Positions 1 to 64,000 of a DNA stretch of 64,000 nt are shown here, piece after piece. Made by a program: the position numbers and the translations under genes. The first letter of the stretch is position 1; each line of letters opens with the position of its first letter. The notes below the pieces were generated by a model. The model made no database searches and was not told where the DNA came from. It was given only the letters and a program-made list of their open reading frames with translations. The stretch covers positions 1 through 64,000 of the forward strand of contig JAFLUB010000002.1 in assembly GCA_022509025.1 (NCBI GenBank), in the 5' to 3' direction. Source of the DNA: Oscillospiraceae bacterium. Lineage in GTDB: Bacteria; Bacillota; Clostridia; UBA1381.

Positions 1-2
1 TA

Positions 3-821
3 GAGTTGGGAGCTACTGTAACAGATAACTTTGAACTTCAGGAGGATTGTCTTGATATAGATTCAAAGGTCAATGAGAATGAGGTGGGGATATATAAGGT
101 TTATTATGACGCTAAGGACCAAGCAGGAAATGAGGCAAAACAGGTTATACGAACTGTAAATGTTGTAGAGCCAAAGCCGACACCAAGTCCCACACCAAGT
201 CCCACACCAAGTCCCACACCTACGCCAACACCAAGCCCAACACCAAGCCCAACACCAATACCCACCCCAACGGCAACGCCAAAGCCGACAGCAATGCCGA
301 AGCCAACATCGACGGTAAAGCCGACACCAACAGCAACGCCAACGGTTACACCAAGTCTGAGTCCGACACCGATACCAACAGCGACAGTATCAACCACACC
401 AACAGAATCGCCGTCGCTTAATCCTACGGTGACACCGACTATAGAACCAACACTGAGTCCAACGGCGACCCCAATGACGACACCAACGCCAAGTCCAACA
501 CCGAGTCTGACACCAACAGCAACGCCTACTGCGGTGCCAACAGCAACGCCAACAGTGAAGCCAACAACAACGCCAATGCCAAGCCCGACACCAACGGTTA
601 CGCCGACAGTTATGCCAACTTCGACACCAACGGCAATGCCCACACCAAGTTTAACACCAAGTTTAACACCAACGTCAACACCAAGTTCAACACCGGCAGC
701 AACACCTACGGTAATACCAACTACCAGCCCGATAGCGACTCCGGACGCAACTCAAACGCCGACATCAACCGTTGAGCCGGCAGATAGGGTGGAGTTTGAG
801 CAGAACGGCAATATAGTTTAG
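3..821 (+). CDS. C-terminal part of a secreted protein: DUF5011/HYR-like Ig domain followed by a long Pro/Thr-rich linker; 5' end outside the window, terminated by in-frame TAG
   Basis: Frame is open from the window edge; '[29 protein letters not shown]' resembles bacterial Ig-like DUF5011; about 190 aa of [11 protein letters not shown] repeats. Confidence 0.7.
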
Positions 822-827
822 GCAAGG

Positions 828-1046
828 TTGATATTTGAAAAAACATCACCGCCACCGCAGGAAGATATATGGTTCTTTGTAGCATATACGGAAAACGGAA
901 GATTAAAGCGTGTTGAAATGCCAGAGATAACGGATATGACAGCAGCATTTGAAATTCCGGAAGAATTTGCGGACTGCGATATATCGGTGTATGTCTGGGG
1001 CAAAAATATGAAACCACTGATGGATAAACAGAAGGTAGGAGAGTAA
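828..1046 (+). pseudogene. C-terminal beta-type domain, in frame with the upstream ORF and separated from it by TAG plus two codons
   Basis: Same frame as 3..821; 'WFFVAYTENGRLKRVEMPE...VYVWGKNMKPL' resembles a domain in the PL11 and transglutaminase proteins of this window. Confidence 0.5.
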
Positions 1047-1052
1047 ATATAT

Positions 1053-1099
1053 AAAAACTGCAATATCATGACATGATTTTACTGATATTGCAGTTTTTT
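1053..1099. terminator. Bidirectional intrinsic terminator between convergent genes
   Basis: 16-bp inverted repeat AAAAACTGCAATATCA/TGATATTGCAGTTTTT with A/T tracts. Confidence 0.8.
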
Positions 1100-1104
1100 A
1101 TTAT

Positions 1105-1416
1105 TTATATTATTTCAACATAATTTCTTCCACCGTAAATTATACGCACTACGTAAACAAATCCGTTATTATCATCAACACGGTAAATCATCACGTAATT
1201 TTTAATTACTACTTTTCTGTAGCCCTCTTTTCTTAGCCGCAAATCATTACAAACAGCATACATATACGGATTGAGAGATAATTCGCTATATGTCTCTTCA
1301 ATTTTATCTAATAAGTTCTTTGCAGCTGTTGGATTGTGAAGGTTATTTGCAATATAATCAAGTGTTTCATCAATGTCTGTATGTGCTTCATCGGATAGTA
1401 TAATATCATAACTCAT
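1105..1416 (-). CDS. RelE/ParE-family toxin
   Basis: 'DIILSDEAHTDIDETLDYIANNL...RKVVIKNYVMIYRVDDNNGFVYVVRIIYGGRNY' is typical of ParE/RelE; overlaps upstream antitoxin. Confidence 0.85.
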   Translation of the reverse strand: MSYDIILSDEAHTDIDETLDYIANNLHNPTAAKNLLDKIEETYSELSLNPYMYAVCNDLRLRKEGYRKVVIKNYVMIYRVDDNNGFVYVVRIIYGGRNYVEII

Positions 1417-1666
1417 ATTTTTCTCTCAGCTTTCGTATAGAATCATTACCGGAAATAGTATTATCCTGCTTGATTGACAGTTCGGCTGCTTCGAGTTTGA
1501 GATAAATGTCATTCATATATGTCATTTTTTCATAATTTTCAATACTCATAATAACCATATCACCATAACCATTTTTAGTTATAAACAGAGGTTCGTTGGT
1601 TGCGTGACATTTTTCTGATATTTCAGCAGTATTTTTTAAATCTCTTATCGGAATAATCTGTGGCAT
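1406..1666 (-). CDS. Phd/YefM-family antitoxin
   Basis: 'IIPIRDLKNTAEISEKCHATNEPLFITKNGYGDMVIMSIENYEK' matches the Phd/YefM pattern; paired with the toxin ORF. Confidence 0.85.
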   Translation of the reverse strand: MPQIIPIRDLKNTAEISEKCHATNEPLFITKNGYGDMVIMSIENYEKMTYMNDIYLKLEAAELSIKQDNTISGNDSIRKLREKYEL

Positions 1667-1938
1667 AGAATCACATCCCTTCTTTGTGACCTTATTATAC
1701 CATAATCGTATCCCATCGTCAATGATATTATAAGTTATTTATAAAAAAACTATTGCAAAACTAACAAAATTGTGAGGGGATTTTCGACAAATTCTGCATT
1801 GTTACATAGAGATTAAACGTATATTATAATTGCAAGTCAATACTTAAAAAATAGGAAAATGTGTGGTACAATAGTAGAACTGTAACAGATTTTTTTATAT
1901 TTCGTATTATAGGGTATGGAAATATTTTATAATGCGAG

Positions 1939-3198
1939 GTGTTAAAGTTGGGCAAACTTATCATAGACGGCGGCGAAAAGATAAGCGGTGAAATACGCGT
2001 GCAGGGCGCGAAGAACGCTGTTCTTCCAATCCTTGCGGCAACCGTGATGGCTGACGGAGTAAGTGTACTCAAAAACTGCCCTAAGCTTCGGGATGTTGAT
2101 AAAACAGACCTTGTTCTTGAAAGATTAGGCTGTAAAGTCCTGAGAGAAGGGAACACGGTCACGGTTGACACAAGAGATATGTGCGACTGCAGTATATGCG
2201 AGGATCTTATGCGTGAAATGAGATCATCAATAATATTCTTAGGCGCAATAATATCAAGATGTAAAAGAGCGGTTGTGAGTATGCCGGGCGGATGTCCTAT
2301 AGGACTTAGACCGATTGATTTACATTTAAAGGCGCTAAAAGAACTGGGGGTAAGTATACAGGAGGAGCACGGGTACATAAAATGCAGCGCCGCAAAGCTT
2401 AACGGCGGAAATATTCATCTTGATTTCCCGAGCGTCGGCGCGACGGAAAATGTGATGCTTACCGCGGTATGCGCGGACGGCACAACAACGATCTCAAACG
2501 CTGCCAGAGAACCGGAGATTGTTGATCTGGGTAATTTCCTCAACAGCATGGGCGCTGATGTTCATGGAATGGGCGGCAGTGTTATAACAATACACGGAGT
2601 GGAAAAGCTGCACGGCGCGGAGCATACTATCATGCCTGACAGAATTGTGGCAGCGACATATCTTGCCGCGTCCGCGATAACCGGAGGAGAGATGTGTCTT
2701 ACTAACGTTAATCCTCAGGACATGGGCGCGATGCTTCATGTACTCAGAGAAATGGGCGTGAAGCTACGTGTGGAAAAGGATAAGATAATCCAGACCGCAC
2801 CGGAAAGGCTCCGGAGCGTATACACCATTCGGACAATGCCATATCCGGGATTTCCGACTGATATACAGTCACCGTTTATGGCACTTTCGGCAATGGCAAA
2901 GGGAACAAGCGTTTTTGTGGAAAACATATTTGAAAACAGGTTCCAGAATGTTGATGAGCTTACAAGAATGGGCGCGGATATAAAGACAGAGGGAAGAACC
3001 GCCGTTGTGCGCGGTGTGGAAAAATTGGAAGGAGCGAACGTGGTTGCGCGGGAATTACGCGGCGGCGCGTCATTGGTGGTTGCGGCGCTTGCGGCTAACG
3101 GCACTACGACGGTGAGTGGGGTTGAACTTATAGACAGAGGTTATGAAAATATAGAAAAATATCTGCTTGATTGTGGAGCTAAGATAAGGCGAGAGTAA
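1939..3198 (+). CDS. murA: UDP-N-acetylglucosamine 1-carboxyvinyltransferase
   Basis: 'GEIRVQGAKNAVLPILAATVMADG' and EPSP-synthase-like repeats, 419 aa. Confidence 0.95.
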   Translation: MLKLGKLIIDGGEKISGEIRVQGAKNAVLPILAATVMADGVSVLKNCPKLRDVDKTDLVLERLGCKVLREGNTVTVDTRDMCDCSICEDLMREMRSSIIFLGAIISRCKRAVVSMPGGCPIGLRPIDLHLKALKELGVSIQEEHGYIKCSAAKLNGGNIHLDFPSVGATENVMLTAVCADGTTTISNAAREPEIVDLGNFLNSMGADVHGMGGSVITIHGVEKLHGAEHTIMPDRIVAATYLAASAITGGEMCLTNVNPQDMGAMLHVLREMGVKLRVEKDKIIQTAPERLRSVYTIRTMPYPGFPTDIQSPFMALSAMAKGTSVFVENIFENRFQNVDELTRMGADIKTEGRTAVVRGVEKLEGANVVARELRGGASLVVAALAANGTTTVSGVELIDRGYENIEKYLLDCGAKIRRE

Positions 3199-3204
3199 TA
3201 AGAT

Positions 3205-4116
3205 ATGGATGAGAAAAAGAATAACATACGTCTTGTTAAAACCGGCGGAAGACGTGTAACCAAAACCACAACCGAATATGACTGGAACAGCCTTGAAAGA
3301 AAGATGAAAGATGAGAAAGCGGCAAGGCAGAGTCAGCAAAAGACAAGGCACACTGCATCGTTTCAGAAAAAAATCCGATATCAGAAACGGCAAAAGCAAA
3401 GGCGGCTCAGAATGAAGAGAAGGCGCGCTCTTGCAATTCTGATTTTTATCATAGTGCTCGTGTTAATTTTGATGTTTGTTACGCCGATTTTTAACATACG
3501 TTCAGTTTCTGTTGACGGGAACAGACTGGTAGGCGCTCCTGAGTTTCAGGAAAAACTGAAGCCGCTTGTTGGCGAAAACCTTTTCAGAAGCGGTACAGGC
3601 AAAATCCGCAGAATTTTAAAAGAGAACCCGTATATTGACGATGTGGAGGTACAGAAAAAGATATTTCCGCCGTCTTTATTGGTAACAGTTACAGAGTATA
3701 ATCCCGCCGGACTTATCAGAGTTGAAGGAAAAAATCTTATTGTAACCAAAGACCTCAGAGTGCTTTCAGAGAATGGCGAGAAATATCCTGTTCCGATTGT
3801 GACTGGAATTAATGTGGAGTCATATAAGATAAGCTATGAACTAAAGCCGGACGATACTGAGAAACGGGAAATTATCACAACGGCCCTGAGGACTATGGAG
3901 GCTGTTGAGATGCTGGGGGATGTAATCGAATTTAATATAAGCGATATTACAGATATAACATTAAATTATGCTAACAGGCTGACGATAACGTGCGGAACAC
4001 AGCTTGATCTGGATCATAAGCTTCGTCTCCTTAAAGAAACTGTTAAAGCGCTTGACAACAATGCGAGGGGAACAATAGACTTATCTGAGCCGGGAAAGGC
4101 GGTATATATACCATAG
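3205..4116 (+). CDS. ftsQ: Cell division protein FtsQ/DivIB
   Basis: Basic N-terminus, one TM segment, POTRA-like region 'NIRSVSVDGNRLVGAPEFQEKL'; between murA and ftsZ. Confidence 0.85.
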   Translation: MDEKKNNIRLVKTGGRRVTKTTTEYDWNSLERKMKDEKAARQSQQKTRHTASFQKKIRYQKRQKQRRLRMKRRRALAILIFIIVLVLILMFVTPIFNIRSVSVDGNRLVGAPEFQEKLKPLVGENLFRSGTGKIRRILKENPYIDDVEVQKKIFPPSLLVTVTEYNPAGLIRVEGKNLIVTKDLRVLSENGEKYPVPIVTGINVESYKISYELKPDDTEKREIITTALRTMEAVEMLGDVIEFNISDITDITLNYANRLTITCGTQLDLDHKLRLLKETVKALDNNARGTIDLSEPGKAVYIP

Positions 4117-4297
4117 TTGTAATTTTGCACAAAAAATATTGATTTTTGGCAAATAATATTGTTTATAATTATTTGCCGATTTGAAAATTTGTTGGAAAAA
4201 ACTATTGAATAACTTGAAAAAACATAGTAAAATAATATATATGCGGTTATTTCCCGATCAGTCGTACGGGGAGAAACTACGAAGGAGGATAATTTAG

Positions 4298-5470
4298 ATG
4301 AGTAGTATGCCTATTGATTTGGAAGAGAACACTACAATAGACGGCGCAAGAATTAAGGTCATCGGTGTAGGCGGCGGCGGAAACAACGCTGTAGACCGTA
4401 TGATTGAAGCCGGAGTAACAAAAGCTGAATTTATATGTGTGAATACTGACGCTCAGCAGCTTTCTAACGTAAAAGCTCCGACAGTACTTCAGATTGGAAC
4501 GAAGCTTACGAATGGTCTTGGTGCAGGAGCAAAGCCGGAAATCGGAAGACAGGCTGCCGAGGAAACGAAGGATGAAATAAAAAACCTTGTCAGAGATACT
4601 GAAATGGTATTTGTAACTGCAGGTATGGGCGGCGGAACAGGTACAGGTGCCGCTCCGATTATTGCTGAAGCTGCAAAGTCTCTCGGCGTTTTGACTGTTG
4701 CTGTTGTGACAAAGCCTTTCTTCTTTGAAGGCCCTCAGAGAATGAGAAATGCCGAAGAGGGAATAAAGAGCCTTGCAGAAAAGGTTGACGCTATAGTAAC
4801 TATTCCTAATGATTTGCTTTTGAAGATTGCGGATAAGAAAGTTACCATAAAGGATTCCTTTAAGCTTGCTGACGATGTTCTTCGTCAGGGAGTGCAGGGA
4901 ATTATCGAAGTAATCACACAGAGAGGTATCATGAACTGTGACTTTGCGGATGTAAGAACAATCATGCGTGACAGCGGAGTTGCGCATATGGGTATCGGTA
5001 TCGGCAAGGGTGAGAATGCGGCTTCTGACGCTGTGCGCGCAGCTATCGAAAGTCCGCTTCTTGAGACAAGCATTGAGGGCGCTGAAAATGTTCTTCTTAA
5101 TATCACGGGCGGAAGCGAGTTCTCGCTTGTTGATATGGGAGAGGTTTCAAGCATTGTCCGTGATCTTGTGAGTGAAGAGGCTAACATTATAGTCGGAACG
5201 GCTATGGATGATAATCTTAAGGACGAGATTAAGGTAACACTTATTGCGACAGGACTGGACGGCTCTATAAGACGCGGTAACAGCAAGGATGGCTCAGGTG
5301 ATTTAAAGAGAATCACGCCGAAGTTTGCCGGAGGAAGCGGAAAGAGTGACAAGCGTTCTGCTCCTTATACATCTTCAGATTTGGATGAAGACGCAATATT
5401 CAACAGAAGATTAAAGTCACCGGGTATGAGCAATATTGATGTTCCTGATTTCTTTAAGCCGGGCAGATAA
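4298..5470 (+). CDS. ftsZ: Cell division protein FtsZ
   Basis: 'GGGNNAVDRMIEAG', tubulin signature 'GGGTGTGAAP', C-terminal 'DVPDFFK'. Confidence 0.98.
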   Translation: MSSMPIDLEENTTIDGARIKVIGVGGGGNNAVDRMIEAGVTKAEFICVNTDAQQLSNVKAPTVLQIGTKLTNGLGAGAKPEIGRQAAEETKDEIKNLVRDTEMVFVTAGMGGGTGTGAAPIIAEAAKSLGVLTVAVVTKPFFFEGPQRMRNAEEGIKSLAEKVDAIVTIPNDLLLKIADKKVTIKDSFKLADDVLRQGVQGIIEVITQRGIMNCDFADVRTIMRDSGVAHMGIGIGKGENAASDAVRAAIESPLLETSIEGAENVLLNITGGSEFSLVDMGEVSSIVRDLVSEEANIIVGTAMDDNLKDEIKVTLIATGLDGSIRRGNSKDGSGDLKRITPKFAGGSGKSDKRSAPYTSSDLDEDAIFNRRLKSPGMSNIDVPDFFKPGR

Positions 5471-5482
5471 GAATGATTTGTA

Positions 5483-5516
5483 ACAGACCGTTTAAAACAG
5501 ACGGTCTGTTTTTTTT
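5483..5516 (+). terminator. Intrinsic terminator after ftsZ
   Basis: ACAGACCGT/ACGGTCTGT stem then T8. Confidence 0.85.
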
Positions 5517-5626
5517 ACACATATTCCGATAATATATTGACAAAATAAGGTAAGTGTTGTACAATATAATTGTTGAATTTGTATAAAAATAATATATAAA
5601 AACAAAGAAAAAAAGGAGGAATTAAT

Positions 5627-6919
5627 ATGAACTTAGATTTACTTCATCCTGCTGATCAGCTCGTTATGTTCATGGAAAGAATATACGGCTACGGCATGAC
5701 AACAACCTCGGGAGGAAATCTCTCTATATTGGACGATAACGGAGATATATGGATAACTCCGGGTTCTATCGACAAGGGAAGTCTTACAAGAAATGACATG
5801 GTAAGAATTACGCCTGACGGTCAGATTATAGGTAATCATAAGCCGTCGAGCGAATATCCGTTCCATCAGCATATTTATAAGACGCGCCCGGATTTGAAAG
5901 CGGTTCTTCACGCGCATCCGCCGGCATTGGTAGCTTTTTCAATCGTTAGAAAGCTTCCTGATACAAGCCTTATCCCGACGGTAAAGTTCTCGTGCGGAGA
6001 AATAGGAATGGCAAAATACGGTCTGCCGGGCAGCGGTGATTTGGGCGATAAAATAAGTGAGGAATTTGCAAAGGGCTTCAACACCGTAATTTTGGAAAAT
6101 CACGGCGTTGTTATCGGCGCAAAGTCTATGTTTGACGCATTTAAGTCGTTTGAAACTCTTGATTTTTCAGCGAGACTTGAAATTGACGCGAATAATATCG
6201 GTACTCCGAAGCCTCTTAATGCTGAACAGATTGAATGGTATAAATCAAGACAGAATGTATCAATGGACGAGTTTGTTGCACATAATATAAGCAGCGCGGA
6301 AAAGGAAGCAAGACGCGAAATCTGTAAGCTTATAAAGAGAGCGTATAATCAGCAGCTTTTCACGAGTACTCAGGGAACATTCTCGCAGCGTATAGACGAG
6401 GACAGCTTTATAATAACTCCGACGGGTTCAGACAGAAAATATCTTGAGCCTGAGGATATTGTAAAGATAAGCGGTGATTTGAAGGAACTCGGTAAAATTC
6501 CGTCAAAGAGTGTTGAGTTGCATAAGGAGATATACAGACAACAGCCGCATGTAAATTCGATAATTATAGCGCATCCGCCGTGCATAATGGCGTTTGCCGT
6601 TACAGACGAGGCGCTTGATTCAAGAACTATTCCGGAGAGCTATATTCTCATGCGTACTATCCCTAAGCTGGACTTCGGAGCTAACTATATGCATCCGAAA
6701 GAGACAGCTGCTGTGTTCAAAGAGAATACGCCGATAGCTATAATAAAGAATGACTGTGTTATCGTAACAGGCAGCGGATTATTGAATGCGTTTGACCGTC
6801 TTGAAGTGGCTGAATACAGCGCTAAGGCTATAATCGCTGCAAAGGATTTAGGCGAAGTTGTAGCTATCAATGATAAAGAAATAGATGATATAGAGGAAGC
6901 TTTCCATTTAGTAAAGTAA
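5627..6919 (+). CDS. Class II aldolase/adducin family protein with two tandem aldolase domains
   Basis: First copy 'TTSGGNLSI...HQHIYKTRPDLKAVLHAHPP'; second copy 'FTSTQGTFSQRIDED...HKEIYRQQPHVNSIIIAHPP'. Confidence 0.8.
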   Translation: MNLDLLHPADQLVMFMERIYGYGMTTTSGGNLSILDDNGDIWITPGSIDKGSLTRNDMVRITPDGQIIGNHKPSSEYPFHQHIYKTRPDLKAVLHAHPPALVAFSIVRKLPDTSLIPTVKFSCGEIGMAKYGLPGSGDLGDKISEEFAKGFNTVILENHGVVIGAKSMFDAFKSFETLDFSARLEIDANNIGTPKPLNAEQIEWYKSRQNVSMDEFVAHNISSAEKEARREICKLIKRAYNQQLFTSTQGTFSQRIDEDSFIITPTGSDRKYLEPEDIVKISGDLKELGKIPSKSVELHKEIYRQQPHVNSIIIAHPPCIMAFAVTDEALDSRTIPESYILMRTIPKLDFGANYMHPKETAAVFKENTPIAIIKNDCVIVTGSGLLNAFDRLEVAEYSAKAIIAAKDLGEVVAINDKEIDDIEEAFHLVK

Positions 6920-7125
6920 CGCAAAAAAATAAGCGTCGCATATCACCCTTTTTCGGAACTTGAAGTATACACATACGTCGGCGTTCCTCAAAAGGGCAAT
7001 CTGCTTGCTTCTTTTTCCGCGTTGGAAATAAGCGTCGCATATCACCCTTTTTCGGAACTTGAAGTATACACATACGTCGGCGTTCCTCAAAAGGGCAATC
7101 TGCTTGCTTCTTTTTCCGCATTGGA
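6918..7125. repeat. Tandem pair of about 99-bp palindromic intergenic elements (family 1, copies 1 and 2)
   Basis: 'aataagcgtcgcatatcaccctttttcggaacttgaagtatacacatacgtcggcgttcctcaaaagggcaatctgcttgcttctttttccgc' occurs twice with 99-nt period; arms are complementary. Confidence 0.9.
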
Positions 7126-7168
7126 CAAGAAGCGTATCTTACCTTTTTAAAACTGATGGAGGATTGAA

Positions 7169-7741
7169 ATGAAAAAGAAAGGCTGTTTAATAGGAATAGT
7201 AGCGGTAGTTGCAGTGATTATAATAATTGTGGCTACGCTTGCCGGAGGATATAATAATCTTGTAAAGCTTGAAGAGTCAACCAATACGGCTTTTGCCGAT
7301 ATACAGGTACAGCTTCAGCGCCGTTCTGACCTTATCCCGAACCTTGTAAACACGGTACAGGGCTATGCGTCACATGAAACAGAGGTATTCACTGCGGTAT
7401 CGGACGCAAGAGCAAAACTTGCCGGAGCAACAACCGTAGAGGAAACAAGCGAAGCTGACGGAGAGCTTTCAAGCGCTCTTGGCAGACTTTTGGCAATTTC
7501 CGAGAGTTATCCGGAACTTAAAGCTAATGAGAATTTCCTGTCTTTGCAGGATGAGCTTGCAGGTACGGAAAATCGTATCGGTGTAGCGCGTAAGGATTAT
7601 AACGAAAAGGTTCAGGAGTATAATGTGAAAATCCGCACTTTCCCGACGGCAATCTTCGCGGGTATGCTCGGTTTTGAAAAGAAAGCGTTATTTGAAGCGG
7701 CTGCAGGCGCGGAAAATGCTCCGATAGTTAATTTTAACTGA
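7169..7741 (+). CDS. LemA family protein
   Basis: 'YNNLVKLEESTNTAFADIQVQLQRRSDLIPNLVNTVQGYASHE' is the LemA signature. Confidence 0.95.
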   Translation: MKKKGCLIGIVAVVAVIIIIVATLAGGYNNLVKLEESTNTAFADIQVQLQRRSDLIPNLVNTVQGYASHETEVFTAVSDARAKLAGATTVEETSEADGELSSALGRLLAISESYPELKANENFLSLQDELAGTENRIGVARKDYNEKVQEYNVKIRTFPTAIFAGMLGFEKKALFEAAAGAENAPIVNFN

Positions 7742-7743
7742 TT

Positions 7744-8508
7744 ATGAAGAATATAAAATTAAAATGTTCAGCGCTGATAACAGTGATTCTGATAGTGGTA
7801 CTGAATATATCGGCATATGCCGTTATTCCAAATCCCACAAATCAATTTTTCGTGAATGACTACGCCAATGTACTTGACAGCAATACAGAAACGTATATTT
7901 ATGAAAAGGGCAAAGAATATAATGCTAACGGCGGACCACAGGTGGTTGTGCTTACTATGGACTCGCTTGACGGCGCGACATTAGAAGAATTTTCTATTGA
8001 AACTGCGCGTAAGTGGGGTATAGGCAGTAAGGACAGCGATAACGGTGTTCTTATCCTGCTGGTTATGGACAGCCGCGATATCCGTATTGAGGTCGGAACG
8101 GGACTTGAAGGAGTCTTAAATGACGGGAAATGCGGACGGTTTATACGAAAAGCAGCGCCCATGCTGTCAGACGGTGATTACAGCGGCGGTATAAAGAGTA
8201 TTTATGACTCTGTTATCGGCGAGCTTGAGGAGCCTACACCCGATGAGGAGGAAGATGACGGTTTCGATGAAGCTATGGCTGAGATAATCATATTTATGAT
8301 AATCATTATCATATTGGCTATAATCAGAATGCGCGGCGGAGGCGGCGGAAATTATCGCGGAAGAAGATTCTATGGCGGCGGCTTCGGCGGCCCGGGCGGT
8401 TTTGGCGGCTCAGGCGGCTTTGGAGGCGGCGGCTTTTCCGGCGGCGGCGGTGGCTTTTCCGGCGGAGGCGGTGGATTCTCCGGTGGCGGAGCCAGCGGTA
8501 AGTTTTGA
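7744..8508 (+). CDS. TPM-domain (YgcG-like) membrane protein with Gly-rich C-terminus
   Basis: Signal peptide, 'FVNDYANVLDSNTETYIYEKGKEYNANGGPQVVVLTMDSLDG', C-terminal Gly-rich tail; follows lemA. Confidence 0.9.
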   Translation: MKNIKLKCSALITVILIVVLNISAYAVIPNPTNQFFVNDYANVLDSNTETYIYEKGKEYNANGGPQVVVLTMDSLDGATLEEFSIETARKWGIGSKDSDNGVLILLVMDSRDIRIEVGTGLEGVLNDGKCGRFIRKAAPMLSDGDYSGGIKSIYDSVIGELEEPTPDEEEDDGFDEAMAEIIIFMIIIIILAIIRMRGGGGGNYRGRRFYGGGFGGPGGFGGSGGFGGGGFSGGGGGFSGGGGGFSGGGASGKF

Positions 8509-8627
8509 TGATTTGGCGGGCTGCGAAGCAGTCCGCTTTACTTTTTAAAAATTTTTTCGGAAATTTTTAAAAATTTTGCAACCTTTTGGTTAGTTAAAAA
8601 GTATTATTATAAAAGACTAACGTGAAA

Positions 8628-8723
8628 AATTAGCGGCGCATCTCACCCTTTTTCGGAACTTGAAGTATCCGCATACGTCGGCGTTCCTCAAAAGGGTGAT
8701 CTGCTTGTTACTTTTCCACGTTA
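8628..8723. repeat. Palindromic intergenic element, family 1 copy 3
   Basis: Diverged copy of 6918..7023 with ends TAACGTG...CACGTTA. Confidence 0.85.
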
Positions 8724-8741
8724 GAGACGAAGGAGGACTTA

Positions 8742-10733
8742 TTGATGAAAAAATTAACATCACTCATGCTTAGCGCTGTTATGTTACTTGCGCTTGCATT
8801 CAGTACCGTTACGGTAAATGCACAGGGAAATAATATGGAGACCGTACTTGCTTCGGTAAAGGCAAGGGTGGAAATTCCGGCTGAGTATACGGAGTTTTCA
8901 AGCAGCTCACAGTCGGAATACGGATTTGTATCGTACTATTTCGACTGGTGTAGCAGCGAGTATAATAGAAATATGAATGTACGTTGTTATGATGACGGTA
9001 CAATAACAGAGTATTCAAACTATTCATTTGACAGTGATGGTTCGCCGTCTATTCCAAAGATGTCAGTTGATGATGCGGTAAAGCTCGCTGAAGACTTTGT
9101 AAAGCAGATAAACCCTGATTTTCCGTATGAAATAAAGGTTACGGACAACGGCAGGGGCAGTCTTTACGGCGGTGATTATAGCTTTGGAATAGATATTTAT
9201 GTTAACGGAATTCTGTTCTCTGATGGAAAAGGAAGTATAAATGTTAACGGAAATACAGGGAATATTGAGTATTTCAGAATAGGATATATCCCTGCCCAAT
9301 TCCCGGCAGTTGAAAATGCAATAAGCCGCGCGGAGGCGGAAAAAGCGTACAGTGATAATTTAGGTCTTGAGATGATTTACAGAACATCTTCTGACAAGGA
9401 CGGAAAAACATTTGCGTATCCTGTGTATGTGCCCGCGTACAGCTACGGAAGATTCATAAACGCGCTCACGGGAGATGTAACGATACTTGGCGCATATGCA
9501 GACCGCAACTATGCTATGGGTATGGAGGATGCTGCTTCCGCTTCGTCTGCTATGAAGGAGGACGGCGGATTCACAGAGCAGGAAATCAGAGAACTTCAGA
9601 ATATTCAGGGACTTATTTCACAGGCAGATATTGAAAAGCAGATAAGAAACAATAAAATACTGTCTGTTCCTAAGGAAATAGGTATAGCTTCAATTAGTCT
9701 CAACAAGGCATATAACAATGATGATTACTCATATTACGTAAGAATGTCCGGCGAAGGAACGAATATTTATATATATCTTGATGCGAAAACAGGCGAAATT
9801 CTGCATTATAACCGTTACGGTGAAGACAGAAGCGGCGACACGGTAAACAGAAATGACGATGCGTTCGGGTCGCTTGCCGGTGATAAGGCGGACGAGTATA
9901 AATATAACGAGGAAAATAAGTCGTATGAAAGATATGTAAACGGTATCCGCGTCAGCGGTGATAACGCATACATCACATACAGAGATGGTGTGCTTGAAAA
10001 CTATAGTATCTCATATACTGAAACTGATTTCCCATCGCTTGAAGGAGCAATGAGTAAAGAGGAAGCGGAAAAGGTGATGTTTGAAGCAAAGGGATATGAG
10101 ATGAAGTATATTACCGATGTGACGAAAAATACTCTTTCAATAATCCCTGTTTATATGCATGAGTCTGTTTCAATAAATCCGTTTAACGGAAAATTTGTGG
10201 ACTACAGCAACGAAGAGATATCCGACAATGACGGAAAAATCGAATACAGTGATTTGAGCGGTCATTATGCCGAAAAGTACATAAAGGAGCTTGCATATTA
10301 CGGAGTAGGCTTCGAGGGCGGTGAGTTCAGACCTGATGAAAAAATAACTCAGAAAGACTTTCTGGCACTGCTTATGTCGGTGCATCAAAGCGGAATAGTT
10401 GTTATGCGTAATGACAGCGAGCAGGCTGACTATGTTTACAGACGTTCTGTGAGAAATAATATTATTTCCGAGGAGGAACGTGACGACAGCGCAAACGTTA
10501 CGCGTGAAATGGCGGCGGTATACATGATTCGCGCTATGGGCGCTGAAACGTACGCTAAGTATGATGATATATATGTAACTCCGTTTAAGGATGTAACACA
10601 GCATAAGGGATATATTGCGCTTCTCAGCGCAATGAGTGTTGTGAGCGGCGGAGGCGATGGACTGTTTAATCCTCAACGTGAAATCACACGCGCTGAAAGC
10701 GCAGTGATGATATATAATTATCTGACAAGATAA
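8742..10733 (+). CDS. Secreted YcdB/YcdC (PepSY-like) repeat protein with C-terminal SLH domains
   Basis: Signal peptide; repeated 'EAEKAYSDNLGLEMIY/EEAEKVMFEAKGYEMKY'; SLH-like 'YSDLSGHYAEKYIKELAYYGVGFEGGEFRPDEKITQKDF'. Confidence 0.8.
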   Translation: MMKKLTSLMLSAVMLLALAFSTVTVNAQGNNMETVLASVKARVEIPAEYTEFSSSSQSEYGFVSYYFDWCSSEYNRNMNVRCYDDGTITEYSNYSFDSDGSPSIPKMSVDDAVKLAEDFVKQINPDFPYEIKVTDNGRGSLYGGDYSFGIDIYVNGILFSDGKGSINVNGNTGNIEYFRIGYIPAQFPAVENAISRAEAEKAYSDNLGLEMIYRTSSDKDGKTFAYPVYVPAYSYGRFINALTGDVTILGAYADRNYAMGMEDAASASSAMKEDGGFTEQEIRELQNIQGLISQADIEKQIRNNKILSVPKEIGIASISLNKAYNNDDYSYYVRMSGEGTNIYIYLDAKTGEILHYNRYGEDRSGDTVNRNDDAFGSLAGDKADEYKYNEENKSYERYVNGIRVSGDNAYITYRDGVLENYSISYTETDFPSLEGAMSKEEAEKVMFEAKGYEMKYITDVTKNTLSIIPVYMHESVSINPFNGKFVDYSNEEISDNDGKIEYSDLSGHYAEKYIKELAYYGVGFEGGEFRPDEKITQKDFLALLMSVHQSGIVVMRNDSEQADYVYRRSVRNNIISEEERDDSANVTREMAAVYMIRAMGAETYAKYDDIYVTPFKDVTQHKGYIALLSAMSVVSGGGDGLFNPQREITRAESAVMIYNYLTR

Positions 10734-10753
10734 TTTTGATTAGAGGTATTAAC

Positions 10754-13700
10754 GTGAAAAAAATTATATCATTATTACTTTCATCATCAGTAATTGTATC
10801 AGCTGCGGCGGTGTCTGCTGCTCCGGTAAGAATTGCAGATTATAATACGCCATCTCAGCTTGAATATCTTAACCGCGGTACTGTTGCGGTTAAGACAAAA
10901 GACGGTGTATTTATATCATGGCGGCTTCTTGGTACAGAGAACTATGGCACAGCATTTGACGTATACCGCGGCGCAACAAAGATTGCAACAGTGAGCGACC
11001 GTACAAACTATATTGATTCAGCTGTAGGCAGTGAGTATACCGTTGTTCCTGAGGGACAGCCTGTTTCAACGGGAGAAACAGTAACGGTAAACAGCGAGCA
11101 GTACATAACAATTTTGCTTGACCGACCCGAGAGCGGGACAAGCCTTGACGGCACAGAATACACATATTCACCGAACGATGTGACTCCTGCCGACGTTGAC
11201 GGCGACGGCGAATACGAGCTTATTCTGAAATGGGAGCCGTCAAACTCATTTGACAGCGGAAAAGAAGCGAAATACAGCGGAAACGTATATGTTGACTGCT
11301 ATGAAATGGACGGCACAAAGCTTTGGCGCATTGATATGGGTATAAATATAAACGCCGGCGCGCATTTCACACAGATGGCGGCTTATGATTTTGACCTTGA
11401 CGGAAAAGCTGAGCTTGCCATGAAGACTGCACCGGGAACAAAGGACGGAATGGGTAATTTTGTATCAGACGCGTCACTTATTGACGGTATAATAAATACA
11501 GACAATGATGCGGATTACCGCCACAGTGAAGGTAAAATAAACGACACTGCCGGACGCGTGCTTTCGGGTCCTGAATTTTACACCGTATTTCAAGGGGATA
11601 CAGGTGAGGCGCTTGACACTGTATACTATCCGCACCCGCGCGGAACGGTTAAAGAATGGGGCGACAACTGGGGCAACCGCTCTGAAAGATACCTGACCGG
11701 AGTGGCATATCTTGACGGTAAAACTCCGTCAATGCTGGCATGGCGCGGATATTACGCGAAAACTACAGTGACAGCATTTAATCTTGTGGATAAAAGACTT
11801 ATTGACGTGGCTGATTTTGACACGTCAAAAAAGGGTAATTCACAGTACGCCGGAAACGGAAATCATAATCTGACAGTCGGTGATGTGGACGGTGACGGCT
11901 GTGATGAGATAATATGCGGAGCGCTTGCTTTGGATAATGACTTATCTGTTCTGTGGTGCTCAGGTCGTGGACATGGCGATGCGCTCCATCTTGCCGATTA
12001 CGACCCGACTCATGAGGGAATGGAATATTTCAGCGTACATGAGGATTATGGCGGCAGTAAGATAACAGGCAGCACAACCGGTAATGACGGTCAAAAGCAT
12101 TTGGGAGGTATGACTCTATATGACGCGGCGAGCGGTTCAGAGCTGTTTCATGAGGATTCCAACAGCGACCAAGCGCGCGGAATGATGGCAAATGTCGGTT
12201 ATGGAGACGGTTATTTTGAACTTTGGGGCTCAGGGGATTATGTATCGTACGGAGGCGATGACGTCAGGGAAGTAAGATATAGCCCCGATAGCGCAAATTT
12301 CAGAATATTCTGGGATGGGGACACCTATGACGAATTATTTGACGGCACAGGCAGCAGTGACCGTGGCAGCGATGTGAAAATATCCGGTAAAGACGGAAGA
12401 ATACAGTCGCTGAGAAATGTCACGACGAATAACGGAACAAAGAACAACGCCGGTCTTATCGCCGACCTGTTCGGCGACTGGCGCGAGGAAATAGTAATGC
12501 GCGGTCAGGACAATGAGAGCCTGCTTGTATACACAACCACTATCCCGACAGAGCATAAATTATATACGCTTATGCATGACAGAGCGTACCGTATGCAGGT
12601 TGCCGCTCAGAATACAGCGTATAATCAACCGCCGCATATAAGCTACTATATAAATGAAGAAAACGACGAAAAAGATATGCGCAAAACGGCTGCGTATGTA
12701 ACAACAGTTCATGACGGCATAACAGAGGTCAGAACGGAAAATCTGCCGGAGGATAAGCCGGGACTCGAAGTGAATGCGACAAATGAAAAGCTTACTGTTA
12801 CGAACAGAACCGGTCAGAAATTTAATGCGGTGGCTTACATAGTCCGTTATGACGGTCATACTCTTACTAACGTAACAAAGCAGGATATAGAAGTCCCGGC
12901 AAAGGGATATTCAGGAGAAATTGACGCGGAGGTTGGCGACACAGTATTTTTATGGGATAATAATCAGAAGCCTTTGACAGATAAATTGACAGTAGAACCG
13001 GCACCTACAGCAGCTCCAACCCCAACGCCGACTCCTGAGCCAACCCCAACGCCGACCCCAAAGCCGATACCTGAGTTTGTGGTGGAGAATGGCGTGCTGA
13101 TAGAGTATCATGAAATAGGTGGTTCCGTTAGTACAGTGAAAGTACCTGAAACTGTAGACGGACAGACTGTGACGGCTATAGGGGATGAAGTATTCAAAGA
13201 TTTGCAGGCTACCAATATTATTCTGCCGGACACGGTAAAGGAAATCGGTGCGGGAGCGTTTATGGGCTGCCGGAAGCTGAACGGTATATCATTACCGTCC
13301 GGACTTGAAAAGCTTGGAGAAGGAGCGTTTTCGAACTGTGGTATTATCGGTTATAGCATGAAAATCACCCTGCCGGACACGCTTAATGAAATAGCGCCGA
13401 ATACATTTAGCGGCTGCGGCAATCTCCGTCTTTTGGAATTGCCGGCGCATTTAACCAAAATCGGTCGTTATGCATTCAGTGGATGCGGACGGCTGAGCAG
13501 GATAGAATTCCCCGAGTCACTGACAGAAATCGGTGAGTATGCTTTTGAAAATTGCGGGACGCTTTCTGAAATAGACACAAAAAATGTTGAAACAATAGGC
13601 AGATCGGCATTCTATAGTACGGGGCTTAAGGAAGTAATTCTCGGCGAACCCCTCAAAGATATAGGCCGCAACGCGTTTGCTTACGCTAATATTGAAACAG

Positions 13701-14785
13701 CGTGGGTATATAATAAAGAGATAAGCGAAAATCTGCCGGTGTGGTGCGAAAAAATGTACGGATATGCCGGTTCGGGAGCTCAGGAATTCGCTGATATTTA
13801 TGAGATACCTTTCTACGATATTGAAACAGGCAAGCTTCTGTCTGATCCATGGGAAATTGATGACGACGGAGTAATAACAAAGTACAAAGGCAGCGATGAA
13901 AAACTTGTTATTCCTGATGAAATTCACGGTATAACCGTTACCGCCATCGGGAACAGCGCTTTTATGGACAATGAGACTATCGTAAGCGTAACCCTTCCGG
14001 ACACTGTAACGAGAATAGAGAGCTCCGGGTTCGGAGGATGTACGGCTCTGAAGATGTTTGACACAAATAAAGTAAAAACAATAGCCGATACCGCGTTTTA
14101 CGGATGTACAAGTTTAGAAGAGCTTATTTTAGGCGAAAACGTCACGAGTCTCGGAATGAGAATGTGTATTGAGTGCTATAATCTTAAAAAACTTGTAGTA
14201 CTCAACAGAGACTTGAATATAGGAGACCTTTGGAGATGGGAAAAAGGTATAGAAGAAATTCATGGCTATATAGATTCTCAGGCTAAGACATACGCTGATT
14301 TAAATGATATACCGTTTTATGATATTGAAACCGGCGATAGGATTATAACTGAATGGGTTATTGATGAAAACGGTGAGCTTTTAAAATATAACGGAAATGA
14401 AACAGATATTGTTGTTCCATCTGAAGTGGACGGAGCAGAAATAAAATACATAGGAAGCAAAGCGTTCGCAGGCAGCGATATAACCTCTATCATTTTGCCG
14501 GACAGTGTGAAATCAGTATATTACTATGCTTTTTCAGGATGTACTTCTCTTAAAGATGTAACCTTATCAAAAAGAATGAATAAATTAAATGATATTTTTT
14601 GGGCTTGTTCATCACTTGAAAAAGTAAGAGTGCCGTCAAGCATAACGGAATTGGAAAAAGATATTTTTGCGGACTGCCCTAACGTAACTCTTTATTGTAC
14701 GGCAGATTCTGCGGCGGAGGTTTATGCGAAAGAAAATGATATACCGTATGTGATAGATGAAACACTGATCGTTAGGGCAGATTAA
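10754..14785 (+). CDS. Rhamnogalacturonan lyase (PL11-like) with C-terminal LRR_5/BspA-like repeats
   Basis: 'QLEYLNRGTVAVKTKDGVFISWRLLGTE...DVYRGATKIA', 'YSPNDVTPADVDGDGEYELILKWEPSNS' typical of PL11; C-terminal 'LPDTVKEIGAGAFMGCRKLNGISLP' repeats; likely start GTG at 10754. Confidence 0.9.
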   Translation: MKKIISLLLSSSVIVSAAAVSAAPVRIADYNTPSQLEYLNRGTVAVKTKDGVFISWRLLGTENYGTAFDVYRGATKIATVSDRTNYIDSAVGSEYTVVPEGQPVSTGETVTVNSEQYITILLDRPESGTSLDGTEYTYSPNDVTPADVDGDGEYELILKWEPSNSFDSGKEAKYSGNVYVDCYEMDGTKLWRIDMGININAGAHFTQMAAYDFDLDGKAELAMKTAPGTKDGMGNFVSDASLIDGIINTDNDADYRHSEGKINDTAGRVLSGPEFYTVFQGDTGEALDTVYYPHPRGTVKEWGDNWGNRSERYLTGVAYLDGKTPSMLAWRGYYAKTTVTAFNLVDKRLIDVADFDTSKKGNSQYAGNGNHNLTVGDVDGDGCDEIICGALALDNDLSVLWCSGRGHGDALHLADYDPTHEGMEYFSVHEDYGGSKITGSTTGNDGQKHLGGMTLYDAASGSELFHEDSNSDQARGMMANVGYGDGYFELWGSGDYVSYGGDDVREVRYSPDSANFRIFWDGDTYDELFDGTGSSDRGSDVKISGKDGRIQSLRNVTTNNGTKNNAGLIADLFGDWREEIVMRGQDNESLLVYTTTIPTEHKLYTLMHDRAYRMQVAAQNTAYNQPPHISYYINEENDEKDMRKTAAYVTTVHDGITEVRTENLPEDKPGLEVNATNEKLTVTNRTGQKFNAVAYIVRYDGHTLTNVTKQDIEVPAKGYSGEIDAEVGDTVFLWDNNQKPLTDKLTVEPAPTAAPTPTPTPEPTPTPTPKPIPEFVVENGVLIEYHEIGGSVSTVKVPETVDGQTVTAIGDEVFKDLQATNIILPDTVKEIGAGAFMGCRKLNGISLPSGLEKLGEGAFSNCGIIGYSMKITLPDTLNEIAPNTFSGCGNLRLLELPAHLTKIGRYAFSGCGRLSRIEFPESLTEIGEYAFENCGTLSEIDTKNVETIGRSAFYSTGLKEVILGEPLKDIGRNAFAYANIETAWVYNKEISENLPVWCEKMYGYAGSGAQEFADIYEIPFYDIETGKLLSDPWEIDDDGVITKYKGSDEKLVIPDEIHGITVTAIGNSAFMDNETIVSVTLPDTVTRIESSGFGGCTALKMFDTNKVKTIADTAFYGCTSLEELILGENVTSLGMRMCIECYNLKKLVVLNRDLNIGDLWRWEKGIEEIHGYIDSQAKTYADLNDIPFYDIETGDRIITEWVIDENGELLKYNGNETDIVVPSEVDGAEIKYIGSKAFAGSDITSIILPDSVKSVYYYAFSGCTSLKDVTLSKRMNKLNDIFWACSSLEKVRVPSSITELEKDIFADCPNVTLYCTADSAAEVYAKENDIPYVIDETLIVRAD

Positions 14786-14797
14786 GTTTATTATTTT

Positions 14798-14838
14798 AAA
14801 ACAACACGGCAAAGCAATGCGTTTTGACGTGTTGTTTT
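14798..14838 (+). terminator. Intrinsic terminator
   Basis: AAAACAACACG/CGTGTTGTTTT inverted repeat. Confidence 0.6.
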
Positions 14839-14987
14839 AGTTTGATGAAAAATATGTAAACTTTTTCTGAACACATATATAGTGCTTGAAAAAAATGTGG
14901 AAAAGTGGTATAATAATTGTATATATGCTTTTTGTTATAAAATAACATATACATATTACAAATTATAACGATGAACGGAGAAAAATT

Positions 14988-16133
14988 ATGCTAAGATTTT
15001 TTACTGCGGGAGAAACGCACGGTAAATGCCTGACGGTTATAGTAGAGGGTATGCCCTCGGGGGTCAGGATAAGCCTTGATAAAATAAATGAACAGCTTGC
15101 AAGAAGACAGCAGGGTTACGGCAGAGGCGGAAGAATGCTTATTGAAAAGGATAAAGCTGAAATTCTTTCGGGAGTCAGAGGCGGTGTGACGCTCGGCAGT
15201 CCGATTGCGATAAAGATAGAAAACAGAGACTGGGCAAACTGGGAAAAGATAATGGGAACAGAGGAAAGTAATGGCGAAAAGGCTGTTGACTGTCCGCGTC
15301 CCGGTCATGCTGATCTGACGGGCGGCATGAAGTATAACCACACGGATTTAAGAAACGTGCTTGAAAGAGCGAGCGCGAGAGAAACCGCGGCGCGCGTTGC
15401 GGTGGGTGCGCTTGTAAGACAGGTTCTTGAACCTTTCGGCGTGGAATTTTTAAGTCACGTGAAAAGAATAGGAGCTGTCGAGGATACGGCGGATGTGAAT
15501 GCTCCGGATTTTTTTGAAAAGGTTAAAAATTCTCCTGTCAGCTTCGGGAATGAAGATGATGCGAAAAAGGCGATGGAATATATAGATAATATTAAGGAAA
15601 GCGGTGAAAGCTGCGGCGGTATTGTGGAAACAATAGTAAAGGGGCTTCCCGCCGGACTCGGAAGCTATGTTCATTATGACAGGAAGCTCGACGCGAATAT
15701 TGCATTTGGCATTATGAGTATTCAGGCAATAAAGGGCGTTGAAATAGGTATGGGCTTCGGAGTAAGTGAGCTTCCCGGTTCAAAGGTTCATGATGAAATT
15801 GAATATTCCGGCACCTTCAGCCGTATAACGAATAACGCAGGCGGTATTGAGGGCGGAATGTCTAACGGCGAACCTGTTATAGTAAGAGCCGCAATGAAGC
15901 CTATTCCCACGCTTTATAATCCACTGAGAACTGTGAATATAAAGGACAAGTCTCCCCACAAAGCGACTGTGGAAAGAAGCGATATCTGCGCTGTTCCCGC
16001 AGGCTCCGTTGTGGTGGAGGCGGCAGTAGCTTTTGAAATCACAAAAGCGTTCCTCGAAAAGTTCAGCGGAGACTGCATGGAGGATATAAAAGCATATTAC
16101 GAAATTTACAATGACAGAATAAAGAAATTCTGA
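14988..16133 (+). CDS. aroC: Chorismate synthase
   Basis: 'FFTAGETHGKCLTVIVEGMPSGV', 'RPGHADLTGGMKY', 'GGIEGGMSNGEPV'. Confidence 0.95.
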   Translation: MLRFFTAGETHGKCLTVIVEGMPSGVRISLDKINEQLARRQQGYGRGGRMLIEKDKAEILSGVRGGVTLGSPIAIKIENRDWANWEKIMGTEESNGEKAVDCPRPGHADLTGGMKYNHTDLRNVLERASARETAARVAVGALVRQVLEPFGVEFLSHVKRIGAVEDTADVNAPDFFEKVKNSPVSFGNEDDAKKAMEYIDNIKESGESCGGIVETIVKGLPAGLGSYVHYDRKLDANIAFGIMSIQAIKGVEIGMGFGVSELPGSKVHDEIEYSGTFSRITNNAGGIEGGMSNGEPVIVRAAMKPIPTLYNPLRTVNIKDKSPHKATVERSDICAVPAGSVVVEAAVAFEITKAFLEKFSGDCMEDIKAYYEIYNDRIKKF

Positions 16134-16149
16134 TTTTCAAAAAATAAGC

Positions 16150-16737
16150 ATGAAAGGTGGTGAGGATTGCTTGACCGAAAATGATTTGATACAAAAATGC
16201 AAAAAAGGCAGCAGAGAGGCCTTTAATATACTTTTTTCAAGATACCAGTCACAGGTAATAAATACTGCTTACGGAATGCTTTCGGATAAAGAGGACGCTT
16301 GTGATGCGGCTCAGGAAGTATTTATAAGGGTATATAAAAATATAGACTCATTTAAAGAACAGTCCTCATTCACTACATGGCTTTACAGAATAACTGTAAA
16401 TGTTTGTTCGGATATTTTACGCAAGAGACAGAGAAATTCGGATATAATAAGTATAAACAGCTTCACAGACGATAATAAGGATTTTGATATTCCCGATGAG
16501 TCGCCGACAGTTGAAGAGAATATGGAACTTTCCGAAAGACAGGCGGCTGTGAGAAAAGCGATAAGTGAGCTTAAAGAGGAATACAGAACTGTCATCACAC
16601 TATGTGATGTTGAAGGCATGAGCTACGAAAATATCGCCGAGGTGCTTAATATTCCTCACGGGACTGTAAAATCAAGAATAAATCGTGCAAGAAATGCATT
16701 AAAGAAAAAATTAATGAAAAAAAGGGAACTTTTTTAA
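16150..16737 (+). CDS. ECF-type RNA polymerase sigma factor
   Basis: Region 2 'AQEVFIRVYKNIDSFKEQSSFTTWLYRITVNVCSD' and region 4 'EGMSYENIAEVLNIPHGTVKSRINRARNALKKK'. Confidence 0.95.
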   Translation: MKGGEDCLTENDLIQKCKKGSREAFNILFSRYQSQVINTAYGMLSDKEDACDAAQEVFIRVYKNIDSFKEQSSFTTWLYRITVNVCSDILRKRQRNSDIISINSFTDDNKDFDIPDESPTVEENMELSERQAAVRKAISELKEEYRTVITLCDVEGMSYENIAEVLNIPHGTVKSRINRARNALKKKLMKKRELF

Positions 16738-16791
16738 AAATTTATACGTCTAATATAGTGAAATGAAGTATTTAAGAAAGGGGGAGATTGT

Positions 16792-17916
16792 ATGGATTGC
16801 GAAAAGTTTAGAGAATATCTTGATAATTATGAAAATCTTACGGACAGTGAAAAGCTTGAAATGACTTTGCATACTGAGCAATGCGAAGAATGCGGCAAAG
16901 AACTTCAATTTATGCTGTCAATAATTGAAACAACTAAATCTCTCCCGAGAATAGAACCTCCTGCGGACTTTATGGATAAGCTTAATATCCGCATAAGCAT
17001 GGAGGAAAGAAGAAATAACCGTGCTGCGAAGCGTATCATGAAAAATCTGAAAACAAATTGGAAGCAATATACGGCAGCAGCGGCATGCTTTGCGCTTGTA
17101 GCGGTTATAGTAGCAAACGGAAGAACGCTTATTGACAATATGGACACCGGCGATGACGGCATCATTATAGAAGAGACAGTATCCACAGATTCGCCGATTC
17201 CTGCTATCACTTCGGCTCCTGTATCTATACCTGTTCCGGCACCGGATCAGGTTAAGGATAATACCGCGGCGGCAGATAACCGCGTACAGGAAAATAAAGA
17301 AACTCGAGATACTCAGAATGTGAAAAACAGTCAGCCCGGCAGGACGAATAAAAATACATCGTCAGATAGGGCATCATCAGTGGCAAATAGCGCGAACACT
17401 GCGTCGCGGCAAAGTGTTTCCTCGCCATCTGTGAATAAAGACGTAAATAAGACTGAAAACAACATTTCTGCACCGGTTGCTACGAGTGCTTCCGAATCGA
17501 CTGTAAACGACTCGCCGGCTGTTATAAATAATAATACACCGTCCGATACGGATAACGAGCCTGTTATTGCTTCTGTGCCGATAGGAAGAAGTATTCCCGA
17601 ACCGGTTCAGGGTGATATAACGAGAAGTTACAGCCTTGAAAGTGAAAATGGTATAGCTGTGGCAAGCCTTGAAGGTGAAGCTCCCGAAGTTGAAAATATA
17701 GCGGTAGGAAAGCTGAGGATATCTTCTGATAATGAAGAAAAGGCTATGAGTGTAATAGAACGCTATTCGTATAATATGGATGACGAGATGTATGCCGTGA
17801 ATGCTGAAAATTTTGCTGTGATGCTGTCGAGTCTTAATATGGAAAATGTGAAATATGACGATTACACTATTATAAGCGGCGGTATAGTAAGATTCAAAGT
17901 TGATTTGATGGAATAG
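16792..17916 (+). CDS. Anti-sigma factor with zinc-finger (zf-HC2-like) N-terminus, one TM segment and Ser/Asn-rich extracellular region
   Basis: 'MDCEKFREYLDNYENL...HTEQCEECGKEL' and TM 'YTAAAACFALVAVIVANG'; follows the ECF sigma gene. Confidence 0.85.
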   Translation: MDCEKFREYLDNYENLTDSEKLEMTLHTEQCEECGKELQFMLSIIETTKSLPRIEPPADFMDKLNIRISMEERRNNRAAKRIMKNLKTNWKQYTAAAACFALVAVIVANGRTLIDNMDTGDDGIIIEETVSTDSPIPAITSAPVSIPVPAPDQVKDNTAAADNRVQENKETRDTQNVKNSQPGRTNKNTSSDRASSVANSANTASRQSVSSPSVNKDVNKTENNISAPVATSASESTVNDSPAVINNNTPSDTDNEPVIASVPIGRSIPEPVQGDITRSYSLESENGIAVASLEGEAPEVENIAVGKLRISSDNEEKAMSVIERYSYNMDDEMYAVNAENFAVMLSSLNMENVKYDDYTIISGGIVRFKVDLME

Positions 17917-17927
17917 TGAAAATACAA

Positions 17928-17963
17928 AAAGGGGGTGTTGCGTTAAGCAACACCCCCTTTGGG
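17928..17963 (+). terminator. Intrinsic terminator
   Basis: AAAGGGGGTGTTGC/GCAACACCCCCTTT perfect stem. Confidence 0.85.
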
Positions 17964-18175
17964 GCTGAATGAATTTAGATGCAGAACGGACGAAACGAAG
18001 CATAATGCGGGAAATCCCGCATTATGCCTTGCCCGAAATCGTACCGTGACGGTTTTGCTTTTAGCAAAACTCGCCTGTGGCGACTATCGGCTGTAAGCCG
18101 ATAGCGTCAGTGTACGTCGAGTGGTGAGTTTCGTTTCTATGCCTTTCTATGGTCTGCGCTAAATCGGGCAGCCCC
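17961..18175. repeat. Palindromic intergenic element, family 2, opposite orientation, with extra nested hairpins
   Basis: Ends GGGGCTG/CAGCCCC; shares 'aatttagatgcagaacgga' and 'gagtggtgagttt...ggtctgcgctaaat' with the reverse complement of 20837..20952. Confidence 0.8.
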
Positions 18176-18188
18176 TGTTTTAGTACTG

Positions 18189-18689
18189 CTAAAAGATATT
18201 CTGTAATATGCCGAAAGACAGCAGCGACATTATAAGTCCTGCCGTCATGACGCCGAGAAAAACAAACAGGAATGATTTTTTCAGATTCAGTCCCAGCAAT
18301 ACGGCAAGCAGACTTCCTGTCCATGCGCCCGTGCCCGGAAGGGGTATTGCCACGAATAAGAAGAGACCTAAATATCCGTATTTTTCTATCTGCTCCGATT
18401 TTGACAGAGCTTTTTTCTCAAGGAATACAGGGATTTTATTAAGATGCTTCGTTTTTTTCATCGCTGAAAATATCTTTTCGATAAACAGAAGAATAAACGG
18501 AATCGGAAGCATATTTCCGAGAACAGCTGCTATATAGGTCGGAAGAAACTTCATCCCGTCAAGAAATCCGGCGGCAAGTATGCTTCCCCGAAGTTCCAGT
18601 ATAGGAATCATAGAAACAATAAAAACAATAAGTTCCTTTGAAATTTTTCCGCTTAAGCCTTCCACTATAGATTGTACGATAGAATTCAT
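18189..18689 (-). CDS. Small multidrug-export family membrane protein (COG2426-like)
   Basis: 'LIVFIVSMIPILELRGSILAAGFLDGMKFLPTYIAAVLGNMLPIPFILLFIEKIF...IPLPGTGAWTGSLLA'. Confidence 0.85.
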   Translation of the reverse strand: MNSIVQSIVEGLSGKISKELIVFIVSMIPILELRGSILAAGFLDGMKFLPTYIAAVLGNMLPIPFILLFIEKIFSAMKKTKHLNKIPVFLEKKALSKSEQIEKYGYLGLFLFVAIPLPGTGAWTGSLLAVLLGLNLKKSFLFVFLGVMTAGLIMSLLSFGILQNIF

Positions 18690-18713
18690 AATTTAATTCC
18701 TCCCAAAAATATA

Positions 18714-19655
18714 TCAGTCTGTCTGCGGCTCGTTCATAGCCTGAAGAGTCGCATTGTTATCCACAATAAATGATATTGCGCGGGGCAGCACATTTATAAC
18801 CGCGTTCCGAATTTCTCCGCCGTATTCGCCGTCAAGAGTCCATTTTATACTTTCATCTGAAGCAATTTCAAATCGCGTAGACTTGACTAAACTATATCCT
18901 TCTCCTGAGGCTTCACCCTTTATAATCCCGCTGAGAACCGATTGTAGCTCAAGCGGGTTTGTCGGCTGACGGAACACAATCATTTCAAATAACCCGTCAC
19001 ACAGGTTGACATCCGTAAATTTTTCAGTGCTGAGAATACCGCCGACAGAGGTAGTATTCATTATAACACAGAGAAAAACTTCTTCGTCTATCTCGCCGCC
19101 GTCGTATTTTATGTTTACGTGGTACGAAGAAAGACTTGGCAGACGCTTGATGCCCTCCCACACATATGCCGCGTGTCCTATGACGTTTTTGATTTCCTGA
19201 GGTGTGTCGTACGAAACATCAGTAAACGCGCCAAAAGCGGCAATATATGTGAACTTCTTACCATTAAAATCACCTATGTCACATTCAAACGGAACACCGC
19301 TGGCTGCTATCATAGCAGACAACTCCATATCCTTCGGTATATTCAATGTGGAAGCGAAATCGTTTGTTGTACCTGCCGGGATGTAGCCTATCGGCTTTCG
19401 CTCCTCGCGCGGAAAACTCATAAGCCCTTCCACGCCCTCATTAAGTGTGCCGTCACCGCCGGAAACGACAATTCTGTCAAATTCACTGCCGTGTGTACGT
19501 ATATATACGTACGCGTCAAGATGAGACTGCGTAGGACGTACTGTAACATCGTAGCCGGCTTTTGTGAAAATATCAATAATATCAAGCAGATGGTGTTTGA
19601 TAAGCCCTTTACCGGAAAGCGGATTAAAGATGAAAAGCAGCTTTGACATTTGCAT
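18714..19655 (-). CDS. Diacylglycerol kinase/lipid kinase family protein (DagK/YegS-like)
   Basis: 'FIFNPLSGKG', 'VVSGGDGTLNEGVEGL', 'GYIPAGTTNDFASTLNIP'. Confidence 0.95.
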   Translation of the reverse strand: MQMSKLLFIFNPLSGKGLIKHHLLDIIDIFTKAGYDVTVRPTQSHLDAYVYIRTHGSEFDRIVVSGGDGTLNEGVEGLMSFPREERKPIGYIPAGTTNDFASTLNIPKDMELSAMIAASGVPFECDIGDFNGKKFTYIAAFGAFTDVSYDTPQEIKNVIGHAAYVWEGIKRLPSLSSYHVNIKYDGGEIDEEVFLCVIMNTTSVGGILSTEKFTDVNLCDGLFEMIVFRQPTNPLELQSVLSGIIKGEASGEGYSLVKSTRFEIASDESIKWTLDGEYGGEIRNAVINVLPRAISFIVDNNATLQAMNEPQTD

Positions 19656-19796
19656 ACCTCCATTATAACGTATTTGGCTATATTATACAATTTATAATTG
19701 ATATAGTCAAGAGAAAGTATTGCGTAAAAAGAAAAATCAATGTATAATAGATATATGCAGTTTATGCCGCTATATAGCGGCGGAATGGAGTGGAAT

Positions 19797-20213
19797 ATGA
19801 GAATAATCGGAATAGACTACGGCGACGCGCGCGTAGGTGTGGCGGTAAGCGATTTGTTAGGACTTACCGCGCAGGGAATAAGAACAATCAACAACCGTTC
19901 AATCAAACAGCTCCTGTCTGAGTTGAAAGAAATTTTAGACGAATATAATCCTGAAAAAATTGTTATAGGACTTCCTAAAAACATGGATGGAAGCGAGGGT
20001 TTTCGCGCGGAAGCGACATATAAATTCGCAGAAAATCTGAAAAAAATATACACAGGTGAAATAATATTTGTTGATGAAAGACTTTCCTCTCTCGGCGCAA
20101 AAAGATATTTAAGTGAAACAAACACTTTCGGACAAAAGCGAAAAAATGTATTGGACACGGTGGCGGCGTGTATAATACTTGAAGGATACTTAAATTCCCA
20201 TAAGAATAATTGA
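19797..20213 (+). CDS. ruvX: Putative pre-16S rRNA nuclease / Holliday junction resolvase-like YqgF
   Basis: 'MRIIGIDYGDARVGVAVSD...IVIGLPKNMDGSEG...VDERLSS'; start re-placed to ATG 19797. Confidence 0.93.
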   Translation: MRIIGIDYGDARVGVAVSDLLGLTAQGIRTINNRSIKQLLSELKEILDEYNPEKIVIGLPKNMDGSEGFRAEATYKFAENLKKIYTGEIIFVDERLSSLGAKRYLSETNTFGQKRKNVLDTVAACIILEGYLNSHKNN

Positions 20214-20281
20214 AAAATATTGACATTTAATACGGTATATATTACAATATAATAGAAAAGACAAGAAAGGAATATTTAATA

Positions 20282-20551
20282 ATGGAAAATAACATAATAA
20301 TGTTGGAAGATGAACATGGATGCATGATTGAATTTGAAACGATAGATGTGTTTGAATTCGAAGGTGTAACTTATTTTGCGCTGCTTGAGGTGCTTCCTGA
20401 AGGACAGGAGAATGATGAAGTGCTTATCATGCAGGTTGAAGGCGATATTGAAAATGAAGAGGCCGAGCTTGTGATGGTTGAGGACGAGGCACGGCTTGAA
20501 GCGGCGTTTAATGAGTTTCTGAGAAGAGACGAGGAAATGGCGCAGGAGTAA
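20282..20551 (+). CDS. DUF1292 family protein
   Basis: 'MENNIIMLEDEHGCMIEFETIDVFEFEGVTYFALLEV', acidic; typical location after ruvX. Confidence 0.9.
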   Translation: MENNIIMLEDEHGCMIEFETIDVFEFEGVTYFALLEVLPEGQENDEVLIMQVEGDIENEEAELVMVEDEARLEAAFNEFLRRDEEMAQE

Positions 20552-20588
20552 TAATATAGGATAAAATAAAAAAAACTTATTTTACCTA

Positions 20589-20617
20589 TTGAATTTATTC
20601 TCATAATGTGCTAATAT
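20589..20617 (+). promoter_or_regulatory. Candidate sigma-A promoter for the ncRNA
   Basis: TTGAAT-N17-TAATAT. Confidence 0.6.
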
Positions 20618-20623
20618 ATAAAT

Positions 20624-20835
20624 ATAAATTAATAGTTAACTACCCTGAGATTTCGCGTTAAAAAGCCTTTTTTTTACCAACAATTCTTATACGGGATACC
20701 TTCTTCGGTTATGGCGTATACGCCTCCTTTCCTTCGGGACTGCCAGTGGACATATAAAGTAACCGAGTGGTGACCCACCTGCATGTGCAGGTAGAAACTC
20801 GGCTTTCATAGACGGTTATCTTGGGGTTTTTATTT
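20624..20835 (+). ncRNA. Candidate structured ncRNA (6S-RNA-like closing stem; identity unproven)
   Basis: Promoter upstream; 10-bp closing stem ACCCTGAGAT(20642-20651)/ATCTTGGGGT(20817-20826); internal hairpin CCGAGT..ACCTGCA-TG-TGCAGGT..ACTCGG; no ORF. Confidence 0.5.
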
Positions 20836-20836
20836 T

Positions 20837-20952
20837 GGGACTGTCTAATTTAGCGCAGACCGTTACACTACGAACAAAACTCACCACTCGGAGTACACGC
20901 GTACGCCGTCGGGTGAGTTTTGTCCGTTCTGCATCTAAATTAAATCAGTCCC
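20837..20952. repeat. Near-perfect long-hairpin intergenic element, family 2, followed by GTTTTTTT
   Basis: GGGACTG/CAGTCCC, TAATTTAG/CTAAATTA, ACAAAACTCACC/GGTGAGTTTTGT arms; apical GTAC-ACGC-GTAC. Confidence 0.85.
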
Positions 20953-21082
20953 GTTTTTTTGTGTGTAAAGAAAAATATTTCAGTTCATTATTTCGACAAA
21001 GGTTCTTAAATTTCGCCAAAGGGAAAATAAGGTAAAAAATGGAAATATAATATAATAACATTAATATACAGGAGGAAGAAGC

Positions 21083-21430
21083 ATGGAATTATTTTTATCA
21101 GGTAAGCATCACACTCTTATAGTCAGGATATACGGCGAGCTTGACCATCACGCTGCAATTGGTATAAGAGAGAGCGTAGACAGGGAGCTTAGCCGCACAG
21201 GAGCGAGAAATGTAGCATTCGATTTAAGCCGTGTCACCTTCATGGACAGCTCCGGCATAGGCGTGATAATGGGACGCTACAAAGTCACAAAGGCTTTAGG
21301 CGGAAGGGTTATACTATACGGAGCAAATGAGGACGTAAAACGGCTGATAAATATGTCCGGTATAGGTAATATCGCAGTTATCGCCGACAATGAAGAGGCC
21401 GGAATGAGGGAGGTTGAGGCAAATGTATAG
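21083..21430 (+). CDS. spoIIAA: Anti-sigma F factor antagonist
   Basis: STAS domain 'FDLSRVTFMDSSGIGVIMGRYK'; first gene of spoIIA-type operon. Confidence 0.93.
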   Translation: MELFLSGKHHTLIVRIYGELDHHAAIGIRESVDRELSRTGARNVAFDLSRVTFMDSSGIGVIMGRYKVTKALGGRVILYGANEDVKRLINMSGIGNIAVIADNEEAGMREVEANV

Positions 21431-21845
21431 AAACAGTATGAAAATAGAGTTTCCGAACAATTCAGACAATGAACGCTTTGCGAGAAGCGTTGCGGCTGCT
21501 TTTGTTCTGGAGCTTGACCCGACTCTTGATCAGATTGCAGAGATAAAAACGGCTGTGTCGGAAGCTGTCACGAATGCCATAATCCACGGTTATGATACGG
21601 AGAGCGGTATAGTGACAATGGAAGGGAATATATGTGACGATGTTGTGGAGTTCATAATATCAGATAGCGGAGTAGGTATACCGGACATAACACGCGCGCG
21701 TGAACCGCTTTTTACAGGCAAGCCTGAAATGGACGAGCGTTCCGGAATGGGTTTTACTATAATGGAAACGTTTATGGACTCGTTAGATGTCCGGAGCGAA
21801 GTCGGAAAAGGTACAAAAATAACCATGAGTAAGAGGTTAAGGTGA
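21423..21845 (+). CDS. spoIIAB: Anti-sigma F factor
   Basis: GHKL kinase motifs 'EAVTNAIIHGY', 'DSGVGIPDI', 'RSGMGFTIME'. Confidence 0.95.
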   Translation: MYRNSMKIEFPNNSDNERFARSVAAAFVLELDPTLDQIAEIKTAVSEAVTNAIIHGYDTESGIVTMEGNICDDVVEFIISDSGVGIPDITRAREPLFTGKPEMDERSGMGFTIMETFMDSLDVRSEVGKGTKITMSKRLR

Positions 21846-21849
21846 TAAC

Positions 21850-22566
21850 GTGATTCATAATAATGCTGCTCTGATTGAACGCGCTCGGGAGGGGGACAAG
21901 CAGGCGGAAAACATTTTGGTGGAAAAAAATATGGGGCTTGTTTACAGCATTGTTAAAAGATACGCAAACCGCGGCTATGAGGTTGAGGATCTGACTCAGA
22001 TAGGCGCAATCGGACTTATCAAGGCGGTGAAAAAGTTCAATCCTGAGTTCAATGTGCAGTTTTCTACATATGCCGTACCGATGATTGCGGGAGAAATAAA
22101 ACGCTTTTTGCGTGACGACGGCGCTGTTAAAATAAGCAGAACTCTTAAAGAAATCGCTATGAAGGGCTGGAGAAGCGAGGAAATGCTGAGGCGTGAACTT
22201 AACCGTGAACCGACAATAAATGAAATCGCAAGAGAATGCGGAATCGACGCAGACAGTCTTATTGAGGCTTTTGAAGCGGCTACACCTCCGGAAAGTATTT
22301 ATGAAAGCGTATATGACAACGGCGAAAAGGAAATTCGTTTGCTTGACGTGATAGCGGGAGATGAGATTGAAGACGATGTTATAAACAAGGTTATGATAGA
22401 CGATATATTAAGACGTCTGACACCGCGTGAGAAGGAGATAATTCTTCTCCGTTATTTCCGTGGAAAAACACAGGCGGAAATAGCAAAGGTGATAGGAGTG
22501 TCACAAGTACAGATTTCACGAATTGAAAAAAAGGCTATTGAGCGTATAAAAAGTGAAATGCCATAA
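21850..22566 (+). CDS. sigF: Sporulation sigma factor F
   Basis: 'VEDLTQIGAIGLIKAVKKFNPEFNVQFSTYAVPMIAGEIKRFLRDDG'; follows spoIIAB. Confidence 0.95.
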   Translation: MIHNNAALIERAREGDKQAENILVEKNMGLVYSIVKRYANRGYEVEDLTQIGAIGLIKAVKKFNPEFNVQFSTYAVPMIAGEIKRFLRDDGAVKISRTLKEIAMKGWRSEEMLRRELNREPTINEIARECGIDADSLIEAFEAATPPESIYESVYDNGEKEIRLLDVIAGDEIEDDVINKVMIDDILRRLTPREKEIILLRYFRGKTQAEIAKVIGVSQVQISRIEKKAIERIKSEMP

Positions 22567-22581
22567 CTATGCGATAAAAAT

Positions 22582-22620
22582 AAGGTGCGGCAAAATCTGA
22601 TTTGCCGCACCTTTGTTTTT
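22582..22620. terminator. Bidirectional terminator between sigF and the transglutaminase gene
   Basis: AAGGTGCGGCAAA/TTTGCCGCACCTT perfect stem. Confidence 0.85.
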
Positions 22621-25042
22621 AGTTATAGCTCTCACCATTGGTGAGATTATCATCTCCGGTGTTATTGTCTTCGTTATTACTGTCACCGCTGTTATCAGTG
22701 TTGTCTTCATTATTGCCGCCGCCGCTGTTATCAGTGTTGTCTTCATTATTGCCGTCGTCGCCTTTGTTGTCCTCATCGTCCTTGTCGCCATCTTCTTCAG
22801 CTTCGCGTTCAAATTCAATTACTGACACCGAAGCAAGTGATTGCTGAGCGCTGTTCCAAATGAAAACCTTAACCTCCGTAGAAGCGCTGTCTGAAAGCGT
22901 ATATTTAAATGAGCTGCTGAAATCTGCATTCTCTTCAACTTCAGAATTTTCTTCATTCTTTTCAGCTGCCTCAAACTCTCTGAGTGTTTTAGACAAAAGA
23001 TTTACAAGCGTTCCGTTCTTGTATTCAGCAACGTATACTACATCCTTTTCATCGGGAGTATAGCTGAGCGCTTTTGTAAGGCTTATATTCAGCGTATCTT
23101 CTGTGTCTGTTTCGGTAATTTCTGAAAAATACTTTTCATAATCTGCGATATATGTGACGCCGTAGTTAATGTTATAGGATATTTCTATATAAAAAGTATC
23201 GTTTTTCATATGAAGTCCGTATATATCGGGTTTATATTGCTCTGACGGACTGGCTTTAAGGTCAAACGTCATGAACGGTTCTTCATCAATTCCGTTTTCA
23301 ATACTATATCTGTATATAGCATTGCGCGAATTGAAGTATAAATCGCCGTTATACATTATAAGTGAACTGTAGTTAGGGTTATCCGGATTAAGTATGCTGC
23401 CCCAAAGCCAAGTAAAGTTCTTTGAGCCGTCATACAAGATTTCCGAATTTTTAGTCTCCATGTCAAGTGAGCAGAGATTTTTGTCTGCATCGAAATAATA
23501 CCACAAACCGTCAGAGTATACCATCTGACTATGGATATTGCTAAGAACCGGATATGGTTCAGTTATAGGGTCTTTTCCTTCGTCATTCCACGTTGAGTGA
23601 AGCGGTCTCACACCATATGAAGCAAGTGTCCTATCAGCCTGTTTGATACCCTCATCGCTCTGAAGGAAATATAATCGATACATCTCAGATGAAGGAGAAA
23701 TGCCATCAAAAGGTTTAGCTGCCGGAGACGGGTCATCTGATGTCACATCTATGTGATACCACTTGCCGTCAATTTTCACCTTGTTCCAAATATGTGCGTT
23801 TTCATCGCTTGGAACAGCCTGACATTCAATGCCCAATTTGTTCATCATATATCCGAACAGATGCACATATCCGTGACAAACGCCTTTTTTATCCATTACC
23901 ATTGTGTCGAGCGAGCGGTTAGAATATGAATAGTCATAAGCGTAGTTTGCAATGATATAGTCATGAACCGTAAGCACCTTTTCAACATCTGACATATCCT
24001 CGTTAATAAGGTCTTCAATATGCTCAGCTTCTGCCTCTATCATAGCCTGTCTTTTGATTATTTCATCTTCGGTCAGTGTATAATTGAAAATAATATTAGT
24101 CCATATACCTTCAGGGGCTTCCGCAGTAAAACCGAAAGATCCTTGGTTAGGGAGCACGTAAAATATCTCGGGATGGTCGTACTGAATCGATGCTATAACC
24201 TTTTCCCTGACTTTCAGGGCGACATCATTTGAATAAGGTATATCAAACTGTGATATGTCAATCGTAGTTTCGTGCAGATTTAATCTGGACATTATGTAAG
24301 CAACACATTCGTCAAGCACAGCCTCATCAACTTCTGGATTATCCTCATCTTCACCTCCGCCGCCTGCTGTTGACTGGGATGCATAGAGGATTGTCGACTC
24401 AGTTGCGCTCATCGTAAAGGTTTCATAATCAACCGGTGTTGTGCCCAAAGCGTCTATATAGTATTCCTTAAGTCTTGCCGGCTTAGGGATTGCCTGTTCG
24501 GTGAAGACCTTTTTGTTAAGGTCTTTGATATTTGTGAATGTTTGTTCATTGGTGTATGCTGCAGCAAGAGGTGCCGATACTAATGGATCAGACTTGACTC
24601 TATAAACCAGCAAGTGATATTTATAGGTTGTAACTGATGTATTTGAAGGTTCTGATACAGTGTGATTGTTATCTGAAGCCTTTTGTCTTGCCTTCACATT
24701 GACAATTTGATTCAGTCCAAGATCTCCTGACTCAGTTTCATCAGTCCAGAGCGTACCTCCGTCAAATGAATATTCATAATCATGTTCAGCATCATCCAAC
24801 GGCGCTAATATTATAATGTGGTTTGTTTCAGGGTTTACCAATGCAAACGGTGAGTTTGGTTTGTTTTCGGGAATAAGAGACGAGTCACCGTTCTCATCTG
24901 CAAACAAATCTACCATTATGTCTGTAATTCTATAGTCAGCATTTGTAGCCTTTGCTGCCATAGCTATGTTTGGTGTAATCAATGCGCATGTAATCATCGC
25001 GATAAGTAAAATTTTAAATTTTTTCATGTAATCAACCTCCAA
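22619..25042 (-). CDS. Secreted transglutaminase-like domain protein with acidic Asn/Asp-rich C-terminal repeat
   Basis: 'VLTVHDYIIANYAYDYS...KGVCHGYVHLFGYMMNKLGIECQAVPSDENAHIWNKVKIDGKWYHIDVTSDDP' contains Cys-His-Asp triad context; signal peptide. Confidence 0.9.
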   Translation of the reverse strand: MEVDYMKKFKILLIAMITCALITPNIAMAAKATNADYRITDIMVDLFADENGDSSLIPENKPNSPFALVNPETNHIIILAPLDDAEHDYEYSFDGGTLWTDETESGDLGLNQIVNVKARQKASDNNHTVSEPSNTSVTTYKYHLLVYRVKSDPLVSAPLAAAYTNEQTFTNIKDLNKKVFTEQAIPKPARLKEYYIDALGTTPVDYETFTMSATESTILYASQSTAGGGGEDEDNPEVDEAVLDECVAYIMSRLNLHETTIDISQFDIPYSNDVALKVREKVIASIQYDHPEIFYVLPNQGSFGFTAEAPEGIWTNIIFNYTLTEDEIIKRQAMIEAEAEHIEDLINEDMSDVEKVLTVHDYIIANYAYDYSYSNRSLDTMVMDKKGVCHGYVHLFGYMMNKLGIECQAVPSDENAHIWNKVKIDGKWYHIDVTSDDPSPAAKPFDGISPSSEMYRLYFLQSDEGIKQADRTLASYGVRPLHSTWNDEGKDPITEPYPVLSNIHSQMVYSDGLWYYFDADKNLCSLDMETKNSEILYDGSKNFTWLWGSILNPDNPNYSSLIMYNGDLYFNSRNAIYRYSIENGIDEEPFMTFDLKASPSEQYKPDIYGLHMKNDTFYIEISYNINYGVTYIADYEKYFSEITETDTEDTLNISLTKALSYTPDEKDVVYVAEYKNGTLVNLLSKTLREFEAAEKNEENSEVEENADFSSSFKYTLSDSASTEVKVFIWNSAQQSLASVSVIEFEREAEEDGDKDDEDNKGDDGNNEDNTDNSGGGNNEDNTDNSGDSNNEDNNTGDDNLTNGESYN

Positions 25043-25148
25043 TAACTAATTATAGAATATTTGGTATCTAAAGTCAATATTTTTTGAGTATAATATTGAC
25101 CTTCTGATGATAAATTGCTAAAATAATTATGATAGAGGAGGAATGTAC

Positions 25149-27227
25149 ATGATAAAGGAATTTTACTCCGCCAAATTAGGTGACATGCGTATAATATACA
25201 ACCATGATAGCGAAACAAACCTTGCGGGACTTTGTATACTTCCCGATACCGATAAGAAAATGAAAAAAAGACGCGCGGGACTTCAGTCGTTAGCCGAGGT
25301 GAAAATAATCGGAGACAATTACCCGGGGAATTATTTCGGCGGTGAGTCGATGAAATACAGCAAAACAACGTTATCGCTCAGGTATGACCGACAGGATATA
25401 GACAAGGATGCCGATGAAACACGCATAACCACATATCTGAAATCCGAAAAGGGTATTGAAATAGTACACATTCTTACGCATAAAAACGGACGATCATATG
25501 TGACAGTGGAAACAGAGCTTAAAAACAATTCGGGTAACGACATAAAGCTTGAAATGCTTTCTTCGTTTACAATGTATAATATCTCGCCTTATCTTGAAGG
25601 CGCAGGAGAGAATTCAATGCTCCTTCACCGTATTCGCGGCAAGTGGAGTCAGGAGGGCAGGCTTGTAAGCGAAACTCTTGAGGATTTAATGCTTGAAGAT
25701 AGCTGGACATACAGCTCAGCAAACAGTGTGCGCTTCGGACAAGTCGGCTCCATGCCGGTAAAGGGTTATTTTCCGTTTATGGCATTGGAGGATACGAAAA
25801 ATAATATTATATGGGGCGTTCAGATGAAAAGCCCCGCCTCATGGCAGATGGAGGTTACGCGCGCGGACGATGGAGTATGTCTGTCGGGCGGACTTGCCGA
25901 TAGAGAATTCGGTCATTGGATAAAGACGGTCAAAACAGGCGAAAGCTTCAAGGGCATGGAAGCTGTGATAAGTGTATGCGAGGGGAATGTTGACGATGTA
26001 TGCGCACGGCTTCTTGAAGCGCAGGAGGATAGGCTTAATATCCCGGAATGCGAGGAGGAGCTGCCAATAATATTTAACGAATACTGCACAACATGGGGTT
26101 GTCCGTCACATGAAAATATATCAGGAATACTTAAAGCGATAGATAAAAAAGGAATAGATTACTTTGTTATAGACTGCGGCTGGTTCAAAGAGGACGGTGT
26201 ACCGTGGGATATAAGTATGGGTGATTACATTCCGTCAAAGACGCTGTTCCCGAACGGAATAGATGAAACGGTAAAGCTGATAAAGTCGTATAATATGCGT
26301 CCCGGTATCTGGTTCGAGATTGAAAACATCGGACGAATGGCAAACGCATATAATAACGAAGAACATCTTCTAAAACGCGACGGCATAACGCTCACCACAC
26401 GCAACAGACGTTTCTGGGATATGACTGACGAATGGGTTATAAAATATCTTGACGAGCGTGTTATAGATTTTCTGAAAAAAAATGATTTTGGATATATCAA
26501 GGTAGACTATAACGAAACAATCGGTATAGGCTGCGATAATAGTGATAGTCTCGGTGAAGGGCTGCGGCAGAACATTGAGGGTTCAACGGAATATTTCAAG
26601 CGTATGAGAAGAGAAATCCCCGACCTTGTCATAGAAAACTGCGCTTCCGGCGGAAACCGCCTTGAACCCTGTTTCATGTCGCTTTCGTCCATGGCGTCAT
26701 TTTCGGATGCGCATGAATGTGTGGAAATTCCGGTTATAGCCGCAAATCTGCATAGAGTAATCCTGCCGCGTCAGAGCCAGATATGGTGCGTGATAAGAGA
26801 AAATGACAGTCTTAAAAGAATTGCATATTCAATAGCGGCGACGTTTTTAGGCAGAATGTGTTTGTCAGGCGATGTGACAAATCTAACCCGAGAGCAATGG
26901 CAGACGATTGAGCATGGAATCAGCTTCTATAAAAAAGCCGCGTCTGTTATTAAGAGCGGAAAATCAAAGATTGTTAGTCCGAAACTGAAAAGCGAGCGTC
27001 ACCCTGAGGGATATCAGGCGGTAGTCAGAGAAAACAGTGATGCGATATTATGCGTCATACACACTTATAAAAACTCACCTGAGGAAATCAGAATAAACGT
27101 GGGCGAATGTGAAATAAGGGAAATATATTCGTATAAAGATACGGAAGTACGCATAGAAAACGGTGTTTTAACGCTTCGTAATGATGAGGATTTCAGCGGA
27201 TACGGTATAATCCTTGACCGCAGATAA
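25149..27227 (+). CDS. Alpha-galactosidase, GH36-like
   Basis: 'YFVIDCGWFKEDG', 'RPGIWFEIENIG', 'FGYIKVDYNETIGIGCD', 'IENCASGGNRLEP'. Confidence 0.93.
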   Translation: MIKEFYSAKLGDMRIIYNHDSETNLAGLCILPDTDKKMKKRRAGLQSLAEVKIIGDNYPGNYFGGESMKYSKTTLSLRYDRQDIDKDADETRITTYLKSEKGIEIVHILTHKNGRSYVTVETELKNNSGNDIKLEMLSSFTMYNISPYLEGAGENSMLLHRIRGKWSQEGRLVSETLEDLMLEDSWTYSSANSVRFGQVGSMPVKGYFPFMALEDTKNNIIWGVQMKSPASWQMEVTRADDGVCLSGGLADREFGHWIKTVKTGESFKGMEAVISVCEGNVDDVCARLLEAQEDRLNIPECEEELPIIFNEYCTTWGCPSHENISGILKAIDKKGIDYFVIDCGWFKEDGVPWDISMGDYIPSKTLFPNGIDETVKLIKSYNMRPGIWFEIENIGRMANAYNNEEHLLKRDGITLTTRNRRFWDMTDEWVIKYLDERVIDFLKKNDFGYIKVDYNETIGIGCDNSDSLGEGLRQNIEGSTEYFKRMRREIPDLVIENCASGGNRLEPCFMSLSSMASFSDAHECVEIPVIAANLHRVILPRQSQIWCVIRENDSLKRIAYSIAATFLGRMCLSGDVTNLTREQWQTIEHGISFYKKAASVIKSGKSKIVSPKLKSERHPEGYQAVVRENSDAILCVIHTYKNSPEEIRINVGECEIREIYSYKDTEVRIENGVLTLRNDEDFSGYGIILDRR

Positions 27228-27276
27228 AGCCGTTTTGTAGAAAGTATATAAAAATACATAATAAGAAATATTAGTC

Positions 27277-27305
27277 TTGACAAACTTTTTTTGCTGTGCT
27301 AAAAT
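27277..27305 (+). promoter_or_regulatory. glnA promoter
   Basis: TTGACA-N17-TAAAAT. Confidence 0.8.
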
Positions 27306-27312
27306 GTAACGT

Positions 27313-27355
27313 GAGCAAAGGTGTTTCTTCCTGGGGGGAGAAGCGCCTTTTTTTC
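27313..27355 (+). promoter_or_regulatory. glnA leader attenuator with overlapping AAAGGU hexaloop hairpin
   Basis: GAGC-AAAGGT-GTTT hairpin overlaps the 5' arm of AGGTGTTTCTTC...GAGAAGCGCCTTTTTTT terminator. Confidence 0.65.
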
Positions 27356-27396
27356 TGAAAGATGATAAATATTTTAAGTATGTTCTTGAAAGGAAT

Positions 27397-28731
27397 GTGG
27401 ATACAATGACTAAACAGGATATATTGAATTTGGTTGAGGAGGAGGACGTCAGCTTTGTAAGGCTTCAGTTTACAGATATACTCGGAACAATGCGCAATAT
27501 GGCGATTACGACTTCTAAGCTTGAGGATGCGCTTGATAATGAGTGTATGTTTGACGGCTCTTCAATAAAGGGATTTGTGGGTATTGAGGAAAGCGATTTA
27601 TATCTTCATCCTGATCTTGATACATTCACTATTTTCCCGTGGCGTCCGCATCAGGGCAAAGTGGCAAGACTGATATGCGATGTGTATAAACCGGACGGCA
27701 CGCGCCTTGAAAGCGATCCGCGCCGTATTTTGCAGGACGTTGTCAAAGAAGCGGCAGATTTGGGATATACATTTGAAGTAGGACCTGAATGCGAGTTCTT
27801 CCTGTTCAACACGGACGAAAGAGGAAATCCAGTTATCGACCCGCATGACAATGCCGGATATTTTGACCTTGCCCCGCTTGATAACGGTGAAAACTGCCGC
27901 CGTGAAATATGCCTCACTCTTGAGGAAATGGGTTACGTGGTAGAATCTTCACATCACGAAATGGCGCCGGGGCAGCATGAAATAACCTTCCGCTATGATG
28001 ACGCATTGAGAACGGCTGACAGAATTGTTACGTTCAGAACAGTTGTTAAAACAATCGCAAAAAGAAACGGACTCCATGCAACGTTCATGCCGAAGCCGAT
28101 GGAGGGGCAGAACGGAAGCGGAATGCATTTTACAATGTCGCTGAAAAAGGACGGTAAGAATGTATTCTGCAATGAAACGGACAAGGGAAAGCTGTCCGAT
28201 ACCGCATATAAATTCATAGCGGGACTTCTGAAATACACCCCTGATATGGCGTGTCTTACAAATCCAACGGTAAATTCATATAAGAGATTTATCCCGGGAT
28301 ATGAAGCGCCGTGTTATATATCATGGTCGGAGAGCAACAGAAGCTTACTCGTAAGGGTCCCGTCATCAAGAAAAGGCAACGACGCACGCGTTGAACTGAG
28401 GTCGCCTGACCCCACAGCGAACCCGTATCTTGCAATTGCCGCGTGTCTTCGAGCAGGACTGAACGGCATAAAGAACAACGAAGAGCTTCCGCCGAGTATT
28501 GATGTGAATATCTATAAGCTGTCTGATAAGGAAAGAGAATATCTCGGCATAAAGAGTCTGCCGATAAGTCTTAACGAGGCAATAAGAATAGGAAGGAAAT
28601 CAGAGTTTATAGCAGAGCTTTTAGGAGCGAAATTTGCTGAGAGCTACTTTGCCGCGAAGGAAGAGGAATACGGAGAATACCGCTGCACTATCAATCAGTG
28701 GGAAATTGAGAAATATCTTATAGAATATTAA
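27397..28731 (+). CDS. glnA: Glutamine synthetase type I
   Basis: 'FDGSSIKGFVGIEESDLYLHPD', 'NGSGMHFTMSL', 'NPYLAIAACLRAGLNGI'. Confidence 0.97.
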   Translation: MDTMTKQDILNLVEEEDVSFVRLQFTDILGTMRNMAITTSKLEDALDNECMFDGSSIKGFVGIEESDLYLHPDLDTFTIFPWRPHQGKVARLICDVYKPDGTRLESDPRRILQDVVKEAADLGYTFEVGPECEFFLFNTDERGNPVIDPHDNAGYFDLAPLDNGENCRREICLTLEEMGYVVESSHHEMAPGQHEITFRYDDALRTADRIVTFRTVVKTIAKRNGLHATFMPKPMEGQNGSGMHFTMSLKKDGKNVFCNETDKGKLSDTAYKFIAGLLKYTPDMACLTNPTVNSYKRFIPGYEAPCYISWSESNRSLLVRVPSSRKGNDARVELRSPDPTANPYLAIAACLRAGLNGIKNNEELPPSIDVNIYKLSDKEREYLGIKSLPISLNEAIRIGRKSEFIAELLGAKFAESYFAAKEEEYGEYRCTINQWEIEKYLIEY

Positions 28732-28758
28732 ACAATTTTCCGATAGGAGGTAACAGCG

Positions 28759-29280
28759 GTGGAACGAGTTATACTGGCTTTTTCAAAGACAGAAACAGCC
28801 GATAAAATAAGAAGAATGCTTGACGGCAGCGCCTACGAGGTCTATGCAGTCTGCCACTCCAAAGCGGAGCTTCTGCGTTCCATTACGGATATAGACGATG
28901 TGCTTATAATCATGGGATATAAACTCCCGGACGCTGTCGCAGACGATGTTTTTGAGGATCTTCGCGATGGACAGAAGCTTATGAGTATAGTTAAGGCGGG
29001 CGCGCATGAGATATATAATCAGGATATCTTCGTTGTGACGCTACCCGTGAACAGGCAGATTCTTATAAATTCTATTGAAACATTTGTGGGAATTATCGAG
29101 AGGCGCAAGCATAGAGTTAAGCGTACTCCCGAGGAGGAAAAAATAATTATTGACGCGAAAGCGTATCTGATGGAAAATCATAGCATGACCGAGGAGCAGG
29201 CGCACAGGTTTATCCAGAAGAGAAGTATGGATACAGGCGCAAAATTTATTGATACTGCAAGGCAGATTCTCGGCAGGTAA
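28759..29280 (+). CDS. ANTAR-domain RNA-binding regulator with degenerate receiver domain
   Basis: C-terminal 'EEEKIIIDAKAYLMENHSMTEEQAHRFIQKRSMDTGAKFIDTARQIL' is ANTAR-like; downstream of glnA. Confidence 0.85.
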   Translation: MERVILAFSKTETADKIRRMLDGSAYEVYAVCHSKAELLRSITDIDDVLIIMGYKLPDAVADDVFEDLRDGQKLMSIVKAGAHEIYNQDIFVVTLPVNRQILINSIETFVGIIERRKHRVKRTPEEEKIIIDAKAYLMENHSMTEEQAHRFIQKRSMDTGAKFIDTARQILGR

Positions 29281-29307
29281 TACGAAAACAGGGAGATGAT
29301 TAAAAAA

Positions 29308-30150
29308 ATGCAGAAATTCAAATTCACAAAAATGCACGGGGCGGGTAATGATTATATATATGTAAACTGCTTCGAGGAAAAGGTGGAGGATATTAACGCG
29401 ACAGCCAAAGCCGTTAGCGACAGACATTTCGGTATTGGCTCCGACGGACTTGTGCTTATATGCCCGTCGGATAAAGCGGATTTCAGAATGGATATGTACA
29501 ACAGCGACGGTTCACAGGCGGAGATGTGCGGTAATGCTACGCGCTGCGTCGGTAAATATGTATATGACAGAGGACTTACCGATAAAACGCAGATTACGCT
29601 TGAAACACTCGCGGGAATAAAAATTCTTGACCTTAACGTAAAAGACGGAAAAGTAGAGAGCGTTTGCGTGAACATGGGTTCGCCTGAGTTGACGCCTGAG
29701 AATATTCCGATTGATTCACCGCTTGACCGTTTTATAAGCGAAAAAGTCGAGGTGGACGGTAAGGAATACGCTGTAACAGGTGTGAGTATGGGTAATCCTC
29801 ATGCTGTTACGTTTATTGACGATACCGACAGCCTTGAAATTGAAAAGCTCGGTCCTGAGTTTGAGAATCATAAGCTATTCCCTAAGCGAATCAATACTGA
29901 GTTTGCCCAGATTGTTGACAGAGGAACAATAAAAATGCGCGTCTGGGAAAGAGGCGCGGGCGAAACTCTTGCCTGCGGAACAGGCGCGTGCGCGACGCTG
30001 GTGGCGGCAAGTCTTAACGGACTTACGGACGATGAGGCGGATTTGATACTTCTCGGCGGCACGCTCCATATCCGCTGGGACAGAGAAGAAAACAAGGTAT
30101 ATATGACAGGTCCCGCAAAGTTTGTCTTTGACGGTGAAATAGAATTATAA
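29308..30150 (+). CDS. dapF: Diaminopimelate epimerase
   Basis: 'FTKMHGAGNDYIYVNCF', 'AEMCGNATRCVGKY', 'ETLACGTGACATLVAA'. Confidence 0.96.
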   Translation: MQKFKFTKMHGAGNDYIYVNCFEEKVEDINATAKAVSDRHFGIGSDGLVLICPSDKADFRMDMYNSDGSQAEMCGNATRCVGKYVYDRGLTDKTQITLETLAGIKILDLNVKDGKVESVCVNMGSPELTPENIPIDSPLDRFISEKVEVDGKEYAVTGVSMGNPHAVTFIDDTDSLEIEKLGPEFENHKLFPKRINTEFAQIVDRGTIKMRVWERGAGETLACGTGACATLVAASLNGLTDDEADLILLGGTLHIRWDREENKVYMTGPAKFVFDGEIEL

Positions 30151-30268
30151 TATAACTGCAAGGCAGCATCGTTGCCGTAGCGTTATGTTTCAATGTTCTT
30201 AAGGGTGTCCAAATTTTAATTTGGGTAACACCCTAAGGTTATTACAATAACAGAAAGGAAAAATAAAA

Positions 30269-31480
30269 ATGGCAAAGATTAACGATAATTATTTAAAACT
30301 GCCTGGCGCGTATCTGTTTTCAACAGTCGCAAGAAAGTCGGCTGAGTTCAGCGCCGCACATCCTGACAGAGAAATTATTAAGATGAGTATAGGCGATGTA
30401 ACAAAACCTCTTGCTCCCGCTGTTATTGAGGCAATGCACAAGGCGGTTAACGAGATGGGCACAGCGGAAGGCTTCCGCGGCTACGGACCTGAGCAGGGAT
30501 ATGATTTTCTGAGAGATAAAATTGTAGAAAAGGATTATAAGGCAAGAGGTATTGATATTGCTCCGGATGAAATTTTCATCTCAGACGGAGCAAAGTCAGA
30601 CTGCGGAAATATCGGTGATATTTTTTCAATAGATAATAAGGTTGCCGTATGCGACCCCGTGTACCCCGTATATGTTGACACAAATGCAATGGCAGGCAGA
30701 GCGGGCGAATTTGTCGGAGAACACTGGACTAACCTCTACTATATGCCATGCACTGAGGAAAACGGTTTCATGCCGTCAATCCCGACAGAGAAGGTGGATA
30801 TAATATATCTTTGCTTCCCGAATAACCCCACAGGCGTTGCCGCAACGCGCGAGCAGTTAAAGCCGTGGGTTGAGTATGCAAAGAAGAATGACGCGGTTAT
30901 TCTTTACGACAGTGCGTATGAGGCGTTTATAACAGACCCTGACGTGCCGCACAGCATTTATGAGATAGAGGGCGCAAAGGAAGTTGCAATTGAATTTCGA
31001 AGCTTTTCAAAGACAGCAGGCTTTACAGGTACACGCTGCGCGTACACGGTAGTGCCGCATGCTTTAAAAATTGACGGAACAGAGCTTAACAGCTTATGGA
31101 ACAGACGTCAGTGTACCAAGTTCAACGGTGTGCCGTATGTTATCCAGAAAGCGGCAGAGGCTGTTTATTCCGATGAGGGACAGAAGCAGACAAAGGAAGC
31201 TATTGCATATTATCTTGAAAATGCCAAGATTATCCGAGAAGCGTTAACGGAAGCGGGACTTACAGTATACGGCGGTGAGAACGCTCCGTACATATGGGCT
31301 AAAACGCCGGACAATATGAAATCATGGGAGTTCTTTGATAAAATCCTTGAAGAAGCGGGAGTTGTGACAACTCCGGGTTCAGGCTTCGGACCGAGCGGCG
31401 AGGGATACGTGAGACTTACGGCTTTTTCAACTAAGGAGAACACCATTAAGGCTATGGAGAAGATTAAGAAGATTTTGTAA
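30269..31480 (+). CDS. dapL: LL-diaminopimelate aminotransferase
   Basis: '[28 protein letters not shown]...[12 protein letters not shown]', '[22 protein letters not shown]'. Confidence 0.95.
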
Positions 31481-31509
31481 TTGACAAATCCTGTAGCTTG
31501 TAATAAAAT
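31481..31509 (+). promoter_or_regulatory. gltB promoter
   Basis: TTGACA-N17-TAAAAT. Confidence 0.8.
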
Positions 31510-31515
31510 ATATTG

Positions 31516-31590
31516 AGTTGAAACAAAGGCGTTTTGATTATGTGCATATCACTTTAGAGGGATATGTATATATTCAATACGCCTTTTCTC
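31516..31590 (+). promoter_or_regulatory. gltB leader attenuator with 9-bp hairpin and AAAGGC hexaloop overlapping terminator
   Basis: AGTTGAAAC-AAAGGC-GTTTTGATT hairpin; AAAGGCGTTTTGAT pairs with ATTCAATACGCCTTTT. Confidence 0.7.
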
Positions 31591-31614
31591 ATATTACGAA
31601 AGGAAGTAACAAAA

Positions 31615-34600
31615 ATGGAGTATAACGGACTACCTGAAAAACAAGGTCTTTACGACCCGCAATTTGAGCATGACGCCTGCGGTATAGGTTGTATTGCCAA
31701 TATAAAGGGAAACAAGTCGCATAACATCATAAACCAGGCAATTCAGATATTGAAGAATCTCGCTCACCGCGGCGGTGTCGGCAGCGAACCGGACACGGGC
31801 GACGGCGCGGGCATTCTTATTCAGATGCCTCATGCGTTTATGAAAAAGGTATGCAAGAACGAGGGGATAAAGCTCCCAAAGAAAGGTGATTACGGCGTCG
31901 GTATGCTGTTTTTGTCACCTGACGAGGATACACGTGAGGAAAGCCTGAATAAGCTTACCGATATTATAAACCGTGAAAAACAGACGCTTCTCGGTATAAG
32001 AGAGGTGCCTGTTTATGAGGTGTGTATCGGTAACAGCGCAAGGGAGGCAATGCCGCATATTGTTCAGGTGTTTATAGGTAAGGGCGAAGAAATGAGCGCG
32101 GACGATTTTGAAAGACGTCTGTACATAATCGGTAAAATAGCCGAAAAGGAGATAAGAAAGAGCGGAAGCGATAATTATTTCTATTTTGCGTCCCTTTCTG
32201 CGAGAACTTTAGTATATAAGGGTATGCTCACGCCTGATCAGGTAAACGAATTTTATCTTGACTTGAAGGATGTGGACATGGAAACGGCAATCGCGCTTGT
32301 GCATTCGCGTTTCTCGACCAACACATTCCCGTCATGGGAAAGAGCGCATCCTAACAGATATATTATTCATAACGGAGAAATCAACACTATACGCGGTAAT
32401 GTAAACTGGGTAAAGGCGAGAGAAAGAATGTTTGCTACTCCTGAATTTGAGGGTGATATGGATAAAATTCTGCCTGTTATCAACGAGGACGGCTCTGACT
32501 CCGCAATGCTTGATAACTATTTGCAGTTCCTGCATCTTTCAGGCTTTTCTTTGCCGCGCGCGGTTATGATGACAATTCCGGAGCCGTGGGAGAATAACGA
32601 CAACATGGATCCTGAAATGAAATCATTCTATGAGTATCATTCATGTATCACAGAGCCGTGGGACGGTCCTGCTGCGGTCGCGTTCACTGACGGACGCTTT
32701 GTTGGCGCAACGTTAGACAGAAACGGTTTAAGACCGGCGCGTTACTATCTGACTTCAGATGATACGATTATCCTGTCATCTGAGGTTGGCGTTACTGATG
32801 TTGACCAGTCAAAGATTATAAAGAAAGAACGTTTGCATCCGGGTAAGATGCTTTTAATCGACACTGAAAAAGGTAAGATTATTTCCGATGAAGAAATCAA
32901 GAAATATGAAGCGGTGCATAAGCCGTACAGTAAGTGGGTAAAGCAAACACTTGTTGAGCTTCAGGACTTACCTTTAGAGACAAGCAAAAAGGGCGATACA
33001 TGGCATGACCTTGTTCAGCATTTAAAGGACGCGACAAAAGGAGTAAACGAGCATCTTATGCTTAAGCACTTTATCGCGCTTGAAAATATGTTCGTAAACC
33101 GTGAAAACGGAGAGGATACATTACCGCTTCTGACACGTCAGAAGATATTCGGCTACACATGGGAGGACGTTAACACAACGATTAAGTCAATCGTTGAGAA
33201 GTCGGATGACCCGATAGGAGCAATGGGTACGGATATACCGCTTGCTGTACTGTCAGAAAAGCCGCAGCTTTTATATAACTACTTCAAGCAGCTTTTCGCG
33301 CAGGTAACTAACCCGCCTATAGACGCGATACGCGAGCAGATTGTAACATCAACATATACATTGTTCGGTTGTGAGCAAAACCTTTTAACTTCATCTGAAT
33401 TGAACTGCCGTAAGGTAAGAGCGCTAAGCCCGATGCTTACAAACGAAGAACTGCAGAAATTAAGAAACATTGACCTTGAAGGCTTCAAATCCATAACTAT
33501 TCCGTCTCTGTTTAACAAAAACCAGGAAGACGATATGGAAATGGCTATGGAAACAATATTTGAGGCGGCTGACATAGCTATAGAGAACGGATATAATATC
33601 ATTATCCTTTCAGATAAGGGCGCAGACAGAAATAAAGCGCCTATCCCCGCGCTGCTTGTAGCTTCGGGACTTCATCATCACCTTATAAGGAAAGGTACGC
33701 GTATGAAGGTTTCGATAGTCCTTGAATCGGGCGAACCGAGAGAGGTACATCATTTTGCGTGCCTCATCGGCTACGGTGTAAACGGTGTAAATCCGTATAT
33801 GGCATACGAGGCTATAGAGAATCTTATCAATGAAAAACTTCTTGACTGTACTTATGAGGAAGGTGTAAAACGCTTTAATAAGGCTTGCACAAAGGGTATT
33901 GTCAAGGTTATGTCCAAAATGGGTATTTCAACAATACAGTCGTATCAGGGCGCGCAGATTTTTGAGGCGCTCGGCATTGCACAGAGTGTTGTTGAAAAGT
34001 ACTTCACAGGCACGACCACGCGTATCGGCGGTATGGGACTTGAGCATATCCAGAAAGAGGTGCTTTTGCGTCACAGCGAAGCATTTGATAAGGTGAGCGG
34101 CAAAAAGGCGCTTAAGACAGGCGGAGATTACAAGTGGAGAGCCAAGGGTGAATACCACATGTTTAACCCGGAAAGTATCTACAAGCTGCAAATGGCATGC
34201 CGCACGGGAGATTATAAGCTCTACAAAGAATATGCGCGTGAGATGGACGAACATCAGCAGCATCAGTGCACAATCCGCGGTATGCTTGACATTAAGACGA
34301 TTGAAAAGCCGATTGCAATAGATCAGGTTGAAAGTGTTGAGAGTATTGTAAAGCGTTTCAAAACCGGTGCGATGTCCTACGGTTCAATCTCGCTTGAAGC
34401 GCATGAGTGTCTGGCGATTGCTATGAACAGACTCGGCGGAAAGTCAAACAGCGGTGAGGGCGGCGAGAATCCGGAAAGATATATCCCTGACGAAAACGGA
34501 GACAGCCGTTCAAGCGCGATAAAACAAGTCGCATCGGGACGTTTCGGCGTACATATTCACTATTTGCAGAACGCAAAGGAAATTCAGATAAAGATGGCAC

Positions 34601-36306
34601 AGGGCGCGAAGCCGGGCGAGGGCGGACATCTGCCGGGCGGTAAGGTGTATCCGTGGATTGCAAAGGCTCGTCACTCCACGCCGGGTGTGGGACTTATTTC
34701 GCCGCCTCCGCACCATGATATATATTCAATAGAGGATTTGGCGCAGCTTATCCATGATCTCAAAAACGCTAATCGTGACGCGAGAGTTACAGTTAAGCTT
34801 GTTTCAGAAGCAGGCGTTGGTACAATCGCAGTCGGAGTTGCAAAGGGCAGAGCGGACGTTATACTTGTATCGGGCTATGACGGCGGTACGGGCGCTGCTC
34901 CAAAGACGAGCGTACGTCACGCCGGACTCCCGTGGGAGCTTGGAGTTGCTGAAACTCATCAGGCGCTTTTGATGAACAACCTCCGTAACAGAGTTGTTAT
35001 TGAAACTGACGGTAAGCTTTTAACAGGACGCGACGTTGCGGTAGCGGCGCTTCTGGGCGCGGAGGAATTCGGTTTTGCAACAGGTCCGCTGATTGCTATA
35101 GGCTGCGTAATGATGCGCGTATGTAATCTTGACACGTGTCCTGTCGGAGTGGCGACGCAGAGCCCGAAGCTAAGAAAGCGTTTTTGCGGTAAGCCGGAGT
35201 ATGTGGAAAACTTCATGAAGTTTATCGCGCAGGATTTACGTGAGTGGATGGCTAAGATAGGAGTTAAGACGGTTGACGAAATGATAGGTCATGTTGAAAG
35301 ACTCTCGCAGAAAACAACAGAGGACAACTGGAAAGCGAAGGAGGTTGATCTTTCATCACTTCTCTATCAGCCGAAAATCTGCTCAAACGACTATGAGCGT
35401 TATCATAATGAGATGCAGGATCATGAGCTATATAAGACGCTTGACATGAACACGCTCCTAAAGCTTTGCGAGCCAGCGATAAAGGACGGCAAGAAGATAG
35501 AAGCGAAGCTTGAAATCACGAATATAAACCGTGTCACAGGAACAATTGTTTCATCTGAAATTGCAAGAGCGCATGGAGAAAAGGGACTTCCGGCAGACAG
35601 CATAAAGCTGAGTTTTGTCGGAAGCGCAGGACAGAGCTTTGGCGCATTCCTTGCTCCGGGTGTGACAATGAAGCTTGAGGGCGACAGTAACGACTATATA
35701 GGCAAGGGGCTTTCGGGCGGTAAGATAATCGTTGTGCCGCCAAAAGAGGCACAGTTTGAACCGGGCGAGAATGTAATTATTGGTAATGTCGCATTCTACG
35801 GCGCAACGAGCGGCGAAGCGTATATATGCGGTAACGCTGGAGAGCGTTTCTGCGTAAGAAATTCCGGTATGACCGCCGTTGTCGAGGGTATAGGCGACCA
35901 CGGCTTAGAGTATATGACAGGCGGCTGCGTTGCGGTAATCGGTAAAACAGGCAGAAACTTTGCTGCCGGTATGTCGGGCGGTGTAGCGTATGTTTATAAT
36001 AAGGCTGGTGACCTCGAAAAGAACTGCAATAAGGAGCTTGTAAACTGTGAGGCGCTTTCGGATAAGGATGAGGCATTGCTGAAAGAAATGCTTCAGAAGC
36101 ATCTTAAGTACACAGACAGTGCCGCGGCGAAAGCCATCCTTGATAACTGGTCTGAAGAACTTAAATACTTTGTGAAAGTAATACCGAATGACTATAAAAA
36201 GGTTATAACTGTTCTTGACGAAGAACTGGAAAAGGGAACGGACAGAGAAGACGCAATGCTTATCGCATTTGAGAATGTTACCGGTAAGAAAGTAGAGATA
36301 GCATAA
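31615..36306 (+). CDS. gltB: Glutamate synthase large subunit
   Basis: 'HDACGIGCIANIKG', 'RFSTNTFPSWERAHPNRYIIHNGEINTIRGN', 'KPGEGGHLPGGKVYPWIAKARHSTPGVGLISPPPHHDIYSIEDLAQLI'. Confidence 0.97.
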   Translation: MEYNGLPEKQGLYDPQFEHDACGIGCIANIKGNKSHNIINQAIQILKNLAHRGGVGSEPDTGDGAGILIQMPHAFMKKVCKNEGIKLPKKGDYGVGMLFLSPDEDTREESLNKLTDIINREKQTLLGIREVPVYEVCIGNSAREAMPHIVQVFIGKGEEMSADDFERRLYIIGKIAEKEIRKSGSDNYFYFASLSARTLVYKGMLTPDQVNEFYLDLKDVDMETAIALVHSRFSTNTFPSWERAHPNRYIIHNGEINTIRGNVNWVKARERMFATPEFEGDMDKILPVINEDGSDSAMLDNYLQFLHLSGFSLPRAVMMTIPEPWENNDNMDPEMKSFYEYHSCITEPWDGPAAVAFTDGRFVGATLDRNGLRPARYYLTSDDTIILSSEVGVTDVDQSKIIKKERLHPGKMLLIDTEKGKIISDEEIKKYEAVHKPYSKWVKQTLVELQDLPLETSKKGDTWHDLVQHLKDATKGVNEHLMLKHFIALENMFVNRENGEDTLPLLTRQKIFGYTWEDVNTTIKSIVEKSDDPIGAMGTDIPLAVLSEKPQLLYNYFKQLFAQVTNPPIDAIREQIVTSTYTLFGCEQNLLTSSELNCRKVRALSPMLTNEELQKLRNIDLEGFKSITIPSLFNKNQEDDMEMAMETIFEAADIAIENGYNIIILSDKGADRNKAPIPALLVASGLHHHLIRKGTRMKVSIVLESGEPREVHHFACLIGYGVNGVNPYMAYEAIENLINEKLLDCTYEEGVKRFNKACTKGIVKVMSKMGISTIQSYQGAQIFEALGIAQSVVEKYFTGTTTRIGGMGLEHIQKEVLLRHSEAFDKVSGKKALKTGGDYKWRAKGEYHMFNPESIYKLQMACRTGDYKLYKEYAREMDEHQQHQCTIRGMLDIKTIEKPIAIDQVESVESIVKRFKTGAMSYGSISLEAHECLAIAMNRLGGKSNSGEGGENPERYIPDENGDSRSSAIKQVASGRFGVHIHYLQNAKEIQIKMAQGAKPGEGGHLPGGKVYPWIAKARHSTPGVGLISPPPHHDIYSIEDLAQLIHDLKNANRDARVTVKLVSEAGVGTIAVGVAKGRADVILVSGYDGGTGAAPKTSVRHAGLPWELGVAETHQALLMNNLRNRVVIETDGKLLTGRDVAVAALLGAEEFGFATGPLIAIGCVMMRVCNLDTCPVGVATQSPKLRKRFCGKPEYVENFMKFIAQDLREWMAKIGVKTVDEMIGHVERLSQKTTEDNWKAKEVDLSSLLYQPKICSNDYERYHNEMQDHELYKTLDMNTLLKLCEPAIKDGKKIEAKLEITNINRVTGTIVSSEIARAHGEKGLPADSIKLSFVGSAGQSFGAFLAPGVTMKLEGDSNDYIGKGLSGGKIIVVPPKEAQFEPGENVIIGNVAFYGATSGEAYICGNAGERFCVRNSGMTAVVEGIGDHGLEYMTGGCVAVIGKTGRNFAAGMSGGVAYVYNKAGDLEKNCNKELVNCEALSDKDEALLKEMLQKHLKYTDSAAAKAILDNWSEELKYFVKVIPNDYKKVITVLDEELEKGTDREDAMLIAFENVTGKKVEIA

Positions 36307-36308
36307 GG

Positions 36309-36412
36309 CAGCCGGCTAAAATCGTCCAGCTCACCACCGAAACCTCGGGGGCAGTACACTCGTACAGCACCCCGATGCCTCGGCAGCAATCTGAACGATT
36401 TTCTCTCGGCTG
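36309..36412. repeat. Long-hairpin element between gltB and gltD
   Basis: CAGCCG/CGGCTG, AAAATCGT/ACGATTTT, CCGA..TCGGGG/CCCCGA..TCGG arms; apical GTAC-ACTC-GTAC. Confidence 0.8.
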
Positions 36413-36432
36413 ACAGAAAGGAATAATTGAAT

Positions 36433-37887
36433 ATGGGAAAACCAACAGGATTTTTAGAATATAAAAGACAGCTTCCCGAGGACAGACCTCCGAAGGAAAG
36501 AATGAAGGACTGGGACGAATTCCATACGCATTTTGATTTGGCGTCATTGCAATTACAGGGCGCGAGATGTATGGATTGCGGTATTCCGTTCTGCCACGCC
36601 GGAAAGCAGGTGGGAAGAACATCAATTGGTTGTCCGCTTAATAACCTCATTCCGGAATGGAATGACCTTGTATACAGAGGCGATATGGACGAGGCATACA
36701 GGAGATTATCTCTTACGAATAACTTCCCTGAGTTCACGGGCAGAGTGTGTCCCGCGCTGTGTGAAGGCTCATGTACGCTCGGTATGCATGACCCTGCCGT
36801 TACGGTAAGAAATATTGAGTGTCATATAATAGACACCATGTTTGAAGAGGGCAAGGTTGAAGTAAGAATACCCGAAAAGTCAACAGAAAAGCGTGTTGCT
36901 GTTGTCGGCAGCGGTCCGGCAGGCCTTGCCTGCGCTGACCAGCTTAACCAGATGGGACACCGTGTGACGGTGTTCGAGAGAGCAGACAGAGCCGGCGGAC
37001 TTCTGATGTATGGTATTCCGAACATGAAGCTCGATAAAAAGGTTGTTGAACGCAGAGTTGAGCTTATGGAAAAGGAAGGTATAACCTTCAAACTGAATAC
37101 CGATATAGGCAAAAACTATCCGGCTGTAAAGCTTGTTAACGAGTTTGACGCGGTAGTACTTTGCTGCGGCGCAACGAAACCGAGAGCGCTTACTGTTGAG
37201 GGCGCAGATTTAAAGGGTGTGCATTACGCCGTTGACTTCCTGAAAGCTAACACAAAAAGCTTGCTTGATTCCAATCTTGAGGATAGAATGTTCATTAACG
37301 CCAAGGATAAAAACGTAATTGTTATAGGCGGCGGTGATACCGGTACAGACTGTGTCGGCACATCTATAAGACATGGCTGCGCAAGTGTTACACAGCTTGA
37401 GATTATGGCGGAGCTTCCTGAGGAAAGAGCGGCTAATAATCCGTGGCCTGAATGGCCCAGAATAAAAAAGACCGATTACGGTCAGGAGGAAGCTATAGAG
37501 CTGTACGGTCATGATCCGAGAGAGTATCTCACAACAGTCACGAAGATAGAAGCCGACGATAAGGGACAGGTAAAAGCTGTTCATACGGTTCAGGTTGACT
37601 GGTCAACAGGCGCTCCGGTTCCTGTGGAAGGTACGGAGCAGGTGAGACCGTGCGAACTGGTGCTTATAGCTATGGGCTTTGTAGGCCCCGAGCAGGAGCT
37701 TCTTTCACAGCTTACGCTTGAGACAGACCAGAGAAGCAATATTCTTGCGAATGAAGAAGATTATAAGACGAGTCTGAGGGGAGTTTTTGCGGCGGGTGAC
37801 TGCCGCAGAGGTCAGAGTCTTGTCGTATGGGCAATCCGTGAAGGACGCCGCGCGGCTGACGCTGTAGACGAGTATCTGATGAAATAG
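36433..37887 (+). CDS. gltD: Glutamate synthase small subunit
   Basis: '[31 protein letters not shown]', '[10 protein letters not shown]', '[17 protein letters not shown]'. Confidence 0.96.
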
Positions 37888-37894
37888 AAAACAC

Positions 37895-37944
37895 ATAAAA
37901 TACAATAACGGCATGGCTTAAGCTATGCCGTTATTGTATTTTAT
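37895..37944. terminator. Intrinsic terminator, long near-perfect palindrome
   Basis: AAAATACAATAACGGCAT/ATGCCGTTATTGTATTTT. Confidence 0.85.
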
Positions 37945-38049
37945 ATAGGGGCTTATAACGCTATGTAAGATGTGGATTGCCTTTTGTTGGTATATATGGT
38001 ATAATTGTAATAACAGGTGTATTAGAATTTTAGATGGAGAAAGAAGAAA

Positions 38050-38523
38050 GTGAAGAAGAAAGAATTTTTATATATTGCTGAATTATTGAATAAAAAACTT
38101 CATGTTGTACCGCTGTTGTTTGGCTCACTGGGATTAGAAGAGAGACTTCATATAGATCTGAACGCAGATGACATTGATGTATTAATCCCTGAAATTTTTC
38201 TGAGTGAGAAATGGGACAGTGTCGTTGCCATTATGAATGATAATGGATATGTTCTTTATGATTTGCATGAGCACGCATTTGAAAAATCAGGACTAAGCTT
38301 CGCTTTTGCTTCAATAGAAAGCTTAACGCCTTTTGCGGGGATTGATCTGGCGAAAATTCCTGTTGTTGAAGAAACCGGTGTTTGCTATTATTTACTGGAA
38401 TTACAAGACTATTTGAAAGTATATAAGGCATCTTCAAATGATGGATACAGAAAGAGAGTAAAGAACAAAAAAGACGAACAAAAAATTGAATTGATAAACA
38501 AGGCGCTTGGCAGAAAAGAATAG
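38050..38523 (+). CDS. Conserved hypothetical, possibly nucleotidyltransferase-like
   Basis: Uninterrupted ORF with upstream AG-rich RBS; 'VPLLFGSLGLEERL...NADDIDVLIPE'. Confidence 0.55.
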   Translation: MKKKEFLYIAELLNKKLHVVPLLFGSLGLEERLHIDLNADDIDVLIPEIFLSEKWDSVVAIMNDNGYVLYDLHEHAFEKSGLSFAFASIESLTPFAGIDLAKIPVVEETGVCYYLLELQDYLKVYKASSNDGYRKRVKNKKDEQKIELINKALGRKE

Positions 38524-38592
38524 CTATGATGATTTTGCCGAATTCATGTTTATCGGCAATCATAAATTTCTGTTTGTCGGAGTACAAATATA

Positions 38593-38633
38593 AGAAGCGT
38601 TATTCCTTCTGATTTGGAATAACGCCTTATTTT
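38593..38633. terminator. Bidirectional terminator between convergent genes
   Basis: GAAGCGTTATTCC/GGAATAACGCCTT. Confidence 0.75.
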
Positions 38634-38637
38634 TGAC

Positions 38638-39126
38638 TTAACGTTTTTTAACCAGTTCGATTGCCTCTTTTCCGGTCATGTGTTCAATATCAATTTCAAC
38701 CATGCAAAGTGCCGCATGCTCTTTTTCAATCATTTCATTGCGATGCTCCTCATTGTCCTCCGGGTAATATTTTTCTGCCAGTAATTTTATTGCCGCGCGT
38801 ATTTCGTCGTCATTATCCATAATACGCGCCTGCCCGAATACGATTACGCTCCTGAAATATGTAGTATATTCCTCAGGAACAATTTTATCCTGAGCTATAA
38901 CGCAGAACGATACTTTAGAATTACTTTTTATCGCGTCAAGCTTATGACCTGTTTTTGCGCAATGGAAAAATATCTTCCCGTCATGGTAAACGTAGCTTAA
39001 TGGGACGGCATAGGGATAGCCGTCATCGCCCGATACGGCAAGCGTTCCCGATGTGGAACTGTTTAGTATTTCTATGCTTTCTTTTTCTGAAAGTAGCTGA
39101 CGGTTTCTTCTCATTTTTCTGAACAT
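38638..39126 (-). CDS. Pyridoxamine 5'-phosphate oxidase family flavoprotein (NimA-like)
   Basis: 'LAVSGDDGYPYAVPLSYVYHDGKIFFHCAKTGHKLDAIKSNSKVSFCVI'. Confidence 0.93.
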   Translation of the reverse strand: MFRKMRRNRQLLSEKESIEILNSSTSGTLAVSGDDGYPYAVPLSYVYHDGKIFFHCAKTGHKLDAIKSNSKVSFCVIAQDKIVPEEYTTYFRSVIVFGQARIMDNDDEIRAAIKLLAEKYYPEDNEEHRNEMIEKEHAALCMVEIDIEHMTGKEAIELVKKR

Positions 39127-39262
39127 AAATCATACTTCCTTTAACTTAGTTGATATGGTAATCATAGCATATTTTCCAAATATTTTCAATAACATATTGT
39201 AATTTGATTGCAAATCTGCTAAAATGTTAGACGGATAACATAAAAAGAATGGAGAGATAACT

Positions 39263-40246
39263 ATGATAAAAATAGGAATTTTAGGTTATGGAAATTTGGG
39301 ACGAGGCATAGAATGTGCTATCAGGCAAAATGACGATGTAGAGCTTGCGGCTGTATTCACGCGCCGTGATCCGTCAAGTGTAAAGATTTTAACAGAGGGT
39401 GTAAATGTCTACTCGGTTGATGATGTTGAAAATCACAAGGACGATATAGATGTTATGATACTCTGCGGCGGAAGCGCGACTGATTTGCCGAAGCAGACAC
39501 CGGAATATGCTAAGTACTTTAATGTAGTGGACAGCTTTGACACCCACGCGAAAATACCTGAGCATTTTGAAGCTGTTGACGCGGCGGCAAAGGCAAGCGG
39601 TCATGTGGGCATTATTTCAGTCGGCTGGGACCCGGGAATGTTCTCGCTTAACAGACTTTATGCAAATGCAATATTGCCGGACGGTAAGGACTATACCTTC
39701 TGGGGCAAGGGCGTGAGTCAGGGACACAGTGACGCTATAAGAAGAATTGACGGCGTAAAGGACGCAAGACAGTATACAGTGCCTGTTCCTGAAGCTCTTG
39801 ACGCAGTGAGAAGCGGTAAAAATCCTGAACTCACAACGCGTGAAAAGCATACCCGTGAATGTTACGTAGTTGCAGAGGATGGCGCAGATAAGGCGCGTAT
39901 TGAGAATGAAATCAAGACAATGCCTAATTATTTTGCAGATTATGACACTACTGTTCACTTTATCAGTGAAGAAGAGCTTGAAGCTAATCACAGCGGTATT
40001 CCTCACGGCGGATTTGTGATAAGATGCGGCAGCACAGGCTGGGAGAATGAAAACAATCATATTATCGAATACAGCCTGAAGCTTGATTCTAATCCTGAAT
40101 TCACATCATCTGTACTTATCGCATATGCCAGAGCGGCATACAGAATGAATAAAGAGGGTCAGAATGGCGCCAAGACCGTGTTTGACGTTGCGCCTGCATA
40201 TTTATGCGCGCAGGATGGAGCGGAACTCAGAAAACATTTGCTGTAA
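39263..40246 (+). CDS. ddh: meso-Diaminopimelate dehydrogenase
   Basis: 'IGILGYGNLGRGIECAI', 'VGWDPGMFSLNRLYANAILP', 'FWGKGVSQGHSDAIRRIDGV'. Confidence 0.93.
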   Translation: MIKIGILGYGNLGRGIECAIRQNDDVELAAVFTRRDPSSVKILTEGVNVYSVDDVENHKDDIDVMILCGGSATDLPKQTPEYAKYFNVVDSFDTHAKIPEHFEAVDAAAKASGHVGIISVGWDPGMFSLNRLYANAILPDGKDYTFWGKGVSQGHSDAIRRIDGVKDARQYTVPVPEALDAVRSGKNPELTTREKHTRECYVVAEDGADKARIENEIKTMPNYFADYDTTVHFISEEELEANHSGIPHGGFVIRCGSTGWENENNHIIEYSLKLDSNPEFTSSVLIAYARAAYRMNKEGQNGAKTVFDVAPAYLCAQDGAELRKHLL

Positions 40247-40399
40247 ACGACTTTTTACTGCCGTTTGGCCTCTTCTTCGTACATTCACCGGTGAATAAAT
40301 ATGTAAAACATGCATGCAATTTTGCCTTGACATTTAACATAAAAGCGTGTATAATGGGTAGCTGAAAAATTAATATTTTTTATGAGAGGGATGACTTAG

Positions 40400-40873
40400 A
40401 TGGCTGAAACAAAGGAATATGTTTTAACAAGAGAGGGTAAAGCAGAGCTTGAAGCGGAGCTGGATACACTAAAGAACGTAACACGAAGAGAAGTTTCGCA
40501 GAAAATCAAGGAGGCGCGTTCGTTTGGTGACCTTTCGGAAAATGCCGAGTATGACGAGGCAAAGAATGAACAGGCCGAAGTTGAAGCAAGAATCAATGAA
40601 ATTGAGCATATGCTTAAATATGCAAGGGTTCTGGACGAGGAGGAAATAAAGTCGGATATCGTAACGCCGGGTTCAAAGGTAGTACTTGAAATATTCGGCG
40701 CTGAAAAACAGTATACAATTGTAGGCTCTACCGAGGCTGACCCTTATAAGAATAAGCTTTCATATGAATCGCCGATAGGCGCCGCGTGTCTTAACAGAAG
40801 CGCTGGTGAAACAGTAAAGGCAAGTACACCCGGCGGTGAAATAGAATTTAAAATTTTGTCAATAACAAGATAA
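40400..40873 (+). CDS. greA: Transcription elongation factor GreA
   Basis: 'LTREGKAELEAELDTLKNVTRREVSQKIKEARSFGDLSENAEYDEAKNEQA'. Confidence 0.97.
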   Translation: MAETKEYVLTREGKAELEAELDTLKNVTRREVSQKIKEARSFGDLSENAEYDEAKNEQAEVEARINEIEHMLKYARVLDEEEIKSDIVTPGSKVVLEIFGAEKQYTIVGSTEADPYKNKLSYESPIGAACLNRSAGETVKASTPGGEIEFKILSITR

Positions 40874-40882
40874 TTTAACAAT

Positions 40883-40918
40883 GATGCGGTATTAAAAAGA
40901 ATACCGCATCTTTTTTTT
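40883..40918 (+). terminator. Intrinsic terminator after greA
   Basis: GATGCGGTATT/AATACCGCATC then T-tract. Confidence 0.85.
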
Positions 40919-40947
40919 GCATAGGCTTGTTTTAGAGGTGAAGCTGT

Positions 40948-42024
40948 ATGCTTAGAAATATATCGGATATTTTAGCGGTCTCCTGCGGATATGCGGCTGC
41001 CATAATAGGAGCAGGTTTTGCTTCGGGACAGGAAATTGTAAGTTTTTTTGTAAAATACGGAAGATATAGTATAATCGGAATATTAATTGCCTGTGTGATG
41101 TTTTTCTTGTTCTCTTGCGCGGTGTTATGTATTTGCGCTGAAAATCGCATATATAATTATTCGGATTTTCTTCACCATGTTTTTAGAAATAAACGCGTAT
41201 GTAAAGTGATAGAGTTCATGACGCTTGCTTTTGCAGTGGTTAGCATATGCGTCATGACTGCCTGTGCCGCGCGTATGGGAAGCATTATCGTGGGAGTTTC
41301 GCCTGTTTTTGGCTCAGCCGTATTTACAGTTATATGCGGAATTATACTTTTTTTAGGAAACAAAAAAATAATGAAAATAAATTCCGGTATGGGTGCGGTA
41401 ATAATCTTCGGAATAATATTTTCTTGTCTGTACATACTACGATTCAGGGAGCATCAGAGCGCCGCAGTAGAAACGTCAATGGTAGTGTCCGGGATTGTGT
41501 ATGCAGGATATAATTTACTCACTGCGGGAACCGTTCTTGCAGGAATGAGCAGGAATATAAAGGATAGCGGGGAAGCGGTGCTGTCATCGGCTGTTTCAGG
41601 ATTGCTTCTGTTCGTGATGATGACACTTGTATGGGGGGTTCTCAGTATATACTACAATAAAATAAATCTTGGAGAAATACCCATGCTCACAATGACTTTG
41701 CGCCAGAATAATGCGCTCGGTATGTTTTACAGTGCTATGTTGTTTTTTGCGGTGTTCAGTACAGGAGTTTCAAATGGATTTGGCGTTATAGACATCATGC
41801 ATGGGAAAGCAGGACGAAGATTTACAACATTTATTCTGCTTCTATTATCATTTTGTATGAGCGGAGCTGGTTTTTCCAATCTTATAAATGTCGCATACAG
41901 GATTTGCGGATATATCGGAATGATAATTGTGTTTGGGATATTATTTAATTATTTTATGATGATAAAAAAGAGTAAAATCAAGAAAAATAAAGAAAACATA
42001 AGTATTAAAGAGAAAAATATATAA
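40948..42024 (+). CDS. YkvI-like polytopic membrane protein
   Basis: 'YAAAIIGAGFASGQEIVSFFVKYG' and about 10 TM segments. Confidence 0.75.
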   Translation: MLRNISDILAVSCGYAAAIIGAGFASGQEIVSFFVKYGRYSIIGILIACVMFFLFSCAVLCICAENRIYNYSDFLHHVFRNKRVCKVIEFMTLAFAVVSICVMTACAARMGSIIVGVSPVFGSAVFTVICGIILFLGNKKIMKINSGMGAVIIFGIIFSCLYILRFREHQSAAVETSMVVSGIVYAGYNLLTAGTVLAGMSRNIKDSGEAVLSSAVSGLLLFVMMTLVWGVLSIYYNKINLGEIPMLTMTLRQNNALGMFYSAMLFFAVFSTGVSNGFGVIDIMHGKAGRRFTTFILLLLSFCMSGAGFSNLINVAYRICGYIGMIIVFGILFNYFMMIKKSKIKKNKENISIKEKNI

Positions 42025-42110
42025 AAAATACGTATAAACGGTAATAATCGGGGTTTACAAAGGAAAGAATGTTTGGTATTATATACAAGTCGTCTGACGG
42101 AGGAGAACAA

Positions 42111-42187
42111 CGGGATGTAGCGCAGTTTGGTAGCGCATCTGGTTTGGGACCAGAGGGCCGCAGGTTCAAATCCTGTCATCCCGACCA
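42111..42187 (+). tRNA. tRNA-Pro(TGG)
   Basis: Cloverleaf with CCA, anticodon loop TTTGGGA. Confidence 0.95.
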
Positions 42188-42194
42188 ATGGTAT

Positions 42195-42270
42195 GGGAGT
42201 TTAGCTCAGCTGGGAGAGCGTCTGCCTTACAAGCAGGATGTCACAGGTTCGAGCCCTGTAACTCCCACCA
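42195..42270 (+). tRNA. tRNA-Val(TAC)
   Basis: Acceptor GGGAGTT/AACTCCC-ACCA, anticodon loop CTTACAA. Confidence 0.95.
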
Positions 42271-42334
42271 ATTTTTCCGGTTCTCAGTGAACGGAAGAAT
42301 TTTATATATATTGTTCCGAAAGGAACAACCAAAT

Positions 42335-42410
42335 GCTGGTGTAGCTCAATTGGTAGAGCAGCTGATTTGTAATCAGCAGGTCGCGGGTTCGAGTCCCATC
42401 ACCAGCTCCA
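42335..42410 (+). tRNA. tRNA-Thr(TGT)
   Basis: Acceptor GCTGGTG/CACCAGC-TCCA, anticodon loop TTTGTAA. Confidence 0.95.
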
Positions 42411-42446
42411 AAAACAGGGATAAGCAATAGCTTGTCCCTTATATAT

Positions 42447-42531
42447 GGGAGAGTTCCCGAGTGGCCAAAGGGGGCAGACTGTAAATCTGTTGTCTTCGAC
42501 TTCAATGGTTCGAATCCATTCTCTCCCACCA
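42447..42531 (+). tRNA. tRNA-Tyr(GTA)
   Basis: Acceptor GGGAGAG/CTCTCCC-ACCA, long variable arm, anticodon GTA. Confidence 0.95.
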
Positions 42532-42536
42532 AATAC

Positions 42537-42569
42537 GAAAAGAACCGCATAGATATACGGTTCTTTTTT
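42537..42569. terminator. Terminator between tRNA-Tyr and integrase
   Basis: AAAGAACCG/CGGTTCTTTTTT. Confidence 0.75.
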
Positions 42570-42593
42570 GCTCTTACACGTTTTTTACACGAA

Positions 42594-43784
42594 TTATTTA
42601 TTATTTCCTATTTCATTTAACGCCATAACAGCCCTGTCAGCTTCTTTCGGATAGAGGTGTGAATAGGTATTCCATGTTATTTCTACTTTTGCGTGTCCAA
42701 GTCTCCGGGCAATTTCTTGTATATTGATACCGTAATTCGCTAAATACGAAGCATGGGAATGTCTAAAGTCGTGAATGCGTATTTTCGTAAGCCCTGCTTT
42801 TTCGGCATATTGCTTATTGCGGTTCTCAACGCTTGTATCACGTATACATTTCTGCCCTCCGCATATCCTCCAGTCGGTCGTAAAACCAGATATACTCTCT
42901 GAACGGTTTAAATGCTCTTTAAGGGCGTTTTGTAGTTGGTAAGGTAATTTAACATCTCGCACGGAACTTTTGTTTTTTGGGGGCGTTTCTCTATCCTCAC
43001 CGCGTAATTTCTGTGTGACACTCTTTGTAATATGGATAATGTCATTTTCGACATCCGTCCAACGCAGGGCGTAGATTTCTCCTTTGCGCATGCCTGTATA
43101 AAAAGCAATCATGAAGAATATATAAAAATTCCATTCGTATATGCTACTTGTTTTTTCTTCAGCTTTTTCCGCTTCTTCTTTGGCTATGGCTGAAAATTCA
43201 AGAAATTCATCGGATGTATAAAAATCGAATTTTTTTGCTGAATCATACGCATCTTTGAAGTTTCCGACTGCAAACAGTGGATTCCTCGGCAAATATTCCA
43301 TTTTTACAGCATAATTCAGAACCGAACGTAACTCGCAGTAAGCGCTTTGTTTAGTTCTTAACGATAATGGGGAATCCTTTTTCGTTTTTATTTCTTCAAT
43401 CGATGTTTTCCATCTCTGAAGAATAGGAGTGTTGAGCTTATCAATTTTGTAGTTACCAAGAGTAGGGAGAACGTAATAATCAAGTCTGCGTTTCATTTTG
43501 TCTATTGTGCTTTCGCGTACTTCGTATTTCTTTACAGATAAAAATTCTGTCGCAAGATCTTTCAGCGTGATTTTCTTTGCAGTTTCCTCATTAAGACTTT
43601 GATGAAGCTGACGTTCAAGTTCTCTTGCAGCTTCTTTTCCATAGGCAACACGGTCAAGCTGTCGGTTCTTGCCCTCGCGGTCAGTATAATTCACTCGGAC
43701 GCGGTATTTTTGCAGACCGTCTTTTTTACCGTCCATTTTATAAATTGGCATAAAAATAACACTTCCTTTCAGTTTTTCTTGCAT
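42594..43784 (-). CDS. Site-specific tyrosine recombinase/integrase
   Basis: 'YTGMRKGEIYALRWTDVE', 'RIHDFRHSHASYLANYGINIQEIARRLGHAKVEITWNTYSHLYP'. Confidence 0.96.
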   Translation of the reverse strand: MQEKLKGSVIFMPIYKMDGKKDGLQKYRVRVNYTDREGKNRQLDRVAYGKEAARELERQLHQSLNEETAKKITLKDLATEFLSVKKYEVRESTIDKMKRRLDYYVLPTLGNYKIDKLNTPILQRWKTSIEEIKTKKDSPLSLRTKQSAYCELRSVLNYAVKMEYLPRNPLFAVGNFKDAYDSAKKFDFYTSDEFLEFSAIAKEEAEKAEEKTSSIYEWNFYIFFMIAFYTGMRKGEIYALRWTDVENDIIHITKSVTQKLRGEDRETPPKNKSSVRDVKLPYQLQNALKEHLNRSESISGFTTDWRICGGQKCIRDTSVENRNKQYAEKAGLTKIRIHDFRHSHASYLANYGINIQEIARRLGHAKVEITWNTYSHLYPKEADRAVMALNEIGNNK

Positions 43785-43881
43785 TTTAAGAAGTGCTATG
43801 ATATAATACCTATTGCTATGGGGTATGCTATCATAGCATATTCTCTTTCCTCCGGCTGTTCCAGCAGTCGGGGGATTTTTA

Positions 43882-44115
43882 TTACAAACCGAGTTCTTTC
43901 ATTGCCTCATCGTTTGAAACAAACGATTTGCAGTCAGGATGCGTTTCAATTTCCTGCAGCATGGCAACGTCTAAAGCATCAGGCTCAATTTCTTCAATAT
44001 CTTCCCATGATGAAAAATTATCAATTATGATTTTCCATAGAGTATCAGCGTCTTTTTCGCTCATTACGGTTACAGCGCCTAAAATACGTTCTTTTACATT
44101 AGACATAATAATCAC
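43882..44115 (-). CDS. Putative antitoxin-like small protein paired with RelE
   Basis: Small ORF immediately upstream-linked to RelE-like ORF in TA arrangement. Confidence 0.55.
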   Translation of the reverse strand: MIIMSNVKERILGAVTVMSEKDADTLWKIIIDNFSSWEDIEEIEPDALDVAMLQEIETHPDCKSFVSNDEAMKELGL

Positions 44116-44118
44116 TCC

Positions 44119-44352
44119 TTATTTATAGACATCGCCGCGCGAGCCTATTTTTTCGATATATAATATATTATCCTGTTTGTCAAATATAACTCTGAAATCA
44201 CCTACGCGTAAGCGGTATCTGGAATTAGTTCCTTGATATTTTTTTACATCTCCTGCCGGTAATTTGTTTATGGCGTCAACTATCCGTTCTTTTGTCGGTC
44301 GGTCTTGGCGACTTAAGAATTTTATGGCTTGTTTTGAATAATTAATTACCAA
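44119..44352 (-). CDS. RelE-family toxin
   Basis: 'INYSKQAIKFLSRQDRPTKERIVDAINKLPAGDVKKYQGTNSRYRLRVGDFRVIFDKQDNILYIEKIGSRGDVY'. Confidence 0.88.
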   Translation of the reverse strand: MVINYSKQAIKFLSRQDRPTKERIVDAINKLPAGDVKKYQGTNSRYRLRVGDFRVIFDKQDNILYIEKIGSRGDVYK

Positions 44353-44386
44353 TTTGTACTGTTCCTTTCTCGTGTATATAAATTAT

Positions 44387-45049
44387 TTATATCACATCGC
44401 TTTGAAAAGCGATTGCTTTTCCAAGTATTCTAATAGCATTTAATTCTTCACCGACATATACAAACGGTGAATATTTAGGATTTTCAGGGCTGAGTACCAG
44501 TTTGTTATCATTTCTATCATAATAAACCCGTTTCAAAGTAGCCTCATCGTCAATAATCACAGCTGCAATTTCGCCATTTTCAACCATAGGTTGTTCTCTA
44601 ATAAAAACAACATCACCGTCCATGATCCGAGCGTTTATCATGCTATCTCCCTTTGCTTTTAGACAGAAATCCGCACGTATCTCAGTTCCTACTTCAACAT
44701 AGCTCTCCTTATCTTCACTTGCAAAGATAGGCTCACCGCAGGCTATTTCACCCAATAGTGGAATTTTATGTGTTTTGATAGGGAAGATGTTATCGTACTG
44801 AGGAGATATATTTTGTTCACCAGTAATCAGTGTAACAGGATTTATCTGAAGGACTGTTGCCAATCCTGCAATTTTATCCCTTCCCATATTAGAAATAAAA
44901 CCATTTTCCCATTTTTGTACAGTACTTTTACCTACGCCAACGGCTTTTCCAACTTCTTCAAGCGTTAAGTCGAGTTCTAAACGCCTGTTTTTTATTATTG
45001 TACCAATGTTCAATGTTGTCACCTCGCTTTTATAATGATATATTAGCAC
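44387..45049 (-). CDS. XRE-family repressor with S24 (LexA/CI-like) peptidase domain
   Basis: HTH 'LTLEEVGKAVGVGKSTVQKWENG', S24 'LKAKGDSMINARIMDGDVVFIREQP'. Confidence 0.93.
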   Translation of the reverse strand: MLIYHYKSEVTTLNIGTIIKNRRLELDLTLEEVGKAVGVGKSTVQKWENGFISNMGRDKIAGLATVLQINPVTLITGEQNISPQYDNIFPIKTHKIPLLGEIACGEPIFASEDKESYVEVGTEIRADFCLKAKGDSMINARIMDGDVVFIREQPMVENGEIAAVIIDDEATLKRVYYDRNDNKLVLSPENPKYSPFVYVGEELNAIRILGKAIAFQSDVI

Positions 45050-45108
45050 ATTGGTTTCAAAAAAGCAACTATTTTTTCAAAAAAGATTAAAAAAGTTTCC
45101 TAAAGGGG

Positions 45109-45157
45109 TTGACAACTACAAAAAACAATGTTAACATAAAAGTATCTTAAAGGAAAC
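45109..45157 (+). promoter_or_regulatory. Cro-like gene promoter with overlapping operator
   Basis: TTGACA-N17-TAACAT, then AGTATCTTAAAGGAAAC repeat at 45141-45157. Confidence 0.7.
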
Positions 45158-45174
45158 TGAAAGGAGGGTTAGTA

Positions 45175-45387
45175 ATGAATATTGATGATTTGAATGCAGA
45201 AATAGCAAGGCAAGGGTTAACAAAACCGCAGCTTGCAAAACAAATGGGGATATCTAAAAAGCGCCTATACAGCAGGCTAAAAGGAGAAACAACTTTTAAG
45301 CAAGAAGAAATACAAAAGATTGCTTCAATTCTCCATTTGGATAATAACAAAATTATGAATATATTTTTTGCAGAATTAGTATCTTAA
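45175..45387 (+). CDS. XRE/Cro-like DNA-binding protein
   Basis: 'LTKPQLAKQMGISKKRLYSRLKGETTFKQEEIQKIASIL', divergent from S24 repressor. Confidence 0.85.
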   Translation: MNIDDLNAEIARQGLTKPQLAKQMGISKKRLYSRLKGETTFKQEEIQKIASILHLDNNKIMNIFFAELVS

Positions 45388-45429
45388 AGGAAACAAACGG
45401 TGGCGGGAGGCGGAAAGGAGGGAAACGAA

Positions 45430-45720
45430 GTGAACAGTATAAAGGTTAAGACATTTGTAAGTATTAATGAGGCAATTCGCATTTACTATACATATCCAGA
45501 ACTCGGAAACAAAGAAATCAGAGAACTTTTTGGAAATCTTGCGAACTCCACAATTTCAAATTATAAAAAAGCAGTTCGCGAAGTACAGACCGAACGCAAT
45601 ATAAAAACATCTCAGAAAAATGCTGTTAATACTGAGGTTGCTTATGAGGTATGGGGAATTGACGTTGAAAATCTTGAACAACGGCGTAAGAAACTTAAAG
45701 CTCTGGGAATGTCGGCGTAG
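45430..45720 (+). CDS. Small putative DNA-binding protein
   Basis: HTH-like 'LGNKEIRELFGNLANSTISNYKKAVREVQ'; AGGAGGG RBS before GTG 45430. Confidence 0.55.
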   Translation: MNSIKVKTFVSINEAIRIYYTYPELGNKEIRELFGNLANSTISNYKKAVREVQTERNIKTSQKNAVNTEVAYEVWGIDVENLEQRRKKLKALGMSA

Positions 45721-45779
45721 ATGTAGAAAATAATATGGACGAGAATGTAATTGGTGTTAGTGATGAGATGTGAGGGTGT

Positions 45780-45920
45780 ATGAGCAAGATACAATTATTA
45801 ATAATATCAATATTTATAGTATTATCTAGTATTTTTGTGGGACATTTATACGGTTTAGAGTATGGTATCCTTGAGTACATGTGCCTACTTCTTATTGTTA
45901 TTCACTTGCTAAGAGCGTAA
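45780..45920 (+). CDS. 46-aa putative membrane protein
   Basis: MSKIQLLIISIFIVLSSIFVGHLYGLEYGILEYMCLLLIVIHLLRA, two hydrophobic segments. Confidence 0.45.
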   Translation: MSKIQLLIISIFIVLSSIFVGHLYGLEYGILEYMCLLLIVIHLLRA

Positions 45921-45954
45921 GTTCCGCTGTATAGGACAATCTCAGCAATGAATA

Positions 45955-45981
45955 AACTTTGTACCACCATGTTACAAAGTT
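45955..45981. promoter_or_regulatory. ICE palindrome site A
   Basis: AACTTTGTACCACCATGTTACAAAGTT, upstream of parA. Confidence 0.85.
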
Positions 45982-46039
45982 AACCGTATGAAAAATATTA
46001 GCGCAACCGTGCGTTTATACAAAAGGAGATGTTTATACA

Positions 46040-46828
46040 ATGTGTAAAATTATTGCAATAGCAAACCAGAAGGGTGGAGTTGGCAAGACAACGACCTCAG
46101 TCAATCTTGCGGCTTCTTTTACAGATTTAAATAAAAAGGTACTTTTGGTGGACTTTGACCCGCAGAGCAATACAACTGCTGCAGTGGGATTAACACCATC
46201 TGAATTACAGCATACTATATGCGATTTGGTACTGGATATTATAAAGCGTCAGCAAACTACAACGGTGCAACAGTGTATATATAAGGCTAAAGGATTTGAT
46301 GTTCTGCCATGCGACATATCACTCGCACAGCTTGAAATGTATCTTGAAAGTCTCATGTCACGGGAAACTGTGTTACGACGTATTTTGTCTACAGTTAAGC
46401 GGGATTACGATATTATAATCATAGACGCACTCCCATCACTATCAATGCTTGCGATAAATATTTTCGCCGCGGCTGATTATCTGATTATTCCAATGAAGGC
46501 AAACGATACATATAGTTTATCGGCGTTCTCCGCAATTTTGGAATCGCTTGAAGAAATCAACGCTGAGATAAATCCAAACTTAAAAAAATTAGGCGAAATT
46601 ATTACAATGTTCGATAGGCGCAACAAGAACGACAAAGAGATTTACAACACCATTGTAAACGATACTAGAACAAATCCGTTTCCAACTGCTATTCCTATTT
46701 CTACCAACGTTGCGGAAGCCAACAGAAATAGCAAAACAATTTTTGAGCAATCACCGCGTTCCAACGCGGCAGTCGCATATCTTCATTCTGCCCTGGAGAT
46801 TTTGGAGCGTATCGAGGGAGGCGTATAA
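46040..46828 (+). CDS. ParA/Soj-like ATPase
   Basis: 'IIAIANQKGGVGKTTTSVNLAASF', 'LLVDFDPQSNTT'. Confidence 0.95.
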   Translation: MCKIIAIANQKGGVGKTTTSVNLAASFTDLNKKVLLVDFDPQSNTTAAVGLTPSELQHTICDLVLDIIKRQQTTTVQQCIYKAKGFDVLPCDISLAQLEMYLESLMSRETVLRRILSTVKRDYDIIIIDALPSLSMLAINIFAAADYLIIPMKANDTYSLSAFSAILESLEEINAEINPNLKKLGEIITMFDRRNKNDKEIYNTIVNDTRTNPFPTAIPISTNVAEANRNSKTIFEQSPRSNAAVAYLHSALEILERIEGGV

Positions 46829-46830
46829 TC

Positions 46831-47943
46831 ATGAAAAGTCTTTTTTCATCTACTGAGCCATCAAAAAATACGATTATCGGTAAAAAGAGAAGCAGTGAGC
46901 AGACAACTCTTCCTACCGACGTACTGATACCGTTCCCCGACCAACCGTTTGAACTGTATAGTGGTGAACGTAAAGCAAATATGCTCGACAGTATACGAGA
47001 ATACGGCATTTTAAATCCTATTCTCGTCCGAGAGCTTGACACAGGCGAATATCAGATATTATCAGGGCATAATAGATGGACTTGCGCCCGTGAGCTTGAT
47101 TTTGCAGAAGTCCCGGTTATCATACTTAGGGATATAACTGATGATGAGGCTTTAATGCTTGTTCTGGACAGCAATATCCAACAGCGCGGCATTTCGGATA
47201 TGCCTATATCAAAGCAAGCTCGAATTTACGCGATGGACGTTGCAGTAAACAAGCGTCAGGGCAAACGCAGCGACATTATAAATGAAATTGAAAGCAATTT
47301 AAAAATACTTAATAATGGAACTGCAGATACTTTGTATCAGGGTGGTACAAAGTTAGATACAATTTCGGACGTGGGAAACAAATACGGTGTATCCCGTATG
47401 ACCATAACAAGATTTATTCGTATAGATATGCTATGCAATAGTTTGAAAGTACATATTGATACAGAACGAATAGGAGTATTAGCAGGTGTACAACTTTCTT
47501 ATTTATCGACAGTTGAACAAGAATTTACAGCAGACGCGCTTGATGAAAATAAGTATAAGCTTTCGGAAAGTAAGGCGAAGCAGATGCGTACTTTGTCAGC
47601 GAACAACGCGCTTACCGATAATGTGATTATTCAGATACTTGAAGGGAGTTATAACAAAAAAGTGAAATCGGACGACAATATAAAACCTTGTCCGTTCTGT
47701 GGTGCAATACTTTCGGCTTATCGGGAAGTTATGATTGTACACTCTGTACAAAGCGAAGATTATTCGAATATGAGGCTTGAACATGGACGATTTCTCGGTT
47801 CAGATAAATATTTTGCGGTACATTGTATCAAATGCGGAGCTATCGGACAACGCGCTCCTGAAAAGGAATTAGCAAAAAAATTATGGAATGCCAGAGGATG
47901 TAAGGAACACGAAAGACTTATGCCGATTAAGATGGAGGACTGA
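46831..47943 (+). CDS. ParB/Noc-like protein with C-terminal Lar-like zinc-ribbon
   Basis: 'IREYGILNPILVRELDTGEYQILSGHNRWTCARELDFAEVPVII'; C-terminal 'IKPCPFCGAIL...YFAVHCIKCGAIG...AKKLWNAR'. Confidence 0.9.
   Translation: MKSLFSSTEPSKNTIIGKKRSSEQTTLPTDVLIPFPDQPFELYSGERKANMLDSIREYGILNPILVRELDTGEYQILSGHNRWTCARELDFAEVPVIILRDITDDEALMLVLDSNIQQRGISDMPISKQARIYAMDVAVNKRQGKRSDIINEIESNLKILNNGTADTLYQGGTKLDTISDVGNKYGVSRMTITRFIRIDMLCNSLKVHIDTERIGVLAGVQLSYLSTVEQEFTADALDENKYKLSESKAKQMRTLSANNALTDNVIIQILEGSYNKKVKSDDNIKPCPFCGAILSAYREVMIVHSVQSEDYSNMRLEHGRFLGSDKYFAVHCIKCGAIGQRAPEKELAKKLWNARGCKEHERLMPIKMED
47329..47353. promoter_or_regulatory. ICE palindrome site B, within parB
   Basis: ACTTTGTATCAGGGTGGTACAAAGT; reverse complement ACTTTGTACCACCCTGATACAAAGT. 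Confidence 0.75.
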
Positions 47944-47946
47944 AAA

Positions 47947-48141
47947 ATGGATTATAAAAATTGCAAGTATTGAACATTTAATGATGGAAACGATAATCCC
48001 AACCGCTATTATTGTTGTCACTTGCAAAATCCGAACCTCGTTAATCATACAGCCTCGTCTACTTTGATTTGTAAAACAGAACGGCACAGTACGGATATGA
48101 CGCGAAAGCGAACACCAAAATGGTGTCCCAAAAAGGTGTAA
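47947..48141 (+). pseudogene. Small Cys-rich protein interrupted by in-frame TGA at codon 9
   Basis: MDYKNCKY*TFNDGNDNPNRYYCCHLQNPNLVNHTASSTLICKTERHSTDMTRKRTPKWCPKKV*. Confidence 0.5.
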
Positions 48142-48206
48142 AGAACACGAACAACTTATGTCAGAGCTGTAAAACAAAGGGGAAATAAAAAGGAGGGTTA
48201 CATGGT

Positions 48207-48395
48207 ATGTTTAAAAGATGTATAAATATTTTGAAGAGAGTTTTTGCGGTTAGTCCATATAACAGCTGTTATTCACACATGGAAAAAGCAGGTAGAGCTG
48301 ACTTTGGATTTTGTGAAGGAAGAGAGCTTGACGGGACTCTTGATGTTGCATGTCGAAGTTGTATATATAAATATCCGCGCTCGATACAAGGATGA
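48207..48395 (+). CDS. Small Cys-containing hypothetical protein
   Basis: RBS aaggaggg upstream; 62 aa. Confidence 0.45.
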   Translation: MFKRCINILKRVFAVSPYNSCYSHMEKAGRADFGFCEGRELDGTLDVACRSCIYKYPRSIQG

Positions 48396-48401
48396 ATAAA
48401 A

Positions 48402-48521
48402 GTGAAAGAAGTTGATAAAGCCTGTCCTAATTGTCATAGACTTATGAAATCAGCCGTTATAAAAGACAAAAATGTATGGATATGCATACGCTGTGGCATA
48501 AAAACGGAGGTAGATGAATAA
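48402..48521 (+). CDS. 39-aa zinc-ribbon-like protein
   Basis: VKEVDKACPNCHRLMKSAVIKDKNVWICIRCGIKTEVDE: two CxxC knuckles; overlaps start of next ORF. Confidence 0.5.
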   Translation: MKEVDKACPNCHRLMKSAVIKDKNVWICIRCGIKTEVDE

Positions 48522-48960
48522 TCGCAGCATAGGTCAGGAGGCAGACAAATCTCTTAACACTATTACTTGCGGCGGCGGTCACTTTGCAGAGGTCAGGGCG
48601 TTTCTTGTCAAGTATTTCAGCACGGGAACGGCAAAGAGTATAAATGAACCTCTTGATACTATCACAACAAAAGACCGTTTCGGACTGGTGACAATCAAAG
48701 GTGAAGAATATGCGATAGTTGATATTGGTATGCGTATGCTTACGCCGCGTGAATTGTATAATGCTCAGGGATTCCCGGATGATTATGAAATTGAGGTATA
48801 TTGCTACGGCAATGCATACCCGAAAACAAAGCAAGTGGCAAGGTGCGGCAACAGCGTACCTCAGCCGTTTGCGATAGCGCTTGTCCGGGCAAATGCGCCA
48901 GAATGGTGCGGTAAAGAGATTAAGACAATGGCAGAGTGTAACCGTGTTGTAGCGGTATAG
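48514..48960 (+). CDS. Truncated C5-cytosine DNA methyltransferase (TRD plus motifs IX-X only)
   Basis: 'PLDTITTKDRFGLVTI...VDIGMRMLTPRELYNAQGFPDDY...QVARCGNSVPQPFAIALVRAN'. Confidence 0.8.
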   Translation: MNNRSIGQEADKSLNTITCGGGHFAEVRAFLVKYFSTGTAKSINEPLDTITTKDRFGLVTIKGEEYAIVDIGMRMLTPRELYNAQGFPDDYEIEVYCYGNAYPKTKQVARCGNSVPQPFAIALVRANAPEWCGKEIKTMAECNRVVAV

Positions 48961-48976
48961 GAGGAAGGAGAATAAG

Positions 48977-49093
48977 GTGAGCGGAATGAAAAATAAAATA
49001 GCATATACAACAATTATATTGTCGCTTATCTGTATAGCGGCTCTATTTGCATACTGTATAGGAATGGTTATGAACCCTACTGCTACATTTTGA
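48977..49093 (+). CDS. 38-aa putative membrane protein
   Basis: VSGMKNKIAYTTIILSLICIAALFAYCIGMVMNPTATF, RBS ggaggaaggag. Confidence 0.4.
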   Translation: MSGMKNKIAYTTIILSLICIAALFAYCIGMVMNPTATF

Positions 49094-49126
49094 TATGAAA
49101 TATAAATAATTGAGGAGAGTTATGAT

Positions 49127-49462
49127 ATGAACAAAGTAAATCTTGTGGGTCGCATAACAGCCGACCCCAAAATAGACATGATTGAAGGCAAAAAGCAAAC
49201 GCGATTTACGGTAGCAATACGCCGTAAATTTTCAAAAAATAAAAAAAACGATATAGACTACATTAGCTGCGTTGCAAAGGGACATAATGCCGAATTTATT
49301 GAACAGCATTTCACAAAAGGCAATAACATTGTAATAGTAGGAGAAATACGTACAAAAAAATATAAGAGCGGAGGACGAATAAATTACTCTACCTCTATCT
49401 TTGTAGAGGAGGTTGATTTTGTCCGCTCAGACGAGGATTTTAAGGCTAATGAAAGGAGTTAG
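49127..49462 (+). CDS. ssb: Single-stranded DNA-binding protein
   Basis: 'MNKVNLVGRITADPKI...QTRFTVAIRRKF...DYISCVAKGHNAEFIEQHFTKGNNIVIVGEIRT'. Confidence 0.9.
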   Translation: MNKVNLVGRITADPKIDMIEGKKQTRFTVAIRRKFSKNKKNDIDYISCVAKGHNAEFIEQHFTKGNNIVIVGEIRTKKYKSGGRINYSTSIFVEEVDFVRSDEDFKANERS

Positions 49463-49466
49463 CGTA

Positions 49467-50435
49467 GTGAACGTATACAAAATAACCGATTTAATTAAAT
49501 GTGATTTTTACAAAATTCCAAAGGCGTTTTACTCAAATCCTAAATACATAAAAATGTCTGCAGAAGCAAAATTAGCGTATGCAATGCTATACGACAGATT
49601 ATCGTTATCACAGAAAAACGGTTGGATAAATGATAGGGGAGAGGTATACCTGACCTTCAAAAGAAAAACTGCTGCGGAAATACTGAATGTCGGAGAGAAA
49701 AAGGTAACGGCTATATTCAAAGAATTATCAGAAAAGGAATTAATTCTTGACGTATGCGTAGGACAAGGCAAGCCTAACCGGATATACATTGTAAAACCCG
49801 AGTTATCCGAGCTGCAGGCAAGAAAATATACAGACAAGGAAAACGATATAGACGCTGAAATTACAGGATGCGGTATGACGGATACAGATGCATCTGAGCG
49901 TGAGGAATACAGCGGCACGAAAAGTGACGGTTCAAGAACCGCGAAAATGACGGTTCAAGAACCGCAAAAACGACGGTTCAAGAACCGCGAAAATGACGGT
50001 TCAAGAACCGCAAAAACAACAGTTCCAGAACAGTCAGAAATGCGCCCTAATAAGACTAATATTAGCCATACTAATTCTAATATCAGTCAGTCAGTAATGA
50101 CGGACAGACAGTTATTTGAAAAAATATTGTCACAATGTCAACTTGAATACTTCGACGAAGAGATACAACATATCTTCTACGACGCTGTTGAAAGACTGTT
50201 CTACTGCAAGGAACTAAACATAGGTTCAAGCGTATTGCCGGGAGAAAATGTCCGGAGCAGATTATGCGAACTTGATTATACGGTTTTGGAAAACGCGCTG
50301 CATAAAATGCACGAGAACAAAAAGGATACTAAAAACCCGACAGGATACGTCATGAGCGTTATATTCAACTGCTTAACCGAGGGATACACAGAAACACATC
50401 TTAACCCGTATCTCAATCATTTACGCAGCGGATAA
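49467..50435 (+). CDS. RepA_N-type replication initiator with DUF6017-like C-terminus
   Basis: 'FYKIPKAFYSNPKYIKMSAEAKLAYAMLYDRLSLSQKNGWINDRGEVYLTFKRKTAAEILNVGEKKV'; GTG start 49467. Confidence 0.85.
   Translation: MNVYKITDLIKCDFYKIPKAFYSNPKYIKMSAEAKLAYAMLYDRLSLSQKNGWINDRGEVYLTFKRKTAAEILNVGEKKVTAIFKELSEKELILDVCVGQGKPNRIYIVKPELSELQARKYTDKENDIDAEITGCGMTDTDASEREEYSGTKSDGSRTAKMTVQEPQKRRFKNRENDGSRTAKTTVPEQSEMRPNKTNISHTNSNISQSVMTDRQLFEKILSQCQLEYFDEEIQHIFYDAVERLFYCKELNIGSSVLPGENVRSRLCELDYTVLENALHKMHENKKDTKNPTGYVMSVIFNCLTEGYTETHLNPYLNHLRSG
49926..50034. repeat. Five 23-bp intragenic iterons (fifth degenerate) within rep
   Basis: GACGGTTCAAGAACCGC at 49926, 49949, 49972, 49995, degenerate at 50018. 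Confidence 0.9.
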
Positions 50436-50779
50436 TATTTAATTATTATTTGTTATATTAATTTTTTTGAGGAGGTGGTATCTGTGCATTTTATGCAAAT
50501 TTGCGGATTAGATATAATTTTTTCTTTTTTATCGACCTCCGCTAAAACAGCCGTCTTAGACGGGCTTTAGCTGTATATAAACAGCAGAATTAACAATATC
50601 ATATTACACAACAAGCCGCTTCTTATGCGGCATACAACACACAAGGACGTTTATACAATAACCGAATTATCCTCGTTTATAGGGGAGGCGGTTTAATTAC
50701 AGTATCCATAGTTTACACATGTTGATGTGATTTGGAGTAAGGTAATTTTTATGTATTACGTTAGGAGTGTGTTATTTTT

Positions 50780-51400
50780 ATGGAAAAATTGCTTTTGTTG
50801 CCGTCACTAAGTAAAATTGAGCAATTAGAGCTTGCAAAACTAGCTCAGCAAGGCGACCAAACTGCAAAGGACAGGCTGGTAATGAGTTGTAGCAGGCTGG
50901 TAAAACAGAGAATTACGAAGCTTGTCAATGAAAATACTTGGTGTTATCCCCAACTTAACCTTATATACGAGGATTTATTAAACTCCGGTATTTCAGGCGT
51001 TTTACGCGCTTTTGAAACATTTGATGTTTCGCGGAATACATCTTTTTCATCGTATGCGTTCTTTTGGATAGATGCATTTCTGCAAAAACAATTAGTCTTA
51101 ATCCGGAAAACATCTTATTCTCTTTCATTGGATGCGCTTGATGAAACTGTCGTGGATGACACCAATGAGGCAAAATTTGACGCGGTGTTCAACAAATTTC
51201 TTTGCAGACAGCTTTTAGCTGTACTTGAAACACGCGAGAGAGAAATCATAGTTTTGTTTTTCGGTCTCGATTGCCGCCGTCATACTTTGAAGGAAATTGG
51301 AGCAAAATTTGGATTTTCTTTTCAATATGCCGGCAAAGTTAAAAAGCGTGCATTACAAAAAATGAGAAACAGCTATAAATATATGCTTAAATGTGCATAA
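50780..51400 (+). CDS. ICE-encoded sigma-70-family sigma factor
   Basis: 'LIYEDLLNSGISGVLRAFETFDVSRNTSFSSYAFFWIDAFLQKQL' and region 4 'REREIIVLFFGLDCRRHTLKEIGAKFGFSFQYAGKVKKRALQKM'. Confidence 0.85.
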   Translation: MEKLLLLPSLSKIEQLELAKLAQQGDQTAKDRLVMSCSRLVKQRITKLVNENTWCYPQLNLIYEDLLNSGISGVLRAFETFDVSRNTSFSSYAFFWIDAFLQKQLVLIRKTSYSLSLDALDETVVDDTNEAKFDAVFNKFLCRQLLAVLETREREIIVLFFGLDCRRHTLKEIGAKFGFSFQYAGKVKKRALQKMRNSYKYMLKCA

Positions 51401-51412
51401 GGAGGGACGAAC

Positions 51413-52807
51413 ATGAACATACAGGAACAAACAGCATCGGAGATAAAAAGGGCAGCATTAGACATGGGAAAAGTTGCTGCGGGAACAGCTCGGCATATAA
51501 CGGAAACAACGTTTAATACCAGTGTGCTGCTGATTAATCTTCTACGTACAGTTGCGCAAAACGGCAAAGCGGACGTTATTAGCGGCGAAACTACGCTTGA
51601 TAAAATGCAGGGTCTTGTAGAAAAAGGTGATTTTCTAAGCTCTGTTGCGGTTGCCGATGAGGATATAGAATTCTATAAATCCGCTATGCAGAAAGAAAAA
51701 ATGGCGTATGTTGTGTTAGATGTTAATAATGACGATTGTAAAAATATCATATATCTGAACAGTGACACGGAAAAATTAAAAAACATAATCTCTCTGCATC
51801 ACGCAAGGGCAGGCATCATGAATGAGATAGAGCCGACCGTATTTCTGCGGCATATTGAGGATAAAAATATTGGTGCTATACGCAATCTGAATGATACTGA
51901 ATTTGAGTTATTCAGAGAAATAGCACAGGAAAAAGATTTAGTTTTTTCTTTTTATCGAAAAGATGACCGTGTAACGGTCTTGTATAATCTGCAGGACAAA
52001 TCCATTGTAAGTGATACCCTAAATACTATGAGTTGGGATATGACAGACAAACACGCAGCGTCAATCCGGAATAAACTCATCATAAAGCGTTCCAACCGAC
52101 ACGAACTCGTAAACGCTATTGAAGGAAATGAGGATTTTTATGCTGTAAATGCCAAAGACAGCGGGAACTATCTTACAATAACCTCTGAGGGTCTTTCATA
52201 TTACAAAAACAACAATGAAATTGTTAAAATTTCCCGCGAAGATAAGTATTTCGCGGATAAAGCAAAAGAAAAGTTTTTGGGAATACAGAACCCTGTCTTA
52301 CTATCCAGAGCTGAATTTGAAGCCCGCCCCGTGGAACGGGAACAAACGATACAAAACCGATATAACATATATTCAGATGATATTGCGGAGGCTGTAAAGA
52401 AATCTCATGAACACCTCAACAATGTCATTGCTAAAATGTCGCTTGACGATGAAAACGAAAACCCCTCGCAGATTTTTGATGATAGCGTATCATATTCCGG
52501 CTATGCCTGGTATGAAAAGCTTACTGATAGCGAGCGCGAGGAGCTTGAAGCGTATATGGAAAAGCTGTCTGACTCTGAATGTGAAGAGCTTGAATCGCAT
52601 ATTGAAAGGTTTTCAGAGTATCGGAGTAAGGTTGAGATCAAAGAAATCCCCGTCAAGGACAGAATTTTGGATAATATCATCCGCGAAGCCGAGCGTAGTA
52701 GGACGGAAGTAAATTCAAAAAATAAACACGCAGCGATATACAACGTGAATACGAGAGCAAGGAGTTTGAAGTATGAAGACAGCAGGAGAAATAAAGCGGA
52801 CATTTAA
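51413..52807 (+). CDS. PcfB/DUF3801-like conjugation accessory protein
   Basis: N-terminal 'GETTLDKMQGLVEKGDFLSSVAVADEDIEFYKSAMQKEKMAYVVL'; immediately upstream of VirD4. Confidence 0.65.
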   Translation: MNIQEQTASEIKRAALDMGKVAAGTARHITETTFNTSVLLINLLRTVAQNGKADVISGETTLDKMQGLVEKGDFLSSVAVADEDIEFYKSAMQKEKMAYVVLDVNNDDCKNIIYLNSDTEKLKNIISLHHARAGIMNEIEPTVFLRHIEDKNIGAIRNLNDTEFELFREIAQEKDLVFSFYRKDDRVTVLYNLQDKSIVSDTLNTMSWDMTDKHAASIRNKLIIKRSNRHELVNAIEGNEDFYAVNAKDSGNYLTITSEGLSYYKNNNEIVKISREDKYFADKAKEKFLGIQNPVLLSRAEFEARPVEREQTIQNRYNIYSDDIAEAVKKSHEHLNNVIAKMSLDDENENPSQIFDDSVSYSGYAWYEKLTDSEREELEAYMEKLSDSECEELESHIERFSEYRSKVEIKEIPVKDRILDNIIREAERSRTEVNSKNKHAAIYNVNTRARSLKYEDSRRNKADI

Positions 52808-54821
52808 ACGTATTTTCTGGATAATTACAGCCGCATATATATTCAGTCTGTTTTTTGGTTTCCATGTTTATAAAATCTATGACGGTAATGTCATTGAAGC
52901 CTGTAACGGAGCATTTGAGCATATGAAAATTGCGCCGCTTGATATATTCCCGTTAAGTCTGGCACCTGTGAAAATGGTTACATATATCTTTGTAATTGCA
53001 CTGCTGCTTCTATTTGCAGAATATAGCCGGCGCAAACAGCTTCGACCGGGCGTAGAACACGGAAGTGCGTCCTGGAACGAAAATATGAAGCAATATAACA
53101 AGAAATATTCATACCCAAAAAACGAGCCTACGGCTGATGAAAGTGCAAGCCCTGAATTTCTGGAAGCCGAGGGCGTTGAAAACTGGGAACCAAACAGAAA
53201 CATGATTTTAACTGATACGGTATTTCTGAATATGGATACCCGAACGACGCTTCTTAATAATAACATAATGGGCGTTGGCGGCTCTGGTTCAGGTAAGACG
53301 CGATTTCTAATAAAACCGAATATTTTACAAGCTAATTGCAGTTATGTTATAACCGACCCTTCGGGTGAAATCCTTGAAGCAACAGGCGAATTCCTGAAAA
53401 AACAAGGCTATGAAATTAAGGTTTTTAATCTTGTTCAAATGGAGCATAGCTGCAGTTACAACCCGTTTGCATATATCCGCAACGAGGAAGGCGTTTTAAC
53501 AATGATAACCGCGCTTATCAAGAACACTACCCCGCCTAATGCCATGCAGTCAGATCCGTTCTGGGAAAAAGCTGAAATTGCGCTTTTACAAGCCTTATGT
53601 TTTTATCTCTATTATGAGTGTAACATTGAGGACAGAAGCTTTTCGAGCGTTATGCGTCTGCTGCGCTGTGCTGAGGTTCGCGATGGACAAGCTGATTATG
53701 TTTCCACACTGGATATAATGTTCAACGATTTGAAAGACAAAAATCCTGAGCATATCGCAGTACGTCAGTACGCAGTATTTAAACAGGCAGCGGGCAAAAC
53801 CGCGCAAAGCATACTTGTTTCCTGTGCGGTACGTCTGACAATATTTAATATGAGGTCAATAGAAAATCTTACAAGCGTAGACAACATTGACTTAGCAAGC
53901 ATAGGTGACAAGCCGACTGCTCTGTTCTGCATAACACCTATTGTTGATACTACATTCAATTTCTTGATCGCTATGATGTACACACAGTTATTTGAAACAT
54001 TGTATTTTCACGCTGAAAACCAATGCAAGGGTAAACGTCTACCCGTACACGTCAGATTTTTATTAGATGAGTTTGCTAATATTGGCACTATTCCCGATTT
54101 TGAGCAGAAATTATCTACAATGCGTAAATATGAAATCAGTTGTACCATAGTACTTCAAAATCTGGCACAGATTAAAACAATGTACAAGGACTCTTGGGAA
54201 ACCATAACAGGTAACTGCGACACCTTTGTATTCTTAGGCGGACAAGAAGAAAGCACGCTTAAATATATCAGCGAAAAACTCGGCAAAGAAACAATAAAAA
54301 CCCAAAATTCAAGTCGTAACTACGGTAGACAGGGCGGCAGCAGTCAGAGCTATAATGCAGCGGGCAGAGAACTTATGACACCTGATGAAATAAGCAAAAT
54401 GAGCACCGCTGAATGTATAGTCTTTATCCGTACAACGCTTCCGTTCAAAAATAAAAAATATAACTATCCGCGTCATGTTAATTACAAATATACAGGTGAC
54501 GCGTCGGACGATATGATTTTTGATGTTACAGACAAAATACATACCCAAGATGTTCGGAGCCTGAACATCTCAGTTATGAATGAAGACTTAGAAGCGTTGT
54601 ATGTAGAGCTTGAAGAGAATGAAATAGAATCTTTGGAAAACAGAAATAAAAACGTCCGTACCAAAACAACAATCGGTAACGATATTGGTGTTCCATGTGT
54701 TATTACGGAAGAAAGAATAAAGGAATTAAATCTTACCGAGGATACCGTCAATGATTTGATTAAATTGGAAAGTGCATTTGCTCCCTTTGACGAGTATGAG
54801 TTAGAGGATATCGAAACTTAA
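52773..54821 (+). CDS. VirD4/TraG-type conjugative coupling protein
   Basis: Two TM N-terminus, Walker A 'GVGGSGSGKTRFLIKPN', 'LLDEFANIGTIPDFEQKLSTMRKYEIS'. Confidence 0.95.
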   Translation: MKTAGEIKRTFKRIFWIITAAYIFSLFFGFHVYKIYDGNVIEACNGAFEHMKIAPLDIFPLSLAPVKMVTYIFVIALLLLFAEYSRRKQLRPGVEHGSASWNENMKQYNKKYSYPKNEPTADESASPEFLEAEGVENWEPNRNMILTDTVFLNMDTRTTLLNNNIMGVGGSGSGKTRFLIKPNILQANCSYVITDPSGEILEATGEFLKKQGYEIKVFNLVQMEHSCSYNPFAYIRNEEGVLTMITALIKNTTPPNAMQSDPFWEKAEIALLQALCFYLYYECNIEDRSFSSVMRLLRCAEVRDGQADYVSTLDIMFNDLKDKNPEHIAVRQYAVFKQAAGKTAQSILVSCAVRLTIFNMRSIENLTSVDNIDLASIGDKPTALFCITPIVDTTFNFLIAMMYTQLFETLYFHAENQCKGKRLPVHVRFLLDEFANIGTIPDFEQKLSTMRKYEISCTIVLQNLAQIKTMYKDSWETITGNCDTFVFLGGQEESTLKYISEKLGKETIKTQNSSRNYGRQGGSSQSYNAAGRELMTPDEISKMSTAECIVFIRTTLPFKNKKYNYPRHVNYKYTGDASDDMIFDVTDKIHTQDVRSLNISVMNEDLEALYVELEENEIESLENRNKNVRTKTTIGNDIGVPCVITEERIKELNLTEDTVNDLIKLESAFAPFDEYELEDIET

Positions 54822-54839
54822 ACAGAGACTTAGGCAATA

Positions 54840-54866
54840 AACTTTGTACCACCGTGTTACAAAGTT
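54840..54866. promoter_or_regulatory. ICE palindrome site C
   Basis: AACTTTGTACCACCGTGTTACAAAGTT. Confidence 0.85.
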
Positions 54867-54955
54867 TAACCACAAAAAATATTTTTGATTCGGGTTGAAA
54901 ACCTCTGTAAACTTTTTACTATGCTTATGTAGAAACTTTGTAAGGAGGGAAATCA

Positions 54956-55012
54956 ATGTTTTTCAGAGCTAAGCGTCTTCGGTTTGGCGGTAATACCCGA
55001 GACCATCCATAA
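54956..55012 (+). CDS. Possible 18-aa leader peptide
   Basis: MFFRAKRLRFGGNTRDHP with AAGGAGGG RBS. Confidence 0.3.
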   Translation: MFFRAKRLRFGGNTRDHP

Positions 55013-55058
55013 CGTAAATGATGAGCCTCAAAAATAAAAAAAGATGGAGGAAGAAAAA

Positions 55059-55733
55059 ATGAACAAAATGTATGTACATAATTTATGGAGGCAGGAAGAC
55101 AGCAAAGTAAAAGCGTATGCGGACGTTACTATAGGTAACGCCATAACACTAAGAGGCATAAAACTTGTTGCGGGCGAAAACGGCGACTTTGTCGCTATGC
55201 CGACCCGTAAATACGAAAAGGACGGCGAGGATAAATATGCTGATATATTCTATCCGAAATCAGAGGAAGTAAGAACCGCGTTGCTTGAAACATTTCAAAG
55301 AGCGTACGAATCGGAAGACAAATACGCATATTTAAACGGCGACTTAAATCCTGAATTTAATGCTACCGTATCCACTGTCAAAAACAGTTCTACAAGCATT
55401 AGGGCTTGGGCGACACTTAACATCGGTGATGAATTCGTTATTCGCAATATTGCAATAAACGAAACATCAAAGGGATTTATGGTAAATTTCCCGACTGCAA
55501 AATATGAAAAAGACGGCGAAACTAAATTCAATGAGCTTGTCGCTCCTGAAAAGGCAGAGTGGACTGACTCTGACGGCAAAGCTTGTTCAAAGGATTATGG
55601 CAAACTCATTCGCGGTTTGATTGTTAACGCATATAAACCGACGCTTTCACAGCAGATTGACAATGCTGACAAGGCAAAAGGCGATTCTGCAGATATGCAG
55701 AAGGATATATCCGAGCAAGACATACAGAAATAA
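55059..55733 (+). CDS. Tandem SpoVG-domain protein
   Basis: Two SpoVG-like units: 'YADVTIGNAITLRGIKLVAGENGDFVAMPTRK' and 'AWATLNIGDEFVIRNIAINETSKGFMVNFPTAK'. Confidence 0.8.
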   Translation: MNKMYVHNLWRQEDSKVKAYADVTIGNAITLRGIKLVAGENGDFVAMPTRKYEKDGEDKYADIFYPKSEEVRTALLETFQRAYESEDKYAYLNGDLNPEFNATVSTVKNSSTSIRAWATLNIGDEFVIRNIAINETSKGFMVNFPTAKYEKDGETKFNELVAPEKAEWTDSDGKACSKDYGKLIRGLIVNAYKPTLSQQIDNADKAKGDSADMQKDISEQDIQK

Positions 55734-55746
55734 GGAGGAAAATTCA

Positions 55747-56112
55747 ATGAAAAAACTTACTATATTCAAAAACAAAATTACAAGCGTATACACAAATATA
55801 AAATCAAAGTTACAGGGTGCGGCTATCGCATTTATAACAACAGCGTCAACCGCCGTTCCTGCGTCAGCCGCAACAGTAACAATAAATGAAAACACTGATA
55901 TAGGCGTATTGATAGGTTCTATCGTGGAATTTATCTGTAAAATTGCGTTCTATGTAGGCATTGTTGTTTTAATCACAGGTGTATTTATGCTTGTTATGGC
56001 ATATAAGGACGACAATTCCGAGCAGCAGACGCGCGGTGTTCGTATTGCGGTAGTCGGAGCGGCATTAGTCGGCTTCCGTATCCTATTGCGTACGGCAGGA
56101 CTTATATCATAA
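55747..56112 (+). CDS. VirB2-like small membrane protein
   Basis: Signal-like N-terminus, two TM helices, position in T4SS cluster. Confidence 0.6.
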   Translation: MKKLTIFKNKITSVYTNIKSKLQGAAIAFITTASTAVPASAATVTINENTDIGVLIGSIVEFICKIAFYVGIVVLITGVFMLVMAYKDDNSEQQTRGVRIAVVGAALVGFRILLRTAGLIS

Positions 56113-56182
56113 TCACAGTTGAAGCTAACGGGCAGCTTGTTCGCTGCCTGTTAGCTTGATTATTATGCAGGAGGTACGCTAT

Positions 56183-57019
56183 ATGAATGATTTATTGCGA
56201 AAAATGCTTGACGAAGCGTTCGGGAGCGGACTTTTTGACGGAGTTATAGACATACTGACAATGAATCCGCAAACAAAATTCCCTACAGCGTGGGGCATTA
56301 TGACTACGGTATATGACCGGATAATGGTTCCGCTCGGTATAGGGATTATGCTGATATGGTTCGTCTGCGCATTTCTTGAAAAGACTACTCATGAGGATTT
56401 TACATTTGAAAAATGGTTTTTGGAATTTGGCAAACTTATAGCCTGCCAATACATTATTGTTCACGGGCTAGAGCTTCTGGCAGTATTTATGTCTATGGGA
56501 ATAGCGTTGTTTAAGCAAATACAAAATCTCGGCGTTGCAAGTCTGACAAGTCCTGATAATCTATCCCATACCGCATGGCACATAATAACAGGTAAGGATT
56601 GGAGCGAGAATTTAGGAGTTATGCAAGCTCTGGGATACATGGTAATTTTTCTTTTGCCGTTGCTCGGCTCTTTGATTGCTCAAATAATAATCAAGGTTAT
56701 TGCATACTCGCGATTATTTGAGTTATTCCTACGAGGGGCGATGGCTCCTCTCGCATTCTCTGACTTTTTCGGTCAGGGTATGCAGGGCGCGGGATTCAAA
56801 TTTTTAAAGAACTATTTTGCGGTTGCAATACAGGGGATTGTTATATACGTTATTTTGCTGCTTCTAAGCGTAATAATGATTGACGTTCTTGCCGCTCATG
56901 TAACTGAGACTATGGGGCTCTTTATATTTTTAGGTATATACTTTGCTGTTTTATTCGCAGCAGTAGCCTTGATACTTAAATCCCTGTCGTTAGCAAAAGA
57001 GCTTGTAGGAGTAAATTAA
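56183..57019 (+). CDS. TrbL/VirB6-like conjugal transfer membrane protein
   Basis: Polytopic; 'MAPLAFSDFFGQGMQGAGFKFLKNYFAVAIQG' pattern; upstream of PrgI/VirB4. Confidence 0.8.
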   Translation: MNDLLRKMLDEAFGSGLFDGVIDILTMNPQTKFPTAWGIMTTVYDRIMVPLGIGIMLIWFVCAFLEKTTHEDFTFEKWFLEFGKLIACQYIIVHGLELLAVFMSMGIALFKQIQNLGVASLTSPDNLSHTAWHIITGKDWSENLGVMQALGYMVIFLLPLLGSLIAQIIIKVIAYSRLFELFLRGAMAPLAFSDFFGQGMQGAGFKFLKNYFAVAIQGIVIYVILLLLSVIMIDVLAAHVTETMGLFIFLGIYFAVLFAAVALILKSLSLAKELVGVN

Positions 57020-57032
57020 GGAGGATTAAATT

Positions 57033-57443
57033 ATGATAGATATTCGAATACCGAAAGAAATACGGCAATATGAGGCAAAATTTGTTGGACCGTTTACAAT
57101 GCGTCAAACAATTTGCGTAGGCGTGGGCTTACCGATATGTATTTTGTTATATAACATTCTACGTCCGTTAGTCAGCCGTGATTTAATGGGCTTCTGCTTA
57201 TTGTTACCTGCAGCGGCTATTTTCCTGTTCGGCTGGGTAAAACCATACGGCATGAAATTTGAACAATTTTTCTTTTCAGCGGTCATGAATAATTTTATAG
57301 CTCCGCGCCGGCGAAAATATATAACTATAAACCGTCACGAAGCACTGTTAAAAGCTATTAATAAGTTTGAGGAACAGCAAAGTAAAAACGGGAACAAGCA
57401 CCAAAAGCGAAAATACGTCAAATCCAATTTGGCAATTAGATAA
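57033..57443 (+). CDS. PrgI family protein
   Basis: 'IRIPKEIRQYEAKFVGPFTMRQTICVGVGLPICILLYN'. Confidence 0.88.
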   Translation: MIDIRIPKEIRQYEAKFVGPFTMRQTICVGVGLPICILLYNILRPLVSRDLMGFCLLLPAAAIFLFGWVKPYGMKFEQFFFSAVMNNFIAPRRRKYITINRHEALLKAINKFEEQQSKNGNKHQKRKYVKSNLAIR

Positions 57444-57462
57444 GAATACGAGGTGAAATATT

Positions 57463-59856
57463 ATGGAATTTATGAAACTCGCTTCAAAAAAAGCGAAGCA
57501 AAATAAAAAAGAACCTTTGAAAATACCCAAATCAGCACAGGACACAATTCCATATATGCAAGTATACGAGGATTATGGAATTATTGAAACGCGTCGCGGT
57601 GTTTTTACTAAAAGTTATCGACTCCGTGATATAAACTACAGTGTGGCGAAACAGGTAGAACAGGAGCAAATGCTTCTGCAGTATGGCGAATTTTTAAATA
57701 GCTTCGACCCTACTGTTAATTTTCAGATTACAATTAATAATCGCAACATTAATCAAGAAAATTTCGAGAGCGATATTCTCATCCAAGCTCGAAACGACAA
57801 TTTTAACGAGTTACGCGACGAATTTAATGAAAAGGTTATTAAACGTAAAATGACAGAAGGTAAAAATAACCTTGTCAAAGAAAAATATCTTACTATTTCA
57901 TTATCTGCCGACAGTTACGAGGAAGCCATAGCGGATTTTGCACGTTTAGATGGTGAGATATGCGCAAACATTAAGAAAATCGGCGGCGCAGATGCGATCA
58001 CACTTTCAACCGTCAATAGACTTGAAATATTACACGATATATACAATCTCGGTTTAGAAGGTACTTTTTCAAACACATTTTCATTTGAAAATATGAAAAT
58101 GTCTGGACTTACAACAAAGGATTGTATTGCACCAAGTTCTTTTGAGTTTGGAAGCAATCATTTTCGCATCGGCGACAAATACGGTCGCGCATTATATCTG
58201 AAAATGTTGCCTACATCGTTACGCGATAATTTTGTAGCAAATTTAAGCGATATAAGCTGTAATATGCTTTTGAGTATGAATTTTGAAACGGTGAACAATG
58301 AGGACGCTGTAAAAATTGTAAGAAACCAGATGGTTAATATCAATTCAAATGTTATTAAAAGTCAGCAGCGCGCATCGAAAAACGGATATTCGCCAGAGCT
58401 TATTTCAAGTGACTTAAAATACTCTCAAGCAGAGTGTGAAGAACTTATGGACGCAATTGTAAACAAAGACCAGAAAATGTTTTTAATGACTTTTGTTATC
58501 GTACATTTTGCAGATGATTTAAAAACACTTGACCGCGACACTAATACTATCCAAACATTAGCTCGAAGCAAAATGTGTACAATAGACGTTCTTAACTGGC
58601 AGCAGGAAAACGGTCTTAACTCAGCCCTTCCCCTTGCAAATAACAAACTGTCTATAAAGCGAACTCTTATAACAGAAGCCGCGGCAGTATTTATGCCGTT
58701 TACATCTCAAGAGCTGCAGCACAAAAATGGTATGTACTATGGAATAAATGCCGTTTCCCGCAATTTAATATTATTTAACCGTACAAACAGCAAGAACGGT
58801 AACGGCTTTATTTTAGGAACACCTGGAAGCGGAAAAAGTGTTGCGGCAAAGGAAGAAATGGTAAATGTACTGCTTAATTCCGACGATGATGTGATTGTCA
58901 TAGATCCAGAAGCTGAGTATCACCCACTTGCGGAAATGTTGGGCGGTCAAGTAGTCCGTATTGCTGCAGGAGGAGACGCGCATATCAATCCTATGGATTT
59001 AGATATGGACTACGGTGGAGGCGATGACCCAATAACTTTGAAATCAGATTTTATTATAAGCTTCTGTGAAACAGCGTTCGGCGACCGTTACGGTCTTACT
59101 GCTACGCAGCGGTCTATACTTGACAGATGTTGCCGGAGTTGCTACGAGGAGTTTTTAAGTTCCTTTAACGCAAAAGACGGAACTTATGACAACAGTAAAA
59201 TACCAACTCTGCTTGATTTTCAGGAAAAGCTCGACGGAATGTCAGGCTATGACGCTATGCAGCTTGCCACGTCTTTAGAAATATATACGCGCGGTTCGCT
59301 GAATATCTTTGCTCACAAAACCAATGTTGCATATAACAATCGTTTTGTCGTTTATGACATTAAAGACATTGGTTCTACGCTTACGAGTGTCGGAATGTTG
59401 GTCGTGCTCGATAACATATGGAATAGAATTATGGAAAACAGACGACGCGGTAAAAATACCTGGTTCTACATAGATGAAATATATTTGCTGTTTAAAAATA
59501 CCACATCAGCAAACTTCTTACGTGAACTATATAAACGTGCAAGAAAATACGGCGGCTTCCCCACAGGTATTACGCAAAATGTATCAGACCTTTTAGAGAA
59601 CGATATAGCCCGTACAATGATTTCAAACTGCGAGTTTATAGAAATGCTCAATCAAGCCCCACTTGACCGCGCAAATCTTGCGGAATTGCTTAATATAAGC
59701 TCTACGCAGCTATCACATATTACCAATTCCGAGCCGGGCAAAGGTCTTATATATACGGGTTCATCTATAATACCATTCGTCAATAAATTCCCGCAGGACA
59801 CGAAGCTATATAAGGCAATGACGACTAAGTTATCAGAGCTGTCGGATAATAAATGA
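57463..59856 (+). CDS. VirB4/TraE-type conjugation ATPase
   Basis: 'NGFILGTPGSGKSVAAKEEMVNVL', 'DVIVIDPEAEYHPLAEMLGGQVVRI', 'TWFYIDEIYLLF'. Confidence 0.96.
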   Translation: MEFMKLASKKAKQNKKEPLKIPKSAQDTIPYMQVYEDYGIIETRRGVFTKSYRLRDINYSVAKQVEQEQMLLQYGEFLNSFDPTVNFQITINNRNINQENFESDILIQARNDNFNELRDEFNEKVIKRKMTEGKNNLVKEKYLTISLSADSYEEAIADFARLDGEICANIKKIGGADAITLSTVNRLEILHDIYNLGLEGTFSNTFSFENMKMSGLTTKDCIAPSSFEFGSNHFRIGDKYGRALYLKMLPTSLRDNFVANLSDISCNMLLSMNFETVNNEDAVKIVRNQMVNINSNVIKSQQRASKNGYSPELISSDLKYSQAECEELMDAIVNKDQKMFLMTFVIVHFADDLKTLDRDTNTIQTLARSKMCTIDVLNWQQENGLNSALPLANNKLSIKRTLITEAAAVFMPFTSQELQHKNGMYYGINAVSRNLILFNRTNSKNGNGFILGTPGSGKSVAAKEEMVNVLLNSDDDVIVIDPEAEYHPLAEMLGGQVVRIAAGGDAHINPMDLDMDYGGGDDPITLKSDFIISFCETAFGDRYGLTATQRSILDRCCRSCYEEFLSSFNAKDGTYDNSKIPTLLDFQEKLDGMSGYDAMQLATSLEIYTRGSLNIFAHKTNVAYNNRFVVYDIKDIGSTLTSVGMLVVLDNIWNRIMENRRRGKNTWFYIDEIYLLFKNTTSANFLRELYKRARKYGGFPTGITQNVSDLLENDIARTMISNCEFIEMLNQAPLDRANLAELLNISSTQLSHITNSEPGKGLIYTGSSIIPFVNKFPQDTKLYKAMTTKLSELSDNK

Positions 59857-59872
59857 CGGAGGTGACTGACCT

Positions 59873-60892
59873 ATGAAAAGGCTTGACCTTGATAAGATAA
59901 AATCTGAAATCCGTATAACAGATTATGCACAAAGAATAGGCTATACGCTAACCAAAGTGGGAAGCTACTATTCTCTTGCAGAGCATGATAGCGTTAGAAT
60001 TGACGATAAGAAAAATTGTTTCTGGAGAAATTCACAGTTTGCGCAGGGACAGAAAGCAAACACGGCTGCCGGAAGCATTATTGACTTTGTAATGCACTTT
60101 GAGGGTAAAGACTTCAAAAATGCTTTAGAAACGCTCGGCGGTTACTACGAAGGGGATTTTACCCCGTCTGAGCCCACGCCAACAGCGAAATCTGAAAAAC
60201 CTACCGTTCCGTTTGCTTTGCCCCCGAAAAACACGAGTAATTCAGCGGTAATAAATTATCTCGTAAATGTACGCGGTATTGATAAAGATATAGTTTCTGA
60301 ATATATCATCAGAAGAACAATATATCAAGATAAGCGAAACAACGCTGTATTTGTAGGCTATAATGCAGACGGTAAAGCTGATTTCGCTTGTCTGCGCGGT
60401 ACATATTCCGAAAAAAGGTTTGTCAAAGATATAGAGGGCTGCAATTATGATAACTGTATTTTTCTCAATAATGGTTCTAACACGCTTGTGGTAACAGAAA
60501 GCATTATTGACAGTCTTTCATATATGAGCATTCTTAAAGCTCGCGGTATAAATCATGACGACTACAATTATAACGCTTTAAGCGGTACGGGAAAAATAGC
60601 GGCAGTTCTGAACAATTTAAAAGCGCACAATAATATAAATGCAGTCATTATAGCATTAGATAATGACGAAGGCGGAATAAACGCCGGAGACCGATTAGAA
60701 ACAATGCTCAGAGAAGCCGGGTGGCAAGGCAGGATTTTAAAGCATTATTCCAAGCATAAGGACTGGAACGAAGAATTGTTGCACAGCAAGCAATCGCTGT
60801 CAGAGAGGATTTCATCAGCGGAAGCGGCGAAGGACGGCGAAGCCCATGACGGTGCAAGTCGAGATGGTAGAGATATAGAAAATGAACGGTAA
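59873..60892 (+). CDS. Toprim/DUF3991-type primase-like protein
   Basis: 'RITDYAQRIGYTLTKVGSYYSLAEHDSVRIDDKKNCFWRNS', Toprim 'VVTESIIDSLS' and 'AVIIALDNDEGG'. Confidence 0.85.
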   Translation: MKRLDLDKIKSEIRITDYAQRIGYTLTKVGSYYSLAEHDSVRIDDKKNCFWRNSQFAQGQKANTAAGSIIDFVMHFEGKDFKNALETLGGYYEGDFTPSEPTPTAKSEKPTVPFALPPKNTSNSAVINYLVNVRGIDKDIVSEYIIRRTIYQDKRNNAVFVGYNADGKADFACLRGTYSEKRFVKDIEGCNYDNCIFLNNGSNTLVVTESIIDSLSYMSILKARGINHDDYNYNALSGTGKIAAVLNNLKAHNNINAVIIALDNDEGGINAGDRLETMLREAGWQGRILKHYSKHKDWNEELLHSKQSLSERISSAEAAKDGEAHDGASRDGRDIENER

Positions 60893-60902
60893 TAAAAAAT
60901 AG

Positions 60903-60928
60903 ACTTTGTACCAAACTGTTACAAAGTT
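60903..60928. promoter_or_regulatory. ICE palindrome site D
   Basis: ACTTTGTACCAAACTGTTACAAAGTT. Confidence 0.8.
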
Positions 60929-60945
60929 AGAAAGGAATAGTTATT

Positions 60946-61449
60946 ATGACTGAAAAAGAACTTATAAAAGAAATATCAGGCGTTGACGATGCAAATATGC
61001 CAAAATCATTTGTTGGTATATTTCATGAAATATGGAATTTGGAGGGTATGACGCAGCGAGTTTCTGAAAATACCTTTTACAAGCCGGATGTTGAAATATT
61101 CTTACATATGAAATATCTACAAATTGATTTCAAATTCAAATCACCGACTGACGAAGACTTAGCTATAATGTGGCGTGTTCTGGAAGATTATTGTAAATCA
61201 GACAATAGCGGAGACCGCGAAAAGGGAGAATACCCAATGCTTACAGTAAATATTGTACCGAAAAAGTACAATGGCAAATATTACTTATTAGCAACAAACC
61301 CGATTATACATACGCTGCAGCCAAACACTGTCAATAGCAAGCCTACTGTAATACGAATGGTTTTCGCGGACGGAGATTTTACATTTTTTCAGACCGAGGA
61401 GGCTTCTGGTAATGCTGAGCCACTTACCTACAATCCAGAGGAGGAGTAA
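60946..61449 (+). CDS. Hypothetical ICE protein
   Basis: ORF with RBS AGAAAGG. Confidence 0.6.
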   Translation: MTEKELIKEISGVDDANMPKSFVGIFHEIWNLEGMTQRVSENTFYKPDVEIFLHMKYLQIDFKFKSPTDEDLAIMWRVLEDYCKSDNSGDREKGEYPMLTVNIVPKKYNGKYYLLATNPIIHTLQPNTVNSKPTVIRMVFADGDFTFFQTEEASGNAEPLTYNPEEE

Positions 61450-61452
61450 TAT

Positions 61453-62697
61453 ATGTCAGATTTTAAGATTGATTTTAGCAAAGAATACGGCATATACAGT
61501 AAAATCATACAATGTAAAGACGATTTGTATGTCGCAGCGTCGCTTGACCCTATTGCAGATAATATTTCACCTATGGACATTATACGACGCAATGAGCGTA
61601 ATACACGTCTATTTTATCCCGTGACTTTTGCAGTTAAAATTGACAAAACCGATAACCTCATGCGTGATATGGGAAAGTTCCTTCAATATTGTCGAGAAGC
61701 GGAATTTGTAAAAGCTATATACAATGAATTCGGATTACCGATTCCTGAACGGTTGCGATACAGCGAATTATATTCGCTTATGCGGTTTAATGATGGTCGA
61801 ATGAAGCCTGAAACCGATACGAGGCTAGTTAGGTTATATGAAAAAGGTCTGCAGAAGTTTTTTAGAAATGAGCGGCGCAGAGGCTTAAGAAAAAAATGGC
61901 GCGACTTTTTCAGAAGCGATAAGTTTGACGACGACGCTTCTAAGTTAAAGAATTTACTCGCATTCTTCAAACGAAAATCTCCTGAAACAGATATTGATAT
62001 ATTACTGAAATCCGGCGAAAGCGTAAAATGGATCGCAATGCAGGAACACGAATATTCTGAGTTTAGAAAAACGATAAAGGAATATTATTCTGATATATTT
62101 TTCAGCGTAGGTAAAAAATATATTGTCAATCATGGTATGGTAGAGATTCCCGGTAACGGTAAAACCATAACTTTTAAAGATTTTTGTGAAATCCGAAACA
62201 AGAGTTTTTCAACAGAGGGCTATAGGGCATTGGAAAACCTTAATATCTCGTATTGGAATTTCAGAGATGTTTTTTTCAAGTCTGCAGACGAACCTGTTAT
62301 AGCTCAGATATATAATAACATCAGTCTGAAATTTGCAAAGTGCGTTAATCTACAGGATTTGTTTGACAAAGGCGATATTAGCTATATAAATATCCCTATT
62401 GCGGATTTTATGGATTTTACAAGTCTCGCGCAGGAAAATAATCTGCCGTTCTATATCGACAAGTGGGGTGAATTCCAAACCCCAAATCTTGATACGGTAT
62501 GCGTGGTGTATAACAAATGTAACGACGGTGCAATCGGTGAAATTAACCGCGTCATATTAGATAATAAAATACATTCGTCACACGCAATATCCGTGCCGCA
62601 GAAAGAAATGCTTAACGCGCAGATTTCAAATGCGTCGGCAAAAAAACAAACTCGCTGCTGCCAGTCAGAATATATTCCTCATGAGAAAATTGTATAG
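61453..62697 (+). CDS. Hypothetical ICE protein
   Basis: 414-aa ORF directly after previous gene. Confidence 0.6.
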   Translation: MSDFKIDFSKEYGIYSKIIQCKDDLYVAASLDPIADNISPMDIIRRNERNTRLFYPVTFAVKIDKTDNLMRDMGKFLQYCREAEFVKAIYNEFGLPIPERLRYSELYSLMRFNDGRMKPETDTRLVRLYEKGLQKFFRNERRRGLRKKWRDFFRSDKFDDDASKLKNLLAFFKRKSPETDIDILLKSGESVKWIAMQEHEYSEFRKTIKEYYSDIFFSVGKKYIVNHGMVEIPGNGKTITFKDFCEIRNKSFSTEGYRALENLNISYWNFRDVFFKSADEPVIAQIYNNISLKFAKCVNLQDLFDKGDISYINIPIADFMDFTSLAQENNLPFYIDKWGEFQTPNLDTVCVVYNKCNDGAIGEINRVILDNKIHSSHAISVPQKEMLNAQISNASAKKQTRCCQSEYIPHEKIV

Positions 62698-62713
62698 CGA
62701 GGGGGTGTATTCT

Positions 62714-64000
62714 ATGGCAAATGATGAAAATAATATTGAAATAAGCCAGGAGGAAAAGCGGAAACGTGATTATCTGGACGACCTTGACGCACAAAAAGCA
62801 AAAGAGCTTATTGATAAAATTAATAAGCAGCGTGAGGAAACATTAAAAAGACATCGCGATAAAATGAACGCCGCTGAAATGTATAAATCCTATGGTTCGC
62901 ATGGCTTAGATTTCTCCGGACATGAACAGCACGGAATAAACGAGGTGAAAGATAAAATACATAGTGCCGAACTTAACGCACAGCCAGATATTTCTCCTCA
63001 AAAAGATAAACAAATTTCAAAATTGACGGACAAGCTGCCGAGTCGTTCAGCAAATTCGGAATGTGGTGTGATTGATGAAGAATACATACGACAAATGACC
63101 GAACATCATCGGGAACGGCGTGAATTGGAACATGACAAGGGAAATTCTATCAGGTCAATCAGAAATACTCCCGTTAAAACAGGCGATAAAACAGATGAGC
63201 AATCGTATATTCACTCTGATAGTAAACTGCACAATAAAGCTGTTTTCTCATCATATGGATTTGGTAAGGTAGTTACTAATCATATTGAGAATGGTACAAT
63301 AACATTTTCCGGGAATAAACATATTTCTGAAAAGGTATCAGAGAAACCTAATATTACGTCCACCAATACATTCAATTCTTCTTTACCGATAAAAAAGAGT
63401 GACTATACCACGAGAACGCTTGATAATTCAAGACAAAATTATATACGGCAATCACCAATAACAGTACAAAATAGTGTTTCTGATTTATCTGAAAAAAAGG
63501 TGAGATTTCAATATGCAAAACGATATTTTGGGAATGCTGCACACACTACCGAGCGGATATATACAACTGCGGGTAGAAGCGTTTACAGAGTATCATCACA
63601 GCGCGGCGATTATGATACTATTCATAATTTTGAGCAAATGCGACGAGGCGCAGTTGGAACTGTAGCTGCTATCCACGTTATAAACAATATTCCACGCCAT
63701 ACAGCAGCCCGAATAGCTGTCATAGATTCGTATACAAAAGCTACGCTTGGTAATATGAGCAGATATATAAAAGGCTCAAATTCCGCTAAAATATTGACAG
63801 AAGTAGAGGAAATGCGTAAATTCGTCGGACCACTTTCTGTCCGACAAAGACAACGCTACGAATTCCTTGAAAATGAATTGAAAAAAAACGCGCCTATAAA
63901 CATTGTTCCGACAACATTGACGCAGCTCCGCACGGAAATGAGCCGCGTTTTTACAAGTAGTCAATATAAAGACCTTGCCGGGAAATATGGAGGCTTAGTA
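62714..64000 (+). CDS. Large hypothetical ICE protein, 3' end outside window
   Basis: ATG 62714, frame stays open to the window edge (MANDENNIEISQEEKRKRDYLDDLDAQKAKELIDKINKQREE...); charged N-terminus. Confidence 0.7.
   Translation, partial: MANDENNIEISQEEKRKRDYLDDLDAQKAKELIDKINKQREETLKRHRDKMNAAEMYKSYGSHGLDFSGHEQHGINEVKDKIHSAELNAQPDISPQKDKQISKLTDKLPSRSANSECGVIDEEYIRQMTEHHRERRELEHDKGNSIRSIRNTPVKTGDKTDEQSYIHSDSKLHNKAVFSSYGFGKVVTNHIENGTITFSGNKHISEKVSEKPNITSTNTFNSSLPIKKSDYTTRTLDNSRQNYIRQSPITVQNSVSDLSEKKVRFQYAKRYFGNAAHTTERIYTTAGRSVYRVSSQRGDYDTIHNFEQMRRGAVGTVAAIHVINNIPRHTAARIAVIDSYTKATLGNMSRYIKGSNSAKILTEVEEMRKFVGPLSVRQRQRYEFLENELKKNAPINIVPTTLTQLRTEMSRVFTSSQYKDLAGKYGGLV

Follow-up and report, generated by a model that had tools for sequence, protein, structure and literature searches.

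The DNA between dapL and gltB in the 64,000-nucleotide stretch analysed here (the window) carries a promoter, a short hairpin and an intrinsic terminator, and raises the question of whether an ANTAR antiterminator protein could control the glutamate synthase genes through one hairpin alone. In current models, an ANTAR dimer docks on a recruitment hairpin (P1) before stabilizing the hairpin that blocks termination, and the ANTAR antiterminators studied experimentally all use both P1 and P2 (PMC3369931, PMC8934654). The gltB leader and the similar leader of glnA, with an ANTAR gene encoded between them, are probably ANTAR-controlled transcription attenuators with a single hexaloop.

Leader structures of gltB and glnA

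The six genes of the cluster and the elements of the two leaders are listed in the table below. Nearly every one of the 38 loci examined keeps the order glnA-ANTAR-dapF-dapL-gltB-gltD (many contigs stop short of gltB), and about 35 family genomes share both this order and a C-AANGGY-G hexaloop/terminator unit. Throughout the family, the ANTAR gene is separated from gltB by dapF and dapL (window 29296-31480), which are lysine and peptidoglycan precursor genes.

Table. Genes and predicted leader elements of the glnA-gltB region, in window coordinates
Feature	Position	Strand	Basis
glnA promoter, TTGACA-N17-TAAAAT with extended -10 TG	27277..27305	+	sequence pattern
glnA putative antiterminator hairpin, GAGC-AAAGGU-GUUU	27313..27326	+	sequence; plan conserved in the family
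glnA predicted leader terminator, 15 bp and U tract	27317..27357	+	folding
glnA, type I glutamine synthetase	27397..28731	+	domain search
ANTAR antiterminator protein, pseudo-receiver	28759..29280	+	domain/profile search, alignment
dapF, conserved cluster member	29296..30150	+	domain search; family gene order
dapL (LL-diaminopimelate aminotransferase), conserved cluster member	30269..31480	+	domain search; family gene order
gltB promoter, TTGACA-N17-TAAAAT	31481..31509	+	-35 at 31481-31486, 17-nt spacer, -10 at 31504-31509
gltB putative antiterminator hairpin, AGUUGAAAC-AAAGGC-GUUUUGAUU	31516..31539	+	sequence, folding; stem covariation in homologues
gltB predicted leader intrinsic terminator	about 31525..31587	+	folding; loop-arm covariation
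gltB, glutamate synthase large subunit	31615..36306	+	PF00310, PF01645, PF04898, PF01493
gltD, glutamate synthase small subunit	36427..37887	+	domain search

The gltB promoter begins at the base immediately following the dapL stop codon (31481), and the exact pattern TTGACA-N17-TAAAAT is found twice in the window, before gltB and before glnA, against a chance expectation of 0.01. It is followed by a hairpin composed of AGUUGAAAC (31516-31524), the A1/G4 hexaloop AAAGGC (31525-31530) and GUUUUGAUU (31531-31539), with a stem of 9 bp, three of them G-U, and a folding energy of -5.0 kcal/mol. The whole leader has a minimum free energy of -31.3 kcal/mol (z = -7.4). The hexaloop itself opens the 5' arm of the terminator and, consequently, hairpin and terminator are mutually exclusive. 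The U tract of this terminator (UUUUCUCAU) is short and mediocre. In the glnA leader, the stem GAGC/GUUU comprises just 4 bp, two of which are G-U, and is weak alone, as folding of the isolated 21 nt fails to select it. The promoter and the 9-bp hairpin with its A1/G4 loop overlapping the terminator had both been proposed for gltB in a sequence-only reading of this DNA; the former is present at 31481-31509 and the latter is borne out by sequence and folding. The leader plan that this reading took glnA and gltB to have in common also holds, with the qualifications of the weaker glnA stem and the short gltB U tract.

A search of the window with an explicit model (A1/G4 hexaloop, stem of at least 4 bp, loop within the 5' arm of a terminator) returned three matches, at glnA, at gltB and at 50739, where 0.13 are expected in Markov-1 sequence. 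The match at 50739, which has a stem rich in G-U pairs and precedes a sigma-factor-like gene, was taken as chance. An Rfam scan of the window returned only 6S RNA and tRNAs, with the two leaders matching no family; identification of the leaders as a T-box, a glutamine riboswitch or another known riboswitch is thus without Rfam support. The 6S RNA (RF00013, 77.5 bits) lies at 20639-20831.

In the proposed mechanism, the AAAGGC segment would by default pair with the downstream arm, forming the terminator and halting transcription before gltB. On shortage of nitrogen, probably sensed as glutamine, the ANTAR protein would bind the short 5'-terminal hairpin of the RNA and keep the loop out of the terminator, allowing RNA polymerase to read through.

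Conservation and covariation of the leaders

Leaders of the family were collected by a rule that demanded the loop and a pairing terminator arm, with no stem requirement for glnA and gltB. By this automatic rule, 35 of the 38 usable glnA leaders and 17 of 28 gltB leaders have the C-AANGGY-G hexaloop within an arm of a terminator; in six additional gltB leaders the loop is recognizable by eye, accompanied by a terminator that is weaker or farther away. The loops collected are AAAGGU, AAAGGC, AAGGGC, AAUGGC and AAGGGU, with ACAGGC and AACGGC being rare. All 80 collected leaders have an A1/G4 hexanucleotide loop, a rule partly used in collecting them, and the leader alignment shows no variation at the closing C-G pair, A1, G4 or G5, which was again partly demanded by the search.

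The stem and the terminator could be assessed separately in this alignment. Across the six-pair stem, 84.1% of cells are paired and both sides have changed in 82 cells, compared with 33.9 ± 6.5 (S.D.) after shuffling, and this covariation vanishes when the partner is slid by 1-3 columns. Some rows outside glnA and gltB had been picked with a stem filter and the count was therefore redone on the 52 glnA and gltB leaders, where 80.1% of cells are paired versus 72.4% with whole arms shuffled, a value of 80.1% being reached in 0 of 2000 shuffles. Loop positions 3 and 6 form Watson-Crick pairs with the terminator 3' arm in 64/80 and 65/80 leaders, respectively, as compared with 39.3 and 42.4 on permutation (0/5000 in both cases), where the arm was found via its pairing, with up to one mismatch tolerated, which favours matches. 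Kinship of the sequences inflates all such covariation counts, a concern limited by the sliding control and by the several unlinked genes represented. As the stem pairs and the loop-terminator arm both covary, the alignment argues that the antiterminator hairpin and the terminator are each maintained, as an attenuator requires.

These data bear directly on the reading of the leaders as constitutive partial terminators that are unregulated, their likeness to ANTAR hexaloops being incidental. The 5' arm of any terminator can fold into some local hairpin and the glnA hairpin is a weak one, both of which such a reading would accommodate; however, independent covariation is seen in the stem outside the terminator, a variable stem carries a loop that stays AANGGY, and the unit precedes functionally related genes, making constitutive termination highly improbable.

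Departures from the common form were seen among the leaders. In the gltB leaders L034 and L051, the apical loop of the terminator holds a long GC-rich palindromic repeat (GGGGCGGTCATTGGCCGCC-like) that looks like the insertion of a repeat element, with the switch arms intact. The glnA leader of one family member (L064, genome G016) has the loop GAAGGU, a natural variant at A1.

One hexaloop or two

The dual-hairpin motif of ANTAR targets was defined by Ramesh et al. in 2012, with eut, nasF and amiE among its cases and with targets that already include genes for P-II, ammonium transporters and glutamine and glutamate synthases; in vivo, EutV needs both hairpins as well as the A1/G4 bases (PMC3369931). 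Walshe et al. (2022) reported that an EutV dimer engages just one hexaloop at any time and reduced the minimal motif to one hexaloop, proposing P1 as a recruitment site and expecting single sites where a transcribing polymerase imposes no time limit (PMC8934654). A lone P2 is bound weakly by NasR, at about 12 µM (PMC7496416).

The position of the promoter gives the clearest indication of how many hairpins the family leaders can hold. A promoter was called in 34 glnA leaders, and in every one of them the stem starts 2-13 nt after the -10 box; the hairpin should thus be the first part of the RNA, with no space for a P1 ahead of it. Where the leader has room for it, an extra A1/G4 hexaloop was found upstream in 2 of 30 cases, against 2.2 expected by chance, and a second A1/G4 hexaloop within the terminator loop or downstream of it was likewise at chance level in both places. 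The arrangement that defines the Ramesh motif, P1 and P2 in tandem across a short linker, was not found in the family leaders beyond chance. The identical scan did detect P1 in the outgroup leaders L183 and L184, which served as a positive control. The classic dual motif is seen in an outgroup glnA leader, where UUGCGC-AAUGGA-GCGCAG is followed by GUACUC-AACGGC-GAGUAU overlapping the terminator, and in outgroup genome G076 the ANTAR gene adjoins dapF-dapL-glnA genes and the glnA leader has two hexaloops. Of the class-level glnA leaders passing the rule, these outgroup leaders are the only two, both from one family, with a P1; the majority of the rest have one hexaloop, some of them being long enough for an atypical P1 and the G230 match being doubtful. 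Single-hexaloop glnA leaders outnumber dual ones in this sample drawn from other families within the class. The suggestion that the target is a single hairpin is supported by the 2-13 nt gap and the chance level of upstream hexaloops, and comparison with the known two-hairpin motifs places the family apart from its outgroup, which keeps the dual form.

A canonical dual-hairpin target would still be compatible with these leaders if P1 had gone unrecognized, either with an atypical loop or in an RNA started farther upstream, as read-through from dapL would produce, among other routes. Every ANTAR antiterminator studied so far has P1 and P2 (PMC3369931, PMC8934654), roughly 30 of the 80 leaders (chiefly those of glnN, with some of gltB) have upstream room, five gltB leaders have a conserved upstream GATAACAAAATA, and at some gltB leaders the promoter is absent, making read-through likely. 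Against this stand the 34 of 34 promoter-called glnA leaders, the near-consensus promoter conserved family-wide, and the chance count of upstream hexaloops from a scan capable of detecting the outgroup P1. An overlooked P1 is accordingly rather unlikely. The conserved stretch, (A/G)GATAACAAAATA, lies between the -10 box and the hairpin, ~15-30 nt upstream, in gltB leaders L036, L039, L040, L041 and L047, and is no A1/G4 hexaloop.

The single-hexaloop leaders of the family resemble the dual-hexaloop RNAs of Ramesh et al. in having an A1/G4 hexaloop and an overlapping, mutually exclusive terminator before nitrogen genes, and differ in that there is one hexaloop, placed at the extreme 5' end of the transcript, and no P1. 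An active ANTAR protein would most likely bind the first RNA to emerge, with the 5'-terminal site perhaps substituting for recruitment. The relation between regulator and target, an ANTAR protein acting on glutamine and glutamate synthase genes, is already known in kind; the departure from known systems, as judged from the leaders of many species, is that one hexaloop alone, at the 5' end, sits within a real terminator. With dozens of natural one-hexaloop leaders at the transcript start, the requirement for P1 becomes directly testable, and search models built on two hairpins would miss this class.

The ANTAR protein and a putative nitrogen regulon

The protein encoded between glnA and dapF contains an ANTAR domain (PF03861, 54.0 bits versus a curated cut-off of 27.3) and its profile matches Rv1626, EutV, NasR and AmiR. 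The position of the phosphorylated Asp54 of EutV is occupied by Gly53, with LVLMDIQMP of EutV aligning with LVIMGYKLP, and is Gly, Ser or Glu in 30 of 30 aligned family members. Since the phospho-acceptor is replaced in all of them, the alignment identifies the N-terminal domain as a pseudo-receiver, and the missing acceptor means that the nitrogen signal cannot be ordinary Asp phosphorylation. The protein shares with EutV the ANTAR domain, as recognized by sequence profile, whereas EutV has a phosphorylated receiver and needs both hexaloops. In a pairwise alignment, EutV residues Arg142 and Lys147, through which the second subunit reportedly contacts RNA (PMC8934654), correspond to Glu127 and Asp132; these replacements are only suggestive that the second-subunit contact, and hence the binding of a single hexaloop, may differ here. 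Counted against a single-hexaloop attenuator are the need of EutV for two hairpins, the weak binding of P2 by NasR, the weak glnA stem, Glu127/Asp132, the poor gltB U tract and the draft state of the genome.

The dead receiver raises the question of how nitrogen status is sensed. A receiver-like N-terminal domain devoid of a phospho-acceptor, followed by a C-terminal ANTAR domain, is also the arrangement of AmiR, to which the protein is likened by sequence. AmiR of Pseudomonas aeruginosa is held by AmiC; no amiC-like partner was identified in the glnA-gltB cluster. Glutamine, 2-oxoglutarate, P-II or glutamine synthetase itself are candidate signals, as the regulon described below combines makers and users of glutamine.

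ANTAR genes have been connected with these targets before. The Clostridium saccharobutylicum cluster described by Stutz et al. in 2007 reportedly has the order glnA-nitR-gltAB. Its product NitR is given, in a later paper citing that work, as an ANTAR protein that induces the GS/GOGAT genes when nitrogen is limiting (PMC6316151, citing Stutz 2007), and an ANTAR gene of C. thermocellum has been proposed to act likewise in a paper that also cites nitR of C. acetobutylicum (PMC4676874). As far as these citing papers describe it, the NitR cluster, a co-regulated group of nitrogen-assimilation genes, resembles the present one in that an ANTAR gene is grouped with glnA and glutamate synthase genes, a likeness of gene content, and differs in that dapF-dapL intervene here between the ANTAR gene and gltB.

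The ANTAR protein very probably holds the glnA and gltB leaders open, as several genomic observations suggest. Its gene is the sole ANTAR match in the 2.49-Mb draft assembly, which at 87.6% completeness may lack a further ANTAR gene or targets, and close homologues are found throughout the genus and family. Relatives without a close homologue mostly lack a close type I glnA too and retain glnN, and of the nine ANTAR-less genomes whose glnN start was located, none has a hexaloop/terminator unit before glnN. In two genomes with only a distant ANTAR protein the unit was likewise not found at the glnN leader, and G053, with a distant ANTAR gene, does carry it. The attenuators could instead answer another factor (an RNA-binding protein, elongation speed or a small molecule), with the ANTAR gene a chance neighbour. 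The degenerate receiver would suit such a factor; yet the loops follow the ANTAR A1/G4 rule with an invariant closing C-G pair, the glnN motif is missing in ANTAR-less genomes, the one ANTAR gene found sits in the cluster, and the leaders have no Rfam family match, and another factor is considered quite improbable. The sequence-only reading had the ANTAR protein coordinate glnA with gltB, and the single ANTAR match between the two genes, the motif at both of them family-wide, the wider set of nitrogen genes and the nine ANTAR-less genomes all favour it.

A search of 81 genomes with a strict pattern placed the unit before glnN (type III glutamine synthetase) in 18 ANTAR-bearing genomes, and also before glnK-amtB, gatCAB, a lone P-II gene and a putrescine aminotransferase-aldehyde dehydrogenase pair; recurrent matches were chosen for retrieval, making this list an incomplete and biased sample. 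The members found in the window's own genome are glnA, gltBD, glnK-amtB, gatCAB and a purF. They were picked by stem, terminator and context, and relaxed motif scans of this genome gave no excess over a reversed-pattern control.

One ANTAR protein acting at these five loci would constitute a single regulator of a glutamine-linked regulon. We infer ANTAR binding, antitermination and the nitrogen signal from sequence data. With moderate confidence, we propose that a whole clade of Clostridia has an ANTAR switch of one hexaloop, placed at the very start of the RNA and free of P1, and that a pseudo-receiver protein catches this first RNA, giving a phosphorylation-free, glutamine-linked regulon of glnA, gltBD, glnK-amtB, gatCAB, purF, glnN and putrescine aminotransferase genes.

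The individual units of the window's genome vary in form. The purF unit (contig C33) is GAAC-AAAGGC-GUUC; purF was rejected as a family-wide target, the unit preceding only this copy and that of G023 among 30 checked. The gatCAB unit (contig C7) is UACAAC-AAAGAC-GUUGUA and was the single addition from a scan of this genome for AANGAY loops. Before glnK-amtB (contig C10, minus strand), two units stand in tandem at 14632-14668 and 14550-14589, 42 nt apart (14550-14668 being 4051-4169 of L103), and such serial attenuators would sharpen control.
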